Shown: piece after piece, positions 1 through 64,000 of the stretch | How positions within the stretch are numbered: position 1 is the stretch's first letter | Layout of the letters: each line of letters starts with the position of its first letter | Assembly: GCF_008630935.1 (NCBI RefSeq) | Contig: NZ_CP043908.1 | Location: forward strand, 930,001 to 994,000 | Length of the DNA: 64,000 bases | Direction of reading: 5' to 3' | Source: Thermodesulfobacterium sp. TA1 | GTDB lineage: Bacteria > Desulfobacterota > Thermodesulfobacteria > Thermodesulfobacteriales > Thermodesulfobacteriaceae | The notes under the pieces: generated by a model | Seen by the model: the letters and a program-made list of their open reading frames with translations, nothing else | Databases searched by the model: none | What the model was told of the DNA's origin: nothing | Made by a program: the position numbers and the translations under genes

Positions 1-233
1 CATTTTTCGGCAAGAGCTTTTTTTAGCTCTATATAGCTTGCCTCTGGGTATAGATGGACTGTTTTAGCAAGTTCTTTTATTACCTTAACCACTTTGCGAG
101 ATGGACCTAAAGGGTTTTCGTTTGAGTTAAACTTATAAACCGGGCCTTCTATTGCTAATTCTCTTCTTATCTCGTCAACGGTTTTTCCAGGAGGGTAGGG
201 GGTTAGTTTTTTTAAATAAGGTTTAAATTCCAT
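1..233 (-). CDS. hisC: Histidinol-phosphate aminotransferase, N-terminal part (cut by window edge)
   Basis: This is the N-terminal 77 residues of a PLP-dependent aminotransferase; the rest lies outside the window. HisC moves an amino group from glutamate to imidazole-acetol phosphate in histidine synthesis. The visible part starts MEFKPYLKKLTPYPPGK and has FNSNENPLGPS, the family's NENPxGPS motif. It then has LYPEASYIELKKAL, matching the YPD-x-S-Y-x-x-L segment. The ATG (231-233) sits 2 nt past the stop of the SufB-like gene, so it is probably co-transcribed with sufC and sufB. I see no functional link between the two pathways. Other class II aminotransferases begin similarly, but HisC is the best match. 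Confidence 0.85.
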   Translation of the reverse strand, partial: MEFKPYLKKLTPYPPGKTVDEIRRELAIEGPVYKFNSNENPLGPSRKVVKVIKELAKTVHLYPEASYIELKKALAEK

Positions 234-235
234 AG

Positions 236-1390
236 CTAAAACCCCAGTTTAGCGGTTTCAAGGACTTTATCTATCTGTTTTTGTAGCATGGGGGGAATAC
301 CCTCAACCTTAACGGTTAAAAATCCTTTTACTATAAGTGAGGTTGCCTCATCTTCGCTTAATCCTCTTGCCATAAGGTATTCTACTTCATCCTTAGCTAT
401 CTTACCTACTGCTGCCTCATGGGTTAGCTCTACGTCATAAAAATGACTGTCAAGCTGAGGTATAGCCCTCATGATGCCTTGGTCAGATAGCATCAGTCCC
501 TGACACTCTAAATGCCCTTTAACCTTAGGTGCCTTAGCCACAATTTTACCTCTGGCTATGTTTTCTCCTCCATAAACCACCGTCCTTGAGATGATTTCGG
601 TCCTGGTGTTAGGGGCTTCTAACCACACTTCTCCACCTATGTCTATTTTAGAACCAGGTTGGTTGGCTATGATACTTACAAAAGAAGCCTTAGCTCCCTC
701 ACCTACAAGCCTACAAACCGGAGAGGTTTGTATGTCTTTTACCGGATAAAGGCTTACGTAAGTAGAGATGTAAGACCCTTCTTCTTCTACCAAAACCCCG
801 GTCCTTGGTCTAACCATGGTTTGTTCACCCCAAACGTGAAGCATGCTAAAGGTAAGCTTAGCTCTCTTTTTAACAAAGAATTCGGAAACACCTATATGAA
901 AAGCAGAATCCACATGAGGATGAACCGAACAAGAGGTAATCAAGTTTAACTCTGCTCCTTCTTCTACTATAACGATGTTATGAACCTTTTGGGCCACCTT
1001 TTCAGTCCTTATATAAAGGCAGGTTTGCACAGGATATACTATTTTATAACCTGGAAGAACCCTTATAAAATAGCCATCGTCAAGGTCCTTAGCCGTAGCC
1101 TTAGTAAACTCGTCTTTGTCAGGAGAAAGAAGTTTCCAGTAGTAATCTGAGATCCAATCGTATTTTTTCAAAGCTTCGGTTATCGGAAGGATTTCAAGGC
1201 CTTCTACCTGTTTTTTACATAAAACCGGTTTAGCGTCTATTTGGACATATTCTCCTTCTCGTTTTAAAGAAGAATCAAGCCCTAAAAACTTTAGTCTTTC
1301 TTTTTCTTCCTCGGTAAGCTCAGAAAGGTCTTTAGGAATATTACCTTCCTTAGCGGATTTAAATTCTTTGAGAAGGTTATCTTCAGCCAT
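236..1390 (-). CDS. sufB: SufB/SufD-family Fe-S cluster scaffold protein (SmsB-type)
   Basis: Cytoplasmic scaffold on which Fe-S clusters are built, working with the SufC ATPase encoded just upstream. The 384-residue protein has the beta-helix core typical of the family. Its C-terminal signature runs from LTHEAAVGKIAKDEVEYL into MARGLSEDEA (about residues 326-352), the HEA-x-x-G-x-I ... YL-x-x-RG-L motif shared by SufB and SufD. At 384 residues it is shorter than typical proteobacterial SufB (about 480-490). No second scaffold, SufS, SufE or SufU gene lies nearby. The pair therefore resembles the minimal two-gene SMS (SmsCB) machinery described for archaea and deep-branching bacteria. B-type versus D-type assignment is uncertain from sequence alone. 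Confidence 0.85.
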   Translation of the reverse strand: MAEDNLLKEFKSAKEGNIPKDLSELTEEEKERLKFLGLDSSLKREGEYVQIDAKPVLCKKQVEGLEILPITEALKKYDWISDYYWKLLSPDKDEFTKATAKDLDDGYFIRVLPGYKIVYPVQTCLYIRTEKVAQKVHNIVIVEEGAELNLITSCSVHPHVDSAFHIGVSEFFVKKRAKLTFSMLHVWGEQTMVRPRTGVLVEEEGSYISTYVSLYPVKDIQTSPVCRLVGEGAKASFVSIIANQPGSKIDIGGEVWLEAPNTRTEIISRTVVYGGENIARGKIVAKAPKVKGHLECQGLMLSDQGIMRAIPQLDSHFYDVELTHEAAVGKIAKDEVEYLMARGLSEDEATSLIVKGFLTVKVEGIPPMLQKQIDKVLETAKLGF

Positions 1391-1404
1391 GTTTTTTCCT
1401 CCTT

Positions 1405-2151
1405 TTATGCCAGTCTTTTCAAACAGTTTTTACAACCTTCATATCCAACTTTTTGTATACCTTCAAAGATTTCTATTGGGTTGCCAGTACAGTAGATTTC
1501 CCCATCCATGATCACATAACCCAGGTCTGCCGCAACATGCTGTAAAATAAACCCTGTATGGGTGATGATTAAACCACTTTTGGTCCTGGGTTTGTGAGGG
1601 GTATCTTTTTGCAATAACTTTTTTATCATCTGACCGATAAGATTTAGGTTTTCTACGTCTACCCCAGATTCTGGCTCATCAAGTAAGACTAAGTCTGGGT
1701 TTTGGACCAGTAATTGCATGAGTTCGCTTTTTTTTATTTCCCCTCCTGAAAAACCTTTGTTTACCTCTCTGTCTAAAAAGGCTTCAAAGTTAAAACTTCT
1801 GGCAAGTTCTTCTATTTTAACGTTGTTCTCTTTAGCACAAAGTTTTAAAATATCTCTTAGTTTTACTCCTCTAATGGTAGGTGGTCTTTGAAACATAATT
1901 CCTATTCCTCGCTTAGCCCTTTCATAAGGAGGTAGGTTGGTTATATCCTCTCCTTTAAAGTAGATTTTACCATGCTTTACCTTATAAGTAGGAAAACCCA
2001 TGATGGTCATCAAAAGAGAAGTTTTTCCTGAACCATTTCTACCAAAGATTACATGGGTTTCGCCCACTGGAATTTTTAGCGAAATGCCTTTTAAAACCTC
2101 TCTTCCTTCTACTTCAACCCAAAGGTCTTCTATCTCTAATAAGTTTTTCAT
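1405..2151 (-). CDS. sufC: SufC-type Fe-S assembly ABC ATPase
   Basis: Soluble ABC ATPase that powers rearrangement of the SufB/SufD-type scaffold during Fe-S cluster assembly. The 248 residues carry Walker A GRNGSGKT (37-44), the FSGGE signature loop, Walker B plus catalytic Glu in LVLLDEPESGVDVE, and a switch histidine in LIITHTG. The spacing and the PESGVDVE segment are typical of SufC rather than of a transporter ATPase. The C-terminus ends with GCKNC, a CXXC pair whose role I cannot tell. It is first in an operon with the SufB-like gene (14-nt gap) and hisC. Confidence 0.93.
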   Translation of the reverse strand: MKNLLEIEDLWVEVEGREVLKGISLKIPVGETHVIFGRNGSGKTSLLMTIMGFPTYKVKHGKIYFKGEDITNLPPYERAKRGIGIMFQRPPTIRGVKLRDILKLCAKENNVKIEELARSFNFEAFLDREVNKGFSGGEIKKSELMQLLVQNPDLVLLDEPESGVDVENLNLIGQMIKKLLQKDTPHKPRTKSGLIITHTGFILQHVAADLGYVIMDGEIYCTGNPIEIFEGIQKVGYEGCKNCLKRLA

Positions 2152-2248
2152 CTACCTCACCTCTTTCAAAGATTTTAAACCTTATGTTTAGCAAATTAAT
2201 TTAAAAATGTAAAAAGTCAAGGAACAAAAAAATTGATTGGTTTAAAAT

Positions 2249-2283
2249 AAAAGATAGGGGACACATATAGCCCCCTATCTTTT
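2249..2283 (-). terminator. Rho-independent terminator after cydB
   Basis: A perfect 12-bp inverted repeat (2249-2260 with 2272-2283, 11-nt loop) starts 4 nt past the cydB stop. It is followed on the minus strand by an A/T-rich run including TTATTTTA. It should end the rrf2-cydA-cydB transcript before sufC. The arms are symmetric, but the plus strand has no gene needing it. Confidence 0.85.
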
Positions 2284-2287
2284 CAAG

Positions 2288-3307
2288 TTAATTTTCCTTG
2301 GAAGAAATCTTAAAACTAAAAGTTTTATAAGCCCAGAAGGTATAAGCAAGGACTATAGGTACGAAGATCAAAGCTACTACGGTCATTATCTGAAGGGTAA
2401 GGAGACTTGAAGAACTATTATAGATGGTAAGGTTCCAGGCTGGGTTTAAAGAAGAGGGAAGCATGTTGGGAAATAGGCCTGTAAACCCCCAAGCAGAAAA
2501 ACCTAAGATACCTACAGCCGAGGCTAAAAAAGCCCCCAAAAAGTTTTTTTTGGTAAGTAAAGGGAAAACCATCAAAAATCCTGCTATAGATAAAATAGGG
2601 AAACCTAAAAGCAAGGGGAAATTAAAATAATTTTGCCATAGATTGGTAGAAAGATAGGCACCAAAGAAGAAAAGGGCTGCTAAAACCAAGGTAATGGCCG
2701 TAAATTTTTTAGACAAAGTAGCCGCCCTTTCTGCTAAATCTCCGTTGGTTTTAAAGGCAATCCAGTTGCAACCATGGGCGGCAAAACAAAATACAAAGAG
2801 TATTCCACCTAAAAGTCCAAAGGGATTAAGTAAGGTAAACAAGGAGCCATGATAGATACCTTTTTCATCCATTGGGATACCTTGAAAGATGTTGGCAAAA
2901 GCCACCCCAAGAAGAAAAGGCGGTAGTATGCTTCCTAAAAAAAATCCTAAGTCCCAGAGGGTTTTCCAAACAGGTTTGTCGTATTTATTACGGTATTCTA
3001 TAGAAACCCCTCTGATGATAAGGGCAAAAAGAAGTAAAAGCAAAGCAGAATAAAGGGCGCTAAACATCACCGCATAAGTTTTAGGAAAGGCGGCAAAGGT
3101 AGCCCCTCCGGCGGTGATTAACCAAACCTCGTTTCCGTCCCAAAAAGGACCAAGGGCTTGATAGATGGCCCTTTTTTCCTCTTCTTTTTTGCCGAGAAGG
3201 TAGAAGGCTGACCCAGCCCCTAAGTCAAACCCATCTAAAACAAAATAACCTGTCCAAAGCACAGCCCAGAGGATAAACCATATTATCTGGTAGATGTTCC
3301 CTTCCAT
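2288..3307 (-). CDS. cydB: Cytochrome bd ubiquinol/menaquinol oxidase subunit II
   Basis: Integral membrane subunit of cytochrome bd, the high-affinity quinol:O2 oxidoreductase. The 339 residues form about eight or nine membrane segments. The start, with IWFILWAVLWTGYFVLDGFDLGAG, matches the CydB N-terminus, including the YFVLDGFDLG block. DGNEVWLITAGGATFAAFP is the second conserved block. It lies 24 nt after cydA and ends at the terminator 2249-2283. In an anaerobe the likely job is O2 scavenging and detoxification rather than aerobic growth; this is inference. Confidence 0.95.
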   Translation of the reverse strand: MEGNIYQIIWFILWAVLWTGYFVLDGFDLGAGSAFYLLGKKEEEKRAIYQALGPFWDGNEVWLITAGGATFAAFPKTYAVMFSALYSALLLLLFALIIRGVSIEYRNKYDKPVWKTLWDLGFFLGSILPPFLLGVAFANIFQGIPMDEKGIYHGSLFTLLNPFGLLGGILFVFCFAAHGCNWIAFKTNGDLAERAATLSKKFTAITLVLAALFFFGAYLSTNLWQNYFNFPLLLGFPILSIAGFLMVFPLLTKKNFLGAFLASAVGILGFSAWGFTGLFPNMLPSSLNPAWNLTIYNSSSSLLTLQIMTVVALIFVPIVLAYTFWAYKTFSFKISSKEN

Positions 3308-3331
3308 GTTTTCACCTCCTTTTGTGTTATT

Positions 3332-4663
3332 TTAATATCCTAAAGTTTTAGCTACTTCTATCTCTTTTTCAGGTCCTTTGATTGCTGTTTTTAGAATCAG
3401 CCAAAAACAGATAAAACCTAAAATCCCATACACTATGATAAAAGCAGGAAAAGAAATGGCTACTTGGGTAACAGAAATAGGAGATACCGCGTCTTGGGTT
3501 TTCATCATCCCATAGACTATCCAAGGCTGTCTTCCTACCTCAGCTACTATCCAACCAAGTTGACAGGCAATATAAGGTAATGGAATGTTAACGATAAGGA
3601 GCCTTAAAAGGGTAGGGCAGTTTTCTGGGCTGTTTCTTCTTATGCAAGCCCATAAACCAAGGAAAAGGAAAAGAAACCCAAGCCCAACCATAAGCCTAAA
3701 ACTCCAAAAAGTAAGAGCAACAGGAGGCCTTTCTTCTTTAGGCCATTCCTTTAGCCCTTTAACCTCGGCATTAAAATTGTGATAGGCAAGAAGACTTACC
3801 ATCCCAGGTATTTTAAAAGCCTCTACCACGTTTTTCTCGTTTTTTTCGTCAGGAATAAGTAAAAGAGCAAAATCGGCACTTTTTTTAGTTTCCCAGAGAG
3901 CCTCCATCGCAGCCAACTTAGTAGGCTGGGTATTAGCTACTACAGCTCCATGGTGATGTCCAAGCACAACTACCACTATAGCCCAAATTAGGGTCCAAAT
4001 AGCGGCTATTCTAAAAGATTTTTTAAAGAAACTTAATTCCCTCTTTTTAAGTAAATGATAACCGCACACACCTAAGACAAAAAATCCACCAAGACTGAAA
4101 CTGGCTGGTAATACATGTAAAATTTGAGACCAACCAAAAGGATTGGTTAAAAGCTCCCAAAAGTTTGTAAGCTCTGCTCTTCCGTTTCTTATCTCAAAGC
4201 CTACGGGGTTTTGCATCCAGCCGTTAGCAAGTAAAATCCAAACAGCAGAAATGTTTGAGGCGATGGTAGTTAACCAGATAGCAGTGGTAGTAATCTTAGG
4301 ATTAAGTCTATTCCATCCAAACCACCATACCGCGATAAAGGTAGATTCGAGGAAAAAGGCTAAAGTAGCTTCTATCGCCAATAAAGGACCAAAGACATCT
4401 CCTACATACTCAGAATAATAACGCCAGTTGGTACCAAACTGAAACTCCAAGGTTATCCCTGTAACCACCCCCAAACCAAAGTTGATAAGAAAAATCTTAC
4501 CCCAAAACCTTGCTGCCCTTTTAAAATCCTCATCCCCGGTCTTAAGCCATAACGTTTGATAGATAGCGGTAAGAAAAGATAACCCTAAGGTAAGCGGAAC
4601 AAACAAAAAATGAAACATAGCAGCGGCTGCAAACTGAAGCCTCGACAACCATAACACATCCAT
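3332..4663 (-). CDS. cydA: Cytochrome bd ubiquinol/menaquinol oxidase subunit I
   Basis: Haem-bearing subunit of cytochrome bd. Key residues line up with E. coli CydA. H18 (haem b595 side ligand region) lies in the RLQFAAAAMFHFLFVP block. H183 (haem b558) lies in QILHVLPASF. E98 and E106 lie in LLAIEATLAFFLESTF, and the b558 methionine lies in WSFRLMVGLG. The quinol-site GRQPW motif is present in VAEVGRQPWIVYG. At 443 residues it is shorter than E. coli CydA (about 520), consistent with the short Q-loop class. It is preceded by the Rrf2 regulator 22 nt upstream, on the same strand and probably on the same transcript. Confidence 0.95.
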   Translation of the reverse strand: MDVLWLSRLQFAAAAMFHFLFVPLTLGLSFLTAIYQTLWLKTGDEDFKRAARFWGKIFLINFGLGVVTGITLEFQFGTNWRYYSEYVGDVFGPLLAIEATLAFFLESTFIAVWWFGWNRLNPKITTTAIWLTTIASNISAVWILLANGWMQNPVGFEIRNGRAELTNFWELLTNPFGWSQILHVLPASFSLGGFFVLGVCGYHLLKKRELSFFKKSFRIAAIWTLIWAIVVVVLGHHHGAVVANTQPTKLAAMEALWETKKSADFALLLIPDEKNEKNVVEAFKIPGMVSLLAYHNFNAEVKGLKEWPKEERPPVALTFWSFRLMVGLGFLFLFLGLWACIRRNSPENCPTLLRLLIVNIPLPYIACQLGWIVAEVGRQPWIVYGMMKTQDAVSPISVTQVAISFPAFIIVYGILGFICFWLILKTAIKGPEKEIEVAKTLGY

Positions 4664-4685
4664 AAAACCACCTCCCTTTTGGTTT

Positions 4686-5135
4686 TTATCGTTTCTCTTG
4701 TTGTTTCTCCTGATAAAGCATTAATTCTGCTTTAGCAAGCTTATCAAAAGTATAAGAGGAAAGCTTTTCTCTAAAACACTGGTTTATTTCTTGAAGAACC
4801 TTGTTAACCGGGCAAAAAGATATCCTGTTGCATTGTTCTTTTTTCACAAAGCACCTGGCAAAGGTTATCGGGCCTTCAAAAGCCTCAACTACCTCTAAAA
4901 GAGATATCTCAGCAGGGTTTTTAACCAGTAAATATCCTCCGTTTTTTCCTCTTTTTATGGCTAATATCCCCTTTTTCTCTAAAAATTGAGCTAGTTTAGC
5001 CAAAAAAGCCTTAGGTATCCCCATTTGTTGACAAATTTCCTCTCTGGAAGCAATGATTTTTCCCTTAGACAATAAAATACAAGAAAGATAAAGAACCATC
5101 CTTATAGCATAGTCTTGTGCAGCCGTAAACTCCAA
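4686..5135 (-). CDS. Rrf2-family transcriptional regulator with Fe-S-type cysteine triad
   Basis: Winged-helix DNA-binding protein of 149 residues. The N-terminus MEFTAAQDYAIRMVLYLS is the classic Rrf2 first helix. A recognition helix region, GIPKAFLAKLAQFLEKKGI, and a GGYLL wing follow. Three cysteines, C95-x6-C102-x5-C108, sit where IscR and NsrR bind a [2Fe-2S] or [4Fe-4S] cluster. This suggests it senses O2, NO or cluster status. It lies directly upstream of cydAB on the same strand, and a palindrome overlaps its own presumed start of transcription. It is probably the autoregulated switch for cytochrome bd. The exact signal cannot be read from sequence. Confidence 0.88.
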   Translation of the reverse strand: MEFTAAQDYAIRMVLYLSCILLSKGKIIASREEICQQMGIPKAFLAKLAQFLEKKGILAIKRGKNGGYLLVKNPAEISLLEVVEAFEGPITFARCFVKKEQCNRISFCPVNKVLQEINQCFREKLSSYTFDKLAKAELMLYQEKQQEKR

Positions 5136-5145
5136 AAGCCCTCCT

Positions 5146-5204
5146 TAAGTAGATTAATCTAGTCCACTTAAATTTTATTTTAAAAAAAAAATTTAAAACG
5201 TCAA
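5146..5204 (-). promoter_or_regulatory. Promoter and operator candidate of the rrf2-cydAB operon
   Basis: On the minus strand, TTGACG (top 5199-5204) and TAAAAT (top 5177-5182) are separated by 16 nt, a good sigma-70-type promoter. Just downstream is the perfect 10-bp palindrome AGATTAATCT (5151-5160). It lies inside a looser inverted repeat, TAAGT ... ACTTA (5146-5150 and 5166-5170). Its place at the expected transcription start fits an Rrf2 operator used for autorepression. Confidence 0.6.
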
Positions 5205-5333
5205 TAGGAATTTAATAACAAAATCCCACATTTTTTATAAAAAAGTATAGTACAATGGTTAAAATATTATCGCCCTTGATTTATATGTATTGACTGAGTA
5301 TAATAATAAAAAACTAACAAAATTGTTTCGGAA

Positions 5334-8300
5334 ATGGCGATGGATAGAATAGTTTTTAGGGTTTGCAGCTGTCAAAAGGATAAAGCCTCCTTTTGGGAAA
5401 GAATAGCCAGAGAGATAAACCAAAAAACTGGGTTAGAAGTAGAACTTAAAATTTTTCAAAACTTAGAAGAAGAATTTAACCTTTCCACAACTTCTTACCC
5501 AGACCTTTATTTTGCTTCTTTTTGTGCTACCTGTGAAAGTAGAAAAAAGGGATTTATTCCTGTAGCCAAAATTCAAGAGATCAGACATAAAGATTTTGGA
5601 TTGCTCTTTAAAGAAAAGGTTTCAAAACTAAAACAAAAAGAGTTTTTTAAATTAGGGCTTCTAAAAAATTCTTGTCTGCTTAATCTTCTTTTAAACATTT
5701 ATCAAGAACTTCCTGTACCTTTAACTCAAATTTTACCTATTTTTTATCCTTCCCAAGAGCAAATAAAACAAGCTTTTTTAAAGGATCAGATAGATTTAGC
5801 CCTCTTATCTGAGGACTTTTTTAAAAAAAACCAAGACCTAATAAATGAAACCATAACTTTTTTACCCCTTTATTCTTATTATAGTCACTTTTTTTTAATT
5901 AATACCAACTCTTCTTATTTTTTGTGGTTAAAAGATTTTTTTCTAAACCTTTTTATCATAGAAAACATTCAGGTAGAACCTATCTCTCAAGAAGAAGATA
6001 AATTGATCCAAACTTTTTCTTTACTACCAGACCTTTTGTCAAACCTATGGGAAAAAGCTTTAATCTATGAAACCTTTTATAAATCACCTCATTTAGGGGT
6101 ATTAATCTACCGAGACAACCAAATCCTAATGACTAATGAATATTTATTAAAAGCTCTAAAATATGAACCTCAAGACATAAAAAACTATAAGTTAGAAGAT
6201 CTTCTTTTTAATGAAAAAATTAAGCTTCTTATAAGCGAAAGAATAAAAAGAAGATGTACTGGGGAGTTTTTCTCTGCTGTTTATCATCAAATCCCTGTTA
6301 AAACTAAGGAAGGACGGAAAAGAATGTTTAATATTTATGCAAATACCGTCCTTTTTCAAGGAGATTTTGCAGGTATAGCCTTAGGTATAGACGTAACCCC
6401 TGAGGTTAGGTATAAAGAGTTTATAGAGGTAATAAAAGAGGTCAACAGATTACTGATAGAAACTTATTCAGAAAAGGAGATGTTTCATAAGGTTTCTGAG
6501 GTGCTTTATAACGCTTTAGATTTAGCCGGAGTTTGGGTTGGGGAGGTTGACGAAGAAACTAAACAGGTAAAGCCTATGTTTTACTATCCCGAAAGCTTAA
6601 GTTTTATCACCTCTGTAGAGAAAAACTTTTTTTCTTTAGAAAACAAGACTTTTAGTTTTTACAAAAGTTTTCATGAAAAAAAGATAAACTTAATACCAGA
6701 CGTAAACCAACATCCCTATCCTCAAGAAGTCTTAGAAAAACTTAAAGAATTTAAAGTAAGGTCGGTTTGTAGCCTTCCTGTTTTGAAAGGGCAAAGGGTA
6801 TCTCATGTCTTAGTCCTCTGGTCTAAAGAACCTAATTTTTTTACCGAAGAGTATTTCGAGCTTTTAGAGGAACTACAAAACAACCTTTCCTTTGTTTTAA
6901 AAAAAATAGACCTTGCTTTTAGGGTCCAAATTTTTAACGAATTTATTAAACAGAGCGATGAAATTTTAATCATCTCTAACGATAAGGGGCAGATAGAATA
7001 CATAAACTCTACCGGTTATAAACAGTTGGAGTTAGAAGACAACGTTTTTAGTATCAATCTTTTCAGCTTTTTAGGGATTACTCCTGAAGAAGTAGAACAA
7101 ATCTTACAAAAAGGACAAATTATAAAAAAAATCGTATCCATCTTATTATCTAAAAACCGACATTTTTTTGAGTTAAAATTAGGATCGGTGCGATTTTCTG
7201 ACCAAAAAAAGATAGTTATCTCAGGTAAAAATTTGACTAAAGAAATAGTTTTTGAGATGGAAAAGCAAAAAATACTAAACCAAGACCTTCTTACAGGCCT
7301 TTTAAACTATCAAGGCATTGCTCAAAAAATAACTGGAATATCTAATGTGATAAAAGAGGGGATTCTTGTCCTGTTAGACCTTTATAACTTTTCTTACATA
7401 AACCATTTTTATGGGCTTGAGGCAGGGGATAAGGTTTTGATAACCGTTGCCCAAAGACTAAAAGAAACCTTTCCTAACGCTTTAATCTCACGACCGGTAG
7501 GGGATAGTTTTGCTTTTTTTCTGGTAGATTACGATAAAAAGCAAACTTATAATTTGATAAAACAGCTACATCAAATTTTTAACCAACCTATAGAGGTCAA
7601 ACCGGGAGAGAGGTTGCTTTTGGAGTTTCAGGGAAGTATCGTTTTTTATCCAGAAGACGGTAACAACTTCCTTGAATTATGGCGCAAAGCTAACATCTTG
7701 TTAAGCGAGGTTAAGAAAAAAGGTCCAAATGTGATAGAGGTGTTTAACCCTTACGTAGAAAAACAGGTAGAAAATATCTTTTTCGTAGAAAGGCTGGTCA
7801 AAAAAGCCGTGCAAGAGAACTTGTTTGTCTTCTACTATCAACCTTATTTTTCTTCAGAGCTTGAGATAGTTGGCCTTGAGGCCTTGGTCAGGATAAAAGA
7901 AAACGGAAAGATCTTTCCTCCCGGAGATTTTATAGAATATTTAGAAAACAGTCCTTATCTAAAAGAGTTTGAATGGTTGAGTGTGGAAAAAAACTTAGCA
8001 AACCTACAAAGATTTCAAAAACCCATTTCAATAAACATCTCTTCAAAAAGTTTAGAAACCATGCACATTTTTGAAATTCTGTATAAAAAAGCTGAACTTT
8101 TACACCTTATACCTTGTTGCTTAGGCATCGAAATCACAGAACATGCTCTTGCTGCAAATCTGGAGCAGGCAAGCAAACTTTTAAAAAGATTAAAGTTTTA
8201 TAAAATAAACATCTTTGTAGACGATTTCGGAACAGGATATTCTTCTCTACATTACCTAAAAGACCTTCCGATAGATTTTCTAAAAATAGACCAGGTTTTT

Positions 8301-8531
8301 ATTAAAGATTTTTTAAACGATAAAAAAACTTATTTCGTCTTAGAAACCATCATTTCTTTAGCCAAAAAGCTAAACATAAAAACCGTAACCGAAGGGGTTG
8401 AAACCAGAGAACAGTTTGAGGCGTTAAAAAGTTTAGGTTGTGATTACTTCCAGGGATTTTTGTTTGCCAAACCTATGTCAGAGGAAGAGTGTTTAGAATA
8501 TATAAAAAACTATAAAAAGCCTGAACTATGA
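5334..8531 (+). CDS. Multidomain c-di-GMP protein: SBP-like sensor, PAS, GAF, PAS, degenerate GGDEF, EAL
   Basis: Large (1,065-residue) signalling protein. Residues 1 to about 230 resemble a PhnD/SBP-type ligand-binding fold but have no signal peptide or membrane segment, so the domain would be cytoplasmic. A PAS domain (about 250-375), a GAF-like domain (about 380-535) and a second PAS (about 545-650) follow. The GGDEF domain reads RPVGDSF at 720-726 where GGDEF is expected, so cyclase activity is probably lost. The EAL domain keeps E849-A-L-V-R, NISS, EITEH, DDFGTGYSS (963 onward), LKID and EGVE, so phosphodiesterase activity is expected. The stop overlaps the pyk start (ATGA). The start is uncertain: M1 and M3 are both possible with a weak ribosome site. 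Confidence 0.85.
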   Translation: MAMDRIVFRVCSCQKDKASFWERIAREINQKTGLEVELKIFQNLEEEFNLSTTSYPDLYFASFCATCESRKKGFIPVAKIQEIRHKDFGLLFKEKVSKLKQKEFFKLGLLKNSCLLNLLLNIYQELPVPLTQILPIFYPSQEQIKQAFLKDQIDLALLSEDFFKKNQDLINETITFLPLYSYYSHFFLINTNSSYFLWLKDFFLNLFIIENIQVEPISQEEDKLIQTFSLLPDLLSNLWEKALIYETFYKSPHLGVLIYRDNQILMTNEYLLKALKYEPQDIKNYKLEDLLFNEKIKLLISERIKRRCTGEFFSAVYHQIPVKTKEGRKRMFNIYANTVLFQGDFAGIALGIDVTPEVRYKEFIEVIKEVNRLLIETYSEKEMFHKVSEVLYNALDLAGVWVGEVDEETKQVKPMFYYPESLSFITSVEKNFFSLENKTFSFYKSFHEKKINLIPDVNQHPYPQEVLEKLKEFKVRSVCSLPVLKGQRVSHVLVLWSKEPNFFTEEYFELLEELQNNLSFVLKKIDLAFRVQIFNEFIKQSDEILIISNDKGQIEYINSTGYKQLELEDNVFSINLFSFLGITPEEVEQILQKGQIIKKIVSILLSKNRHFFELKLGSVRFSDQKKIVISGKNLTKEIVFEMEKQKILNQDLLTGLLNYQGIAQKITGISNVIKEGILVLLDLYNFSYINHFYGLEAGDKVLITVAQRLKETFPNALISRPVGDSFAFFLVDYDKKQTYNLIKQLHQIFNQPIEVKPGERLLLEFQGSIVFYPEDGNNFLELWRKANILLSEVKKKGPNVIEVFNPYVEKQVENIFFVERLVKKAVQENLFVFYYQPYFSSELEIVGLEALVRIKENGKIFPPGDFIEYLENSPYLKEFEWLSVEKNLANLQRFQKPISINISSKSLETMHIFEILYKKAELLHLIPCCLGIEITEHALAANLEQASKLLKRLKFYKINIFVDDFGTGYSSLHYLKDLPIDFLKIDQVFIKDFLNDKKTYFVLETIISLAKKLNIKTVTEGVETREQFEALKSLGCDYFQGFLFAKPMSEEECLEYIKNYKKPEL

Positions 8532-9964
8532 AAAAAACCAAGATAATAGCTACCATAGGACCCAAGACCCAGGACCTGTCTTTGATAAAAAGACTTATAA
8601 AAGCCGGTGTTAACGTATTTAGACTAAACTTTTCCCATGGAGACCATGCCTATCATAAACAAAGCATAAACCTTATCAGAAAGGCCTCTTTTGAATTAAA
8701 AATCCCTGTAGGTATTTTACAAGACCTTTCAGGTCCGAAAATTAGGATAGGAGAGGTTAAAAAACCCTTCTTAGTCCATGCAGGAGAAGTGCTGGAATTA
8801 CATAAGACTAAGATTTTAGGGGAAAAAACCGAAGAATGTGCAAAGGTTTCGGTAGAATACCCCGAAATACTAAAAGAACTTAAAGAGAAACACCTTATCT
8901 ATGTAGCTGATGGCCTGGTAAAATTGAAAGTAATAAAAAAATTAGAAGACAAGGTTATTACCGAGGTGGTGCAGGGAGGGGTTATTTCTTCTAAAAAGGG
9001 GTTAAACTTTCCAGGCGTTTCCCTTTCTATACCGGCTTTTACCTCCAAGGATAGAGAAGACCTGATTTTTGGCTTAGAAAATGAAATAGACTTTGTGGCT
9101 CTATCCTTTGTAAACAAAAAAGATGATGTGATAGCTTGTAAAGAAATAGTAAAAAGGTTTGGTAATGGACAGCTTGTTTTTGCTAAAATAGAAACCCAGA
9201 ACGCCTTAGTACACATAGAAGAGATTTTAGAGGTAGCAGATGGATTGATGGTAGCAAGAGGGGATTTAGGGGTAGAGGTTCCTATAGAGAAAGTCCCTGT
9301 AATACAAAAACAACTGGTAGAAAAAGCTAAAAAATTAGGCAAACCTGTAATCATTGCTACCCAAATGTTAACCTCTATGATAAATTCTACCATGCCTACC
9401 AGGGCAGATGTTTCAGACATAGCTAACGCCGTCTTAGACGGTGCCGATGCTCTTATGCTTTCAGACGAGACCGCTATCGGCAACTTTCCTGTAGAATGCG
9501 TAAAAACCATGGTAAGAACCATCCAAGAAGCAGAAAAAATCTATCCTTACCTGAAGGAAACCTGTCAGGAAGTACCTTCAGACTTTGCTATTGCCTACAG
9601 TAGTTGCGTTCTGGCCTCTGAGGTTAAAGCAAGAGCCATCGTTGTTTTCACCAAGTCCGGAAGTTCAGCCATAAGGGTAGCTAAATTTAGACCTAAGGAA
9701 TTGATTTTAGCCAACGTACATGACGAAAAAGTCTTAAGGCGTCTTACGATAATCTGGGGGGTCTATCCTTATCTTGTTCTTTCTGAGATAAACACGACAG
9801 AGGCGATGATAAAAGAGTTTTTGTGCAAAGCTTATCAAGAAGGCTTGATAAAAAAACAAGATACCTTAGTTTTAACGATGGGATACCCTGTAGGAAAGGT
9901 TGGGTCTACCAATCTAATAAGGTTGATTAAACCAGACCAAATTCAGGATATATTAAGCGAATAA
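8528..9964 (+). CDS. pyk: Pyruvate kinase
   Basis: Cytoplasmic glycolytic enzyme making pyruvate and ATP from phosphoenolpyruvate and ADP. The 478 residues begin KKTKIIATIGPKT and contain VFRLNFSHG, then LQDLSGPKIR. The signature block is FAKIETQNAL ... VARGDLGVEVP. IIATQMLTSMI and PTRADVSDIANAVLDGADALMLSDETA close the barrel. The C-terminal allosteric-type domain has VVFTKSGSSA. It overlaps the GGDEF-EAL gene by 4 nt (ATGA), suggesting translational coupling, and is followed 6 nt later by holA. Confidence 0.97.
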   Translation: MKKTKIIATIGPKTQDLSLIKRLIKAGVNVFRLNFSHGDHAYHKQSINLIRKASFELKIPVGILQDLSGPKIRIGEVKKPFLVHAGEVLELHKTKILGEKTEECAKVSVEYPEILKELKEKHLIYVADGLVKLKVIKKLEDKVITEVVQGGVISSKKGLNFPGVSLSIPAFTSKDREDLIFGLENEIDFVALSFVNKKDDVIACKEIVKRFGNGQLVFAKIETQNALVHIEEILEVADGLMVARGDLGVEVPIEKVPVIQKQLVEKAKKLGKPVIIATQMLTSMINSTMPTRADVSDIANAVLDGADALMLSDETAIGNFPVECVKTMVRTIQEAEKIYPYLKETCQEVPSDFAIAYSSCVLASEVKARAIVVFTKSGSSAIRVAKFRPKELILANVHDEKVLRRLTIIWGVYPYLVLSEINTTEAMIKEFLCKAYQEGLIKKQDTLVLTMGYPVGKVGSTNLIRLIKPDQIQDILSE

Positions 9965-9970
9965 ACGGCT

Positions 9971-11053
9971 ATGCCGGTCCTGACCTTTTCTAAAACTTTA
10001 GAACTTGCTAAGAAAAACCGTATTGCACCTGTCTATCTTTTTATAGGCGAAGAAAAACTATGCAAAGAAAAGGCAAGAGAAATCTATACCCTTTTGTTGG
10101 ACAAAGGGACTACGATAGAAACTTATAACCTAAACGATAAAGAAGATAAAAAGGTTTTTGCAAAGACAAAAGGTTATCAAGAAGGACTTTTTGGATTAAG
10201 AAAGTTTTACTTAATCTTAGGCGGAGAAAATTTAGAACCTTCTAAAGAAGCAGAAATCGTAAAAAGTTTAGAAAAAGAAAATCAGGTATTTACTTGGTTT
10301 ATTATTGCAGAAAAATTTGAAGAAAATAGACTTTTGTATCAGTTTGCTTTGCAAAAAGGAGCTATCTTATTTTTTGATTTTAAAAAAGAAGAAGACTTTT
10401 TAGAAACAGAACTTATTTTTAGACTTAAAAATGCCAACAAAACGATGGATAGGGCAACCACCGAGCTTTTTCTTTCTTTGGTGGGGAAGGACTATCAACA
10501 TTTTATAAACGAGCTTGATAAGCTTCTTCTTTATGCCAAAGATAAACCGATGATTTCAGAAGAAGATATATGGGCGGTTACCATCCCTCTTGAGGAAGAA
10601 ATGCTTTTTATGGTAGAGGATAGCTTTTTTAAAGCCGGGCCTGAAAAGGCCTACCGAATAGTAGCCCAATTGTTAGACCACAAAGAGGAGCCTCATAAAA
10701 TTTTAGGCTACCTTTATAAGTTTTTCAAACTATTACACATTTTACAGGAGTTTTTAGAAAAACATCCTGAATTGAAAAAGGAGGAAAGGTTTAGCCATTT
10801 TGCCAAAAAATGGGAGGAGACCAAAAATAGCCCTTTAGAAGAAATTCCTAAGGTCTTAACCGAACGCCACCCTTACCGAATTTTTAACCTTAAAAAATAT
10901 TTAGAAAAAATCAAAAACCTACCCCAAGTTTTTGAAGAACTATACAGGGCTGAAATAGCCCTAAAAAAGGAGTTTAAAAATCCTTATCTGGTCTTTAAAG
11001 AACTTTTTATCAACCTCTGGCAAAAAACCTTGGTTAATAAAAGTCTTAATTAA
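9971..11053 (+). CDS. holA: DNA polymerase III delta subunit
   Basis: Clamp-loader delta subunit, which opens the sliding clamp during replication. The 360 residues show the family layout: an early APVYLFIGEEKLCKEKA segment (the remnant nucleotide-binding domain with no Walker lysine), a middle GKDYQHFINELDKLLLYA block, and a helical C-terminal collar with HKILGYLYKFFKLL-like spacing. Identity with characterised HolA is always low, so the assignment rests on length and these blocks. It is last in the plus-strand set and converges on the ParB-like gene; the two stops are separated by a tandem 16-bp repeat. Confidence 0.85.
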   Translation: MPVLTFSKTLELAKKNRIAPVYLFIGEEKLCKEKAREIYTLLLDKGTTIETYNLNDKEDKKVFAKTKGYQEGLFGLRKFYLILGGENLEPSKEAEIVKSLEKENQVFTWFIIAEKFEENRLLYQFALQKGAILFFDFKKEEDFLETELIFRLKNANKTMDRATTELFLSLVGKDYQHFINELDKLLLYAKDKPMISEEDIWAVTIPLEEEMLFMVEDSFFKAGPEKAYRIVAQLLDHKEEPHKILGYLYKFFKLLHILQEFLEKHPELKKEERFSHFAKKWEETKNSPLEEIPKVLTERHPYRIFNLKKYLEKIKNLPQVFEELYRAEIALKKEFKNPYLVFKELFINLWQKTLVNKSLN

Positions 11054-11065
11054 TAAAAGTCTTAA
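11034..11065. repeat. Perfect tandem duplication of 16 bp at convergent stops
   Basis: The 16-mer TTAATAAAAGTCTTAA occurs twice head to tail (11034-11049, 11050-11065). The first copy covers the holA stop and the second covers the stop of the opposing ParB-like gene. It looks like a slippage duplication, and both stops remain intact. Confidence 0.85.
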
Positions 11066-11994
11066 ATAGTTTCTAAAATCTGCTCTAAAACTGATTTATT
11101 TTCTGTTAAAAATTTTATTTTTTCTGATAATTCGTGAGTACTTTTAATCTTAAAAGCAAGCTCAATTTCTTTTTTTTCTAAGTAGGGGTCTTGTTTTACG
11201 GTTACCCCGCCTTTTTGTATCCTTCCTAAAAGAGGTTTTAAAACTAACATCTTGGTTGAGAGGTTCGAGTAGTAAAGGGTTTTTAATCTTTCCAAAAAAA
11301 TTTTTCTTCTCTGGTTAAAATCCTTTTGCTTTAAGGCTTCTTTTAGCTCCTCAGTAAGTAAAGAGGGGAGGTCTAAACGACGTTTTAAGTCTAAAAGTTT
11401 TTCCAAAACATCTCTTTGCTCACTAAAACTTAAATTAAGCAAATTTATCATCTCTAAAAATTCTGTCTTTTCTGTGGGACTTAAAAACTTAAAAAATTTC
11501 AAAACATGAAGGTTTAATTGATCTTTAACGATCAAATGTTTAAATGCGTCGTCTAACTTACTTATCTCAAGTAAAATATCAAGCCAATTTTTATTAGAAG
11601 GAAGTTCTATTTTTTCCATCAAATTTGCTATTTGTTCTAAGCTAAAAAGAGATAGAGCTTTTTTAATAAACTCCGCCTTTTCAACCAAGTTTAAATTCCG
11701 AAAAAGGTTGCTTTCTAAAGAAAGGAGCAAGAGGTCCTTAGGTGATTTATTTTTTAAAATCAACACTGGAATTTTTTTGATTTCAAGGGTTTGGCAAGCT
11801 AAAACTCGGCCTTCTCCGCAGACTATTTGAAAAGATTCGTCTTCTTTAAGATAAACGATAGGGGGCTGAAGGACCCCACATCGTTTGATACTCTCAAGTA
11901 ATAAGTCTTTTCTTTTAGGAAAAGAAAAAAGATAGGTCCTGTCTTCTATGTTCAGGTAAGAAAGGTCTATTTTTTCCCAAAACAAGTTCAACAC
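11062..11994 (-). CDS. ParB-like N-terminal domain protein
   Basis: 310-residue protein with a ParB/sulfiredoxin-like domain in its first 100 residues. LLLESIKRCGVLQPPIVY is the usual 'L..SI...G..QPi.V' segment, and IVCGEGRVLACQTLEIKKIPVLIL matches the GERR-x-x-A box, here changed to GEGRVLAC. The rest is helical and lysine/leucine-rich, with a possible KorB/HTH-like region (LSLFSLEQIANLMEK). It does not look like chromosomal ParB, because no ParA lies beside it. It starts with GTG, whose first G is shared with the purC stop (TAGTG). Function is unknown; a DNA-binding or accessory role is possible. Confidence 0.65.
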   Translation of the reverse strand: MLNLFWEKIDLSYLNIEDRTYLFSFPKRKDLLLESIKRCGVLQPPIVYLKEDESFQIVCGEGRVLACQTLEIKKIPVLILKNKSPKDLLLLSLESNLFRNLNLVEKAEFIKKALSLFSLEQIANLMEKIELPSNKNWLDILLEISKLDDAFKHLIVKDQLNLHVLKFFKFLSPTEKTEFLEMINLLNLSFSEQRDVLEKLLDLKRRLDLPSLLTEELKEALKQKDFNQRRKIFLERLKTLYYSNLSTKMLVLKPLLGRIQKGGVTVKQDPYLEKKEIELAFKIKSTHELSEKIKFLTENKSVLEQILETI

Positions 11995-12881
11995 TATAAA
12001 GTCTTTCCAGTAAGTCTATAAAGGGCCTCTAAGTACTTTTCACGGGTTTTTAGCACTATTTCTTCAGGAATGGTTGGAGGGTGTTGAGGGTCCCAAGAAA
12101 TAGATTTTAACCAATCTCTTATAAATTGTTTATCAAAACTTTTCTGAGGTTTACCAGGCTGGTATTCATCTTTAGGCCAAAATCTTGAAGAATCAGGGGT
12201 TAAAACCTCATCTACCAAAATAATCTTATCTTCATAAACCCCAAACTCAAACTTTGTGTCTGCGATGATAATTCCTTTGGTTTCGGCATACTCTGAGGCT
12301 TTTTTATAAATCTTTAACGAAACTTCTTTTAAAAACTGAGCAACCTCGCTACCTACTAATCTTTCCATCTCTTCGTAGGTGATGTTAACGTCATGTTCTC
12401 CTAATTCTGCTTTGGTTGAAGGGGTAAAAATAGGTTCAGGAAGTTTGTCAGCTTCTTTTAAACCCGGAGGCAAAGGTATACCACAAACCTGGCCGGTTTG
12501 CTGATATTCCTTCATGGCAGACCCGGTGATATAACCTCTCACGATACACTCTACCGGTAAAACCTTTGCTTTTTTAACCAACATACTTCTCTGAGCTAAA
12601 ATTTCTTTATATTCTTTCAAGACCTCTGGATATTCCTCAACGTTTGCAGTAATAAGATGGTTGTCTACCAAGTCTTTTAAAAAGTCAAACCAAAAAAGGC
12701 TCATTAAAGTTAAGATTTTCCCTTTATCAGGGATAGGGGTGGGAAGGACCACGTCAAAAGCTGAAATCCTATCTGTAGCAACGATTAAAAGCTTATCTCC
12801 AAGGTCATAGATGTCTCTAACCTTACCCCTTTTTAAAAGAGAAACTTTTTCTAAGTTGGTTTCCAACACAGCATTAGACAT
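11994..12881 (-). CDS. purC: Phosphoribosylaminoimidazole-succinocarboxamide synthase (SAICAR synthetase)
   Basis: Purine-synthesis enzyme joining CAIR and aspartate with ATP to form SAICAR. The 295 residues contain [26 protein letters not shown], the diagnostic PurC opening. [28 protein letters not shown] and the [14 protein letters not shown] signature follow. The C-terminal part, with [14 protein letters not shown], is the long form common outside E. coli. It is preceded by the Rho-N-like gene (12 nt) and followed by the ParB-like gene with a 1-nt overlap. Confidence 0.96.
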
Positions 12882-12893
12882 AGCTTTCCTCTT

Positions 12894-13247
12894 TTATGCT
12901 ATAGACTTAGCAAGTTTTCTTGTTCTCTTTTTAAAAGCAGCGGCTAATCTTCTATACCTTTCGTATCTTACCCAATCTCTATTCTTTTTAGCTTCTTCGG
13001 CTAAGGCTTTAAATTTTTTAACCTTAGCTTTGATTTCTCTCATAGAAGCCCCAATTTTCTTAGGCTCTTCCTTTATTCCATAAACCTTTTTCAAGGCAGA
13101 TATAAGTTCTTCTTTGTTCATTCCATGAACGCCTGAAATTTCTGGTATTTGTAAGGCAATTTCTCTTAATTCCTTGATGGTCATCTTTTCAAGCTTTTTT
13201 TCCAACTTAGGAAGTTCTCTGGTTTCCTCTTGTTTTACCTCTTCCAT
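12894..13247 (-). CDS. Small Rho N-terminal (SAP-like) domain protein
   Basis: 117-residue basic protein. Residues about 22-55 (MTIKELREIALQIP, then GMNKEELISALKK) match the helix-extended-helix of the Rho termination factor N-terminal domain. The tail from about residue 67 is lysine/arginine-rich and helical (VRYERYRRLAAAFKKRTRK). This suggests nucleic-acid binding, but no catalytic domain is present. A good GAGGAGG site lies 9 nt before the ATG. It probably leads the transcript into purC and the ParB-like gene. The exact role is unknown. Confidence 0.7.
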   Translation of the reverse strand: MEEVKQEETRELPKLEKKLEKMTIKELREIALQIPEISGVHGMNKEELISALKKVYGIKEEPKKIGASMREIKAKVKKFKALAEEAKKNRDWVRYERYRRLAAAFKKRTRKLAKSIA

Positions 13248-13336
13248 CGCCCTTAACCTCCTCTCTAAGAAATTTGAAAAATATTTTAAAAGCTAAATTT
13301 TCTTTAAGTTATCATAAAATTTAAAGAAATCAATAA

Positions 13337-13366
13337 ACTAAAAAGCTTCTTAAAATTTAAAGAAGT
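13337..13366 (-). terminator. Terminator candidate downstream of folC
   Basis: On the minus strand, a 6-bp stem (CTTCTT with AAGAAG, top 13346-13351 and 13360-13365) is followed by CTTTTTAGTTT. It lies about 80 nt past the folC stop. The stem is A/T-rich, so strength is uncertain. Confidence 0.5.
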
Positions 13367-13430
13367 CCTCATTTTGTGGGATAGGAGAAAAAGGATGCCC
13401 CCTCGGATAAAGGCTTAATTTGAGGTTAGC

Positions 13431-13466
13431 CTCTTCACCTTTAGCCCTATGTTTCGAGGTGAAGAG
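13431..13466 (-). other. Strong hairpin spanning the folC stop codon
   Basis: A perfect 10-bp inverted repeat, CTCTTCACCT / AGGTGAAGAG (13431-13440 and 13457-13466), has a 16-nt loop that holds the folC stop (13447-13449). No U-run follows directly. It may protect the 3' end or form part of a structured 3' region reaching to the terminator at 13337-13366. Confidence 0.6.
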
Positions 13467-14721
13467 TTAAGGTTTTCAAAAATTCTGCCACAAAATAGAT
13501 AGAACCGGTAACCAAAACCTTAGTAATTTCTTCGTTTAAAGCAGACTTTAAAGCCTTATCAGGTGAAGAAAAAAATTCAACCTTTTGGGCCTTATTTTTC
13601 AGAGTTTGTTTCCATTCTACAAGGCTGACTATTTTTCTCTGAGAAGGAAACTCGCATATATAGGTTTTTTTACTAACTTGTTCTAATCTTAAAAACATGT
13701 CCAAATAAGGTTTTTGTCCGTCTTCGTTGGTAACCCCTAAAATAAGTAAAAACCTCTTTTTATAGCCTTCTTTGGCTATAAGGTCTTTTACCAAAGCTTC
13801 TACTCCATCAAGATTATGGGCTACGTCTATCAAGAATTCTTTGGTTTTCACCTTTATTTTTTCGTATCTCCCTTTCCACCTAACCTGCTTAAGGGCTTTT
13901 CTTACCGCCTTTTCATCTATAGATAAAAATTTATTGTTTTCTAATATCTCAAGGGTTTTTAAAGCGCAACCTAAATTTTCCCCTTGGTAATCTCCTAATA
14001 GGTTTAAAAACATATTTTTAAAGGTCTTTTCTCCGTGATAATCCCAAAGTTGTTTGTTTTTAATAACCCTAAAATCTTTGTTTAAAAAATAACCTTGTGC
14101 TTTTACTTGAGATAATCTTTGAAGAAACACCGGCAAAGCTTGGGGCTTGATGTTTCCCAAAACACAGGGAACCCCTCTTTTGATAATTCCTGCTTTTTCA
14201 TAGGCTATTTTTTCTAAAGTATCTCCTAAGTATTTAGTGTGTTCAAGGCCAACGTTAGTAATTATACTTACCTTAGGAAAAATCACGTTGGTTGCATCAA
14301 GCCTTCCACCCATACCGCATTCAATCACAGCAAAATCTACTTTTTCTTGAAAAAAATAAAGAAAAGCAACGGCAGTGGTAACCTCAAAAAAGGTTAGGTT
14401 TAAATCTTGAGATTTTTCTTTAACCTCTTTTATTAATGATTCAAGGATTTCATCCGGTATGTCTTGGCCGTTAACCTTAAATCTTTCGTTAAGCTTAAAA
14501 AGATGAGGAGAAGTATAAAGTCCCACCTTAAAACCTTGGTGTTTTAAAAGTTCAGCTAAAATAGCAGAGGTAGACCCCTTTCCGTTGGTCCCAGCAACAT
14601 GAATGATTTTTAATTTTTTTTGAGGATTTCCCAACCTTGCTAAGACCTTAGTAATTCTTGTTAAACCAGGTCTTATCCGATGAAAACCTAAGTTGTATAA
14701 CCAGGTTAAAATTGAAGACAT
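13447..14721 (-). CDS. folC: Bifunctional folylpolyglutamate synthase/dihydrofolate synthase
   Basis: Mur-ligase-type enzyme adding glutamate to dihydropteroate and folates. The 424 residues have the family P-loop HVAGTNGKGSTSAIL (about 41-55) and YTSPHLFKLNERFKVNG. FAVIECGMGGRLDATNVI, TNVGLEHTKYLGDTLEKIAYEKAGIIK and IDVAHNLDGVEAL in the C-terminal half follow. These blocks separate FolC from Mur ligases. The gene downstream of a cation exchanger (7-nt gap) gives no functional hint. Its last codons form one side of a strong hairpin. Confidence 0.95.
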   Translation of the reverse strand: MSSILTWLYNLGFHRIRPGLTRITKVLARLGNPQKKLKIIHVAGTNGKGSTSAILAELLKHQGFKVGLYTSPHLFKLNERFKVNGQDIPDEILESLIKEVKEKSQDLNLTFFEVTTAVAFLYFFQEKVDFAVIECGMGGRLDATNVIFPKVSIITNVGLEHTKYLGDTLEKIAYEKAGIIKRGVPCVLGNIKPQALPVFLQRLSQVKAQGYFLNKDFRVIKNKQLWDYHGEKTFKNMFLNLLGDYQGENLGCALKTLEILENNKFLSIDEKAVRKALKQVRWKGRYEKIKVKTKEFLIDVAHNLDGVEALVKDLIAKEGYKKRFLLILGVTNEDGQKPYLDMFLRLEQVSKKTYICEFPSQRKIVSLVEWKQTLKNKAQKVEFFSSPDKALKSALNEEITKVLVTGSIYFVAEFLKTLTLHLET

Positions 14722-14727
14722 AAAATT

Positions 14728-15762
14728 TTAACCGAAAAAGCTTTTGATTACTAAATATCCGTAAACTAAATAACACCATCCAGATATTAGAAAAAGATAA
14801 AGAGGAACCCTTTTAAAAAAGGTTAAAAAAAAGAGATATAAACCTCCTAAGGCTATGGCGATAATGGCTGAAATCAGAGCCAAGCCCTCTACTTGCCAGT
14901 TGGTAAAAATAAGTCCTACGCTTACAGGAAAGGTAGACTGAAAAACCATAGCTCCGGTCATATTACCAAGCGCTAAAATATCCCTTTCTTTCATCGTCCA
15001 GATTAAGCTGTTAAACTTTTCAGGAAGTTCAGTAGCTACCGGAGCAATTAAAAGGGCAAAAAGTAAAGGATTTAACCCCCAATTACGAGATAAAATTTCT
15101 AATTTTTCTACAAAAAGATGAGCACCTTTAACCATCAACATAAGCGCTAAAGACACTTGAGTAAAAGATAAAAACACCATATGAACTTTTGAAAATTTTT
15201 TGATACCTAATAACTTTTCTGCCAATTTTCCTAAATAAAGTTTTTCCTCAGACTCAAGCTCTAAACTTTCTGCACGAAAGGTAAAAAAAAGATAGATTAT
15301 ATAGTTAATAAGCAATAAAAAAGCAATTACATAATGTACAAACCGATTGTTTTCTAAGAAAAAGGGAAAAAAGATCGCTAAGGAAAAGCTTATCAAAAAA
15401 AAAGTAAAGTCCCTTTTAAAGGTTTGAGGCTCAAGATGGACCTCTAAAACCTTTCTTCTTTTCAAAAAATAGCTTAAGAAAACGCCTAAACCTACTAAAA
15501 ACAAACCCACGGTAACCAACATGAAAGGGGCTCCTAAAATTGCCCCTATTCCTATGGCAGAACCTTCCTCTCCTTTATACATAAGGATGGCTACCAAGGG
15601 GATAATCGTTTCTGGAAGGGCTGTGCCTACTGCCGCTAACACACTACCTACCACCGCTTGAGATAAAGAAAGTGCTTTTCCAAGGTTTTCTACTCCATTA
15701 GTAAAAACTTCAGCACAGATTAATATTATTAATAATGCTGTAATTAGTAAAATCACATCCAT
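14728..15762 (-). CDS. CaCA-family sodium/calcium exchanger-like membrane protein
   Basis: 344-residue inner-membrane protein with about ten hydrophobic segments arranged as two inverted halves. Each half carries an alpha-repeat-like block: AVGTALPETIIPLVAI with GAILGAPFMLV in the first, and APVATELPEKFNSLIW with GNMTGAMVFQSTFPV in the second. The acidic residues in TALPE and TELPE are the cation-binding positions of the family. The substrate (Ca2+/Na+ or another cation) cannot be fixed. It is followed by folC and preceded by the Usp gene 13 nt away. Confidence 0.8.
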   Translation of the reverse strand: MDVILLITALLIILICAEVFTNGVENLGKALSLSQAVVGSVLAAVGTALPETIIPLVAILMYKGEEGSAIGIGAILGAPFMLVTVGLFLVGLGVFLSYFLKRRKVLEVHLEPQTFKRDFTFFLISFSLAIFFPFFLENNRFVHYVIAFLLLINYIIYLFFTFRAESLELESEEKLYLGKLAEKLLGIKKFSKVHMVFLSFTQVSLALMLMVKGAHLFVEKLEILSRNWGLNPLLFALLIAPVATELPEKFNSLIWTMKERDILALGNMTGAMVFQSTFPVSVGLIFTNWQVEGLALISAIIAIALGGLYLFFLTFFKRVPLYLFLISGWCYLVYGYLVIKSFFG

Positions 15763-15775
15763 AAGTAAACCCTTT

Positions 15776-16633
15776 TTAAACTTTATCTACTACCAAAATA
15801 GGGATTTCGATTTTTTTGATAACCTCTCTGGCGATAGAGCCTAAACCTTTTTGAACCATTTTACCTCTTTTACCCATGATTAGCAAATCTATCTGTTGTT
15901 TTTTTACGAATTCTTCTATCTTTTCAAGCCGATTGCCCACAGCGATTTCAAACCTTAATTTTTGGATAAACTCTTGATTGTTTGAAAAACTTTTCAACCA
16001 TTCTTGCCAAAGGCGATTTCTTTGGTTTATTTCTTCTTCTAAAGGATCATGGTTTAAGAAAGTTTTCTTAATAAAATCTGGTGGTTGTATCACATTTAAA
16101 CAGAATACCTCTACCTCAGGATTCCTACTTAAAAGAGTAGTTAAGTTTAAACCCATTTTACTTGATTCAGAAAAGTCTATAAGACACCCCAATCTTTTAA
16201 GTTTAGTAAGCGGGGTCTCTTTTACCACCAAAAAATTACAGTTTAATCTTTCAACCATTTTTTCTGCAGTAGGTACTTTTAAAAGATGGGGTAAATAACC
16301 TAAAACCACGACAAAAGGATTAACTTGATGGATAAACTTAGAAAGTGCCTCCCAAAAGTTTCCTAAGATAACTTTGGTCTCGATGGTTATATTTTTTTTA
16401 ATTTCTTCGTTGAAATAACTTTGACTAAGGGCTTTTAGGTCTTGTTCTAATCTTTGTTTTTCTTTTTCTAAGTAAGGCTGTAAATAGGCAGGAGGTGTTA
16501 AAAAGTATTCTATAGCATGAAAGAGGATTATTTTAGAAACTTCGGGAAAATATTTTTTTAGGAAAAGACCAGAAGTTATTACTTTAGGGGTTAATTTTTT
16601 AAAATCTATGGCAAAGGCTATGGTTAAACTCAT
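15776..16633 (-). CDS. Tandem universal stress protein (UspA) domain protein
   Basis: 285-residue cytoplasmic protein with two Usp-like halves. The first (about 1-140) is divergent. The second (about 145-285) ends with LLIMGKRGKMVQKGLGSIAREVIKKIEIPILVV, the Usp ATP-binding motif G-x2-G-x9-G-S. Such tandem proteins bind ATP or AMP and act in stress adaptation. It sits 3 nt after the zinc-ribbon gene and 13 nt before the exchanger, so the three probably share a transcript. A link between the Usp protein and the transporter is plausible but not shown. Confidence 0.85.
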   Translation of the reverse strand: MSLTIAFAIDFKKLTPKVITSGLFLKKYFPEVSKIILFHAIEYFLTPPAYLQPYLEKEKQRLEQDLKALSQSYFNEEIKKNITIETKVILGNFWEALSKFIHQVNPFVVVLGYLPHLLKVPTAEKMVERLNCNFLVVKETPLTKLKRLGCLIDFSESSKMGLNLTTLLSRNPEVEVFCLNVIQPPDFIKKTFLNHDPLEEEINQRNRLWQEWLKSFSNNQEFIQKLRFEIAVGNRLEKIEEFVKKQQIDLLIMGKRGKMVQKGLGSIAREVIKKIEIPILVVDKV

Positions 16634-16636
16634 CGG

Positions 16637-17149
16637 TTATTTGTCTCTATACCAGTATACTCTTACTAATTTATCTCCTTTAGACCATCTAAACTCTAAA
16701 TCTCCTTTATAAGCTCTATATAAAGCCCTTCCCAATCTTTGGGCTAAATGGTCGGTAGTAGTTTCAATAACGGTTTTACCGTCTTCTTCGTTGATGGTTA
16801 TGATTTGATGTAACGGATTAATGTTACGTGCCCTTTCATATTCGTTGTTTAGAAGCTTCATGATGTCCCCTTTATGAGTTTCCCAAAAGTTTCCTGAAAT
16901 ATAAAGATAACCCATTGCATATTGGTCCATAGCTTTCCTACAACCAGGACAGATAATTTGAGGAACACTATCGCTTTCTTTCAACTCTTCGTACAACTCT
17001 TCGTCTATAACCCAACGTTTATCTTTAAACACAGCCTTACATCTTGGACAAATAGCCTCTCCAGAAGGAGCCTCTTTCATTGCATAGGGATCTTCGTTGG
17101 TTTCAAACACATACCTATGTTTAATCCATTTATCTCCTTTTTTACTCAT
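16637..17149 (-). CDS. Zinc-ribbon protein resembling the BCAM0308/NMD3-like family
   Basis: 170-residue protein with two CXXC pairs, ICPRCKA (about 34-37) and ICPGCRKAM (about 67-70), predicted to hold zinc. The C-terminal half has alternating strands (HQIITINEEDGKTVIETTTDHLAQRLGRAL) like small RNA-binding domains. The best family recall is BCAM0308-type proteins of unknown function; I am only moderately sure. A strong AAAGGAGG site and a good promoter upstream (17193-17221) support expression and this start. Confidence 0.55.
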   Translation of the reverse strand: MSKKGDKWIKHRYVFETNEDPYAMKEAPSGEAICPRCKAVFKDKRWVIDEELYEELKESDSVPQIICPGCRKAMDQYAMGYLYISGNFWETHKGDIMKLLNNEYERARNINPLHQIITINEEDGKTVIETTTDHLAQRLGRALYRAYKGDLEFRWSKGDKLVRVYWYRDK

Positions 17150-17192
17150 AAATCCTCCTTTTGAAATCTTTTAATTTTTACTTCTTTTTAAA

Positions 17193-17221
17193 AATATAAT
17201 TACTTATCTGCTTGTTGTCAA
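17193..17221 (-). promoter_or_regulatory. Sigma-70-type promoter for the 17149 gene
   Basis: On the minus strand TTGACA (top 17216-17221) and TATATT (top 17193-17198) are 17 nt apart. This is close to consensus and about 45 nt upstream of the start codon. It likely drives the zinc-ribbon, Usp and exchanger genes. Confidence 0.75.
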
Positions 17222-17355
17222 TGAAACCAACGATTGGTTATAAATTTTCTGTTGGATGATAATTAGACAATCCCTTTTATAAGATGCTTTTTTAGTTCTT
17301 TATTCTCTAATTATGTGGATAGTTTAGATTACCTCCAAGGCTACACTATTATAGG

Positions 17356-17383
17356 TTGACTTTTAGGGTTTCTCTATTAAATT
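17356..17383 (+). promoter_or_regulatory. Promoter for the 17448 gene
   Basis: TTGACT (17356-17361) and TAAATT (17378-17383) have a 16-nt spacer. The predicted transcript starts near 17390. The leader contains a 6-bp hairpin (17401-17416, GATGGT/ACCATC). This placement argues that translation begins at 17448 rather than at an upstream ATG at 17391. Confidence 0.55.
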
Positions 17384-17447
17384 TACTTTTATGGCTTACA
17401 GATGGTTACCACCATCTAAACATCATATACCACTTTGGGAGGGAAAA

Positions 17448-17879
17448 ATGGTTGATAAGATACAACTTGAAAATGGATTAACGTTAGAAATATGGGATTA
17501 CTCCAGAAGACTTGCTGGAGACAGGTGGTTGGTAGGGCTTTTAATCCAGGTCGGGGTTGAACCTGAAAAAAAAGACTTTGCTAATGACACTTATTATAAT
17601 CTTTTTCTGGAAAAAACCGACGGAAAGGTTTACTACCGTTATAGGAAAGAAAGAAATTTTGTGCCTGAAGACCAGATAAATCAGCTATTTTCTACCATGA
17701 AAGAAGGTTTCCTCAACGTAGCCCTTCCTTATCTTTCTCATCCAGAGTTTAAAGAAAAGCTGATTAAACATGAGGTAGAACTGTTTCAGAAAAAAATAGA
17801 TTGGGAAAAGTCTATCCAAGAAAAAGATGCAGAAACAGAACGCTTAGAAGAAATTTGGAAGGATAAATCTATATACTAA
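17448..17879 (+). CDS. Conserved-looking protein of unknown function (143 aa)
   Basis: No family is recognised. The protein is soluble and rich in charged and aromatic residues. It has a beta-rich first half (KIQLENGLTLEIWDYSRRLAGDRWLVGLLIQV) and a helical, acidic C-terminal tail (EKDAETERLEEIWKDKSIY). The reading frame is open from 17391, but GGGAGGG at 17438-17443 lies 5 nt before the ATG at 17448, and the promoter places the transcript start near 17390, so the shorter form is chosen. It converges on mtgA with a 6-nt gap. Confidence 0.7.
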   Translation: MVDKIQLENGLTLEIWDYSRRLAGDRWLVGLLIQVGVEPEKKDFANDTYYNLFLEKTDGKVYYRYRKERNFVPEDQINQLFSTMKEGFLNVALPYLSHPEFKEKLIKHEVELFQKKIDWEKSIQEKDAETERLEEIWKDKSIY

Positions 17880-17885
17880 AACTCT

Positions 17886-18755
17886 TTATTCTGTTTTTTC
17901 TTGGTTTTTATCTTCTCCTAATGGGGGTTCTTTAGTAGGCTCTAAAACCGGTGTTTGTTCTGATACAGGCTGGGTAGGTTTTTCTTCAGGTGTTTCAGAC
18001 TGTAGAGAGTCAAGAGCAGGTTCGGTTATGTCTTCAGTTTCATTTTCTATATTTTTATATTCTTCTTTTATGATACCTCTTTTTTTCATGATAAAGTAGA
18101 TTAATCGACTTCTTTTTTCTACATAAGGTTGATTTCCTAAAGGATTATATTTTAAAGGATTAGGAAGTACTGCTACCAATCTTGCCGCTTCCCAAGGGGT
18201 AAGGTTTTTAGCACTTTTTCCGTAATAATGTTTAGCCGCTGCTTCAGCCCCAAAAATACCTTCTCCCCATTCTGCAACATTAAGATATATCTCTAAAATA
18301 CGTTTTTTTGATAAAGTTTTTTCAAGTCTTAGGGTAATGATAGCCTCTTGGATTTTTCTTATAGGGTTTTTAGACGGGCTCAAATAAAGATTTTTAGCAA
18401 GCTGTTGTGAAATAGTGCTTCCTCCATATTTAAGTTTTCCTTCTTTCAAATTTTTTTCTAAGGCTTTTTTGATACCTTCAAAGTCAAACCCTTCGTGCCT
18501 ATAAAATTTGTCGTCCTCTCCTATTAATACCGCTTTGATTAGATAAGGAGAGATACTACTTAAGGGAACCCAGATTTGTCTTATTTGGACCTTTTTCCCT
18601 TCTTTCTCCCACTGTTTCATCCTATATTTCATCATAGCCGTAAGCTTTGGATTTTGAGTTTTTAAAGAAGATACATCAACTAACAGTGGATAACCGACCA
18701 AATAACCCAAAAAACCAATTCCTAACGACAAAAAAAGTAGTTTTAAAGTTTTCAT
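17886..18755 (-). CDS. mtgA: Monofunctional peptidoglycan glycosyltransferase
   Basis: Membrane-anchored GT51 enzyme polymerising lipid II glycan strands. The N-terminal segment LLFLSLGIGFLGYLVGYPLL is the anchor. The catalytic blocks are present: LIGEDDKFYRHEGFDFEGI (catalytic Glu in EDDKFYRH), KYGGSTISQQLAKNLYL, RKIQEAI and KKRILEIYLNVAEWGEGIFGAEAAAKHYYGKSA. There is no transpeptidase domain. An unusual tail of about 60 residues (from about 230) is rich in E, P, T and Q and looks disordered; the typical MtgA ends earlier. The gene is divergent from apgM. Confidence 0.93.
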   Translation of the reverse strand: MKTLKLLFLSLGIGFLGYLVGYPLLVDVSSLKTQNPKLTAMMKYRMKQWEKEGKKVQIRQIWVPLSSISPYLIKAVLIGEDDKFYRHEGFDFEGIKKALEKNLKEGKLKYGGSTISQQLAKNLYLSPSKNPIRKIQEAIITLRLEKTLSKKRILEIYLNVAEWGEGIFGAEAAAKHYYGKSAKNLTPWEAARLVAVLPNPLKYNPLGNQPYVEKRSRLIYFIMKKRGIIKEEYKNIENETEDITEPALDSLQSETPEEKPTQPVSEQTPVLEPTKEPPLGEDKNQEKTE

Positions 18756-18806
18756 GGTTTTATAATTATATGATAAAATAGAGAAAAAACAAAAGGGAGG
18801 AAAACG

Positions 18807-20030
18807 ATGGGGCTTGTTGAAGGTCTTATCAAAAAAGGAGAGGGGAAAATTGTCAAAGTAGTCCTTGACGGAATAGGGGACCTACCTGTAAAAGAAGGAA
18901 AAACTCCCTTAGAGTTAGCTTATACCCCGAACCTCGATCGATTGGCCAAAAAATCAGCTACAGGACTTCATATTCCTGTAGACTATGGCATAACCCCAGG
19001 CAGCGGTCCAGGACATCTTGGTATCTTTGGATATGACCCTTCTCAAATTACCATAGGGCGTGGAGTATTAGAGGCCTTAGGGGTAGGGATAGAATTGAGA
19101 GACACAGACGTTGCAGTAAGAGGAAATTTTGCTACCGTAGAATACCATCAACAAACCCCCATCGTGATAGATAGAAGGGCAGGAAGAATACCAACCGAAG
19201 AAAACCAAAGATTGATCGCTAAACTTTCTGAAAAGATAAAAAACATAGAGGATGTTGAGATTATTTTAAAACCTGGGATGGAACATCGTTTTGTGGTGGT
19301 TTTCAGGTTTCCAGAAAAGGTACCTGAAGCCGTAAACCTAATAAACGATACAGACCCTCAAGTCTTAGGAAAAGCACCCTTACCGCTTTCCTCTCCCACA
19401 CCTGAAGTGAAAAAGATAATAGGGGTTGTCTCTAAGTTTATTACTCAAGCTTCAGAAATTTTAAAAGATGAACCTAAAGCTAACTTTGTGCTGCTTAGAG
19501 GTTTTTCTGTAAAACCTAATCTTCCTACTTTACAAGAAAGGTTCGGACTAAACCCATGTTGTATAGCTACCTATCCGATGTATAAAGGATTGGCAAGCCT
19601 GGTAGGGATGAAAATACTTTCTTTTAAAGGCATGGATATAAAAGATGAAATACAAACTTTAAAGGAAGTTTGGGAAGACTACGATTACTTTTTTATACAT
19701 ATAAAAAAAACCGATTCTTACGGAGAAGACGGAAACGCCGAGGGGAAGGTAAAAATAATAGAAACTTTTGATCAGAGCCTTCCTGAAATTTTAAATTTAA
19801 ACCCTACAGTCCTTTGTATCACCGGAGACCATTCTACCCCATGTATTATGAAGGGGCATTCTTGGCATCCTGTGCCTACCCTTATTTTTTCTCCTTATGT
19901 TTTAGGTAATACCTCTGAAAGATTTACTGAAAGAGAATGTCTAAAAGGTGAGTTAGGGATGTTTTATGCCTATAAACTTATGCCCCTTCTCTTAGCCCAT
20001 GCAGGAAGACTTAAAAAATTCGGGGCTTAA
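18807..20030 (+). CDS. apgM: 2,3-bisphosphoglycerate-independent phosphoglycerate mutase, archaeal type
   Basis: Interconverts 3- and 2-phosphoglycerate in glycolysis and gluconeogenesis. The 407 residues belong to the alkaline-phosphatase-superfamily ApgM type. The opening VVLDGIGDLPVKEGKTPLELAYTPNLDRLAKKS is diagnostic. The nucleophile region is TPGSGPGHLGIFGYDP. The metal-binding ends are FFIHIKKTDSYGEDGNAEGK and LCITGDHSTPC. It is shorter than the 510-residue GpmI. A strong GGGAGG site precedes the ATG. ApgM is common in archaea and in deep-branching thermophiles. Confidence 0.93.
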   Translation: MGLVEGLIKKGEGKIVKVVLDGIGDLPVKEGKTPLELAYTPNLDRLAKKSATGLHIPVDYGITPGSGPGHLGIFGYDPSQITIGRGVLEALGVGIELRDTDVAVRGNFATVEYHQQTPIVIDRRAGRIPTEENQRLIAKLSEKIKNIEDVEIILKPGMEHRFVVVFRFPEKVPEAVNLINDTDPQVLGKAPLPLSSPTPEVKKIIGVVSKFITQASEILKDEPKANFVLLRGFSVKPNLPTLQERFGLNPCCIATYPMYKGLASLVGMKILSFKGMDIKDEIQTLKEVWEDYDYFFIHIKKTDSYGEDGNAEGKVKIIETFDQSLPEILNLNPTVLCITGDHSTPCIMKGHSWHPVPTLIFSPYVLGNTSERFTERECLKGELGMFYAYKLMPLLLAHAGRLKKFGA

Positions 20031-20047
20031 ACCTTAATGGTCAGTTT

Positions 20048-20114
20048 TTAACGATCGTTAAGTTTAGCTATTGACAAAATTAAAATTAGGTTTATAGCTA
20101 TCATTTGTAGCTAC
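20048..20114 (+). promoter_or_regulatory. Promoter with repeated palindromes upstream of nikK (metal-regulator operator candidate)
   Basis: TTGACA (20071-20076) and TATAGC (20093-20098) form a promoter with a 16-nt spacer. A perfect 14-bp palindrome, TTAACGATCGTTAA (20048-20061), lies just upstream of it. The self-palindromic hexamer TAGCTA occurs three times, at 20065, 20095 and 20109. The first two belong to a 7-bp inverted repeat TAGCTAT-N22-ATAGCTA that brackets the spacer. This is a good place for a nickel-responsive repressor. No nikR gene is seen nearby. Confidence 0.55.
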
Positions 20115-20137
20115 TAAATTAAAAAAGGGGGATAAAA

Positions 20138-20935
20138 ATGAGAAAAATTTTTAAAAGTGTAATTTTAAGCACATCTACTATTTTGATTAGTGCTACCTTT
20201 TCTTGTGCCCATTTTTTAGTTTTAAAGCCTGAGGTAGACAATGTGGTGATCCAAAATAAACCTGTTAAGGTGGAGTCACTTTTTACCCATCCGATGGAAG
20301 GTGGACCTCATATGAATTTTAAGATCAAAAAAAGTGAGCTTATCGTAGAAGGAGAAATAATTCCTGTTGACTGGAAGATAGAGTTAATTCCTTCTACCAA
20401 AGGAAGCAACCAAAAGGTGCCTAAATATATCACCAATTTAAACCTTAAAAAACCTGGGGTATATCAGCTTTATGTAGACCCAGAACCTTACTTTGAACCA
20501 GCTGAAGAAAAATACATTCAGCAGATCACCAAGGTGATTATTTCTGCGTTTGGTAAAGAAGATGGATGGGATCAGCCTTTAGGCCTTAAAGCAGAAATCA
20601 TCCCTATGGTTAAGCCTTTTGCTTTATGGGAAGGCAACCTGTTTAAAGGACAGGTGCTTGTTGACGGTAAACCTGCGGCTAATGTTGAGGTTGAGGTAGA
20701 ATATCTTAATACCCAAGGGTTAAAAGCCCCTTATGATAGCCTGGTTACCCAAGTAGTAAAAACAGATGCCAACGGCTTTTTTGAGTATGCCATACCTTGG
20801 GAAGGATGGTGGGGTTTTTCAGCGATTACCGATGGTGGAAAGATAAAAGGTGCTGATGGAAAGGAATATCCTTTAGAGTTAGACGCAGTCCTTTGGGTAA
20901 AGGCTTATCCCAAACCTAAAAGAGGTGGCAAATAA
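20138..20935 (+). CDS. nikK: Nickel transport periplasmic component NikK (DUF4198)
   Basis: Secreted 265-residue protein with a signal peptide (about 1-24, ending FSCAHF). The mature chain is beta-rich and fits DUF4198, with [13 protein letters not shown] at its start and a late [23 protein letters not shown] block. In nickel ECF importers this family (NikK) is thought to deliver or bind Ni2+ outside the membrane. It is the first gene of nikKMLQO. If the peptide is cut after Ala24 the mature N-terminus would be His, a metal ligand; NikL shows the same pattern. Confidence 0.85.
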
Positions 20936-21541
20936 ATGCATATCTCAGAAGGAGTGCTTTCCCCACCTGTTTTGATAGCAGGATGGGGATTAACCTTAAC
21001 CGGTTTAGCTATTGCTTTAAAGCTTCTTTCTGTCAAAAAAATTCCTGAAGTGGCAGTGCTTTCAAGCGCCTTTTTTATTGCCTCTCTTATTCACGTGCCG
21101 ATAGGTCCTTCAGCCGCCCATTTAGTACTAAACGGGATGGTAGGTATCCTTCTTGGGTGGAACACCTTTGTGGCGGTTTTTTTAGGTCTGTTGCTTCAGG
21201 CACTTTTTTTTCAGTTTGGAGGGTTTACCACCTTAGGGATAAACACCTTTAACATGGCCTTCCCTGGGGTGGTCTGTTATTATCTTTTTAAAAGATTTAT
21301 TGCAGAGGATAATCAGAAACTATCCTTTGTATCCGGTTTTTTAGCTGGAACCTTAAGTATTTTGGGGGCTGGGTTTTTAACCGCCCTTTCCCTTTATTTT
21401 ACCGAAAAAAAATTTTTGGTGCTTTGTGAAACTCTGGTTATAGCCCATCTACCTATCGCGGTGGTAGAAGGGTTGGTAACCGGGTTTATCTTGGTATATC
21501 TCCTAAAAATAAAACCAGAGGTATTAAAAAATGAAGCTTAG
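20936..21541 (+). CDS. nikM: Nickel ECF transporter S component NikM (CbiM family)
   Basis: Integral membrane substrate-binding component. It begins MHISEGVLSPPVLIAGW. The N-terminal Met-His is the conserved metal-binding start of the CbiM/NikM family. The core has HVPIGPSAAHLVLNGMVGILLG and GGFTTLGINTFNMAFPG. There are 201 residues and about six or seven membrane segments. Nickel rather than cobalt is inferred from the adjacent NikK and NikL and the absence of CbiN. It starts immediately after the nikK stop and overlaps nikL by 11 nt. Confidence 0.9.
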   Translation: MHISEGVLSPPVLIAGWGLTLTGLAIALKLLSVKKIPEVAVLSSAFFIASLIHVPIGPSAAHLVLNGMVGILLGWNTFVAVFLGLLLQALFFQFGGFTTLGINTFNMAFPGVVCYYLFKRFIAEDNQKLSFVSGFLAGTLSILGAGFLTALSLYFTEKKFLVLCETLVIAHLPIAVVEGLVTGFILVYLLKIKPEVLKNEA

Positions 21542-22154
21542 ATTTTTTAGTAGATTAGGATTATTACTATTTTTATGTTTAACTTTTTATGATATTGGTT
21601 TAGCCCATAAGGTTAACCTGTTTGTGTTTAGAGAAGGAGAGAAGGTTTCTGGAGAAGGCTACTTTGCTAACGGTGCTCCCTGTGTTAAATGCACTGTGGA
21701 AGTTTGTTCCTTAAAAGGAAACAAAATAGCCCAAACCATAACAGACGAAAAGGGTAGGTTTGAAATTAAAATCAACGAAAAAGAGCCTTTATTGGTAAGA
21801 CTGATAGCAGGAGAAGGACATCTGGCAGAAAAAAAGTTAGAAGGGATAAAAGAAGAACCTCTTGCGAATAAATCTGCAAATAAAGACACAAAAAAAGAAA
21901 TGATTAACATGCAAAATAAAGAAGATATCAAAAAAATTGATGTAAAAAATACAAGACAAGTAGAAATAGATAAAGATTTGATAAAGGCTGCAGTAAAAGA
22001 GGTCTTAGACGAAGAGTTAAACTCCTTTAAGGTAAATTTTTTAGATTTAAAAAAAGATTTAAACAGGGTTAGGTTGCAAGACATTTTAGGAGGAATAGGT
22101 TATATCGTTGGGGTTTTAGGTTTGTTGGCTATGTTAAAAGCTAAGAAAAGTTAA
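21531..22154 (+). CDS. nikL: Nickel transporter accessory protein NikL-like
   Basis: 207-residue protein with a signal peptide (about 1-26, ending GLA before HKVNLFVF). A small carboxypeptidase-regulatory-like beta domain follows, with GAPCVKCTVEVC and TDEKGRFEIKI. Next is a charged linker (about 105-145) and a C-terminal membrane anchor (GGIGYIVGVLGLLAMLKA). This is the NikL layout that replaces CbiN/NikN in many systems. It overlaps nikM, supporting coupled translation. The Cys pair in the beta domain is a possible metal or disulfide site. Confidence 0.8.
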   Translation: MKLRFFSRLGLLLFLCLTFYDIGLAHKVNLFVFREGEKVSGEGYFANGAPCVKCTVEVCSLKGNKIAQTITDEKGRFEIKINEKEPLLVRLIAGEGHLAEKKLEGIKEEPLANKSANKDTKKEMINMQNKEDIKKIDVKNTRQVEIDKDLIKAAVKEVLDEELNSFKVNFLDLKKDLNRVRLQDILGGIGYIVGVLGLLAMLKAKKS

Positions 22155-22166
22155 GGTTATAGAAAG

Positions 22167-22916
22167 ATGCATTTAGAGGTTTTTGCTGAGGGAAGGTCTA
22201 TTTTTCATTCTTTTGACCCTCGGGTTAAGATTATAGTTTTTCTGTTTTTTGTGAGTTTATGTATCGCTGCCAAGGGGTTGTTGGTTCCTTTTCTTTATTT
22301 AATTACCGGTATAGTTTTTCTTATCTTAGCGAAACTTGAGTTTAAAAAAGTCTTAAACCGACTTATTCCGGCTAATGGTTTTTTGTTATTTTTCTGGGTT
22401 TTTGTCCCCTTTATGTATAAATCAAATCCTTATATAATAGAGACTGCTTATTTTAAGGTTAGTTTAGAAGGTGTACACCAAGCCCTTATTATTACTTTAA
22501 AATGTAATGCCATTTTAATGGCTACGATTGCATTACTTGGCACTTCTAATGTTTTTGCTTTAGCTCACGCTATGCTTCATTTTAAGGTTCCGGCAAAATT
22601 GGTAACCGTGTTTTTTGTCTTTTATAGGTATATAACCGTTTTACATGAAGAATATCTTAAAATAAAAAGAGCAGCCTTGGCAAGAGGTTTTGTTCCTAAA
22701 AACGACCTTAAAACCTACAAAACCTATGGTTATTTAGTAGCCTCTCTTCTGGTTAAAAGTTTTGAGAGGTCAGAAGAGGTTTACCGAGCCATGTTAGCTC
22801 GAGGTTTCAAAGGTTTTTTCCCGGTTTTAAACCACTTTTTCTTAAAAACTTCAGACTTGGTTTTCGCTTTTTTCTCCATAGCGGTTATCTTTTTAATTTA
22901 CTTTTTTAATTTATAA
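22167..22916 (+). CDS. nikQ: Nickel ECF transporter T component NikQ (CbiQ family)
   Basis: 249-residue transmembrane coupling protein joining the NikM component to the ATPase. It has the EcfT start FDPRVKIIVFLFFV. The two cytoplasmic coupling motifs with Ala-Arg-Gly are RAALARGFVP and RAMLARGFKG; these helices dock into the ATPase groove. It lies between nikL and nikO with gaps of about 12 and 10 nt. Confidence 0.92.
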   Translation: MHLEVFAEGRSIFHSFDPRVKIIVFLFFVSLCIAAKGLLVPFLYLITGIVFLILAKLEFKKVLNRLIPANGFLLFFWVFVPFMYKSNPYIIETAYFKVSLEGVHQALIITLKCNAILMATIALLGTSNVFALAHAMLHFKVPAKLVTVFFVFYRYITVLHEEYLKIKRAALARGFVPKNDLKTYKTYGYLVASLLVKSFERSEEVYRAMLARGFKGFFPVLNHFFLKTSDLVFAFFSIAVIFLIYFFNL

Positions 22917-22926
22917 TATCTTTTCT

Positions 22927-23577
22927 ATGGAAAAACTGATAGAACTCAAAGGCTTAATTTTTAAGTATAACGACCGTGTGGTGCTTGATGGTTTAGACTT
23001 AGAGGTTAGGGTAGGGGACCGAATAGGGCTTATCGGTCATAATGGAGCAGGGAAAACCACCCTTCTTTACCTTATTATGGGTTTTCTTAAACCCTTAAAA
23101 GGAAGGATAGTTATTTTAGAAAAAGAAAGGAAAGAAGAAAAAGACTTTATAGAAATAAGACAAAAGATAGGCCTTTTGTTTCAGGATTCAGACTCTCAAC
23201 TTTTTTGCCCCACGGTAAAAGAAGACATAGCTTTTGGCCCTCTTAATATGGGAAAAACTTCAGAAGAGGTTAAAGAAATAATAAAAAAGGTAGCCCAATT
23301 TTTTGGTATATCCCATCTTTTAGAACGTCCTGTTTATAAGCTTTCAGGAGGAGAAAAAAAGCTGGTTGCTTTAGCCGGAATCTTTGCCATGGACCCTCTC
23401 TGCTATCTATTAGATGAACCTTCTTCAGGCCTTGATGACCAAAGCAAAACCAAACTGATAGAATTTTTAAAGACGCAATCTACCTATCTCATAGTTTCTC
23501 ATGAAATAGAATTTCTCAAAGAGGTTACCAATAAAATTTATAAATTGGAAAAAGGTAAACTTTTTCAACTATTTTGA
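22927..23577 (+). CDS. nikO: Nickel ECF transporter ATPase NikO
   Basis: 216-residue ABC ATPase powering nickel uptake. It has Walker A GHNGAGKT (about 38-45), a Q-loop FQDSDSQLFCPTVKEDIAFGP (the DSDxQLF segment is typical of ECF ATPases), signature LSGGEKK, Walker B LCYLLDEPSSGLD and H-loop IVSHE. It is short because it lacks the C-terminal extension seen in EcfA1. The last gene of the operon, it overlaps the stop of the opposing thioredoxin-like gene by 9 nt. Confidence 0.92.
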   Translation: MEKLIELKGLIFKYNDRVVLDGLDLEVRVGDRIGLIGHNGAGKTTLLYLIMGFLKPLKGRIVILEKERKEEKDFIEIRQKIGLLFQDSDSQLFCPTVKEDIAFGPLNMGKTSEEVKEIIKKVAQFFGISHLLERPVYKLSGGEKKLVALAGIFAMDPLCYLLDEPSSGLDDQSKTKLIEFLKTQSTYLIVSHEIEFLKEVTNKIYKLEKGKLFQLF

Positions 23578-23808
23578 TAGCAGCTTTTTAATCTCTTCCA
23601 CAGATAAAACTTCTCCTTGAGAAACTACTTGTCCATCTATCCATAATCCTGGGGTCTTAAAAACTCCAAAAAGAGCCATCTGTTTAATGTCTTGAACTTT
23701 CTCTATGAAAGTCTCTATTCCTAATTCTTCTGCGGCTTTTTTGACGTTTTCATAAAGAGTTTCACATTTTAAACACCCTGGACCAAAAACCTTTACAAAT
23801 TTCGTCAT
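23569..23808 (-). CDS. Small thioredoxin-like protein (MTH895/TM0996 type)
   Basis: 79-residue thioredoxin fold with redox pair C12-x2-C15 (GPGCLKCETLYENV), a cis-Pro loop region VFKTPGLWIDG and a final helix SVEEIKKLLSK. These minimal thioredoxins often sit beside DUF318-type permeases and ArsR regulators, as here, and may reduce or hand over a metal or metalloid. It lies 34 nt after the permease stop on the same strand. Confidence 0.88.
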   Translation of the reverse strand: MTKFVKVFGPGCLKCETLYENVKKAAEELGIETFIEKVQDIKQMALFGVFKTPGLWIDGQVVSQGEVLSVEEIKKLLSK

Positions 23809-23842
23809 GTTTTAACCTCCTCCTGAAATTTTTAGTAAATTT

Positions 23843-25123
23843 TTATCGTGTTATAAATCCAAAAATATATCCTAAAATAGTAGATAAAACAATTACTAAG
23901 CCTCCATAAACTAAGGTTTTTTTAACCCTCCAAATACTTTTCAACACCAAAAGGCTGGGTAAACTTACGCTTGGTCCAGCAAGCAAAAGTGCCAAAGCAG
24001 GACCATATCCCATACCAGACCCTAAAAGCCCTTGCACAATAGGCACTTCGGTCAAAGTGGCAAAATACATCAAAACCCCTACAAGGCTGGCAAAAAAGTT
24101 AGCCCAAAGGGAATTACCACCCACTAAAGAGGCTATATAAGAGGAAGGAAGAAAGGCTTCATGTCCAGGCCTTCCTAAGAAAAAACCTGCTACAAAAACT
24201 CCGGCTAAAAGTAGCGGTAAAATTTGTTTTCCCAAAAGATAGGTGTTCTGAAACCATTTTTCCATCTCACCTTTGGTTTTATAAAGGGCATAACTAAATC
24301 CTATCAAACCCACGAGAAAAGTGATTTCTTTTTCGTGAAAAACAACTTGGGTTAACCCTACCAGTAAGGCTGTAATCAATAACATCGTAGCAGAAACTCC
24401 AAACCAAAAAACCACTTCAACACCAAGTAATAAAACTAAAAAAGAAACGAGATACCACTTTAACGAAAAAATAATCCCAGCTATACCTGTTTTACCTCCC
24501 CAGGTAGCTAAAATCAGAATACCTACTAAAGTAGCAAGTAAGGTAACCCTTTGATAAAAAGGGATGGTTTCAGGTTCTTCGGTTAATTCCATCTCACCTA
24601 ACCTTATTTTTTCTTCTTTTCTAAAAAGGTAAGCCATTAAAAGTCCTATTAAAATGCTTCCTAATATTGCTCCTATAGCCCTTGCAATACCTATGTTCAA
24701 ACCTAAAATTTTAGCGGTAAGCACTATGGCTAAAATGTTTATAGCCGGTCCGGAGTAAAGAAAGGTGGTAGCAGGACCTATACCTGCACCTCTAAAATAA
24801 ATTCCTGCAAAAATAGGAAGGACCGTGCAAGAACAGACAGCGAGAATAGCCCCTGAGACGCTGGCTACACTGTAAGAAACATGTTTAGGGGCCTGCGCAC
24901 CTAAATATTTCATCACCGAAGCCTCAGACAAAAACGTGGAAATAGCTCCGGCGATAAAAAGAGCAGGTAATAAACAAAAAATGACATGTTCTCTTGCGTA
25001 TTCATGCGTTAAATAAACAGCTTCTTTTAAACCTACTATAACCCTTTGATCAAAAGGCAAAAAATAAAAAAATAAAAAAATAAACCCAGCAGCTAATAAA
25101 AATCTAAGTTCTTTTTTCCACAT
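23843..25123 (-). CDS. DUF318-type permease (ArsP-like metal/metalloid efflux candidate)
   Basis: 426-residue membrane protein with about ten segments in two similar halves. The conserved block AVCSCTVLPIFAGIYFRGAGIGPATTFLYSGPAINI carries C97 and C99. The second half has ATLTEVPIVQGLLGSGMGYGPALALLLAGPSVSLPS. The family includes ArsP (organoarsenical efflux) and other metal exporters. The upstream ArsR-type regulator has the arsenic-type CVC motif, which favours As or Sb. The true substrate is not fixed. It lies 18 nt after arsR and is followed by the thioredoxin-like gene. Confidence 0.8.
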   Translation of the reverse strand: MWKKELRFLLAAGFIFLFFYFLPFDQRVIVGLKEAVYLTHEYAREHVIFCLLPALFIAGAISTFLSEASVMKYLGAQAPKHVSYSVASVSGAILAVCSCTVLPIFAGIYFRGAGIGPATTFLYSGPAINILAIVLTAKILGLNIGIARAIGAILGSILIGLLMAYLFRKEEKIRLGEMELTEEPETIPFYQRVTLLATLVGILILATWGGKTGIAGIIFSLKWYLVSFLVLLLGVEVVFWFGVSATMLLITALLVGLTQVVFHEKEITFLVGLIGFSYALYKTKGEMEKWFQNTYLLGKQILPLLLAGVFVAGFFLGRPGHEAFLPSSYIASLVGGNSLWANFFASLVGVLMYFATLTEVPIVQGLLGSGMGYGPALALLLAGPSVSLPSLLVLKSIWRVKKTLVYGGLVIVLSTILGYIFGFITR

Positions 25124-25141
25124 CTAATCCTCCTATAACCT

Positions 25142-25483
25142 CTATGGATTTAAAAATTCAGAAACCATGGTGGTTTTAGCGGCTATATGTTGGTATAAAG
25201 ATTGTTTTTTTATTTCCTCAAGGAAAACCTCTATGACTTTGGCTATAAACTCATCTTGAGGGGAAAGCTTATATATGATAAAAGATTTATTTTTTTTATA
25301 AACAGTTATCCCTGCCTCGGTTAATACCTGAAGGTGTCTTGAAATGGTAGGCTGTGAAGAACCTATAATGTTTACCAATTCACAAACACAATGAGGTCTT
25401 ATGGATAATAAGACTAAAATTTCAAGTCTGGTAGGGTCAGAAAGGGCTTTGAAAAGTTTAGAAAACCTATATTTTAGGTTCAT
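25142..25483 (-). CDS. arsR: ArsR-family metalloregulator with CVC arsenic-type site
   Basis: 113-residue winged-helix repressor. LFKALSDPTRLEILVLLSIRPHCVCELVNIIGSSQPTISRHLQVL is the ArsR core. C32-V-C34 falls exactly where E. coli R773 ArsR binds As(III)/Sb(III). A third ligand could be elsewhere, since C37 of R773 is not matched. It leads the permease and thioredoxin-like genes and has its own promoter and operator candidate. Confidence 0.88.
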   Translation of the reverse strand: MNLKYRFSKLFKALSDPTRLEILVLLSIRPHCVCELVNIIGSSQPTISRHLQVLTEAGITVYKKNKSFIIYKLSPQDEFIAKVIEVFLEEIKKQSLYQHIAAKTTMVSEFLNP

Positions 25484-25501
25484 CTAACCGAACCCCCTTT
25501 A

Positions 25502-25545
25502 GTTATTTTTAAAAATTATTATATAGCTAAATAACAATATGTCAA
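25502..25545 (-). promoter_or_regulatory. arsR-permease promoter and operator candidate
   Basis: On the minus strand TTGACA (top 25540-25545) and TATAAT (top 25518-25523) have a 16-nt spacer, a near-consensus promoter. A 7-bp inverted repeat, GTTATTT (25502-25508) with AAATAAC (25529-25535), straddles the -10. Binding there would block transcription, as expected for an ArsR repressor. Confidence 0.7.
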
Positions 25546-25744
25546 GGGTAATTTTTAATACTTTAAAAAAACTTTTAAACACACCGGTATTTCCATTTTA
25601 AAATTAAATTTTGCTTATAAGCCAAACAAAAAACACTTTAGAAGAGGTTAGAAAACAATTCCTTGATTTTGGATGATTTGGGAACGAACAGACGGTAAAC
25701 AATGCCGATTAAAAATTAAAAATCTTTGAAGAAGTAAGAGAGGA

Positions 25745-26680
25745 TTAAAAGTTTGTTTCTATTTGTTTGACCATCAGAGTAATAAACTTATTAACAGGAG
25801 TTTTTAGTCCCTTTTGCTCGGCAAGGTTTACGATGGCTCCGTTTAGAGCGTCTATCTCTGTTTTTTTTCTGTTTTTGAGGTCATAATACATAGAAGGATA
25901 ATGGGCTGCTGTGGGAGGGATAAGTTTTTGATAGAAATGTTTTTTATAATCTTCTGGGTTATCCCATCTGATTTTAATATTATAGGCCTTTAAGACTTCA
26001 AAAATTTCTTCTATAACTTTATCCATAAGAAATCGAGTTTCATAGTTTTCGGCAAGTTCTCCGTAGGTCCTTTCTAAAAGGGCTCCTAAGGGGTTTAAGG
26101 CTGAGTTGTAGATGATTTTTTCCCAAAGGATGGAATAAACCTCTTCAGATACCCTGGTAGGAATTCCCGCTTGAGTAAAAACTTTAGCTAAGTTTTCTAA
26201 CGTTTCTTTAGGGATGGTGTTTTCTGGTTGTCCTATAACTACGTCGTCCCCAAAAACAGTAACCTTAGCCACCCCAGGAGATATCAACTTAGCCCCAAAA
26301 ATAATCCTTGAAAGAATTATCTGATTTTTAGGGATCAGTTGGGTAGCCTTTTCGTAGTTTCCATAACCGTTTTGTGCGATCAAAAGCAAAGTGTTTGGTT
26401 TTATAAATTCTTTTATCTGCAAAAGGGCTTTCTCGGTATCAAAAGCCTTGACCGTAAGGATTATTAAGTCAAGGTCTAAAGATTTTAGGTCGTTAGGTTG
26501 GGTAAAATATCCGTCTATGACAGCTTGTTTTTCTCCAAAAAGACCGGTAATTCGAAGGGGTTGTTTTAACTGGGAAAGGTGGTTTTCTTTAATAAAAGCA
26601 TAGGTTTCATAACCTGCATTTTTTAAAGAAACTGCAAAAACCGTTCCTAAGGCACCTAACCCAAACGCTAACACTTTCAT
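25745..26680 (-). CDS. panE: 2-dehydropantoate 2-reductase (ketopantoate reductase)
   Basis: NADPH-dependent reductase giving pantoate for coenzyme A. The 311 residues begin MKVLAFGLGALGTVFAVSLKNAG (GxGxxG nucleotide site). LDLIILTVKAFDTEKAL contributes the conserved VKA lysine, and LWEKIIYNSALNPLGALLERTYGEL is the family helix carrying Lys and Asn. HYPSMYYDLKNRKKTEIDALNGAIV closes the active site. Paralogues of unknown function share this fold, so the pathway is an inference. The upstream membrane zinc-ribbon gene ends 2 nt away. Confidence 0.88.
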   Translation of the reverse strand: MKVLAFGLGALGTVFAVSLKNAGYETYAFIKENHLSQLKQPLRITGLFGEKQAVIDGYFTQPNDLKSLDLDLIILTVKAFDTEKALLQIKEFIKPNTLLLIAQNGYGNYEKATQLIPKNQIILSRIIFGAKLISPGVAKVTVFGDDVVIGQPENTIPKETLENLAKVFTQAGIPTRVSEEVYSILWEKIIYNSALNPLGALLERTYGELAENYETRFLMDKVIEEIFEVLKAYNIKIRWDNPEDYKKHFYQKLIPPTAAHYPSMYYDLKNRKKTEIDALNGAIVNLAEQKGLKTPVNKFITLMVKQIETNF

Positions 26681-26682
26681 GG

Positions 26683-27063
26683 TTACACCTCTATGCCTCT
26701 TTTTCTTAACTCTTCAAGCTTACGTTCTCTGCAAGTAGAGCACCTAAATTCAGGTTCAGGGTCGTTTAGACGGTCATAATTTTTTGCCTTTACCACCCTG
26801 TATCCTTCTCCTATAACTCCGCAATCAGCACATTTTACGTTTTTTTCTATTTGCCAAAGGGTAATGTGAGGAATGCTAAAATAACCTCTAAAAATAGCTT
26901 TATCTATAAACCAAAAGACATTAGCCAAGATAAATTGATTAAGAAGAAAAGCCGGTATGGTGTGTATTTTTAGCATATCGCTTAAAAGATATTGCATCAA
27001 TGCACCGGCTATACCAGAAAGCAAAATCCATCTCCCAAACACATAAATAAACCAAGATTTCAC
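26683..27063 (-). CDS. Membrane protein with C-terminal zinc ribbon, unknown function
   Basis: 126 residues. Two hydrophobic segments (about 9-27 and 37-58) precede a cytoplasmic tail with VKCADCGVIG and FRCSTCRER, two CXXC pairs expected to bind zinc. WFIYVFGRWILLSGIAGALMQYLL at the start suggests a small anchored adaptor. No family is recognised. It is first in a pair with the panE-like gene; a TATAAT-like element lies at top 27100-27105 on the minus strand without a clear -35. Confidence 0.6.
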   Translation of the reverse strand: MKSWFIYVFGRWILLSGIAGALMQYLLSDMLKIHTIPAFLLNQFILANVFWFIDKAIFRGYFSIPHITLWQIEKNVKCADCGVIGEGYRVVKAKNYDRLNDPEPEFRCSTCRERKLEELRKRGIEV

Positions 27064-27327
27064 CTTAGAACCTCCTTTATCAAGGTTTCTGAAAGTTTAA
27101 TTATAACATTTTTTATCAGATAAAGGTAGGTTGAACTTTTAAGTTTTTGTTTATTAACTTCCGATAATGTATATTATGTAAAATAAAGGTTTGATTTTTC
27201 TTTCATTTTTAAATTGCGTGGTTGATAAAAAAACAAGATATTTTCAACCTTTGTATTGCCTTTTTTAAAATTTTTAGTTAAAGTTATAAAAACTTTAGAC
27301 TTTTAAACTGACAAGGAGGCACGATAG

Positions 27328-28377
27328 ATGGGTATCCTTCCTGAAAACTTTAAAACCACCCACATAGGAAGCCTTCCTTTTTTTGAGGCTGAAAAAGCTG
27401 TAAAATTAGTGTTCGAATATTTAGACATCCCTGCCTGGCCTCAACTTTCTAAACGCAAAAATGAAGGAATGTTGGTTCAGTTTAACGAAGGTCTTCCTGG
27501 TTTTAACTGGGAAAAAGAATGTTTAGATACTTCTTCACCTGAGTTCGAAGAACAAATGTTAAACTTTTACGAGACCTACCTTAAAATCCTTGAAGAAAAT
27601 CAATTAAATGAGTTAGCTAAGTTTGAGTTAACTGAGGCTACCTCCTTAGGTTTTAAGGTCTTTTTAGAAATAGCCTCTGAGGTAAATCCCCGGTTAGTAA
27701 AAGGTCAAATTACCGGACCGTTTACCTTAGCCTCTGGACTAAAACTTCATACTGGAGAAAGTCCTATTTTTAAAGATGAACTTAAAGACCTTATCGTTAA
27801 GTTTGTTTTTCTTAAAGCCTTAGCCCAAGGATTAAAACTTAAAAAGGTCGCACCGATAGTCATCATCTTTCTTGATGAACCAGGTCTTGCAGGTTTTGGT
27901 TCTTCTTCCTTTATTACCATTACCAAAGAAGAAGTCCTTAACATGTTAAACGAAATAGCCTTAGGTCTTAAAAATTTTAACCTTCTAACAGGTATTCATA
28001 TCTGCGCCAATACCTCCTGGGACCTTCCCCTAAATTCTGAAATAGATATCTTAAGTTTTGATAGTTTTAATTTTTACGAAAAATTAAGTATTTATGCAGA
28101 AGATATTAAAAACTTTCTAAAGAAAGAAGATAAGTATTTAGCTTGGGGGGTTGTGCCTACAGACAGTGCCCAGTTAAAGGAGGTAAGTTTTGAGGAGATA
28201 TTAAATCGGTTTAAGGTCCAATTGAAGGATCTGGCTAACAAAACCGGTTTTGCTGAACAAGAAATCTTAAAAAGAAGTCTTTTTACTCCGGCTTGTGGTT
28301 TAGGAAGCCTTCCTGAGGATTTAGCTTTAAAAGCCTTGGATTGGCTTAAACAGTTTAAAAAAGCTCTTAATTTATAA
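27328..28377 (+). CDS. Cobalamin-independent methionine synthase (MetE) core-domain protein
   Basis: 349-residue TIM-barrel protein of the UROD/MetE-like class. It starts NFKTTHIGSLPF and keeps the zinc ligands H224-x-C226 (GIHICANTSW) and C323 (FTPACGLGSLPED). IIFLDEPGLAGFG is the mid-barrel acid block. It lacks the N-terminal half of MetE. Stand-alone core-MetE proteins make methionine from homocysteine, some using corrinoid-protein methyl donors instead of folates. The donor here is unknown. A good AAGGAGG site precedes the ATG, and the HNH gene follows 2 nt after the stop. Confidence 0.75.
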   Translation: MGILPENFKTTHIGSLPFFEAEKAVKLVFEYLDIPAWPQLSKRKNEGMLVQFNEGLPGFNWEKECLDTSSPEFEEQMLNFYETYLKILEENQLNELAKFELTEATSLGFKVFLEIASEVNPRLVKGQITGPFTLASGLKLHTGESPIFKDELKDLIVKFVFLKALAQGLKLKKVAPIVIIFLDEPGLAGFGSSSFITITKEEVLNMLNEIALGLKNFNLLTGIHICANTSWDLPLNSEIDILSFDSFNFYEKLSIYAEDIKNFLKKEDKYLAWGVVPTDSAQLKEVSFEEILNRFKVQLKDLANKTGFAEQEILKRSLFTPACGLGSLPEDLALKALDWLKQFKKALNL

Positions 28378-28379
28378 AC

Positions 28380-28976
28380 ATGGGAAAATCGCTCCTACAT
28401 GAAAAAGTTTTAGTGTTAAACAAGTATTATCAAGCAGTCCAAATAACCACTGTTCAGAAGGCTATTTGCCATTTGGTAAAAGGTACAGCTAAGGTTATAA
28501 CCCCAGATTGGACCACCCATACCTTTGACGATTGGATAAAGATAAGTATGTTTTATGAAAACGGAGCTAAGATAATAAAAAGTCCTTCTATCTCTATCCT
28601 TATACCTGAAGCCATTTACTTGCCTTTTTATGAAAGCCTTCCTAAAAACGAGGTTATTTTTTCAAGACAAAATTTGTTTTTAAGAGATAGGTTTACCTGT
28701 CAATACTGCGGAAAAATTTTAAAAAATCCCAAGGATAGGACCATAGACCATGTGATCCCTAAAAGCAGAGGTGGTAAAACCGTCTGGACTAACGTAGTCC
28801 TCTGTTGTAAAAAATGTAATTTAAAAAAAGGGAATCAAACCCCTGAAGAAGCAGGACTTAGGCTTTTAAAACCACCTAAGCCTCCCAAGTGGCAGGCCCT
28901 TATTTTAGAAGAGTTTCCTAAAAATAAAAAGGAAACTTGGAAAGTCTTCTTAGACTTTGCAGGAATAATCGATTAA
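28380..28976 (+). CDS. HNH endonuclease domain protein
   Basis: 198-residue protein. The C-terminal half carries FTCQYCGKI and VVLCCKKCNLKKGN (two zinc CXXC pairs) around TIDHVIPKSRGGKTVWTNV, the HNH beta-beta-alpha metal site. The N-terminal half (VLVLNKYYQAVQITTVQKAICHLVKGTAKVI) is the usual partner domain of this widespread family. The role is unknown; such genes occur as chromosomal singletons, so a defence role should not be assumed. It follows the MetE-like gene by 2 nt. Confidence 0.88.
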   Translation: MGKSLLHEKVLVLNKYYQAVQITTVQKAICHLVKGTAKVITPDWTTHTFDDWIKISMFYENGAKIIKSPSISILIPEAIYLPFYESLPKNEVIFSRQNLFLRDRFTCQYCGKILKNPKDRTIDHVIPKSRGGKTVWTNVVLCCKKCNLKKGNQTPEEAGLRLLKPPKPPKWQALILEEFPKNKKETWKVFLDFAGIID

Positions 28977-29004
28977 AGAGTTTAAAAAATTTTTATAAAA
29001 AAGA

Positions 29005-29898
29005 TTAATTTTTTTCTATTAAGTCCACTAATTTTTTCAATAACTCTTTAGCTTCTTGAGTAAGGTTTTGAGGTAAATAGATTTGATATTCCACGATTAA
29101 GTTTCCTCTCTTTCCGTCAGGCAAAAACGGACCTCTTCCTTTAAGGATCACCGGACGTCCTTCAGTAAAAAGTTTAGAAGGAACCCTTTCCTCCCCCTCT
29201 AAGGTCTTGATAGATATAAAATCTTCTATAAGGACTTCCCAGAAAGGAATTTGACAACGGTATATAAGATCTCCGTTTTGGAGAGAAAAATAAGGATGAG
29301 GTTTGATGATTACCTCTAAATAAAGGTCATAGTCAACCCCAAGTATTTCTTTTTCTACAAAAACATAATCTCCTTCCTTTAATCCTAAAGGAAGGTCCAG
29401 CCAAAACTCGTTGAGCACTTTAACATAACCTTTACCTTTACATTCATCGCATTTTTCAGTAAGGATTACCCCTTGACCTTTACAATAAGGACAGGTAAGG
29501 TAAGAAATGGTTTCTTTCCTTTGGTCAAACGTTTCAACAAAACCTACACCTTTACAAAAACCACATTTAGAAATAGGACCCTCTCTTTTTTTACCTAAGC
29601 CTTCACATTTTGGACATACCCTTTCTTCTCCAGGGATTTCAACCTTCTTTTTTCCACCAAGGGCAACCTCTTCTACGGTTAACTCAAGGACAGAGAAAAA
29701 ATAATTTCCTTTTAAAATAGGTCTTTGTAAGACTTTGATTTTAGAAATCTTTTGATAAGATTGAAAAAACTCTTCATAGTTTTTTATAAGTTCTAAGAAT
29801 TCCTCTTTATTTCCTCCTCTGTCAGGATGAAGTTTTTTAACCCTTTCTCTAAAAAATCTTTTTGCCTCTTCAAAGGAACTAAACTGTTTAAAATTCAT
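29005..29898 (-). CDS. Divergent DnaJ-like co-chaperone
   Basis: 297 residues. A shortened J domain (about 1-48) has LHPDRGG. There is no Gly/Phe linker. A zinc region (about 92-152) has CPKCEGLG, CGFCKGVG, CPYCKGQG and CDECKGKG, the four CXXCXGXG repeats. A C-terminal substrate domain follows (LDLPLGLKEGDYV ... LILKGRGPFLPDGKRGNLIVEY). It is about 80 residues shorter than canonical DnaJ. It is the last gene of the flagellar/chemotaxis run, 17 nt after cheR. It may be a specialised DnaJ rather than the housekeeping one. Confidence 0.85.
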   Translation of the reverse strand: MNFKQFSSFEEAKRFFRERVKKLHPDRGGNKEEFLELIKNYEEFFQSYQKISKIKVLQRPILKGNYFFSVLELTVEEVALGGKKKVEIPGEERVCPKCEGLGKKREGPISKCGFCKGVGFVETFDQRKETISYLTCPYCKGQGVILTEKCDECKGKGYVKVLNEFWLDLPLGLKEGDYVFVEKEILGVDYDLYLEVIIKPHPYFSLQNGDLIYRCQIPFWEVLIEDFISIKTLEGEERVPSKLFTEGRPVILKGRGPFLPDGKRGNLIVEYQIYLPQNLTQEAKELLKKLVDLIEKN

Positions 29899-29915
29899 AC
29901 TTCAAAGGCCAAAGT

Positions 29916-30737
29916 TTAGTCTTTTTTATAATAGCAAACCGTCTTCCCTAAAACCTTTTTCTCCATGTCAGGGAAAGAAACCGGAGCTATTTCTGTTGCT
30001 CCTAAAATCAAATAACCACCAGGTTTTAACACATTCCAGAGGTCTTTAAAAACTTTTTGTTTAGTCTCAGCGGCAAAATAAATAAGCACATAACGACAAA
30101 AAATAATGTCAAATTTAGTTCTAACCTTTTGAGAGGTCTCAAGAAGGTTTAACAAGTCAAAACGAACCATGTTCTTTAGGTTATCGTTTATCTTCCAGTT
30201 GGCACCCTCTTGTTTAAAGTATTTAACTAAAAAGACTACAGGTAACCCTCTGTTAACCTCTATTTGGTTATAAACCCCTGTTTTCGCTTTTTCGATACTT
30301 TTTTTAGATATGTCTGTAGCGTAAATTTCTATCTGGTAAGTTTTGAGATAGGCTTGAAAGTATTCATGAAGAAGCAAAGCGATACTATAAGGCTCTTGTC
30401 CTGTAGAACAAGCGGCAGACCAAATAGAAATTTTCTTTTCTATTTCTCTTTTTTTAAACAACTCGGGTAAAATATTATTTTTAAGGGTATCAAAGGGATG
30501 CTGATCCCTAAAAAAGTAAGTTTCGTTAGTGGTAAGAGAATCTACAATCTCGTTTATCAGTTTATAATCTGCCTTACTCCTTATAACCCTATAAAGGTCC
30601 TCCAGGTTTTTATACCCTAAGGTTAAAGCAAGTTCATTTAAACGACTTTCTATTAGATACTCCTTACCTTCTTTATAAGAAATACCGCTTATTTTTTCAA
30701 CTAAAGTGGTAAAAAATTCAAAAATTTCTCTTTGCAT
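29916..30737 (-). CDS. cheR: Chemotaxis protein methyltransferase CheR
   Basis: SAM-dependent enzyme that methylates glutamates on chemoreceptors. The 273 residues have the helical N-terminal domain (to about 75) with DSLTTNETYFFRDQHPFD, the CheR entry motif. KISIWSAACSTGQEPYSIALLLHEY is the SAM site, followed by IYATDISKKSIEKAKTGVY and IIFCRYVLIYF. It pairs with cheB 4 nt upstream. No CheA, CheW or receptor gene is in the window. Confidence 0.95.
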   Translation of the reverse strand: MQREIFEFFTTLVEKISGISYKEGKEYLIESRLNELALTLGYKNLEDLYRVIRSKADYKLINEIVDSLTTNETYFFRDQHPFDTLKNNILPELFKKREIEKKISIWSAACSTGQEPYSIALLLHEYFQAYLKTYQIEIYATDISKKSIEKAKTGVYNQIEVNRGLPVVFLVKYFKQEGANWKINDNLKNMVRFDLLNLLETSQKVRTKFDIIFCRYVLIYFAAETKQKVFKDLWNVLKPGGYLILGATEIAPVSFPDMEKKVLGKTVCYYKKD

Positions 30738-30741
30738 CTTT

Positions 30742-31770
30742 TTACACCTTAAAAATTTCTTTTAATCTCTGGGGTATTTGATCAAGGCTTAAAACCTCAT
30801 CGGCTAAACCTGCTTCTATTACAGCTTTTGGCATTCCAAAAACAATAGAAGTTTCAGCATCCTGCGCTAAAACCACCCCACCCTGTTCTTTTATCTTTTT
30901 AGCCCCTTCTTTTCCATCGCTACCCATACCTGTAAGAATAAGCCCTACAGAAGCACCCTCATAAACCTCGGCTATTGATTCAAAAAGTTCATCTACTGCA
31001 GGACGACAAAAATTTCTAGGAGGGCCTTGATGAAGTCTAATTTTAGGTTCTGCATTATCTTTTTTCACCACCATATGAAAATCTCCAGGGGCTATATAAA
31101 CCATACCGGACCGGACAGGTTCTCCTTGCTCACCTTCCTTTACTTTCAGCTCAGAAAGAGAGTCAAGACGCTCAGCAAGCTGTTTGGTAAAAACAGGAGG
31201 CATATGTTGGACGATAAGGATAGGTACAGGAAAACTTTTAGGAAGCTTAGGTATAATCTGCATTAAAGTTTGTGGTCCCCCGGTAGAAACCCCTATCCCT
31301 AAAACTTTTAAATCTTCTTTTTTAAAAACCTTTTTAACCTGAGAAGGTCGATAGATAGATTGTATCCTCTTTAAAGGAACAACACTTTTTATTTTAGGGA
31401 TAAGCTGGTCTTTGATTTGTTTTACACTTTCTAAAAAAGATTTGGTAGAGGGTTTAGGGACAAAGTCATAAGCCCCTAACGCAAGAGCCTCTATGGTGGC
31501 TTTAGCCCCTTCCTGGGTTAAAGAAGAAAACATGATAACCTTAGTAGAAGGCACTTCTTTTCTCAAAAATTTAAGCGCCTCAATCCCATCCATTTCAGGC
31601 ATTTCTATGTCTAAAGTAATAACATCTGGCTTTAAAGTCTTAGCTTTTTCTATAGCTTCTTTCCCGTTTTTGGCGGTATCAACTACTTCTATATCTTTTT
31701 CTTCTTTCAATATATCCACTATCAATTTTCTCATAATAGCGGAATCATCTACTACAAGGACACGAATCAT
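30742..31770 (-). CDS. cheB: Chemotaxis response regulator protein-glutamate methylesterase CheB
   Basis: 342 residues. The receiver domain (about 1-120) has DDSAIMRK, phosphate acceptor in ITLDIEMPEMDG and Lys in FVPKPS. The methylesterase domain has the Ser/His/Asp triad blocks GVSTGGPQTLMQIIP, ILIVQHMPPVFT and LILTGMGSDGKEGAKKI. It removes receptor methyl groups or deamidates glutamines. It lies between the second CheY-like gene (3-nt gap) and cheR. Confidence 0.96.
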   Translation of the reverse strand: MIRVLVVDDSAIMRKLIVDILKEEKDIEVVDTAKNGKEAIEKAKTLKPDVITLDIEMPEMDGIEALKFLRKEVPSTKVIMFSSLTQEGAKATIEALALGAYDFVPKPSTKSFLESVKQIKDQLIPKIKSVVPLKRIQSIYRPSQVKKVFKKEDLKVLGIGVSTGGPQTLMQIIPKLPKSFPVPILIVQHMPPVFTKQLAERLDSLSELKVKEGEQGEPVRSGMVYIAPGDFHMVVKKDNAEPKIRLHQGPPRNFCRPAVDELFESIAEVYEGASVGLILTGMGSDGKEGAKKIKEQGGVVLAQDAETSIVFGMPKAVIEAGLADEVLSLDQIPQRLKEIFKV

Positions 31771-31773
31771 CGA

Positions 31774-32145
31774 TTAGAAACCCTCCAGAAGAAACCTAAT
31801 TTTTGTTTCAAGCATTTCTTTATCAAAAGGCTTCATCAAATATTCGTTAGCCCCTGCCAAGATGGCATCGATTACACTTTTTTGTTGATTTTCTGTAGTA
31901 ACCATCATAACTTTAATGTCAGACCATTTAGGATTTGACCGCAGTTTCACTAAAAATTCATAGCCGTTCATCACTGGCATATGCCAATCAAGCAAAATAA
32001 GCTGAATGTCGGGGTTTTCGTTAACAACCTTTAAGGCTTCTTCACCGTTTTCTGCCTCAAGAACTTCAAACCCCATTTCTTCTAAATATTTTCTTTCTAT
32101 CTGCCTTATAGCATTTGAATCATCTACTACTAGTGCTTTCTTCAT
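31774..32145 (-). CDS. CheY-like single-domain response regulator (second copy)
   Basis: 123-residue receiver domain with acidic pair VDDSNAIR, phospho-Asp in LILLDWHMPVMNG, conserved Thr in MMVTTEN and Lys in YLMKPF. It is the second stand-alone receiver of this cluster and differs from the one at 34124-34507. Its place next to cheB suggests a chemotaxis role such as a phosphate sink or a second motor input. The exact role is not known. Confidence 0.9.
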   Translation of the reverse strand: MKKALVVDDSNAIRQIERKYLEEMGFEVLEAENGEEALKVVNENPDIQLILLDWHMPVMNGYEFLVKLRSNPKWSDIKVMMVTTENQQKSVIDAILAGANEYLMKPFDKEMLETKIRFLLEGF

Positions 32146-32169
32146 CTAACTTTACCTCTTTAAAACTTT

Positions 32170-32970
32170 TTAAACCTGTTTTTCTAAAATATAACCCGGT
32201 AAACTTTCCTCAAGATATAATTTAATTATAAACTGAATTTGGTTTAAAATAAAGAGGTCTTTTAAATTTTTATACTCTTTTTTTGCTAGTTCATAGGCCT
32301 CTTGGTTATAAAAATAAAGCTCTAAAAGGATTTCTCTTTCGTCATAGCTTATAAAACATTCAACCAATCCTAAATATTCTCCATAAAACTTAAGGTAAAA
32401 AAGTTTTACCTTACCTTTTCTTTCTTGAGGGGGCCCTAACTCTACATATCCCCAAGAACGTTCATCGTTAAACAGAAAAGGGATAAACAACTTATCTTCC
32501 TGATAAACAAGGGCTGAAGATTTAACCTTGTCTCCTAAAAGTTCTTTAATACCTTCTTCTAAGGATTTAGTCTTTTTGTCTTTTTTGACAAAAAGGTCTG
32601 TTAAGAGGGTAGAAAGAAGGTTTAACTCTTCTTTAACATGAAATTTTTGTTCCCCTTCCCTTTTTCCTACTTGAGAAATAAGATATAAAATTTTTAAGTC
32701 AGAACTGATTTTTTCTCCAGAAATAACCTGTAAGACTACAGGATTACCTGTTTGTAAAACCTTTACTTTTATGTTTTCTCCTACCTTAAAATCTTCTGGA
32801 TTAATTGCCCCTGCTATTCTCGCCTGAAATTTTTCCCCTCCTAACTCAAGGTTTAAGGTTTTACCTTCTATCCCCAACACCTTAATGATAAGCTCCCTTC
32901 CCGGACGATTGAAAAGAAACCAAAGGTTTTCAGGAAGATAGAGTATTGGAGCAGGAGCGGTAATTTGCAT
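32170..32970 (-). CDS. FliK-like protein of the flagellar cluster
   Basis: 266 residues with no close family visible. Residues about 25-85 form a beta-rich domain (LIIKVLGIEGKTLNLELGGEKF, then VGENIKVKVLQTGNPVVLQVI). The C-terminal 110 residues (FIPFLFNDERSWGYVELG ... YLGLVECFISYDEREILLELYFYNQEA, then helices) follow the strand-helix pattern of the FliK C-terminal domain. FliK sets hook length and switches export specificity, and none is otherwise present in this cluster. The call is an inference from pattern and context. Confidence 0.45.
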   Translation of the reverse strand: MQITAPAPILYLPENLWFLFNRPGRELIIKVLGIEGKTLNLELGGEKFQARIAGAINPEDFKVGENIKVKVLQTGNPVVLQVISGEKISSDLKILYLISQVGKREGEQKFHVKEELNLLSTLLTDLFVKKDKKTKSLEEGIKELLGDKVKSSALVYQEDKLFIPFLFNDERSWGYVELGPPQERKGKVKLFYLKFYGEYLGLVECFISYDEREILLELYFYNQEAYELAKKEYKNLKDLFILNQIQFIIKLYLEESLPGYILEKQV

Positions 32971-32974
32971 AAGC

Positions 32975-33316
32975 TTACCTTAGTTTTTTAGAAGCTAAAA
33001 TAACCTCTACTTCTGCCTCGCTTATTTTAAGACGTTTTGCTATTTCTTTAGGAGTTAGACCCTTTTCATAAAAATAAATCACCTGATCTTTAACTGACCT
33101 ATTTTCTAAAAGACCCTCTCTTGAAGTTTTACTGGTCTTTTGTAATTCTTCTAACTTTTTAACCAAATCTTGAGCCCTGTCTATGCTTTCTTTAATTTCT
33201 TCCCAAGGAAGGTCAAAAACCCTCTTAAACTTTAAATAAAAAAACACAAAACCTGCTATCATCAAAAGGTCTACCACCACTAAGAGGACTAAAAAAGTAA
33301 TGGTTAGACTACCCAT
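32975..33316 (-). CDS. DUF2802-like membrane-anchored protein
   Basis: 113 residues. One N-terminal membrane helix (about 4-28) precedes a coiled segment (about 38-65). A small helix-turn-helix-like end follows: VKDQVIYFYEKGLTPKEIAKRLKISEAEVEVILASK. This end matches DUF2802, a domain found in flagellar gene clusters. Function is unknown. It lies 4 nt before the FliK-like gene and 2 nt after the FliL-like one, all in the same direction. Confidence 0.65.
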   Translation of the reverse strand: MGSLTITFLVLLVVVDLLMIAGFVFFYLKFKRVFDLPWEEIKESIDRAQDLVKKLEELQKTSKTSREGLLENRSVKDQVIYFYEKGLTPKEIAKRLKISEAEVEVILASKKLR

Positions 33317-33318
33317 TT

Positions 33319-34122
33319 TTAACCTCTAAACACCACCCCTTCTATTTCAATTTTTTGAGGGACAGGAAGTAATCCCTTTTTCTTCATCTCTTCTTTTAAA
33401 CCCTCTTCAAGCTCCTTTTTTTTGTTAAGATCAAACCAAACAGATATAGGTACTTTTTGTAATCTTTCATAAATAAACTCCCGATAAGCGGTTTCTTGGT
33501 TTACTATTTCTTTCATCGTTGTGCTATTATCAAAATAAAACACTAAGTCTACGTTTAGGTAGTTTTTGTTTTCTACCGGAATTAAAAGTTCTTTTATTTC
33601 AAATTTATAAGGATAATAGTTTTCTTTTTGTTCTATTTTGGAAATTATGATCTTAGCTACCTTAGAAGTTTCGGTAGCATTAACAGGTGTTTCCTTAGAA
33701 AAGGAAGGTTCTGTCTTTTCTGAAGAAAGCTCTGTCTTAAGGGGTTCTTGAGGTTTCTGAAAAAAAAGAATTTTATAGATAAGGTAAACCCCTGCCAAAA
33801 GAAAAACTATAGAACCTAATATACCCCAAAACCATATATTTTTTAAAAGACTAAATTTTTTAGTTTTATCACTTTGTTCAACGGTTGTTTCTTGGGAGTA
33901 AGGTTCTTCAGGTTTTTCTACCAGTTCTTCTACTAAACCTGAAACTTTTTCAGGAGAAAGAAGATTTTCCTCTGGTTGTTTAACTGATTGTTCTTCAGGC
34001 TTTAATTCTTCAGAACCTACCTCTTTTTGGTCTTGAGATTCAACCCGTTTTTCCTCTTGAGAATACGGTTCTTCTACTTCTTTTTTAATTTCTTCTAAGT
34101 TTTTTTTTAGCTCTTCGTCCAA
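33319..34122 (-). CDS. FliL-like single-pass membrane protein with long acidic N-terminus
   Basis: 267 residues. An acidic, glutamate-rich cytoplasmic part (1-94) contains the heptad EEPYSQE twice (about 17-23 and 72-78). One membrane helix (about 95-118, IWFWGILGSIVFLLAGVYLIYKI) and a periplasmic domain follow. The periplasmic domain (about 160-267) has YLNVDLVFYFDN ... ETAYREFIYERLQKV and resembles the FliL core in strand/helix order. True fliL is at 43797-44291, so this would be a divergent paralogue or analogue. A role at the motor or stator is a guess from context. Confidence 0.5.
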   Translation of the reverse strand: MDEELKKNLEEIKKEVEEPYSQEEKRVESQDQKEVGSEELKPEEQSVKQPEENLLSPEKVSGLVEELVEKPEEPYSQETTVEQSDKTKKFSLLKNIWFWGILGSIVFLLAGVYLIYKILFFQKPQEPLKTELSSEKTEPSFSKETPVNATETSKVAKIIISKIEQKENYYPYKFEIKELLIPVENKNYLNVDLVFYFDNSTTMKEIVNQETAYREFIYERLQKVPISVWFDLNKKKELEEGLKEEMKKKGLLPVPQKIEIEGVVFRG

Positions 34123-34123
34123 A

Positions 34124-34507
34124 CTATCCTCCTAAGACTTTTTCTAATTTTTCCTTTAAAGTTTCAGGAGTAAAAGGTTTTACTATGTATTGATTAACCC
34201 CATGTTTAATAGCCTCGATAACATTATCCTTTTGTGCCTCAGCCGTAACCATCACAAACAAAATGTCTTTTAAATTAGGGTCATTTCTCACTGCTTTTAA
34301 TAAATCAAGCCCACTCATCTTAGGCATGTTCCAGTCAGAAATGATAAGGTCTATCTTTTCTTTCTTAAGTAAATCCAAAGCTGAAGTGCCGTCGTCAGCC
34401 TCAAAAATGTTTTTAAAACCTAACTGGGTCAAAATGTTTTTTATAATCTTCCTCATCGTAGCAAAATCATCTACTACCAGAACTTTAAGGTCTGTGTTTA
34501 AAGACAT
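34124..34507 (-). CDS. cheY: Chemotaxis response regulator CheY
   Basis: 127-residue receiver with VDDFATMRKIIKNIL, phospho-Asp in LIISDWNMPKMSG, Thr in FVMVTAEA and Lys in YIVKPF. FATMRKI and MPKMSGLDLLK are close to enteric CheY. It binds phosphorylated to FliM, whose N-terminal EIDALLSGL docking peptide is present at 43794. It lies directly after fliA (5-nt gap). Confidence 0.93.
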   Translation of the reverse strand: MSLNTDLKVLVVDDFATMRKIIKNILTQLGFKNIFEADDGTSALDLLKKEKIDLIISDWNMPKMSGLDLLKAVRNDPNLKDILFVMVTAEAQKDNVIEAIKHGVNQYIVKPFTPETLKEKLEKVLGG

Positions 34508-34512
34508 AACCC

Positions 34513-35262
34513 TTAACCTCCTGTTTTAGGTTGGTTTAAAATACTTCTAAGTTTAATTATAGCTTGGTTGTGAAGTTGGGAAACTCTACTTTCTGTACAC
34601 TCTAAAACCTTGGCGATTTCTTTCATCGTTAACCCTTCATAATAATAAAGGGCTAAAACCAAACGCTCCTTTTCGGTAAGGTATTCTAAAGCCTTTTCAA
34701 GCCCCTCTTGAAGCTCTTTGAGAGAATACTTTTCAAAAGGATCTTCCTTAGTATCTCCTATAAATTCAAAAATATCTTCTTCTTCTAAGTCTGGCATCTT
34801 TTGTTTAAAACTTTGAATGTCTATGAAAGTAATGCCCTTTATGTGTTCTAAAAACTTGTGATATTCCTCTAAACTAAGGTTCATAGCCTGGGCGATTTCT
34901 CCTTCTTCTGGCATTCTTCCTAAATTTTTATATAAATCTTTTACTTTATTTTCTAATTCATCTATTTTATCTCTTATACTTCTTGGTATTATATCTATTT
35001 TTCGAATTTCATCAAGCATAGCCCCTTTAATTCTAAATTCAGCAAAAGTCCTAAACTTTACTTTCTTAGTTGGATCATAACGATGATAAGCCTCTATCAA
35101 GCCTATAACTCCTACAGATACCAAATCTTCTTTGCTTATTACTGGCTGTCCTTGAAAAGCATATCTATTAGCCCAGTAGTTAATAGTAGGCAAAAACTCC
35201 TCTATTACCTTTTCTAAAGGGGGTTTTTGATAAAGTATTTTATTGATGATTTTAGGGACCAT
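34513..35262 (-). CDS. fliA: Flagellar sigma factor FliA (sigma-28)
   Basis: 249-residue alternative sigma factor for late flagellar and chemotaxis genes. Region 2 has YRYDPTKKVKFRTFAEFRIKGAMLDEIRKIDIIPRS, the FliA 'F-x-T-x-A-x-x-R-I-x-G-A-x-x-D' block. Region 4 has LTEKERLVLALYYYEGLTMKEIAKVLECTESRVSQLHNQAIIKLR. It lies within the early structural operon after flhG. An anti-sigma factor FlgM is not seen in the window. Confidence 0.96.
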   Translation of the reverse strand: MVPKIINKILYQKPPLEKVIEEFLPTINYWANRYAFQGQPVISKEDLVSVGVIGLIEAYHRYDPTKKVKFRTFAEFRIKGAMLDEIRKIDIIPRSIRDKIDELENKVKDLYKNLGRMPEEGEIAQAMNLSLEEYHKFLEHIKGITFIDIQSFKQKMPDLEEEDIFEFIGDTKEDPFEKYSLKELQEGLEKALEYLTEKERLVLALYYYEGLTMKEIAKVLECTESRVSQLHNQAIIKLRSILNQPKTGG

Positions 35263-35280
35263 AAATCATCCTTTCCTTCT

Positions 35281-36075
35281 TTATCCTAAAGAAACTACCC
35301 TTTCTAAAAAAGCCTCTAAACCTTGAGAGGCTTGTGGGTTATACTTCATAAGTTTATAGGCTATTTCTTTAATCTTTAAACTACAAGGTTTTTCAGGACA
35401 TAACAGGAGATAAGGGATTTGAGACCTGATGGCTTTTTTTACGCATTCATCATATGGGATACCACCAAGATAAGAAAGTTTTATTTCTGGTAAAAACTTT
35501 TCTTGGACATAAAGCAATTGTTGATATATTTTCTTTCCGTCCTCCTCTTGGTTTATCATGTTGACCACCAAGTAAAAATCTTTGATACGATGTTTTTTAT
35601 AAGCTACCTTTATCAAAGCATAAGCATCGGCTATAGAGGTTGGTTCTGGAGTACAAAGGACTATCCTTTCTCCCCCTAATAAAAAGAAAAAAAGCACGTT
35701 TTCTGAAATACCGGCTGAAGAGTCAAAAATTAAATAATCATAGCCTTTAAAAGCCTCTTCCATCTGTTCTTTTAACAAAAGTTTTTGTATAGAGGTCAGA
35801 TGGGTAAGTTCTACCACTCCAGAGCCTGCTGGTATGATATCAAAGTTGTATTCTGTGGGGTAGATGATATCCTTTAGGCTCATCTCACCGTTAAGCACAT
35901 ATCTTATGTCATACTTAGGGGAAATGCCCAGCATCACGTCTACATTAGCCAGACCAAGGTCTGCATCAAAAATCAAAACTTTTTGTTGAAGCTGAGTTAG
36001 TGATAACGAAAGGTTTATCACAAAACTGGTTTTACCTACCCCACCTTTTCCGCTTGCAACAGCTATGCTTCTCAT
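35281..36075 (-). CDS. flhG: Flagellar number regulator FlhG/FleN (MinD-like ATPase)
   Basis: MinD-type ATPase that works with FlhF to set flagellum number and place. The 264 residues begin MRSIAVASGKGGVGKTSFVINLSLSL, the deviant Walker A. Also present are LIFDADLGLANVDVMLGI, YDYLIFDSSAGIS and CTPEPTSIADAYALIK. The frame is open to a TTG at 36102, but GGAGG lies 5 nt before the ATG at 36075, so this start is chosen. It also removes an overlap with the flhF stop (36095). Confidence 0.94.
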   Translation of the reverse strand: MRSIAVASGKGGVGKTSFVINLSLSLTQLQQKVLIFDADLGLANVDVMLGISPKYDIRYVLNGEMSLKDIIYPTEYNFDIIPAGSGVVELTHLTSIQKLLLKEQMEEAFKGYDYLIFDSSAGISENVLFFFLLGGERIVLCTPEPTSIADAYALIKVAYKKHRIKDFYLVVNMINQEEDGKKIYQQLLYVQEKFLPEIKLSYLGGIPYDECVKKAIRSQIPYLLLCPEKPCSLKIKEIAYKLMKYNPQASQGLEAFLERVVSLG

Positions 36076-36094
36076 AAAACCTCCAACTCTTTTT

Positions 36095-37090
36095 TTATTC
36101 AAAACCTCTTAAAAATAACTTTATTAAAATTTCTTCTTCAGCTTTTACAAGGTCTTCAGGCACCCTTTCTCCATTGGAAATAAATGTTAAAGGAGGAAGG
36201 TTACTTTCTAACAACCAAATTATAGGTAGGCTGTTTTTTATCTTATCCGTAAAGGTTAAAAAAATTCCCTCTACTGGAAGTTTTTCTATCTTTTCCCACA
36301 ACCTTAACCCAAACTCAAAATGTTCAGTAGCCTTAACTACCCATTGGAACCTCAAAAAAGAGAGAGCTTGCGAAAGTTCTTCTAAATCCAATATACTAAA
36401 TTTTTTATTAATTCCCGGAGTATCAACCAAGATGTAATCATATTTACTTAAACTTTGGGCTATCTCTTTAAAATCTTCTATGTCTACTATGTCAAAATCT
36501 ATCTCTAAAAGTTCGGCTAATCTTTTGGTTTGAAAGGCTCCGCCTATCTTATAGGTGTCTAAACTTAAAACTAACACTTTGGCTTCATATTTGTATTTAT
36601 ACCAAACGGCTATTTTAAAAATGTTAGTAGTCTTCCCTACACCACCTTCTCCTATGAAAACCTGATACTTAGAATGAGGAACTACCCCTTTTTCTTTAAT
36701 CTTAGTAGCAATATACATGGGAAGGTCCATGTTTTTTTCTACCATATCCTTAGCAATAAAAGCCGGTATCCCTTTTTCTAAATATTTTAAATAAGTCGCA
36801 TCTTTTAGCTGTGGATTTAAAACTTCTTTTAAAAGCTCTTTAATTTCTCTTAAATCATTTTTGAGTTCTTCATCTAAGGATTTAGTAAGGTTATGAGATT
36901 TTTTTTCTTCTTTAACAGCTGAAGGAACCAGTATTTCGGTTTCTTCTATGGCTGCAGTAATCTCAAAAAAATCTCCTTCCTCAGTCTTTACCTTTTCTGA
37001 GCTTAAAATAACCGCATCCTCTCCAAACGCCTTTTTCACCTGATTTAAGGCTTCTAAAATGGTTTTGCCTCTAAACTTTTTAATTTTCAT
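36095..37090 (-). CDS. flhF: Flagellar GTPase FlhF
   Basis: SRP-family GTPase that recruits the first flagellar parts to the membrane. The 331 residues have the B domain at the N-terminus (FRGKTILEALNQVKKAFGEDAVILSS). G1 is GEGGVGKTT, and the DTYKIGG block and G3 DTPG (VDTPGINKK) follow. The VPEDL end is also typical. The G4 position, normally TKxDE, reads FTDKIK here, so guanine specificity may be altered. It lies between flhA and flhG. Confidence 0.93.
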   Translation of the reverse strand: MKIKKFRGKTILEALNQVKKAFGEDAVILSSEKVKTEEGDFFEITAAIEETEILVPSAVKEEKKSHNLTKSLDEELKNDLREIKELLKEVLNPQLKDATYLKYLEKGIPAFIAKDMVEKNMDLPMYIATKIKEKGVVPHSKYQVFIGEGGVGKTTNIFKIAVWYKYKYEAKVLVLSLDTYKIGGAFQTKRLAELLEIDFDIVDIEDFKEIAQSLSKYDYILVDTPGINKKFSILDLEELSQALSFLRFQWVVKATEHFEFGLRLWEKIEKLPVEGIFLTFTDKIKNSLPIIWLLESNLPPLTFISNGERVPEDLVKAEEEILIKLFLRGFE

Positions 37091-37100
37091 TTTTTATACC

Positions 37101-39173
37101 TTATTCTCTGACTATTTTAACTACCTCTAATACTTCTATCTTAACCTCAAACGGAATTTCTGCCTGCGAAATAACCGGAACATAATAAAGACTTCTTTCT
37201 ATTAATTTTCTAAGATGTCTTCTTATAGTAGGACTACAAACTATAGCAGGAACCAAATTTTTCTGCCCTGCCCTTTCTACGGCCTGGGTTAACGCTGCCA
37301 CTACTTTGCTCCCTATCTTAGGGTCTACCATCAAAAATACCCCTTGTTCTGTTCTTTGAAGAGCCTTTCTTAAGGCTTCTTCTATATCATCTCCTACCAC
37401 TACCGCCGGCAGAGTTCCGTTTACTAAATAAGGTTTAACTATATACCTGTTTAATTTTTGCCTTACATATTCAGTCAATACGTCAGGATCTTTGATGGCA
37501 GGAGCATAATCACTTATTGTTTCAAAAATGGTAACAAAATCTCTCAGAGGGATCCCTTCTTTTATCAAGTTTTGTAAAACCTTCTGTATTAAAGTTAAAT
37601 TAGCATTATTTAAGCATTCTTCAACTATTTTGGGATAATATTTACTTATATTATCTAAAATTCTTTGTACTTCTTGTTTGGTTAAAAATTCGTCAGCATA
37701 TTTCTTTACGACCTCTGAAAGATGGGTAGTTATAACCGTAGAAAGGGTAACTACAGTAAAACCGGACATTTCTGCTTCTTCTTTTTGGTCTTCAGGAATA
37801 AAATATGCGGTCATACCAAAGGTAGGTTCTTTAGTAGGAATAGCCCCAGGAGGGGGTGGTAGGTCAGGAGAAGAAGGAAGGGCCATGAGATAATTAGGCA
37901 TAAGCTCTCCTTTAGCCACCTCTACCCCTTTTATCAGGATGACATATTCTCCAGGCTTTAGACTGAGGTTATCTCTTACATGGACCGAAGGTATTCTTAT
38001 CCCTAAATCCTGAGCAAGATGTTTTCTTAAATTTTTAATTCTTTCAAGTAAATCCCCTCCTCTGTTTTCATCCGCAAGATAGATTAAGGCATACCCTAAC
38101 TCTAAGGCTAAAAGTTCTACTGGTCTTATCTCCTCTAATTCCGAAGGAGGAGAAGGAATGGCCTCTTCTTTAGTTACCTCTTCTAACTCTACTTTTTGTT
38201 GATTTTTATAAGCTAAATAACCTAAAGTAAACAGAATAACGCTGAACATAAAAAGTGGTAAAAAAGGTATCCCTGGTATCAAGGCTATAGCCAAAACTAT
38301 CCCACTTGCCAACCAAATAACCTCTGGTTTGTTAGCAAACTGCATAACCAAATCTTTTCCCAGTCCTGCCTCTGCTGCCGCACGGCTTACCAAAATACCT
38401 GCTGAGGTAGAAACGATAAGTGCTGGAATCTGAGATACTAAGCCATCTCCTATAGTTAGGATAGTATAAGTCTTAGCAGAGGCTCCAAGGTCTAACCCTT
38501 TTTGCAATGTCCCTATCAGTATCCCTCCTATGATGTTAACAAAAGTAATGATAAGCCCGGCTATAGCCTCTCCTCTTATAAACTTCGAAGCACCATCCAT
38601 CGCTCCATAAAAATCTGCTTCTTTAGAGATTTCTTCCCTTCTTCTTTTGGCTTCTTTTTCGTCTATCAATCCTGCGTTTAGGTCTGCATCAATGGCCATC
38701 TGTTTCCCAGGCATGGCATCTAAGGTGAACCTAGCAGCTACCTCAGCAATCCTACCTGCTCCTTTGGTAATTACTACAAAATTTATCAACACCAAGATTA
38801 AAAATACGATAAAACCAACAATATAGTTTCCTCCTACTACTACCTCTCCGAAACTTTTGATGATATAACCTGCGGATACCGTTCCTTCATGACCTTTAAG
38901 CAAAATCACTCTGGTAGTTGCGATATTCATGGCTAACCTAAAAAGGGTAGTTAAAAGAAGAAGTGCTGGAAAACCTGTAAAATCAAGAGGTTTATTAACC
39001 TGCATCGTCATGATAAGAATTAATACCGAAATAGAAATATTAAGGCTTAAAGATAAATCTATAAGATAAGGAGGTAGGGGAAAAAGCATTATCGCAAAAA
39101 GAACAACTATCCCTAAAACAGCAAATAAACTATATCTGTCTGGAAGATTTTTAGCAACTAAGCCTTTTTCCAT
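37101..39173 (-). CDS. flhA: Flagellar export gate protein FlhA
   Basis: 690-residue inner-membrane component of the flagellar type III export gate. Eight membrane segments occupy about 1-320. Between them is the FHIPEP-type cytoplasmic loop, here FTLDAMPGKQMAIDADLNAGLIDEKEAKRRR, a hallmark of the family. The large cytoplasmic domain (about 350-690) forms the docking ring and ends with ADNLVPAIVCSPTIRRHLRKL-like sequence (KNLVPAIVCSPTIRRHLRKLIER). It lies 4 nt after flhB. Confidence 0.97.
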   Translation of the reverse strand: MEKGLVAKNLPDRYSLFAVLGIVVLFAIMLFPLPPYLIDLSLSLNISISVLILIMTMQVNKPLDFTGFPALLLLTTLFRLAMNIATTRVILLKGHEGTVSAGYIIKSFGEVVVGGNYIVGFIVFLILVLINFVVITKGAGRIAEVAARFTLDAMPGKQMAIDADLNAGLIDEKEAKRRREEISKEADFYGAMDGASKFIRGEAIAGLIITFVNIIGGILIGTLQKGLDLGASAKTYTILTIGDGLVSQIPALIVSTSAGILVSRAAAEAGLGKDLVMQFANKPEVIWLASGIVLAIALIPGIPFLPLFMFSVILFTLGYLAYKNQQKVELEEVTKEEAIPSPPSELEEIRPVELLALELGYALIYLADENRGGDLLERIKNLRKHLAQDLGIRIPSVHVRDNLSLKPGEYVILIKGVEVAKGELMPNYLMALPSSPDLPPPPGAIPTKEPTFGMTAYFIPEDQKEEAEMSGFTVVTLSTVITTHLSEVVKKYADEFLTKQEVQRILDNISKYYPKIVEECLNNANLTLIQKVLQNLIKEGIPLRDFVTIFETISDYAPAIKDPDVLTEYVRQKLNRYIVKPYLVNGTLPAVVVGDDIEEALRKALQRTEQGVFLMVDPKIGSKVVAALTQAVERAGQKNLVPAIVCSPTIRRHLRKLIERSLYYVPVISQAEIPFEVKIEVLEVVKIVRE

Positions 39174-39177
39174 TTAC

Positions 39178-40248
39178 CTATACTACCTTTTTATTTTTTA
39201 GTTTGTATATATAAGCCAATACTTTAGCTACCACCTGATACAGTTCTTGAGGAATGTATTCTCCTATATCTACCTTTTCATACAGAAGCCTTGCTAAAGG
39301 TGGGTCTTCATAGATAGGAACTTTGTTCTCTATAGCGATTTCCTTTATTTTTTGAGCAAGAAAGTCTTTTCCTTTGGCTACTACCTGTGGAGCTGGGGCC
39401 TTCCCAAATTCATATTTAAGGGCTACAGCATAATGGGTGGGGTTGGTAATAACCACATCTGCTTTAGGCACCTCTGCAAGCATCCTTTTTCTTGCCATTT
39501 CTCTTTGTTTTTGCCTGATTTTAGCCTTAACCCATGGGTCTCCTTCTGTTTGTTTAATTTCTTCTTTTAATTCTTTACGGGTAAGCCTGAGCTTTTTTTC
39601 TAAATCCCAACGGGCATAAAGCCAGTCAAGAATTCCTAAAAAAACGAGCAATATTAAAAGCTTAGAAACAAAGTCTTTTAAAAATATCTTAAAGCTAAAA
39701 GCCAAATACTTAGGGTTGACCCCAAAAAGTTTTAAAATATAAGGAAAATACTTCATCACGATAAAATAAGAAACTCCTGCTATGATAGCAAGTTTAAGGA
39801 TAGATTTTATTAATTCAAACACCGCTGTAAGAGAAAAGAGTCTTTTAAAACCTGAAACGGGATTAATCCTCTCAAAATTAAACCCGATGGCTTGAGAAGC
39901 CAAAACTCCACCCCCTGTCTGCAAAAGGTAAACCAAAATCACTACCAAGCAAAGTATAAAGAAAAAAGGTAAAAGAACCTTCCCTAAAGTTTTTAACAAA
40001 AAATGTGCCAAATAAACCAAAAAAGGAAGGCTAAATTCTGTATAGTAGCTATTTAAACAATGATAAAAAATCAAATAAAACTGCTGAAAAAATAAAAAAC
40101 TTAAAAGCATAAAACCCAAGAAGCCTGTTCCTAAAACCGCTACAGAAGAAAGTTCGCGGCTTTTAACAATTTGTCCTCTTTTTCTAGCCTCTTCTCGCCG
40201 TCGAGGTGTAGGCTCCTCTGTCCTTTCTTCAAAAGGCTCCTCAGGCAT
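39178..40248 (-). CDS. flhB: Flagellar export switch protein FlhB
   Basis: 356-residue export component controlling the change from hook to filament substrates. It starts with the charged EERTEEPTPRRREEARKRGQIVKSRELSSV block, then four membrane segments. The cytoplasmic domain has the self-cleaving NPTH motif in VVITNPTHYAVALKYE and the end EDPPLARLLYEKVDIGEYIPQELYQVVAKVLAYIY. It follows fliR with a 16-nt gap. Confidence 0.97.
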   Translation of the reverse strand: MPEEPFEERTEEPTPRRREEARKRGQIVKSRELSSVAVLGTGFLGFMLLSFLFFQQFYLIFYHCLNSYYTEFSLPFLVYLAHFLLKTLGKVLLPFFFILCLVVILVYLLQTGGGVLASQAIGFNFERINPVSGFKRLFSLTAVFELIKSILKLAIIAGVSYFIVMKYFPYILKLFGVNPKYLAFSFKIFLKDFVSKLLILLVFLGILDWLYARWDLEKKLRLTRKELKEEIKQTEGDPWVKAKIRQKQREMARKRMLAEVPKADVVITNPTHYAVALKYEFGKAPAPQVVAKGKDFLAQKIKEIAIENKVPIYEDPPLARLLYEKVDIGEYIPQELYQVVAKVLAYIYKLKNKKVV

Positions 40249-40264
40249 ATTCTCTTACCTCTTT

Positions 40265-41059
40265 TTACTGTTGTTTAAAATATAAAAGTACACCGTTTAA
40301 GGTGTTAAAATAATCTTTGATATTAGGAACCAATATTTTTGGTAATAAAACCAGCATAAGTCCTAAAAAAATCAACCCTATACCTATGGTTAAAGGGAAA
40401 CTTATAAACATGACGTTTATCTGAGGGATTAACCTTCCTACAATCGCAAGGCTTATATAAACCAACATCATAAGCACCATCAAAGGAGCAAGAAACCTTA
40501 TTCCCAAATCAAACATCAGTTTGCTTTTTTTTATTATCAAAAGTCCAAGGTTTGTATCTAACCAAAAACTGCCAGGAGGGATTTTTTCAAAACTGTAATA
40601 GACAAAACTAATTAAGTAATGGTGAAAATCAAACACAAAAAAGACAAAGAGAAAGATGATATAAACAAATTGAGATATCACAGGCAAGCTAAACCCTGAG
40701 AGAGGATCGATCGTCTGGGTAATCCCAAACCCCATCTGATAGCCTACTAATTCGCCTCCTATCTGTATACCTGCTAAGATAATCCTAAAAACAAGAGAAA
40801 TCATAAAAATAAATAAAAAATCAGAGATAAGAAGCAAAAATAATTGATAGGCGTTGTAAAAAAACGGAATATTTCCTTTAACTACCGGAGTTAAGGCCAA
40901 TCCTAAAACCAAGGAAAGGGCGATTTTACTTTTGGTAGGAAAATAAACCGCCCCAAAAACAGGAAAAAGAATAAAAAGTAGTAGTATTCTATAGAAAACC
41001 AAAAAAAACAAGAAAACTTGTTTTTCAACAAGATCTAAAAGTTCCATATTTTCTATCAA
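40265..41059 (-). CDS. fliR: Flagellar export protein FliR
   Basis: 264-residue membrane protein of the export gate. The pattern of six hydrophobic segments and blocks such as FRIILAGIQIGGELVGYQMGFGI and DPLSGFSLPVISQFVYIIFLFVFF match FliR. It overlaps fliQ by 4 nt (ATGA type) and precedes flhB, the usual order. Confidence 0.95.
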   Translation of the reverse strand: MIENMELLDLVEKQVFLFFLVFYRILLLFILFPVFGAVYFPTKSKIALSLVLGLALTPVVKGNIPFFYNAYQLFLLLISDFLFIFMISLVFRIILAGIQIGGELVGYQMGFGITQTIDPLSGFSLPVISQFVYIIFLFVFFVFDFHHYLISFVYYSFEKIPPGSFWLDTNLGLLIIKKSKLMFDLGIRFLAPLMVLMMLVYISLAIVGRLIPQINVMFISFPLTIGIGLIFLGLMLVLLPKILVPNIKDYFNTLNGVLLYFKQQ

Positions 41060-41325
41060 TTAATAAGGTGTGGAATGTTTAAAATCAAATTTTCAGTAAA
41101 ATTGGTTAGTTTTTTTAACATCCAGGGTAAGGTTAAAACAAAAACCACTATCATAGCTAAAATCTTAGGAACGAAAGTAAGGGTCATTTCTTGGATCTGA
41201 GTAACCGCCTGTAAAATACTAATAACCAAACCAACTATCAAAGCTGTAAGCAAAAAAGGACCAGAAACTAAAATACAAAGTTTAATTGATTCCTTAGCCA
41301 AAGTCAAAATAGTGGCATCTGTCAT
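41056..41325 (-). CDS. fliQ: Flagellar export protein FliQ
   Basis: 89-residue protein with two membrane helices (about 15-38 and 52-72). ILVSGPFLLTALIVGLVISILQAVTQIQEMTLTFVPKI is the conserved FliQ block with TQIQEMTLTFVPK. It sits between fliP and fliR with a 4-nt overlap to the latter. Confidence 0.95.
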   Translation of the reverse strand: MTDATILTLAKESIKLCILVSGPFLLTALIVGLVISILQAVTQIQEMTLTFVPKILAMIVVFVLTLPWMLKKLTNFTENLILNIPHLIN

Positions 41326-41341
41326 TTTATTAACACCTCCT

Positions 41342-42040
41342 TTAATGGAAACTTTTTACCAAAGACATTACCAACAAGTTCCAACCGTCAACCAAAACAA
41401 ACAACAAAAGTTTTATAGGAAGAGAAATCATCATAGGTGGAAGCATCAAAACACCCATAGAGATAAGAACGCTTGAAATTACTACGTCTATTATCAGAAA
41501 GGGAATATATAGTAAAAAACCTATCTGAAAGGCTGTTTTAAGCTCGCTTATCATAAAAGCCGGCACTAACGTAAAAAAAGACACATCATCAGGTGTTCTT
41601 GGACGCTCTTCCTGTCTTAATTTAATAAAAAGAGCTAAGTCTTTTTCTCTGGTGTTTTTAAGCATAAAATCTTTAAAAGGTTTCTGTGCCCTTTCTAAAA
41701 ATTCAGTATCTCCTATCTGTTTGTTTAGATAAGGGACAAAAGCTTCTTGATATACTGTTTTAAAGGTAGGAGCCATGATAAAAAAAGTTAAAAAAAGGGC
41801 TAAGGAAAGCAAAATCTGGTTAGGTGGGGTCTGTTGGGTACCTATAGCATGTCTAAGTATTGAAAATACTACCACCAAACGAGTAAAAGAGGTTAACATC
41901 AAAAGAAGGGCTGGGGCTACAGACAAAACAGTAAGTAAAATAAGCACTTGTAAAAGAGTAGACACTTGTTCAGGACTTTTAGCTGCCTCAACTCCTATTT
42001 TTACCGTAGGCAAAGCTATGGCTACCAAACTAACCATCAT
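41342..42040 (-). CDS. fliP: Flagellar export protein FliP
   Basis: 232-residue export-gate protein. LLTVLSVAPALLLMLTSFTRLVVVFSILRHAIGTQQTPPNQILLSLALFLTFFIMAPTF is the FliP signature region. The second half has LVPAFMISELKTAFQIGFLLYIPFLIIDVVISSVLISMGVLMLPPMMISLPIKLLLFVLVDGWNLL. The N-terminus is short with a signal-like stretch. It overlaps fliO by 11 nt. Confidence 0.97.
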   Translation of the reverse strand: MMVSLVAIALPTVKIGVEAAKSPEQVSTLLQVLILLTVLSVAPALLLMLTSFTRLVVVFSILRHAIGTQQTPPNQILLSLALFLTFFIMAPTFKTVYQEAFVPYLNKQIGDTEFLERAQKPFKDFMLKNTREKDLALFIKLRQEERPRTPDDVSFFTLVPAFMISELKTAFQIGFLLYIPFLIIDVVISSVLISMGVLMLPPMMISLPIKLLLFVLVDGWNLLVMSLVKSFH

Positions 42041-42281
42041 GCTTTATCTCTCCTAAAAGGTTAAACCCTTTGTCTGAATATCCTACCAAAAACTTTTTGC
42101 CTTCAACCTCTATTAGCAAAATCTGTGCCTTATAGTTAATAGGTTTAACAGCTAAAACCTTAATTGGATTTTCTGTCGTATTTTTGACAGTATATTTTTT
42201 ATAAAAATGAAAGGCTATTGGAAAAAGGCTTAACACTAAAAGCAAAATTCCTAAGCTTTGTAAATAATAAAACCATTCCAT
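42030..42281 (-). CDS. fliO: FliO-like flagellar assembly protein
   Basis: 83-residue protein with one N-terminal membrane helix (about 6-27, LQSLGILLLVLSLFPIAFHF). A small cytoplasmic beta domain ends KKFLVGYSDKGFNLLGEI, similar to the FliO end where 'LLGVT...I.LL' occurs. Similarity is low, as for FliO generally. Position between fliN and fliP decides the call. FliO helps assemble FliP. Confidence 0.8.
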   Translation of the reverse strand: MEWFYYLQSLGILLLVLSLFPIAFHFYKKYTVKNTTENPIKVLAVKPINYKAQILLIEVEGKKFLVGYSDKGFNLLGEIKHDG

Positions 42282-42284
42282 GGG

Positions 42285-42794
42285 TTAAGACCCTAATTTT
42301 TTAATCCTATCTTGGGCGCTTATGATTTCCGTAATCCTTACCCCAAACCTTTCGTTTACCACTACTACCTCTCCTTTAGCCATAAGTTTACCGTTTACAT
42401 AAACCTCTACAGGTTCTCCAGCAAACTTGTCTAACTCGATAATAGAACCTTGGTTTAGTTTAAGCAGGTCTCTTATCAACATTTTGTTTCTGCCAATTTC
42501 TACCGAAATTTCTAAAGGTATGTCTAAAATAAACTCCAAATCTGGATGCAAACCACTTCTTTGGACAGGGCTTAGTTCTTCAAAACTTGCAGGTTGGGTA
42601 GAAGGTCTTTCTTTGATTGAAGGTTCTTTCGTTTGAAAAATTTCTTGCGGGGTTTCTGGAGGAGTTTCTTCCTTAGTTTCTGAACCTCCTACTTGTGCCT
42701 CTTTTAAAGCCTCCTCCCACATAGCCATTAAATCTTCAGGGCTAAGGGTGGATTCTTCTTGAGGACTTCCATTGATTTTTTCTTCTTCAGCCAT
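42285..42794 (-). CDS. fliN: Flagellar motor switch protein FliN
   Basis: 169-residue C-ring protein. The N-terminal 85 residues are acidic, proline-rich and likely disordered (KEETPPETPQEIFQT). The SpoA domain follows, with LEFILDIPLEISVEIGRNKMLIRDLLKLNQGSIIELDKFAGEPVEVYVNGKLMAKGEVVVVNERFGVRITEI, a full match to FliN. It lies 19 nt after fliM and 3 nt before fliO. Confidence 0.96.
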   Translation of the reverse strand: MAEEEKINGSPQEESTLSPEDLMAMWEEALKEAQVGGSETKEETPPETPQEIFQTKEPSIKERPSTQPASFEELSPVQRSGLHPDLEFILDIPLEISVEIGRNKMLIRDLLKLNQGSIIELDKFAGEPVEVYVNGKLMAKGEVVVVNERFGVRITEIISAQDRIKKLGS

Positions 42795-42813
42795 TTATGT
42801 TCCTCCTAATTTC

Positions 42814-43794
42814 TTATTTTTCGGTATCTTCCGAAGATAAAAATCTATCTACCTGAATAGCAAGGTGGTTTTTAAAAACCCCTAATTTACCTAAAATCTT
42901 GGGAACTCCTTCTATAAAAACCTCTACAGGCTCTTCTATCTTTTTATCAAGGACTACTACGTCTCCTACTTCAAGATTTACCAAATCTTCTAAGGTGATA
43001 GTCCCTTTACCTAAAAGAGCTTTAAGTTTTACTTCACTATTAAGGATATAGTTTTCTAAATTCTTTTTCCAGCTTAAGTCTACATATTCCTCTAACTGAT
43101 AGGGAGAATAGAGCTTATCCTTTATCGGTTGTAAAGTACTTAAAGAATAGCAAAAAAGAATTTTTCCGCTAATAGACTCAAGCTCCAAGGTATAACCAGT
43201 CACAACAACAGTTTCTTCTGGCATAAGAACCCTTGCAAACTGAGGGTTTACTTCTCCTCTGATATATTTAGGTTTAACAGGATAAATGTTTTTCCAAGCT
43301 TTTTCTAACTCATGGAAAACAAGGTCAACCACCTTTTTAAGCAATCTCTGTTCTATAGGGGTAAACTCTCGGCCTTCAACCTTAATATGTTTTCTTTCAC
43401 CACCTAAAAACCTTTCGATAAAAAGAAAGGCTAAGGTAGCGTCAATGATAAGAAGAGCTTGTCCTTTTAAAGGTTCTAACTTAAAAATATGAATAGAGGT
43501 AGGCACAGGAATTTTGTTTAAAAAATCTTTAAATCTTTCCATCTGAAGAGGAAGGTTGGAGATGTCTAACATTTCTCTTAAAAGGGTAGAAAGTTGCATT
43601 CTTAAACTTCGAGCCAACTGCTCATTAATGACCTCAAGCCCTGGAATTTTAAGACGGGTAGAAATGGTGTAGTTTCTAAAGTCAAAAGGCTTAGTCTTTA
43701 TCTCTTCTTTAGTCTCAGGAGTGGTATCTATCTTACCTTCAGAAAGACCTGAAAGCAGGGCATCTATTTCGTCTTGGCTAAGTATCTTTTCCAT
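42814..43794 (-). CDS. fliM: Flagellar motor switch protein FliM
   Basis: 326-residue C-ring protein. The N-terminus MEKILSQDEIDALLSGL is the CheY-binding peptide. The middle domain (about 45-225) has the GGxG-type region FLGGERKHIKVEGREFTPIEQRLLKKVVDLV. The C-terminal SpoA domain binds FliN. Linked to fliL by a 2-nt gap. With cheY in the same cluster it completes the motor-switch input. Confidence 0.96.
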   Translation of the reverse strand: MEKILSQDEIDALLSGLSEGKIDTTPETKEEIKTKPFDFRNYTISTRLKIPGLEVINEQLARSLRMQLSTLLREMLDISNLPLQMERFKDFLNKIPVPTSIHIFKLEPLKGQALLIIDATLAFLFIERFLGGERKHIKVEGREFTPIEQRLLKKVVDLVFHELEKAWKNIYPVKPKYIRGEVNPQFARVLMPEETVVVTGYTLELESISGKILFCYSLSTLQPIKDKLYSPYQLEEYVDLSWKKNLENYILNSEVKLKALLGKGTITLEDLVNLEVGDVVVLDKKIEEPVEVFIEGVPKILGKLGVFKNHLAIQVDRFLSSEDTEK

Positions 43795-43796
43795 AA

Positions 43797-44291
43797 CTAC
43801 TCCACTATGTACTGGGTTATATAAATAGCCAACACAATTTCCTCTCCTAAGGCCTCGTTTATTTTAACTAATAAATCTTTTTTAATCGCCTCTTTAGCAT
43901 CAGGCTGCATAACCTCTTCTGGGGTTTTACTACTAAGATAGGTAATGATTACATCCTTTATCATCGGTTCTTTAACCTTAATCTCTTCTTCTGCCTTTTT
44001 ATCAGCAACCCCAAAGGCCAACCTTACCTGTAGATAGCGTTTACCTGTAGGGTCTAAAAGGTTTACCACTACCGGCTCCAAAGGATAAATTACTTTTACT
44101 GCCGCACTTTCTTTTTTAGCCTTTTTACCTCCCTCCTTTTCTTCGCCCTTTTTACCCATCAAGAATAAAACCACCCCAGAAGCAAGGGCTATCACTAATA
44201 AACCTACTACCAGAAACAGCAAAAACTTTTTTTTACCTCCCTTTTTTCCAGCCTCTTGTTTTTCTGCACCTTCTTTAACCTCTTCTGCCAT
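43797..44291 (-). CDS. fliL: Flagellar basal body-associated protein FliL
   Basis: 164-residue single-pass protein. A lysine/glycine/glutamate-rich cytoplasmic start, one membrane helix (about 23-45) and a periplasmic domain with VIYPLEPVVVNLLDPTGKRYLQVRLAFGV, then DVIITYLSSKTPEEV, match FliL. It is the first gene of the long operon. GGAGGGG lies a few bases before the ATG. Confidence 0.92.
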   Translation of the reverse strand: MAEEVKEGAEKQEAGKKGGKKKFLLFLVVGLLVIALASGVVLFLMGKKGEEKEGGKKAKKESAAVKVIYPLEPVVVNLLDPTGKRYLQVRLAFGVADKKAEEEIKVKEPMIKDVIITYLSSKTPEEVMQPDAKEAIKKDLLVKINEALGEEIVLAIYITQYIVE

Positions 44292-44425
44292 AAACCCCTC
44301 CTAACTTTTTAAAATTTCTATCAAATTTTATGCCTAAAAATAGAGCGTAAAAACGGTAGTTTAACCCTCTAATATGTCAAAATTTTAACAGATTTGTCAA
44401 AAAACAAAAGGATAAAAGATAAAGA
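44292..44425 (-). promoter_or_regulatory. Leader and promoter region of the flagellar operon
   Basis: On the minus strand, two TTGACA hexamers (top 44395-44400 and 44375-44380) lie 20 nt apart in an A/T-rich stretch ahead of fliL. Clear -10 partners are not obvious. No sigma-54 GG/GC element is seen. The upstream end of this region is cut by the 31-bp repeat at 44426, so part of the original regulation may have been displaced. Confidence 0.4.
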
Positions 44426-44456
44426 TAACGTTTTAGAAGTTATAACTAAGAATTGA
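44426..44456 (+). repeat. 31-bp direct repeat, copy 1 (possible att site)
   Basis: Exactly identical to 47456-47486. It begins TAACGTTTTAGAAG and ends CTAAGAATTGA, around the 8-bp palindrome GTTATAAC (44439-44446). With copy 2 it brackets all phage-like sequence. Bases differ immediately outside both copies. Confidence 0.9.
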
Positions 44457-44470
44457 TGTAATTTTTCAGG

Positions 44471-44650
44471 AAAACCGAACGGGTGTCAAGGGTTGTGAGA
44501 CTATCCGGGACTAAGTGGGACTATCTGGGACAGCTTGATTTGTAAGGGATTGGTCAAAGAAAGTTTTTTGCAAGTTTGCAGTTGTTCGGTTTTTGATACA
44601 AATTTGTTCGGTTTTTTTTGATACAAATTGAATTATAGTCGTTCGGTTTT
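44471..44650. repeat. GTTCGGTTTT boxes in the tape-measure 3' region
   Basis: GTTCGGTTTT occurs at 44584, 44606 and 44641, two of them followed by TTGATACAAATT-like sequence after a T-run. The reverse complement AAAACCGAAC lies at 44471-44480. The stretch holds no convincing gene. The boxes could be protein-binding sites or could pair to form long stems in the transcript. Confidence 0.7.
44497..44536 (+). repeat. Four imperfect 10-bp tandem repeats (iteron-like)
   Basis: Units GAGACTATCC, GGGACTAAGT, GGGACTATCT and GGGACAGCTT follow each other without gaps. The 10-bp period matches one DNA turn, as in iterons or clustered protein sites. It lies 40 bp inside direct-repeat copy 1. Confidence 0.7.
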
Positions 44651-47076
44651 TAGTAACGACGCCTTTCTCTTTCATAATTGATACGCTGTAAGGTTCTTTC
44701 AATGATGTTTCGAAGGTCTGTAGCTATAGTTTCTTTTTCTTTTTCGGTGATCGTTCCATGTATTACAAATTGAATAGACCCGATATGAATTGTAGGACCA
44801 GTAAAGGTTGCTCCAGCAGGCTTTACAGGTTCAAGGACTTGTTTCATTGCAATAAGTAGAGGGGATGGTTTGATTGCTTCTGCAATAGTTTCAATAAACT
44901 TAATGCGATGAAGATCGCTTAGTGGACCTTCTTTTGCTGGACTTGAAGGGAGAAGATTTCTAATTTTTTGGACGATGTTTTTAACTTCTTCTATTGGCTT
45001 AGTAGCAACGGTTTTTATACCTTCCCAAAGGCTTTCTATAATTTTTTTCCCTGCTACAAAAAGGTCAATACCCATCACATACTGGACAAGCTTTCTAAGA
45101 GCCATAATAGGGGCTGTAATGGGATTAACATATAAAAAAACTTCTAAGACTTTTTTCCAATTTGCTTTTAACCAGTTCCACACTCCAGATAAAGCTTTGC
45201 TTATTTTATCCCAGTGTTTATAGACGAGATATCCTGCAGTAATGAGTGCTACTATACCTGTTATAATGAGAAAAATTGGATTTGTAATTAAAGCCAAACT
45301 AAAAGCTCTTACTGCAACTACTGCAGAACGAAAACCAGAAATTAATGCCCTTAAACCAGATAAAAAAGAAGCCCATACATAGCGTGCCATAACACCCATA
45401 AAGTGTAGTAAAGCTGTAGTTTTAGCTTTAAGAGCAGAAACTGCTTGTAAAATTGAAAATTTTACTTTTAAAAGCCAAAAATCAAAGGTTTTAAGCCATG
45501 TTATTCCTGCTTGTCCTGTTATTATCCATTTAAGGAAAGCTATTGAATTTTGTAGTAAAGCTCCTGTTAAATTTTTTACTAAATTTATTCTCATCAACCA
45601 CAAAGCTGAAGTAAAAGCAAGACTTAGAAGTTTTAATGCTGTTCCCAAAACAAGAGAGAAGGTCCCAACAACTGCAAGAAGACTTACAAATCCACCTATA
45701 GTGTAAGCAAAAACTGCTGAGAGGGTTTTATGTTCGTTTATAAAATCTGCCACTTTCCCAAGCACATTATTGAGAAAATTAAATATTTTAATCAAACCAG
45801 GAGCTACGAGAGAACCAAAAATAGCTGCAACTTGAGTTAACGTCCCCTGCAGAGACTCCCACACATTGGCAAATGTTTGTAAAGTTACGTTAATTCTTTG
45901 TTGTAAAGATGCTTGTTCTTCCATTTTTTTTGCCATTTCTTCAAGTCCAGAAAATCCCCCTTCTTTTATTTGTTCTCGTAAGGCTGTATATTCCTCTGGC
46001 TTTAAAGTATTTTTAATAGTTTCTAAATAAGCAAGGGCTTCTTCTTTGGATTTCACGAGAAGTGGAACTATAGCACGCATGCCTTCAGCATCAAATAAAG
46101 TAGTCAAGATTTTCATTCGTAAGAGAGGGTCTTGTATAGCGGAGAGTCTTTCTCGAATAGTAATTAAAAATTTTTCTAATTGAAATGCTCCCCTTTCGTC
46201 AAAAAAATCTTTGACAGAAATTTGAAGATCTATACCTTCTTTCTTTTGTAATTTGCTAAGATTTTCTTCAAGTTTTGATATGTTTTGTAAAACAGAACGT
46301 ATCGATGTACCTGCTGTTTCACCTTTGATACCAAATTGTTTAAGCGTACCAATCCAAGCAAACATTATTTTAGATGCATTTAAACCTGTTACTCCGAGTT
46401 GATTAAGCTCAGAAGAAAAATATTTAGTTGAATAAGCAATTTCTGAAAGTTCTAATCCAGAGGCAAATTTGAGCCTTTGTAGTTGATCTACAAAGGCGGA
46501 AAAACCTTCTGCAGGTATTTTGAACGCATTAGCAAATTGTTGCATATATTCTGCTACTTGTTCTGGAGAGGCTTCTCTTTTAAATAATACCCAAGCATAG
46601 CTTGCTGCTTTTAGTCCACCACCTACTATTTTTTCAATGTCCATCCCAGCAGATTTTAAGGCTGTAGCTACACGATAAAAATCCGTTGCACTACCAGGAA
46701 GTCTTACTCCAAGCTCTTCAATTTGCTTGTTTAGTTCTTCAATTTGTTTAGGTAGCCCTTCTTTTGTCATGAAGGCAACTTCCATTTCCACTCTTGCTTG
46801 TTCCATTTCTGAAAAGCTATGTATTGCTTTAGTAAAACCAGCAAGTGGAAGAGCGGTTGCTTGAGCCATCTTTGCAGTAAAATCTTCAAACCTTTCTGAA
46901 AATTCCCAGAGAGCTTTCGGGTCAAAAGCTTTACGAAGTGTTTCTTGGAAAGATTTTAACTTGTTTTGTGTTTGTTGAAGTTCGTGATTAAACCTTGAGA
47001 CGTTCTCTTTTAATTCAAAAAGCTGACGAGAAAAGTTATCAATAAGTTGTAAAGCTATGGCAATTTTAAAATCCAT
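44650..47076 (-). CDS. Phage tail tape measure protein (TP901 family)
   Basis: 808-residue tail-length ruler of long-tailed phages. The N-terminal 60 residues are coiled-coil (LFELKENVSRFNHELQQTQNKL). The TP901 core (about 110-270) has ELGVRLPGSATDFYRVATALKSAGMDIEKI and ASKIMFAWIGTLKQFGIKGETAGTSIRSVLQNI. Hydrophobic stretches at about 470-500 and 600-630 are usual in this family. The frame is intact from ATG to TAA with an AAGGAT site upstream. No capsid, sheath, tube, baseplate, terminase or integrase gene accompanies it. It is bracketed by 31-bp direct repeats beside a tRNA. It is either a prophage remnant or part of a small mobile unit. Confidence 0.92.
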   Translation of the reverse strand: MDFKIAIALQLIDNFSRQLFELKENVSRFNHELQQTQNKLKSFQETLRKAFDPKALWEFSERFEDFTAKMAQATALPLAGFTKAIHSFSEMEQARVEMEVAFMTKEGLPKQIEELNKQIEELGVRLPGSATDFYRVATALKSAGMDIEKIVGGGLKAASYAWVLFKREASPEQVAEYMQQFANAFKIPAEGFSAFVDQLQRLKFASGLELSEIAYSTKYFSSELNQLGVTGLNASKIMFAWIGTLKQFGIKGETAGTSIRSVLQNISKLEENLSKLQKKEGIDLQISVKDFFDERGAFQLEKFLITIRERLSAIQDPLLRMKILTTLFDAEGMRAIVPLLVKSKEEALAYLETIKNTLKPEEYTALREQIKEGGFSGLEEMAKKMEEQASLQQRINVTLQTFANVWESLQGTLTQVAAIFGSLVAPGLIKIFNFLNNVLGKVADFINEHKTLSAVFAYTIGGFVSLLAVVGTFSLVLGTALKLLSLAFTSALWLMRINLVKNLTGALLQNSIAFLKWIITGQAGITWLKTFDFWLLKVKFSILQAVSALKAKTTALLHFMGVMARYVWASFLSGLRALISGFRSAVVAVRAFSLALITNPIFLIITGIVALITAGYLVYKHWDKISKALSGVWNWLKANWKKVLEVFLYVNPITAPIMALRKLVQYVMGIDLFVAGKKIIESLWEGIKTVATKPIEEVKNIVQKIRNLLPSSPAKEGPLSDLHRIKFIETIAEAIKPSPLLIAMKQVLEPVKPAGATFTGPTIHIGSIQFVIHGTITEKEKETIATDLRNIIERTLQRINYERERRRY

Positions 47077-47090
47077 AGTATAATATCCTT

Positions 47091-47306
47091 ATGCCTTTCG
47101 TTTTTTTACTTGGATTATACGTCCTGGTAGGATACATTTTAGGTGGGCTCGTTATTTTCCTCATACCGCTTGCTTTTATAGCAATTATCTTTTGGCTTAT
47201 AGGAAAACATTTTTTAACTCCCGGTCTTAGAGTATATTTTACTCGTAGAAAGGAGCGTAAAAAGCTCAAAAAAATTTTGGAAGAAAGGCTTAAATATCTT
47301 CCGTAA
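47091..47306 (+). CDS. Small membrane protein candidate inside the phage-like segment
   Basis: 71 codons divergent from the tape-measure gene. The first 45 residues are hydrophobic (two possible helices, FLLGLYVLVGYILGG and IPLAFIAIIFWLIG). A basic amphipathic tail RRKERKKLKKILEERLKYLP follows. This composition looks like a real anchored peptide or holin-like protein. There is no Shine-Dalgarno site, and a TATAAT at 47079-47084 would give an almost leaderless message. An opposite-strand frame here (47066-47341) has poor composition. Coding status is uncertain. Confidence 0.4.
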   Translation: MPFVFLLGLYVLVGYILGGLVIFLIPLAFIAIIFWLIGKHFLTPGLRVYFTRRKERKKLKKILEERLKYLP

Positions 47307-47454
47307 GGTTTTTGTAAAATTCTGTAAGTTTGAAAAGCCAAAATTTAAGCTCTTGATAAGACATCTCTGCAAGGTCCTTATATGAAAACCCATGTTTTAT
47401 CATTGAGAGGATTGTTTCGGCGTTAATAAAGGGTTGTAAATCTCGGTAAAATCT
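47290..47454 (-). pseudogene. 5'-truncated phage tail-gene fragment (tail chaperone-like)
   Basis: An open frame of 54 codons plus stop reads RFYRDLQPFINAETILSM, then IKHGFSYKDLAEMSYQELKF, then WLFKLTEFYKNLTEDI. The pattern of 'S..DL..M...EL.FWL..L.EFY' resembles small proteins encoded just before tape-measure genes (gpE/tail assembly chaperone type). Upstream the frame runs into a stop within direct-repeat copy 2. The only Met is internal (47403), with no ribosome site. So the gene's front appears to have been cut off at the repeat. Confidence 0.55.
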
Positions 47455-47455
47455 C

Positions 47456-47486
47456 TAACGTTTTAGAAGTTATAACTAAGAATTGA
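47456..47486 (+). repeat. 31-bp direct repeat, copy 2 (possible att site)
   Basis: Exact copy of 44426-44456, offset by 3,030 bp in the same orientation, with GTTATAAC at 47469-47476. It lies 28 bp from the 3' end of tRNA-Ser(GGA). The phage-like fragment 47290-47454 stops at its edge. Confidence 0.9.
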
Positions 47487-47514
47487 AAAGAAGAAAAAAT
47501 AAGAAAAGAAATGG

Positions 47515-47605
47515 CGGAGGGGGCGGGATTCGAACCCGCGGTACGGGTTTTAGCCCGTACATGCGATTTCCAGTCGCACCCCTTCGTCCACTCGGGCACC
47601 CCTCC
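47515..47605 (-). tRNA. tRNA-Ser(GGA)
   Basis: 91 nt on the minus strand. The acceptor stem GGAGGGG/CCCCTCC has discriminator G. The anticodon loop CTGGAAA has GGA (top 47569-47571). A long variable arm, GTACGGGCTAAAACCCGTAC, marks it as class II (Ser), and the T arm is GCGGG-TTCGAAT-CCCGC. CCA is not encoded. It reads UCC/UCU serine codons. Its 3' side faces the phage-like segment. Confidence 0.97.
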
Positions 47606-47656
47606 TAATCTAACTTTAACATTTTAAAACCTAATCGAAATTTTGGCAAGAGGCTT

Positions 47657-48241
47657 TTAAAACTTTCTTAATATATACTTTAAAGTAAAAACTACCAAAA
47701 AAATTTTTAGAAGGTCTCCATAAATAAAAGGTAAACTTCCCATCAACAATAAAACCTTTATGTCAGAAATTTTTAATATCCAGCCTAACCAAAGCATACC
47801 CATAAGATGAATAACCCCAAAGTTTACTATAACCAGAAGAAAAACCAGACCCAAGAAACTTTTTGTCCAGATAAACCTATGATAAAGAAAACTTACCATC
47901 AATCCCGCAGGTAAAAAACTTAAAAGGTATCCTCCTGTAGGACCAACCAAGGTTAAAAAACCTCCGGTTGCTCCAGCAAACCAAGGAAGTCCTAAGGCAC
48001 CCAAAAATAAATAAAAAAATTGAGCTAAACCACATCTAAAAGGAGAAAAAAGAAGCGCGGTTAGAAAAACCCCAAAGGTTTGAAAGGTTACAGGCACAGG
48101 AGAAAAAGGAAGATAAAATTTAAGCTGAGCTGAAAGCCCTATTAAAAGAGCACCTAATAAGCCCCAAAATACTTCTATACCTAAATTGCCGGATGTTAAA
48201 ACCCCTTTCCTTAAAACCATCACCTCTGCAAATTTTTTCAT
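47657..48241 (-). CDS. bioY: Biotin transporter substrate-binding component BioY
   Basis: Membrane S-component for biotin uptake, about six helices. LSAQLKFYLPFSPVPVTFQTFGVFLTALLFSPFRCGLAQFFYLFLGALGLPWFAGATGGF is the BioY signature region, and PTGGYLLSFLPAGL follows. The frame is open to TTG at 48253, but GGAGG lies 5 nt before the ATG at 48241, so MKKFAEVMVL is taken as the start. BioY can work alone or with shared ECF partners; no bioM/bioN is beside it. A BirA-type operator lies upstream. Confidence 0.93.
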   Translation of the reverse strand: MKKFAEVMVLRKGVLTSGNLGIEVFWGLLGALLIGLSAQLKFYLPFSPVPVTFQTFGVFLTALLFSPFRCGLAQFFYLFLGALGLPWFAGATGGFLTLVGPTGGYLLSFLPAGLMVSFLYHRFIWTKSFLGLVFLLVIVNFGVIHLMGMLWLGWILKISDIKVLLLMGSLPFIYGDLLKIFLVVFTLKYILRKF

Positions 48242-48265
48242 AGTCGCCTCCAATAACTTAATAGA

Positions 48266-48302
48266 TTTTTGTTAACTATAATTTTATCAGAGTTAACAAA
48301 AA
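48266..48302 (-). promoter_or_regulatory. BirA operator and promoter of bioY
   Basis: A perfect 11-bp inverted repeat, TTTTTGTTAAC (48266-48276) and GTTAACAAAAA (48292-48302), has a 15-nt spacer. This matches the bacterial BirA consensus TTGTTAAC-N14/15-GTTAACAA. The A/T-rich spacer has a TATAGT/TAAAAT -10-like element on the minus strand. The gene would be repressed by biotin-loaded BirA. The distal arm overlaps the 3' edge of the waaA intergenic region. Confidence 0.88.
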
Positions 48303-48303
48303 T

Positions 48304-49557
48304 TTAAAGATATTTTTCTAACAAACGAATAATTCTTTCGGTGGCTCCGGTTTTTGAACGATAGATTTGGTAAGCTTTTTTAGACAAATTTTCAAGTTTT
48401 TGAGGATTATTTAAAAGGTCTTTTAGCGTTTCAGCAAGTTTTTCTGAAGAAACTTGAAGGCAAGCCTTTTTTTCTAAAAATTCTTGGACAAAAGGAAAAT
48501 TTTCCATAGAAGGGCCAAACACCACAGGCTTTTTCCAGTAAATAGGCTCTAACGGGTTTTGTCCTCCATGGGGGATAAAGCTTCCTCCTATGATGGCTAA
48601 ATCGCACAACCTATAAAGGCTCCCTAAAATCCCTATCTGGTCTACCAGAAGGATAATCCTTTTAGCGTCTTGAAGGTTTAATTTTTCGTAATTTAGGCTA
48701 CTTAACCTGTAAAACCTGTTTTCTTTTTGATTAGATATCAAAGAAGTTATCCGAGAAAATACCTCCTCAAAGCGTTCAGGATGCCTTGGGGCTAAAAGTA
48801 ATGTTCCTTCTTCTACTACTGAAAGAAAAGCCTCGGTAATTATTTCTTCTTCAGGATGATGAGTACTTCCGGCAATGATAACCGGTTTTTTTAACCTATC
48901 TTCCCAGGGAAATTCAACATAAGGGATTTCAAGGTCAAACTTAGTGTTTCCTGCTACGATAATTTTTTCTTCAGGCACCCCTAAAGCCTTAAACCTCTTC
49001 TTATAGAGGTTATCTTGAACCACGATTAAAGTAAGGTCTTCCAAAACCCTTCGGATAAAAAACTTTATTTTTTGATAGTTTTTAAAGGATTTTTGACTAA
49101 GACGTGCGTTAACCAAAAAAACAGGAATTTCTTGGGCTGCAGTATGGATAAGATTAGGCCAAATCTCTGTTTCAGAAATGACTAAAGCCTTAAGATTAAA
49201 AGCCTTTAACGTTCTCTTTATCGCAAAAGGACAGTCTAAAGGTAAGTAGATCACTTCTACCGAAAGGCCTTTGAACCGATCCTTAGCTACCTTTTGTCCT
49301 GTGTCAGTAATAGTGCTTATAAGGATGTTGTGGTTGTTGGATAACCTTTTAACAAGGGAAGAAAGTGCTATGACTTCCCCTACTGATACACAATGGACCC
49401 AGATAGTAGAACCTGAAGAAAAATTTTCAGACTTTTTAAAAAGGGCAAACTTATCCTTTAACCATTTTAACCTTAACTCTGGAGGTCTTTTCAAAAACTC
49501 CTTAGGTAAAAGCAAACCTGCTACCAGGTAATAGATAAGAGTATATACCCAAAACAT
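48304..49557 (-). CDS. waaA: 3-deoxy-D-manno-octulosonic acid (Kdo) transferase
   Basis: Inner-membrane-associated GT30 enzyme adding Kdo to lipid A precursor. The 417 residues begin with a hydrophobic anchor (VYTLIYYLVAGLLLPKEF). They contain IWVHCVSVGEVIALSSLVKRL (catalytic-Glu region), SETEIWPNLI, GSTHHPEEEIITEAF, LLAPRHPERFEEV and GGSFIPHGGQNPLEPIYWKKPVVFGP. Its presence indicates an LPS outer membrane. It is the last gene of the asd-to-waaA operon, 4 nt after pgeF. Confidence 0.96.
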   Translation of the reverse strand: MFWVYTLIYYLVAGLLLPKEFLKRPPELRLKWLKDKFALFKKSENFSSGSTIWVHCVSVGEVIALSSLVKRLSNNHNILISTITDTGQKVAKDRFKGLSVEVIYLPLDCPFAIKRTLKAFNLKALVISETEIWPNLIHTAAQEIPVFLVNARLSQKSFKNYQKIKFFIRRVLEDLTLIVVQDNLYKKRFKALGVPEEKIIVAGNTKFDLEIPYVEFPWEDRLKKPVIIAGSTHHPEEEIITEAFLSVVEEGTLLLAPRHPERFEEVFSRITSLISNQKENRFYRLSSLNYEKLNLQDAKRIILLVDQIGILGSLYRLCDLAIIGGSFIPHGGQNPLEPIYWKKPVVFGPSMENFPFVQEFLEKKACLQVSSEKLAETLKDLLNNPQKLENLSKKAYQIYRSKTGATERIIRLLEKYL

Positions 49558-49561
49558 AAGC

Positions 49562-50290
49562 CTAAAAGTTCCCTATAAAAGATATTTGTACTCCTCTGTC
49601 TTTTCCATGGCAACGATGAGACCAATAAAGGCCTGATAAACACTTAGTACAGTCCTGAGAAATCCAAAGATTACTTTCAGGTATACCTAAGGACAAAGCT
49701 TGATAAACGTTTAATCTTTCCAAATCCAAAAAGAATTTTTCTTGATTATATCTTATAACATCTTCATAAAAAGAAAAATTTTTTTCTAAATAAAGGAGAA
49801 CATCTTTTTGGACTTCATAACAACAGGCTTTGATATGAGGGCCTATGGCCAAAAAGATTTCTTCAGGTCTATAACCTAAGGTTAAGACCGTTTTAAGGGT
49901 CTTTTCTAAAATTTTAGACACTGTCCCCTTCCATCCAGCATGAACAGCACCTATTATTTTAGCATCTTGGGTGGCTAAGAGGATCGGTACGCAGTCAGCG
50001 GTCTTAACCCCCACCAAAAGTTTTTTCTGATTAGTAAGCACCGCATCCCCTTCTATTCCAAAAATCTCTGGAACCAAATCTTTCTCCCAAAGAAAAATTA
50101 CAATATCGCTATGCACCTGTTTAGGAAAAAACCATCTATAATCATTAACTTGTTTTAAAATACTAAAATCAAAATTTTTAGAAAGTTTCTGCGAAAAAGC
50201 GGCTAATACACCGATTTTAAGTAAATTATCTGGAAAAATAAAATTTGTGTTTAATTTGTGAGAAAAGTCTAAAAGTTCTTGTTTTAACAT
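49562..50290 (-). CDS. pgeF: Multicopper-type purine nucleoside phosphorylase / PgeF (YfiH) family protein
   Basis: 242 residues. The YfiH metal site is complete: WFFPKQVHSDIV, VGVKTADCVPILLAT, GAVHAGWKGTVSKILEKTL and FLAIGPHIKACCYEV. A late CLSGLYWSHRCHGKDRGVQISFI is the family C-terminus. Members remove misincorporated amino acids from peptidoglycan precursors (PgeF), and some act on purine nucleosides. Neighbouring rdgB and waaA do not settle which. It overlaps rdgB by 7 nt. Confidence 0.92.
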   Translation of the reverse strand: MLKQELLDFSHKLNTNFIFPDNLLKIGVLAAFSQKLSKNFDFSILKQVNDYRWFFPKQVHSDIVIFLWEKDLVPEIFGIEGDAVLTNQKKLLVGVKTADCVPILLATQDAKIIGAVHAGWKGTVSKILEKTLKTVLTLGYRPEEIFLAIGPHIKACCYEVQKDVLLYLEKNFSFYEDVIRYNQEKFFLDLERLNVYQALSLGIPESNLWISQDCTKCLSGLYWSHRCHGKDRGVQISFIGNF

Positions 50291-50922
50291 TGCGTAAATT
50301 GTTTTAAAAAGGGTAAAATTTCTTTTTTTAGGTTTTGTAGTGCTTTTCCTCTATGACTTAGACGGTTTTTTTCTTCTAAAGGTAGTTCTGCTGCGGTTTT
50401 TTGATAGTTATATTCTGGAACTAAAAAAAGAGGGTCATATCCAAAACCAAAAGAGCCTTTGGGCTCAAAACCTATCCTCCCCTCCCAAACCCCTTCTGAA
50501 ACTAAATATTTTCCGGTAGGATGATAAAGAACCATGACGCATTTAAACCTTGCAGTTCTTTTTTCAAAAGGAGCCTCTGCTAATTCTTGTAAAAGTTTCT
50601 GGTTGTTTTTTTCATCGGTTGCCCCTTCCCCGGCATAACGAGAAGAGTATACCCCAGGTGCACCTTTTAATGCATCTACCTCAAGCCCGGAATCATCAGC
50701 CAGACACAAGCAACCTGTTTTCTCGGCATAATACTTAGCCTTAAGCATGGCGTTTTCTAAAAAAGTTTTACCTGTTTCTTCAGGAGGAGGAATCTCTGGA
50801 AAATCCTTAAGGCTTTCTATTTCTAAACCTATTTCTTCTTTAAGGTCTTTAAGGGCTTCGGTGATTTCTTTAACTTTACCTAAGTTAGAGGTAGCGATAA
50901 TCAAAGTCAGTTTTTTACTCAT
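50284..50922 (-). CDS. rdgB: Non-canonical purine NTP pyrophosphatase (dITP/XTP)
   Basis: House-cleaning enzyme hydrolysing ITP, dITP and XTP. The 212 residues have IATSNLGKVKEITEAL, the Ham1 start, FPEIPPPEETGKTFLENAMLKAKYYAEKTG, LADDSGLEVDALKGAPGVYSSRYAGEGATDEKNNQKLL and FGFGYDPLFLVPEY. LSHRGKALQNL closes the active site. It overlaps rph by 4 nt (ATGA), the order often seen in bacteria. Confidence 0.96.
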   Translation of the reverse strand: MSKKLTLIIATSNLGKVKEITEALKDLKEEIGLEIESLKDFPEIPPPEETGKTFLENAMLKAKYYAEKTGCLCLADDSGLEVDALKGAPGVYSSRYAGEGATDEKNNQKLLQELAEAPFEKRTARFKCVMVLYHPTGKYLVSEGVWEGRIGFEPKGSFGFGYDPLFLVPEYNYQKTAAELPLEEKNRLSHRGKALQNLKKEILPFLKQFTQC

Positions 50923-51632
50923 ACCTTTAACACCTCTTTTTGTTTGTTTATAAGTTCTTTTATACCTTTAAAAGCCAAGTTTTTCATCTGTTCTAATTCC
51001 TCCCAGGTAAAAAGACTTTTTTCTGCGCTTACTTGAATTTCTACTATTTTTCCAGATTCAGTCATAAAAAAATTAGCGTCTACCTCTGCAAGTATATCTT
51101 CTTGATAATCAAGGTCTAATAAAAAATTTTCTCCTATTTTACCTACACTAACACCTGCTAAAAATTCTAATACTGGGGAAGTAGATAAAACTCCTTTTTC
51201 AAGAAGTCTTTTCACAGCAAGATTTAAAGCTAAAAAAGCTCCGGTAACTGAGGCGGTCCTGGTCCCTCCGTCTGCGTTTAAGACCTCACAGTCTATCCAT
51301 AACGTCCTTTCTCCTAACTTAGAAAGGTCTACGACCCCTCTTAATACCCTTCCTATAAGACGTTGTATTTCCATAGACCTACCTTTTCTTCCCATGGTTT
51401 CCCTTGGGGTTCTCTCATGGGTAGCCCCAGGTATAAAGGCATATTCTGCTGTAATCCAACCGGTTCCTGTACCTTTAAGAAAAGAAGGGACTTTTTCCTC
51501 TAAGCTTACCGTACAAAGCACTTTGGTATTTCCAAATTCTACTAACACCGAGCTTAAGGGATTTTTCAAAAAATCTACTGTAAACCTTACTTCTCTAAGC
51601 TGGTCAAAAGCCCTCCCGTCATACCTCATCAA
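50919..51632 (-). CDS. rph: Ribonuclease PH
   Basis: 3'-to-5' phosphorolytic exoribonuclease trimming tRNA 3' ends. The 237 residues have VLVEFGNTKVLCTVSLEEKVP, GWITAEYAFIPGATHERTPRETMGRKGRSMEIQRLIGRVLRGVVDLSKLGERTLWIDCEVLNADGGTRTASVTGAFLAL and LDLDYQEDILAEVDANFFMT. All are RNase PH blocks, including the RxxR and phosphate site. It overlaps both neighbours by 4 nt. Confidence 0.97.
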   Translation of the reverse strand: MMRYDGRAFDQLREVRFTVDFLKNPLSSVLVEFGNTKVLCTVSLEEKVPSFLKGTGTGWITAEYAFIPGATHERTPRETMGRKGRSMEIQRLIGRVLRGVVDLSKLGERTLWIDCEVLNADGGTRTASVTGAFLALNLAVKRLLEKGVLSTSPVLEFLAGVSVGKIGENFLLDLDYQEDILAEVDANFFMTESGKIVEIQVSAEKSLFTWEELEQMKNLAFKGIKELINKQKEVLKV

Positions 51633-52891
51633 AAACCTCCTACACCAAAGATTTTACCTTTTCCTATTGAATGAGGAGAAACACACTTTCTAAGAGTCCC
51701 CTCTAACTCCCAATCTTCATACTCTATGGTTATCCGTTTTTTTCTCAAAACACAAATTTTACCATATAAATCCCTTCCTAAAACTATCTTTTCAAAGGTT
51801 CTTTCACCCAAACCACATAACCACAACCCTTCTTTTAATTCTCCGTTAAGCTTGTCTTTCATCAAAGGTTTAGGCAAATTAGGAGATTTAATTAATAGAC
51901 TAAAAAATCTTTCAACCTCAGAAGATTCTTGTACAGCAAGTCCTTCCCAGTCCTCTAACAAAGGGTTGAGCTCAAGTCTACAATAAAGTTCCCCATCAAG
52001 GTTAACAAAGTTTACATGGCAGACTTCACATCTATATTTTAAAAGATTTTCTCGAGTATGTATAGGCTTACTAAGTTTTTGATGACAGTCTAAACACTTA
52101 ATTTTTTGGCGTTGAAACATTATCTCTTCTTTTTTATGACAATCGGTGCAGACCATACCTTTTTCATAATGGACACTTCTTAAAAGTTGATAAGCCTCGA
52201 TCCCATAGGGTCTTTCAGGAGTTTTCCCTTTGATAAAAGGAGCACGATAGTCCTCATACCAGTTATGAGGACTATATCCCAAATAATCCCAGCCTATATA
52301 ACTGCTATAATGACAGGCTAAACAGTTATCCATCTTAGGTTTGAGGATAAAATGTCCTGTTAGTTTTTTTTCTTGATACCTAAAATGGCAAGCTAAACAG
52401 CCCTTAGCCCTTCTGGTTTTTGGATAATCCTCTCCTTCATAGTCTACATGGCAGAGAAAGCATCTTCTTCTGAGAAAATCTATCAAGGTTGAGGTTGGGT
52501 CAAAAGGCTTTTCAAACCTATAAGCGTTAAGTTCTCTTACACTAAGATTTTTAGGTATTCCAAAGGCTTGAAAAGTATGAGAAATCATCTTGCGATAGGT
52601 ATAATGTAAAGAATTTTTAAAACCTTCTACTTCAAATTTATGACATTTTATACATACCTGATAAACTAAATCAGCAGGTGGATTTTTTAACAAGTCTTTA
52701 TGTGCTTCTTTTTTAGAGGTGGCTTTTTCTCTACCTTGATGACATTGGATACAAGAAAGTTGTTGATGAAACCTGTCAAAAAAAACCTGAGGATGGCAGT
52801 CTTTACAACTTTTAGGTTGAGATTGGTTAACACAACCTGAAAGCCAAAAAATTAAGATTAGGATTAAAAGTTTTGATTTTATCCTTGACAC
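51629..52891 (-). CDS. Nine-haem cytochrome c lipoprotein
   Basis: 420 residues. A lipoprotein signal peptide ends FWLSGC (Cys20). Nine CXXCH haem sites follow: CKDCH, CIQCH, CIKCH, CFLCH, CLACH, CLACH, CTDCH, CLDCH and CEVCH, all within the first 300 residues. The final 125 residues have no haem motif and form a beta-rich domain of unknown role. The protein would face the periplasm, tied to a membrane, and pass electrons. It matches no named family that I can identify. It starts with GTG, overlaps the SPL-like gene by 13 nt and rph by 4 nt. Confidence 0.85.
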   Translation of the reverse strand: MSRIKSKLLILILIFWLSGCVNQSQPKSCKDCHPQVFFDRFHQQLSCIQCHQGREKATSKKEAHKDLLKNPPADLVYQVCIKCHKFEVEGFKNSLHYTYRKMISHTFQAFGIPKNLSVRELNAYRFEKPFDPTSTLIDFLRRRCFLCHVDYEGEDYPKTRRAKGCLACHFRYQEKKLTGHFILKPKMDNCLACHYSSYIGWDYLGYSPHNWYEDYRAPFIKGKTPERPYGIEAYQLLRSVHYEKGMVCTDCHKKEEIMFQRQKIKCLDCHQKLSKPIHTRENLLKYRCEVCHVNFVNLDGELYCRLELNPLLEDWEGLAVQESSEVERFFSLLIKSPNLPKPLMKDKLNGELKEGLWLCGLGERTFEKIVLGRDLYGKICVLRKKRITIEYEDWELEGTLRKCVSPHSIGKGKIFGVGGF

Positions 52892-53979
52892 AGTCTATAA
52901 GCCACTTTATCAAGAAGCTGAACAACCTGTTCAGGATTTTCAAAAGGTTTTCCTAAAACCTCTTTCCAAACCCGTTCGCTTTCCATACAAAAGTAAAAGG
53001 CTATTTTGTCTTCAGTTTCTTTTATAAGTTTAGCAAGGTTTTGATAAAGCCTTTTTCTAAGGTCTATAAAGTAGCGTTTTTTCATATCCAGCCCTTCGAT
53101 AAATTCATAACTATAAATCTTGGTTTTTGGAAACCTTTCTTCAGCAATATATTTTAATTCTTTGGGGTATCTTAAGGTTCCTAAGCTTATCCAAGCGATT
53201 TTTTCCCAAGGTATTTCGTTTAAAATCCTTTCTAACACCTTAGGATATTCGATTTCAGCGTTTTCATAGAAGATGATAGGGTCAAAATGGAAGGCTACGG
53301 TAAACCCATGGGCTACTGCAAGCTTCGCGCTTTCAAGTCTTTGGTCTAAAGATGGGGTTCCTATTTCTTCTGATTGTATGATAAAAGGCGTATTAACAGA
53401 CCAAGCAAATATAATCTTAGGATTTGGTTTAAATTTTTTAAAGTAGGTTTCTTTGATAAAAGCCTTGGTTTTTAGTTCAAGCACAGCCCAAGGGTCTTTT
53501 TCTTCCCAAAAATTTATCAGCTTTTCAGAAACACCTCCGAAAGGTTCTAACACCATACTATCTGCAAACTCGCCTGTTCCTATTCTTAATACCCTACCCT
53601 CTCTTTTAGCATTATCTAAAACTGTCTCCAGTTCAGGAAATCCTTCTTCTATTAAATTAGCCCAAAGTTTTATACCTGGACGATTTAAATAAACCTGAAG
53701 GATACAATAGGTGCAGTCAAACAAACAGCCTTCTGCAAAATGAAAGATTTTATAACCACAACAAAGATAGTTTTTAGTTCCAGGGCAATTCCTAAAAAAC
53801 CTACCTCTGAACCTCATCAAAAATAGATATTTTTTGCCTAAGGAAATAACAGATGCTGGAAAGGCTCCTGCCTCCCAATGAAATTCTTCGTAAGATGAAA
53901 TAATTTCATAGGGATATTTAGCGATTATCTCTTGGGTTAGAAGATAAGGAAAAGCCTCTTTTTCTATTAAAATTTTCAT
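52879..53979 (-). CDS. SPL-family radical SAM protein (spore photoproduct lyase-like)
   Basis: 366 residues. The radical SAM [4Fe-4S] motif is C-x3-C-x2-C in EGCLFDCTYCILQVYLN. Preceding KNYLCCGYKIFHFAEGC and later blocks ELKTKAFIKE and FAWSVNTPFIIQSEEIGTPSLDQRLESAKLAVAHGFTVAFHFDPI match spore photoproduct lyase relatives. The organism is not expected to form spores, so the substrate is probably different. It lies between asd (3-nt gap) and the cytochrome gene. Confidence 0.82.
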   Translation of the reverse strand: MKILIEKEAFPYLLTQEIIAKYPYEIISSYEEFHWEAGAFPASVISLGKKYLFLMRFRGRFFRNCPGTKNYLCCGYKIFHFAEGCLFDCTYCILQVYLNRPGIKLWANLIEEGFPELETVLDNAKREGRVLRIGTGEFADSMVLEPFGGVSEKLINFWEEKDPWAVLELKTKAFIKETYFKKFKPNPKIIFAWSVNTPFIIQSEEIGTPSLDQRLESAKLAVAHGFTVAFHFDPIIFYENAEIEYPKVLERILNEIPWEKIAWISLGTLRYPKELKYIAEERFPKTKIYSYEFIEGLDMKKRYFIDLRKRLYQNLAKLIKETEDKIAFYFCMESERVWKEVLGKPFENPEQVVQLLDKVAYRLCQG

Positions 53980-53982
53980 TAC

Positions 53983-55005
53983 TTAAAGATAGTGTTTAAT
54001 CAATAATTCCGCTATTTGAACGGCATTGGTAGCAGCCCCTTTTCTTAGGTTGTCTGCTACAATCCACAGATTTAGTCCGTTTTCTACAGAAAAATCTTCT
54101 CTAATCCTTCCTACAAACACCTCATCTCTTCCTGCAACCTCTATCTGAAGGGGATAAACCTTCTTTTCTGGATTGTCAAACACCAATACACCAGGTGCTT
54201 TTTCTAAAAGTTCTATAGCCTTTTCTACGTTAATTTTCTTTTCTGTTTCTATGTTTACAGATTCAGCATGTCCGTAAAACACAGGCACTCGCACTGTGGT
54301 GGCGGTTACTCTAATACTCTCGTCTTCCATAATTTTTTTAGTTTCTTCTACCATTTTCATCTCTTCTTTGGTATATCTGTTAGGAAGGAAAACATCTATC
54401 TGAGGAATGCAGTTAAAAGCGATAAACTGAGGTAAATGCTTAGGTTCTGGCATAGGTTCTCCACTGCACCAAGCCTTAACTTGAGCCTCGAGCTCAGCAA
54501 TAGCCTTTTGTCCTGCTCCAGAAACCGATTGATAGGTGCTTACTACTATTCTTTTAATTTTACCGTAGTCGTGTAAAGGTTTTAAGGCTACTACCATTTG
54601 GATAGTAGAACAATTAGGGTTGGCAATTATACCTTTATTTTTATATTGGGCTACCGCATGAGGATTTACTTCTGGCACTACCAAAGGAACCTCAGGGTCC
54701 ATCCTCCAAGCACTTGAGTTATCAATAACCACTGCACCATCTCTTGCAAAAAGCGGGGCAAAATCTAAACTTCTTTGGGCTCCTGCTGAAAAAAGAGCGA
54801 TGTCTATCCCTTTAAAACTTTTAGTTTCTTCTAAAACCTCAACGGGTATCTCCTCACCTTTAAAAGGAAGTCTCAATCCTTTAGACTTAGAAGAGGCAAA
54901 AAACCTTATTTCTTTTACAGGAAAGTTCCTTTCTTCTAAAACCGAAATCATCATCCTTCCTACGGCACCGGTTGCACCAACCACGGCTACTGTATATTCT
55001 TTCAT
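53983..55005 (-). CDS. asd: Aspartate-semialdehyde dehydrogenase
   Basis: NADPH enzyme making aspartate semialdehyde for lysine, DAP, threonine and methionine. The 340 residues have VVGATGAVGRMMISVLEER, DIALFSAGAQRSLDFAPLF, the nucleophile Cys in IIANPNCSTIQMVVAL, and YQSVSGAGQKAIAELEAQV. VRVPVFYGHAESVNIETEKKI contributes the binding His. It leads the operon down to waaA; DAP supply and LPS synthesis are both envelope tasks, though the operon is mixed. Confidence 0.97.
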   Translation of the reverse strand: MKEYTVAVVGATGAVGRMMISVLEERNFPVKEIRFFASSKSKGLRLPFKGEEIPVEVLEETKSFKGIDIALFSAGAQRSLDFAPLFARDGAVVIDNSSAWRMDPEVPLVVPEVNPHAVAQYKNKGIIANPNCSTIQMVVALKPLHDYGKIKRIVVSTYQSVSGAGQKAIAELEAQVKAWCSGEPMPEPKHLPQFIAFNCIPQIDVFLPNRYTKEEMKMVEETKKIMEDESIRVTATTVRVPVFYGHAESVNIETEKKINVEKAIELLEKAPGVLVFDNPEKKVYPLQIEVAGRDEVFVGRIREDFSVENGLNLWIVADNLRKGAATNAVQIAELLIKHYL

Positions 55006-55168
55006 AAGGGCCTCCTTAAGTCCTATTTTTAATTTAAGAAACTATCATAAAACCTAAAAACTTCAAGGCATTTTCACGTATCTGTTATTAAAAATCTCCT
55101 CCTTAAAATAAAGAGAGGCTTCTTCTTTTTATTTGCAGTTTCTTGAGATTATTTTAAAATTAACGAGT

Positions 55169-55699
55169 ATGAAAAAATTAGAAGGTGAAGAAATCTTAAA
55201 AAAATGGCGTCAAAACCGTCTTAATAGTAGATTTCCTTTGGTAGCTGTGCTTGACAACATAAGGAGTGCCTACAACGTAGGGTCTATGTTTAGAACAGCA
55301 GAATGTGCTTACCTTTCTAAACTTATTTTATGCGGTATTACTGCTTATCCTCCTAACTCCAAACTTGAAAAAACAGCCTTAGGAACCACTAAAACCATGC
55401 CTTGGGAGTATTTTGGGGACACCTATCAAGCAGTAAAACATTTAAAAAATCTTGGATATAAAATAGCAGCTTTAGAAATTACCGACAGTAGTCTGCCTAT
55501 TCAAAAAATTGGTTTATCTGATTTTCCCTTAGCTTTGGTTATAGGAAATGAGGTTACCGGAGTCGATGAAAGGGTGCTTGAAGAAGCGGATATGATTTTA
55601 GAAATTCCCCTTTATGGAGAAAAAGAATCATTAAACGTAGCCATAGCCTTTGGGGTAGCTATCTTTCTTCTTATAGAAAAATTACGAAAAACATGCTAA
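55169..55699 (+). CDS. TrmH/SpoU-family RNA 2'-O-methyltransferase
   Basis: SPOUT-fold methyltransferase acting on tRNA or rRNA ribose; the target is not known. Of the 176 residues, the SPOUT blocks are VLDNIRSAYNVGSMFRTAECA (motif 1), LALVIGNEVTGVDERVLEEAD (motif 2) and IPLYGEKESLNVAIAFGVAIFLL (motif 3). A TTG at 55133 would add 12 residues; the ATG at 55169 is preferred because MKKLEGEE starts the conserved part. Neither has a clear ribosome site. It overlaps the SfsA-DUF123 gene by 7 nt. Confidence 0.88.
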   Translation: MKKLEGEEILKKWRQNRLNSRFPLVAVLDNIRSAYNVGSMFRTAECAYLSKLILCGITAYPPNSKLEKTALGTTKTMPWEYFGDTYQAVKHLKNLGYKIAALEITDSSLPIQKIGLSDFPLALVIGNEVTGVDERVLEEADMILEIPLYGEKESLNVAIAFGVAIFLLIEKLRKTC

Positions 55700-56865
55700 A
55701 AATAACCTATCCTTTTTGTTTTGATAAAATCCCTGCTTTTTTCATAGATAGAGTTAACCGATTTGTAGTTAAAATCAAAATAAAAAATGGATTTAGCTCT
55801 AAAGATAGAATTTATCTTGCCTATTTACCCAATCCTGGAAGGCTTTGGGAGTTGCTTTTAGAAGGAACAGAGCTTTTGTTAGTGCCTAATACAGGGGAGG
55901 CTAAACTTCCGTATACAGTCTTAGCCTGCAAAAAAGGAAAAAACTATGTGCTTCTTCACACCCATCTAACCAACCAAGTAATTTCAACCCTTATAACCCA
56001 ACAAAAGATAGCCTTTTATAGAGAATTTGAGGTAGAAAAGACAGAACCATCTTATGCTGATGGAAGGTTTGACCTTCTTTTAAGAAATCTAATCTCTCAG
56101 GAAAGAAGGGTCTTAGAAATAAAAACCTGTACCCTCTTTGGTAAAAAAATCGCTATGTTTCCTGACGCAGAGACCAAAAGAGGCCAAAAACACCTTTTAG
56201 AGCTTTTAAACCTTTCTCAAGAGGGCTATCAAGCCGAGATGCTTTTTGTGGTTATGAATCCAGACATAGAATACTTTCTTCCTGCCTATCATATAGATTT
56301 TGGTTTTGCAGAAACCTTTTTAAAGGTTAAAAACCAGATAAGTTTAAGGGCTGTTGCCTTAGGTTGGGATGAAGGGTTTACTGAGGTAAAAGAAGTAAAA
56401 CATGTTAACATTCCTTTTAACCTTTTAGAAAAGGAACTTAAAGACCAAGGAACCTATCTTCTGGTTTTTAAGATAGATAGATGGGTAAACCTTTCAACTA
56501 ACCAAAAAAATTTTACGATTAAACCAGGTTTTTATGTATATGTTGGCTCTGCTATGCAAGGGCTTGAAGCAAGGATTAAAAGACATTTGAGAAAGCACAA
56601 AAAACCTCATTGGCACATAGACTATCTCTTAGCCCAAGCAACGGCTATCCTTCCTATCCCTATCCGTGCCTCTGAAAAACTTGAATGTGCTATTGCCTCT
56701 GACCTTTTTAAACTGTCGGAAGAAGTTGTATCTGGTTTTGGTTCAACCGATTGTCGTTGTCTTTCTCATCTGTTCTGTTTTTCTTCTTCCCCTTTAAAAA
56801 ACTCTGCTTTCCAAGATTTGATAATAAAATACCGGATAGACAGACTATGTTCTTACCTAAAATAG
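55693..56865 (+). CDS. SfsA-DUF123 fusion (two nuclease-like domains)
   Basis: 390 residues. Residues 1 to about 230 are SfsA: YLPNPGRLWELLLEGTELLL, EVEKTEPSYADGRFDLLL, VLEIKTCTLF and MFPDAETKRGQKHLLELL. This holds a PD-(D/E)XK-like D...E-x-K site. Residues about 250-390 are DUF123, a GIY-YIG-related domain, with GTYLLVFKIDRW, KPGFYVYVGSAMQGLEARIKRHLRKHKKPHWHIDYLL and ECAIASDL. The role may be nucleic-acid processing. The fused form is unusual; each domain normally stands alone. It overlaps the next gene by 19 nt. Confidence 0.87.
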   Translation: MLKITYPFCFDKIPAFFIDRVNRFVVKIKIKNGFSSKDRIYLAYLPNPGRLWELLLEGTELLLVPNTGEAKLPYTVLACKKGKNYVLLHTHLTNQVISTLITQQKIAFYREFEVEKTEPSYADGRFDLLLRNLISQERRVLEIKTCTLFGKKIAMFPDAETKRGQKHLLELLNLSQEGYQAEMLFVVMNPDIEYFLPAYHIDFGFAETFLKVKNQISLRAVALGWDEGFTEVKEVKHVNIPFNLLEKELKDQGTYLLVFKIDRWVNLSTNQKNFTIKPGFYVYVGSAMQGLEARIKRHLRKHKKPHWHIDYLLAQATAILPIPIRASEKLECAIASDLFKLSEEVVSGFGSTDCRCLSHLFCFSSSPLKNSAFQDLIIKYRIDRLCSYLK

Positions 56866-57533
56866 ACTTAAAAACAGGGGAGCGTGGGATTTTATTTCTA
56901 ACCTTACCTGAATGGCGGTTCGCTAAGGAAAACCTTTTTTTTAAAAAACATTTTTCTTTTTTAAACCTTACGATAAAATACGATGAAAGAGGGTTTATTT
57001 GTGGGCCGGTTTTAGGGGCTCCTATGTTAGGATTACTCTTTGAAGTCTTTAATCATTGGAGTCTTAAAGAACTTTTAACCATAGGCTGGGCGGCTAAATT
57101 AGGAGAAACCCTTAAGATAGGAGACCTTTTTCTTCCTATTAAGGCCTATTCTTTAGAAGGGACTTCAAGGCTTTACTTAGGAAAAACCAAAGTTTTTAAA
57201 CCAGAACAAAGTTTTTTTATTAAAATTAAAGAAAATCTTATTCAAACAGGGCTTATCCCCTCCTTAGGTAGTATTGTTTCTGTTGACGCCCCTTTTATTT
57301 TTGAAAAGAATACACAACTTATAAAAAAATGGAAAACAAAGGTTTGTGCTTTGGACATGGAAACTTCGGCGGTGTTTTCTTTGGGTAAATATTTTAATCT
57401 TAAAACCCAGCCTATCCTTTTTATTACCGATGAGGTAGGTAAACTCATAAACCAGAGGCCTGAAAAGTTATTAAGACCACAAAGAGAAAAACTCTTAAAT
57501 TTTTTGAAAAAGTTTTTAAACCATGAGTTCTAA
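56847..57533 (+). CDS. Nucleoside phosphorylase-like protein (PNP/MTAN superfamily)
   Basis: 228 residues. ICGPVLGAPMLGLLFEVFNHWSLKELLTIGWAAKLGETLKIGDLFLP matches the phosphorylase-1 fold, with the G-x-A-G-like turn and 'IGD' strand. ALDMETSAVFSLGKYF is the purine/ribose-binding MET-Ser block. Substrate (MTA, SAH, uridine or futalosine) is not decided. The frame extends back to 56751 but that part lies inside SfsA-DUF123 and is Phe-rich. The ATG at 56847 gives MFLPKIDLKTGERG and is preferred. It overlaps the J-domain gene by 11 nt. Confidence 0.75.
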   Translation: MFLPKIDLKTGERGILFLTLPEWRFAKENLFFKKHFSFLNLTIKYDERGFICGPVLGAPMLGLLFEVFNHWSLKELLTIGWAAKLGETLKIGDLFLPIKAYSLEGTSRLYLGKTKVFKPEQSFFIKIKENLIQTGLIPSLGSIVSVDAPFIFEKNTQLIKKWKTKVCALDMETSAVFSLGKYFNLKTQPILFITDEVGKLINQRPEKLLRPQREKLLNFLKKFLNHEF

Positions 57534-58404
57534 AACCTTAAAGACCAATCCTTTTGAAATTTTCGGCTTAACCCCTAAAATAGTAAAAGAACTTGATGAA
57601 CAAACCCTTGCTAAGCTTATCAAAGCTATCTATAGGGTGCTTCAATTTTACCATCATCCAGACAAAGGAGGTGACCCTAAAAAGGCTTTGGAATTAAACT
57701 TAGCTTACGAAACCTTAAACTTAGAAAAAAACGAAAAACTCTTTAAAGAATATAGAAACAAATACATCCAAAGGCTTTCACGCAAAACCATGTATACTAA
57801 ACTTAAAGACCTTGAAGCTCAAAACCGCAAGTTGTCTTTCTTAGCAGACCTTTTAAAAGAAAAATACTGGCAATTACTGATTGAAAGACCAGGTTTTATA
57901 GAAGAATTTAGCCAGGGGAAGGTTTACAAACTAAAGGTGTTTGACCTGGTATCTCATCTCAACTTTTCTTATGTAAAAACTTCTAAAAAATCTTTGTTTT
58001 TTAAGGAACTCTACCTTGTAGGAACTGAAGTGCTAAAAAAGGAAGGGACTAAAGGTACCTGGTATAAAATAAAAAACTACCGGTTTTTAGGCTCTATCAA
58101 GAGAAATTACATAGAGCCTTGGGTTTTATTAGAAAAACCTTTTAAGGAAAAAGAAAAGGCTTACAAAAACCTGATCGATCGTGAAATTTTTTTGCAAGAA
58201 TGTATACTTTTCTTAAACCCAGAACTTGAAACAAACGCCTATCTCTTCTTTTTCCAACCTGATGAACCTCAACATGTAGTTTTTGAAGGAGTTCTTTTAA
58301 AAAAAGAAGAAGTTTCTTTAGAAAAGGTTATTCCTCTTTTAACCGGTGCGCTTCTTCTTAAAAAAGAGGTTTCTGAAAAATCTTCGTCTAAAAGTTTAGA
58401 ATAG
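57523..58404 (+). CDS. J-domain protein of unknown function
   Basis: 293 residues. The J-domain-like start (about 8-75) has NPFEIFGLTPKIV ... LQFYHHPDKGGDPKKALELNLAYETL, with HPDKGG intact. A helical linker (about 88-125) and a beta-rich C-terminal region with no zinc fingers or CbpA-like domains follow. It probably calls DnaK to a specific client. It differs from the zinc-finger DnaJ-like gene at 29005. No client can be named. It converges on the TauE-like gene with a 2-nt gap. Confidence 0.75.
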   Translation: MSSKTLKTNPFEIFGLTPKIVKELDEQTLAKLIKAIYRVLQFYHHPDKGGDPKKALELNLAYETLNLEKNEKLFKEYRNKYIQRLSRKTMYTKLKDLEAQNRKLSFLADLLKEKYWQLLIERPGFIEEFSQGKVYKLKVFDLVSHLNFSYVKTSKKSLFFKELYLVGTEVLKKEGTKGTWYKIKNYRFLGSIKRNYIEPWVLLEKPFKEKEKAYKNLIDREIFLQECILFLNPELETNAYLFFFQPDEPQHVVFEGVLLKKEEVSLEKVIPLLTGALLLKKEVSEKSSSKSLE

Positions 58405-58406
58405 GG

Positions 58407-59177
58407 TTAATCCTTAGGTTTAGGAGTTCTCAGAAACCTTATCCCTGTCCAGATGACTATCGTAGCAAAAAAGACCCTCAAGTAAGCTTCAGGTAAAAGA
58501 TTGGCAACGTTTCCTCCTATAAAGGTACCGATGATAATCCCTATGACCAGACCAGGTAAGATGGATTTTACCACATTTCCCAGTTTAAGGTGGGTATAGG
58601 CACCAACCAGCCCAGCTGGGACCATACATAAAAGCGAGGTTCCTTGGGCAAGATGTTGTCCATAGTTTAAACCTAAAACTAAAGCTGGTACCATAATCGT
58701 TCCTCCACCTACTCCCATCATCCCGGCTATAAAACCAGCAAACACCCCTGTAAGCAGCAACGCTAAAATCTTAGCAGTTCCTGCTAATGAGAAATGATAG
58801 AGGCTTCCTACATAGGGTTTTACTAAAAGTAAAATAGAAGCAAAGATTAAAAAGGCACCAAAAGACCTTTTAAGCTTCCATTCAGGAAGGCTATGGGCAA
58901 ACTTAGCTCCTTTTCTTGCGGTGATCATCGCGGTAATAGCTATAATCAATGAAGCAACAACATCTACCGCACCATGCATCCCGTAAGTAATAGCCCCGAT
59001 AAGCCCTGTAAAAACCAAAGCCCAAAGACTGGTTCCATGGGCTTGATGCTGAGAAAGTTTTAAAACACCTACCATAAGTGGTATCATCACCACCCCACCC
59101 CCTAAGCCTACCAACCCACCGAAACATCCTGCCAAAACCCCTATCCACAAAGCATGTAAAACTTCTTTTTTTATCAT
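58407..59177 (-). CDS. Sulfite exporter TauE/SafE-family permease
   Basis: 256-residue membrane protein with about eight helices in two halves. Each half has a copy of the family motif: GCFGGLVGLGGGVVMIPLMV ... HQAHGTSLWAL, and GFIAGMMGVGGGTIMVPALVLGLNYGQHLAQGTSLLCM. Family members export sulfite, sulfoacetate or related anions. In a sulfur-metabolising organism a sulfur-anion role is plausible, but substrate is not visible. It follows the RlmI-like gene by 15 nt. Confidence 0.88.
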   Translation of the reverse strand: MIKKEVLHALWIGVLAGCFGGLVGLGGGVVMIPLMVGVLKLSQHQAHGTSLWALVFTGLIGAITYGMHGAVDVVASLIIAITAMITARKGAKFAHSLPEWKLKRSFGAFLIFASILLLVKPYVGSLYHFSLAGTAKILALLLTGVFAGFIAGMMGVGGGTIMVPALVLGLNYGQHLAQGTSLLCMVPAGLVGAYTHLKLGNVVKSILPGLVIGIIIGTFIGGNVANLLPEAYLRVFFATIVIWTGIRFLRTPKPKD

Positions 59178-59192
59178 CTTGGTTTTCTCCCT

Positions 59193-60368
59193 TTATTTTT
59201 CTACATAAACTCCTATTCCTTTTAGATAAAAAGTCTCTTCTACAAAAGGATTAATAGGATGGTCTTTAGCCTGTATGCCTTGGAAAATAATCCTCCCGTT
59301 AAGTTGTAAGCTTTTAAGAGAATTCTTTATCAAAAACCAAAGTCTTTCAAATTTTAAAAAATGAGAACAAGAAAACCCAAAAAAATATCCTTTTTCCAAA
59401 GCTTTAAGACCTAAAAAATAAAGGCTTTCGTATTTTTTCTCTCCCTCAGAAATATGTTTATAAGATTTTATAAAGGCTGGAGGGTCAAGGACTACCATAT
59501 CTACCTTAGGCGGATTTTTGAGTATTTTAAAAATGTCTCCTTGAAGGGCTATAAGTTTATCTTTCCAGTGGTTAAGTTTGGCGATTTCTTCAGCCAAAGA
59601 AAGGGCAGCAGCAGACCGGTCTATCAAGAAAACCCTTTCAGCCCCACCTTTCAAACAATAAAATCCAAAACCACCGATATAAGAAAATCCGTCTATCACC
59701 TGTAAACCTTTTGAAAGATCCCTTACAAACCTTCGGTTTTCCCTCTGGTCTAAAAAAAACCCGGTTTTTTGTCCTGAAATAATCGGAATTAAAAACTTTA
59801 TGTCATCTATAGTAACCAAAATCGGTTCTTCTACCTTCCCATAAGCTACATTTACGTAAAGAGGAAGCCCCTCTTCTTGTCTTTTAACATGGTCGTTTTT
59901 TAAGACTATAGCCTCAGGAGAAAGCACCACTTTTAAAGCTTCTATAATAAAAGCTAAAAGTTTTTCCATACCAAGGGTATGGGTCTGCACCACCGCAATT
60001 TTTTCAAACAGGTCTACTACTAAACCAGGTACAAAATCTCCTTCAGAAAAAACCAAACGAAAACAGCCTTCTCCAGGATATAACGACCGTCTAAGGTTTA
60101 AGGCTTTACTAAACACCTGTACAAAAAAGTTTATATCTATTTTTTGTTCTTCGGTAGAAAGAAGTTTTAAACAATAAAAAGACTGAGGGTTAAAATATCC
60201 TATCCCCAAAAAATATTTTTCCTCTGAAAAGATGGTTACCAAATCCCCAGGGGAAATTTTTTCTGAAAGTTTCTCAAAATCTTTTATGTCTTTTTGAGTA
60301 AACCAAAGGCTTCTTCTTAAATAATTTTGGACCCCAAGTTTATTTAAAACAACCGGAGGGTATAACAC
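59193..60368 (-). CDS. RlmI-like class I SAM-dependent rRNA methyltransferase (PUA domain)
   Basis: 391 residues. The N-terminal PUA-like domain (about 1-80, SPGDLVTIFSEEKYFLGIGYFNP) is followed by an EEHEP-type domain. The methyltransferase domain has KTGFFLDQRENRRFVRDLSKGLQVIDGFSYIGGFGFYCLKGGAERVFLIDRS and VVLDPPAFIK, with FGFSCSHFLK at the end. These fit RlmI (23S rRNA cytosine-5 methylation) and related enzymes. It starts with GTG and overlaps the polyferredoxin gene by 29 nt. Confidence 0.85.
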   Translation of the reverse strand: MLYPPVVLNKLGVQNYLRRSLWFTQKDIKDFEKLSEKISPGDLVTIFSEEKYFLGIGYFNPQSFYCLKLLSTEEQKIDINFFVQVFSKALNLRRSLYPGEGCFRLVFSEGDFVPGLVVDLFEKIAVVQTHTLGMEKLLAFIIEALKVVLSPEAIVLKNDHVKRQEEGLPLYVNVAYGKVEEPILVTIDDIKFLIPIISGQKTGFFLDQRENRRFVRDLSKGLQVIDGFSYIGGFGFYCLKGGAERVFLIDRSAAALSLAEEIAKLNHWKDKLIALQGDIFKILKNPPKVDMVVLDPPAFIKSYKHISEGEKKYESLYFLGLKALEKGYFFGFSCSHFLKFERLWFLIKNSLKSLQLNGRIIFQGIQAKDHPINPFVEETFYLKGIGVYVEK

Positions 60369-61218
60369 GGTTAAAATCTCCTTTTTCTATATGTATAGCA
60401 TGGTGAGGACAAATTTTTACACAGTTTAGACATCTGATACATTCGACTGAATTTGGCTCTTCTAAAGGATAGATGTCAACTGGACAAATTTTTTCACAGG
60501 CCTTACAACGAGTACATCTATCCACGTCTATTTTAAATCGCAAAAAACTAAACTTATTAAACAGCCCATATATTAAACCCAAGGGACATAGGTTTTTACA
60601 AAAAAACCTGTAATCTACCAAAACCAAAATCATAACCCCTAATAAAAACAAGGTCTTAAAGTAAAAAAGTCTTCCTATATAATCCCAAAGTTCTGAGGTT
60701 AGAATCAGGTTTAGGTAACCTGCCTCTAAGGTTCCTGCCGGGCAAAGAAATTTACAAAACCCAAGAATACCGTATCCGATTTCATTTTGAAAAGTTAGTG
60801 GCACCCAAAACACCAGTCCTATAAGCACCAAATGTTTTAAGTATTTTTGTGTCCTCCAAGGAAAAGTAATTTTTCTTTTTAAAAAGGGTATTTTGTAGAT
60901 AAGGTCCTGTAAAAAACCAAAAGGACAAACCCAACCACAGATAAACCTTCCTAAGGTTAGCCCAAAAAACAGAAAAAAACCTAACAAATACAAAAAAGGG
61001 GCTATCAATGTCTGCCATTTTAAAATCTTTAATGCACTTAATATATTCTGTAAAACCCCTAAAGGGCAAGAAAAAAGGCTGGCAGGACAGGAATAACAAT
61101 TTAATCCCGGAGCACAAAACCCTTTTAAAGGACCTGTATAAAGGGTTTTAGTAAAGGGAAAAACTAAATATCCGTTATGTAGAAACAAAGAAAAAACCTG
61201 TACAATCCTTCTTTTCAT
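60340..61218 (-). CDS. NapH-like membrane polyferredoxin (4Fe-4S)
   Basis: 292 residues with about four or five membrane helices. Cysteine clusters occur at the N-terminus (GLNCYSCPASLFSCPLGVLQ), mid-chain (ICGWVCPFGFLQDL, KFLCPAGTLEAG, FCKNLCPLGLIYG) and in two C-terminal 4Fe-4S ferredoxin motifs (CTRCKACEKICPVDI and CIRCLNCVKICPHHAI). Such proteins move electrons across or at the membrane. The partner is unknown. The start ATG is shared with the stop of a 44-residue CXXC peptide gene (ATGA), a pairing also known for CD1871A-type proteins. Confidence 0.88.
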   Translation of the reverse strand: MKRRIVQVFSLFLHNGYLVFPFTKTLYTGPLKGFCAPGLNCYSCPASLFSCPLGVLQNILSALKILKWQTLIAPFLYLLGFFLFFGLTLGRFICGWVCPFGFLQDLIYKIPFLKRKITFPWRTQKYLKHLVLIGLVFWVPLTFQNEIGYGILGFCKFLCPAGTLEAGYLNLILTSELWDYIGRLFYFKTLFLLGVMILVLVDYRFFCKNLCPLGLIYGLFNKFSFLRFKIDVDRCTRCKACEKICPVDIYPLEEPNSVECIRCLNCVKICPHHAIHIEKGDFNRVIPSGCFK

Positions 61219-61349
61219 TCTTCAAGGCCCATACAAGAAAGACAAGCTACAGCCCCTCTAGAATGGACAAATTCATAACCTTTAAGCTTAAATCCAGCCC
61301 AAAGAAATAATCCGATACTAATCCAGAAAACCAAGATTTTCCAGCGCAC
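61215..61349 (-). CDS. 44-residue CXXC membrane peptide (CD1871A-like)
   Basis: A short GTG-started gene reads MRWKILVFWISIGLFLWAGF, one membrane helix, then KLKGYEFVHSRGAVACLSCMGLEE. The tail A-C-L-S-C-M-G-L matches the conserved end A-x-x-I-C-L-E-C-I-G of the CD1871A family, which sits beside NapH-like ferredoxins. GGGG lies 5 nt before GTG. The stop overlaps the polyferredoxin start (ATGA), and glmM ends 7 nt upstream. The Cys pair is a likely redox or cluster ligand for its neighbour. Confidence 0.75.
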   Translation of the reverse strand: MRWKILVFWISIGLFLWAGFKLKGYEFVHSRGAVACLSCMGLEE

Positions 61350-61356
61350 GTTTCCC

Positions 61357-62715
61357 CTAACCTAACTTTTTCTGAAGAAATTCTTTCAATGCTTCGCTTA
61401 TTTCCTCTACTAAATTTGGGTTTTCTCCTTCAACCATTATACGGTACTTAGGCTCAGTACCTGAAGGTCTTATCACTATCCTTCCCGTTTTTCCTAACCT
61501 ATCTTCTGCTTGCTTGATCTTTTCTTGGATACCCTCTATTTCATCTAAAGGAATTTTTTTACTAACTTTTATGTTTTTTATAACTTGAGGAAGTTTTTCG
61601 AAAAGTTTAGCCAATTCAGAAAGAGGCTTTTCTTTTTGTTTAACCAAAGAAAGAAGACGCAATCCTGCTAAAAGGCCATCTCCTGTGGTAGCTTTATCAA
61701 GAAAAATAATATGACCTGAGGTTTCTCCTCCTAAAACAGCGTTTACCTCCCTCATTTTCATCACTACATATCTATCTCCTACAGGAGTTCTCAGAAAATT
61801 AATACCTTCTTTTTTTAAGAAAAGTTCTAACCCAAGGTTACTCATTATTGTTCCTACTACCGTAAGGTTAGTAAGTTGGACTTTTTCCTTTAATTCTATA
61901 GCAAAAATAGCTAAAAGATCGTCTCCGTCTAACAAATTTCCTTTTTCATCTACTACCACGATACGGTCTCCATCTCCATCAAGGGCTATACCTAAATCTG
62001 CCTGATTTTCTAAAACCGCTTTTTGAATGTTTTCGGGATAAAGGGCGCCGCTTTTTTCGTTGATGTTGATTCCGTTTGGGTTGCAGCCTATGGCTATTAC
62101 TTCAGCCCCAAGTTCTTCTAAAACCCTTGGTCCTACTTGATAACAAGCTCCGTTGGCACAATCTATCACCACCTTTAAACCTTCAAAATCAACGTTTGAA
62201 GGAACGACAGACTTTAGATGCACCACATATCTTCCTATAGCATCCTTTATCCTAAAGGCCCTTCCTAAAGCATCTTTGTGTACCCTTAAGTCTTTAAACC
62301 CTTCATCAAAAATCAACTCCTCTATCTTGGCTTCTGTCTCATCAGAAAGTTTAAACCCATCTTTACCAAAGATTTTAATTCCATTATCGTAATAAGGATT
62401 ATGGGAAGCAGAAATCATGATACCTGCATCTGCCCGCATATCTTTGGTTAAAAAAGCAATTCCAGGAGTAGGAATAGGTCCTACTAATAAACTATATCCT
62501 CCCATAGAACATATCCCTGCAACCAAGGCAGACTCAAACACATATCCAGATAACCTGGTATCTTTGCCTATAACCACCTTGGTGGTATGGTGATTTTGAT
62601 TTTTAAACAAAAATCCTATAGCCCTACCTACTTGCAAAGCAATTTCAGGTAGCATAGGAAAAAAGTTAGCCTCACCTCTTATTCCGTCTGTGCCAAAAAG
62701 CTTTCTTTCTACCAT
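61357..62715 (-). CDS. glmM: Phosphoglucosamine mutase
   Basis: Converts glucosamine-6-P to glucosamine-1-P for peptidoglycan and LPS. The 452 residues begin KLFGTDGIRGEANFFP and hold the phospho-Ser loop GIMISASHNPYYDNGIK. DGDGDRI is the Mg2+ loop, GGETSGH is the sugar loop and RPSGTEPKYRIMVE is the phosphate-binding end. This is the GlmM set rather than phosphomannomutase. It follows cdaR by 6 nt, as in the cdaA-cdaR-glmM operons of Firmicutes. Confidence 0.97.
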   Translation of the reverse strand: MVERKLFGTDGIRGEANFFPMLPEIALQVGRAIGFLFKNQNHHTTKVVIGKDTRLSGYVFESALVAGICSMGGYSLLVGPIPTPGIAFLTKDMRADAGIMISASHNPYYDNGIKIFGKDGFKLSDETEAKIEELIFDEGFKDLRVHKDALGRAFRIKDAIGRYVVHLKSVVPSNVDFEGLKVVIDCANGACYQVGPRVLEELGAEVIAIGCNPNGININEKSGALYPENIQKAVLENQADLGIALDGDGDRIVVVDEKGNLLDGDDLLAIFAIELKEKVQLTNLTVVGTIMSNLGLELFLKKEGINFLRTPVGDRYVVMKMREVNAVLGGETSGHIIFLDKATTGDGLLAGLRLLSLVKQKEKPLSELAKLFEKLPQVIKNIKVSKKIPLDEIEGIQEKIKQAEDRLGKTGRIVIRPSGTEPKYRIMVEGENPNLVEEISEALKEFLQKKLG

Positions 62716-62721
62716 ACCCCC

Positions 62722-63354
62722 CTACCTCTTCCTTTCTTCATAGACGACTTTTACTTTTTCTACGTCCACACTAATAATTCCTAACGGTGGCATTAAGTCA
62801 ACCTCTAAAGCCTTGTTTAATTTTAGTTTTAATATGTCTATAGGTTCTGTTTGTACCTCCTGAATGTTTGGAAGAACCTCTACAGGGGCCTTGATTAAAA
62901 CATACTTGGGAATTACTTTTATTCTTCCTTGGGTAAAATAAAACTTTTCTTCTTCTTTAAACACAGGTTTTACAGGAACCTTTTTAGTCCCTATTTTTTT
63001 CACAACCAAGGTAAGAAAATTAGGGTTTACCTCTTTTACCTTTATCCCTGCAGGAAGACTTATCTTTTCTATAGGCACCCTTATCTGATGAACCCCTGGA
63101 GGGAAGTTTTTGGTATCTATTTCTAAAGTAATTTGTTTTTCGTTAAGGTTTCTTAAAAGATTTCTTATAGCCTGTATCCTTAAAACCACCGTAGAAGGAG
63201 TTATTTCCACCATATAGTTAGGATTAGGTAATTTATAATTCACAGGAATTTCTATAGTCTTTTCTATAGAACGTCCCCATACTACAAAATACCATAAGGT
63301 AAGAGCCATCAAAAAAGAAAGAACTTTTAGTTTATGTTCCCTTTTGAATCTCAT
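62722..63354 (-). CDS. cdaR: YbbR-domain protein CdaR (regulator of CdaA)
   Basis: 210-residue membrane-anchored protein. The start MRFKREHKLKVLSFLMALTLWYFVVWGRS gives one helix, followed by extracytoplasmic YbbR-like repeats (IPVNYKLPNPNYMVEITPSTVVLRIQAIRNLLRNL and others). CdaR tunes the diadenylate cyclase CdaA. The frame is open to 63390, but AAGGA before the ATG at 63354 and the conserved helix decide the start. It overlaps cdaA by 23 nt. Confidence 0.9.
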   Translation of the reverse strand: MRFKREHKLKVLSFLMALTLWYFVVWGRSIEKTIEIPVNYKLPNPNYMVEITPSTVVLRIQAIRNLLRNLNEKQITLEIDTKNFPPGVHQIRVPIEKISLPAGIKVKEVNPNFLTLVVKKIGTKKVPVKPVFKEEEKFYFTQGRIKVIPKYVLIKAPVEVLPNIQEVQTEPIDILKLKLNKALEVDLMPPLGIISVDVEKVKVVYEERKR

Positions 63355-64000
63355 AAGTAATCCTTGTCCACCATGGTGCCTTAGACTCAAAACCTAAAAG
63401 CTGAGAAAGCATTTTTCTTAAAGTAGCAGGGGTTACGTCTCTGGTGATTTTTCCGCTTACTGCTATAGAAATATAACCTTTTTCCTCAGATACTACTATA
63501 GCTACCGAATCGGTAATCTCTGTAATACCTATGGCTGCCCTATGTCTGGTCCCCAAATCTTTGGCTATGTCTGGGTTGGTAGAAAGGGGCAATACTACAC
63601 CTGCGGCTACGATTTTACCTTTGCTGATAACTACTGCTCCATCATGAAGAGGGCTTTTAGGATTAAAGATACTTATCAACAACTCTTCGCTTATCTTTGA
63701 GTCTAACACTATAGACCCTTCTAAAAAATCCTTCAAACTAATCTCTCTTTCAAAAACTATCAAAGCTCCTATTTTTTTCTCTGCAAGTTTGGTAACTGCC
63801 TTAACCACCTCTTCTATACCATAAGAATATTCTGTCTGAAATTTGGTAAAAGGATGCTTTCCTATCTGGGCTAAGGCTTTTCTTATGTCGTCTTGAAAAA
63901 CTATAATGATTAAAATCAAGATAGAAGACATAAAGGTGTTTAAAATCCAGTTTAAGGTTAACAACTGCAAAGCATCAGAGACGAAATATAAAAGGACCAC
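63332..64000 (-). CDS. cdaA: Diadenylate cyclase CdaA (N-terminus beyond the window)
   Basis: Membrane enzyme making c-di-AMP from two ATP. The visible 222 residues have two hydrophobic stretches (about 3-32) and the DAC domain, with SPLHDGAVVI (catalytic DGA) and LGTRHRAAIGITE (RHR motif). The reading frame continues to the window edge, and full CdaA has three helices, so some N-terminal residues are missing. Followed by cdaR and glmM, which in Firmicutes form a control unit for c-di-AMP output. Confidence 0.93.
   Translation of the reverse strand: MVLLYFVSDALQLLTLNWILNTFMSSILILIIIVFQDDIRKALAQIGKHPFTKFQTEYSYGIEEVVKAVTKLAEKKIGALIVFEREISLKDFLEGSIVLDSKISEELLISIFNPKSPLHDGAVVISKGKIVAAGVVLPLSTNPDIAKDLGTRHRAAIGITEITDSVAIVVSEEKGYISIAVSGKITRDVTPATLRKMLSQLLGFESKAPWWTRITYEIQKGT

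Follow-up and report, generated by a model that had tools for sequence, protein, structure and literature searches.

The repeats are exact and confined to the locus

How does an intact phage tape-measure protein (TMP) gene come to lie between two direct repeats beside a tRNA gene? This arrangement occurs in a 64,000-nt stretch of the chromosome of Thermodesulfobacterium sp. TA1, which we analyzed at its full length (the window; features in Table 1). The 31-bp sequence TAACGTTTTAGAAGTTATAACTAAGAATTGA noted in a preliminary description is indeed present as two exact copies, 3,030 bp apart and enclosing 2,999 bp. A 22-nt part of it did not occur in any of 100 dinucleotide shuffles of the window when up to three mismatches were allowed. 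Throughout the complete 1.83-Mb genome, the 27-nt core of the repeat is found in the two flanking copies and nowhere else, even at three mismatches. The core is also absent from 29 related genomes of the family at three mismatches, and it has no exact match in the viral and genome collections searched. The segment and the window are indistinguishable in G+C content (35.2 and 35.5%, respectively). The far repeat ends 25 bp from the tRNA-Ser gene, rather than 28 bp as first reported.

Table 1. Features of the repeat-flanked segment, its chromosomal neighbor and the related element in genome G029. Positions are those of the window except in the last line.
Feature	Position	Strand	Remark
Left copy of 31-bp direct repeat	44426..44456	.	
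Right (late-gene) end, apparently a Mu-like phage terminus	44457..44651 (end approximate)	+	5'-TGTAATTTTTCAGGAAAACCGAACGG, then GGGAC repeats
Intact tape-measure protein gene, 808 aa	44650..47076	-	stop codon overlaps innermost terminal site
Promoter-like site for membrane ORF, ATGGCA-16-TATAAT	47057..47084	+	consensus match only
71-aa hydrophobic protein with basic C-terminus, proposed moron	47091..47306	+	antisense to tail genes
3' part of frameshift tail-chaperone frame (E')	47294..47455 (start approximate)	-	cut exactly at right repeat
Right copy of 31-bp direct repeat	47456..47486	.	read as uninterrupted ancestral target
tRNA-Ser(GGA)	47512..47605	-	chromosomal neighbor
Element in G029, 3.1 kb	L057 (G029:C66) 16834-19963		beside tRNA-Ser(CGA)

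The ends of the 31-mer (GTTTTA...GAATTGA) match the host's own 30-nt CRISPR repeat, GTTTTAAGCCTACCTATGAGGAATTGAAAT, as they would if the 31-mer had arisen as a repeat of the CRISPR type, with the 3-kb segment as an oversized spacer integrated in the wrong place. We rejected this reading and regard its probability as negligible. The boundaries of the duplication differ from those of the CRISPR repeat, the middle differs as well, there is no array, and the left edge is explained by a Mu-like terminus (see below). Moreover, none of the 161 spacers extracted from two arrays of this genome (L096 207-7572 and L006 10618-15943, with 112 and 52 repeats) matches the insert convincingly. One spacer matches the MuB gene of a prophage in the related genome G009 over 20 of 21 bp, so an earlier encounter of the host lineage with Mu-like relatives is possible.

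One edge looks like a phage terminus and the other cuts a tail gene

Directly inside the left repeat, at 44457, the sequence opens with 5'-TG (TGTAAT) and appears to be a Mu-like phage terminus. Three direct GTTCGGTTTTT sites lie within it, at 44580, 44602 and 44637, while AAAACCGAACG, near the edge at 44471, is inverted relative to them. A 5'-TG terminus combined with multiple putative transposase-type sites is what a Mu-like phage would present, and this combination occurs at the left edge only. In the related genome G029, a decayed phage element has an inverted terminus that agrees with the left-edge sequence at 25 of 26 bp. Within its own genome the terminus has a single genuine occurrence; a second match sits inside a pstC-like gene and was discarded as chance. 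Similar architecture is seen in G004, where GGGA repeats and then TTTGTAAAGGAT follow the last gene of a tail-gene remnant, and the right end of the G009 prophage, read inward as TGTTCATTCCAGGAAAAAAG, resembles the left edge by eye. Our searches revealed no intact phage that ends in exactly this way (with TGTAATTTTTCAGG at its end).

The right edge is of a different kind. A minus-strand frame running from the right repeat, RFYRDLQPFINAETILSMIKHGFSYKDLAEMSYQELKFWLFKLTEFYKNLTEDI, matches the E' frame of the G009 tail chaperone with 65% identity over 29 residues. The match of the same frame to G023 (38%) begins at residue 2 of what remains, and a stop codon lies directly outside the frame, at the repeat edge. 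Because homology extends up to residue 2 and is followed by a stop at the edge, the right repeat cuts the chaperone gene (E/E'). Mid-chaperone sequence therefore takes the place that a second Mu-like terminus ending in CA would occupy. Both inner edges adjoin the 31-bp repeat without a gap.

These edges bear on two other accounts of the repeats. Exact repeats adjoining a tRNA gene could be the attachment sites, attL and attR, of an element that a tyrosine integrase had placed at tRNA-Ser and that has since collapsed internally to the TMP gene, and the decayed G029 element, also beside a tRNA-Ser gene, contains sequence that reads by eye like the N-terminus of a tyrosine recombinase. We nevertheless consider att sites improbable. 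Instead of falling inside the 3' end of the tRNA gene, the repeat stops 25 bp short of that gene; there is no integrase ORF between the repeats; and G029 has its copies of the related terminus in inverted rather than direct orientation. Since one repeat adjoins a transposase-type terminus and the other a mid-gene cut, the two are unlike att sites and are not expected to have recombined with each other. Exact direct repeats beside a tRNA gene thus need not be att sites.

The main rival to our preferred reading is that repair of a staggered chromosomal break took up a linear piece of phage DNA, which would have generated the 31-bp duplication directly without a full prophage ever having been inserted here. 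Fill-in duplication predicts gapless inner edges such as those observed, but it would make an edge lying exactly at a transposase-type 5'-TG terminus a coincidence, and we judge this account unlikely, though less so than that of att sites.

The tape-measure gene is intact but not alone

The full-length, 808-codon TMP gene of the preliminary description was borne out by matches of its ORF to PF10145 (2.5e-26) and PHROG 28 (5.8e-71). Its supposed isolation was not, as the segment also holds the truncated chaperone frame, a conserved 71-aa membrane ORF and the Mu-like terminus. The closest TMP relatives belong to the same bacterial family (51% identity in G004, about 35% in G009). Among named phages the best match is Pseudomonas phage Bise; a viral contig collection yielded two relatives, both weak, and a search of a genome contig collection yielded none. 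The TMP stop codon falls inside the innermost terminal site (44637-44652).

A captured TMP gene with a host or satellite role had also been suggested, for which we obtained no positive evidence. We found no second TMP gene, no sheath gene elsewhere, no tail-bearing partner and no MuA relative in this genome (the last searched with the Mu-transpos_C family and with the MuA of G009, the latter query without a positive control). As these searches of the genome found no sheath gene, second TMP or MuA relative, nothing suggests that the TMP serves another tail. As a late gene it probably goes unexpressed, and it would have survived because the rest of the prophage was lost recently.

Related genomes provide empty sites and a complete relative

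Three related genomes (G009, G021 and G012) carry the fliL and tRNA-Ser flanks at 77-83% identity without the insert, and these are the empty sites that the preliminary description had proposed to look for. Conserved anchors are 95-99 bp apart in the empty sites, as compared to 88 bp here if one 31-bp copy is counted and 57 bp if none is. This spacing fits one copy, which is probably ancestral on the basis of length only: the 31-mer aligns to the empty sites no better than shuffled versions of it do, so that its ancestry is not demonstrable by sequence.

A whole Mu-like relative is present in G009. Delimited against the empty site in G021, this prophage is 35,678 bp long with a 5-bp duplication; its ends can be read as 5'-TG...CA with TAGAG as the duplication, and it encodes MuA (PHROG 310), MuB (PHROG 296), Gam and Mu F. 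The genes between TMP and terminus are a tail protein, a fibre and SSB in G009, and U-, X-, D-, V- and SSB-type genes in G004 (all names except SSB were assigned by eye from translations). The G009 prophage also contains the same 401-aa transposase gene twice (L037 7708-8913 and L084 7958-9163), one copy lying between tail chaperone and TMP, where other members have the membrane ORF. Matches to Mu-transpos_C in G015 and G018 do not represent this phage; they belong to a transposon-type set of transposase, AAA ATPase and a third ORF, and by eye look like Tn7/Tn5053-type elements.

The G029 element has two inverted copies of the terminus (27 bp, 89% complementary) 3.1 kb apart, enclosing decayed E, E', membrane-ORF and TMP-start sequence. 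Several small secreted-type ORFs are also present in it. Two termini around the same region, again beside tRNA-Ser, would suit a non-autonomous mobile unit or satellite, composed of TMP and membrane protein and moved by a phage transposase in trans, for which 3.1 kb would be the size of a recurring mini-element. Movement in trans had been among the initial proposals, but we consider it very improbable: only one terminus lies in the window and it is single in the genome, the MuA search described above found no relative, and the G029 copy is decayed and has unrelated genes inside.

A probable Mu-like prophage remnant with a 31-bp scar

The segment is probably a remnant of a Mu-like prophage, its 31-bp duplication having been left by an illegitimate event of the template-switch or one-ended type. 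A Mu-like phage of this bacterial family would have entered the interval from fliL to tRNA-Ser, its right end, on the late-gene side, being attached behind ATTGA, and these last 5 bp of the left 31-mer would be the phage target duplication. We infer the subsequent deletions, in their order and mechanism, as follows. Most of the prophage would have been lost, one deletion joining the end of the TMP gene to the right terminus and taking out the genes that relatives carry in between; a separate deletion is required here because the relatives have several genes at this position. A second event would have removed the sequence from inside the chaperone gene through the left terminus. The broken end would have been attached to a target copy that held no insert, at a position 31 bp upstream of where the phage had inserted, thereby generating the exact 31-bp duplication in one step, either by a double template switch during replication or by a one-ended join or a join to a prophage-free sister chromosome. 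The right 31-mer would then be the ancestral, uninterrupted copy of the target, and the remaining segment would be unable to move by itself.

The reconstruction has its difficulties. As the second terminus is absent and the duplication is 31 bp instead of 5 bp, an extra event must be assumed. The end of the TMP gene coincides exactly with the start of the terminal sites, a junction unusually neat to have come from a random deletion, and the position of two remnants, here and in G029, beside tRNA-Ser genes is left to chance by the model. The recurrence of tRNA-Ser as a neighbor of such phage remnants may reflect a preferred target.

Since the segment has neither a second terminus nor a 5-bp duplication such as that of the G009 relative, and the genome yielded no MuA-like match, we file the segment as a phage-derived remnant and not as a working phage. 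The collapsed prophage of the preliminary description stands in kind, as a deletion remnant with empty sites in relatives, although the collapse did not proceed by recombination between the repeats. What had been a puzzling lone tape measure becomes a readable prophage wreck, ordinary in kind, with an unusual 31-bp scar.

A small membrane protein as a candidate exclusion factor

The membrane ORF separates the chaperone from the TMP gene, is read from the opposite strand and encodes about 40 mostly hydrophobic residues followed by a basic tail ending KKLKKILEERLKYLP. It is preceded by a sigma-70-like site, in a region that holds 15 such matches versus 8.6 expected, and the predicted transcript would be nearly leaderless. 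A search with a three-member profile located homologues at six further loci in other genomes, and at three of these (G001, G021 and G012) a CRISPR array is close by. The ORF is intact next to decayed TMP sequence in G029 and G002, adjoins chaperone and TMP-start traces in G001, and adjoins an ORF of the WWWHLDKI type in G001, G006, G021 and G012. It is not always kept, as the G012 copy has an altered C-terminus and weaker matches in G010 and G017 contain stops. The ORF matched no PADLOC family, and its Pfam matches were all below the curated cut-offs.

The WWWHLDKI-type ORFs form a family ending in WWWHLDKI...YPxELLPEHLR (L084 19350-19700, L099 10305-10667, L100 9538-10261, L101 8812-9501). 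The G009 member directly follows the Mu F gene, whereas elsewhere they lie beside the membrane ORF; phage remnants retain them, in some cases next to a CRISPR array. No match was found in Pfam (four ORFs), PHROG (one ORF) or PADLOC (two ORFs). At a guess, Mu F could have a toxin domain at its C-terminus against which these proteins give immunity.

If any part of the segment is retained for function, the membrane ORF is a better candidate than the TMP gene, and selection may be keeping this putative moron rather than the TMP. With its own promoter-like site, it may act as an exclusion protein expressed from the prophage. We tentatively propose, as a possibility that we rate well below even odds, that the 71-aa protein represents a new family of TMP-directed superinfection exclusion, a moron of Mu-like phages that outlives its prophages because it protects the host; it does persist in small remnants from several genera and, in three genomes, close to a CRISPR array. 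Recurring as it does in the debris of phages and near CRISPR loci, this family of small membrane proteins is in any case a concrete candidate for phage exclusion.

Comparison with known systems

Like Mu-like phages, of which the closest whole relative is the 35.7-kb G009 prophage, the segment has a 5'-TG terminus with repeated transposase-type sites, a frameshift chaperone preceding the TMP gene, and late genes that read toward the terminus. In contrast to these phages, it has only one terminus, the TMP gene, the membrane ORF and part of the chaperone left, it is without MuA, and it is flanked by a repeat of 31 bp, not 5 bp. The G029 element, which belongs to no family described so far, shares with it the terminus, the E/E'/membrane-ORF/TMP-start region and the tRNA-Ser neighbor, but retains both termini, has its TMP gene cut down to the start, and contains extra, unrelated ORFs. 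For the membrane ORF, the comparison is with HK97 gp15, a superinfection-exclusion moron that the account in PMC10883804 places between the frameshift tail chaperone and the TMP. The two are alike in being small, membrane-type proteins encoded at this same position; they differ in that the membrane ORF lies on the opposite strand and shows no sequence similarity to gp15 (hhalign probability 0.9%).
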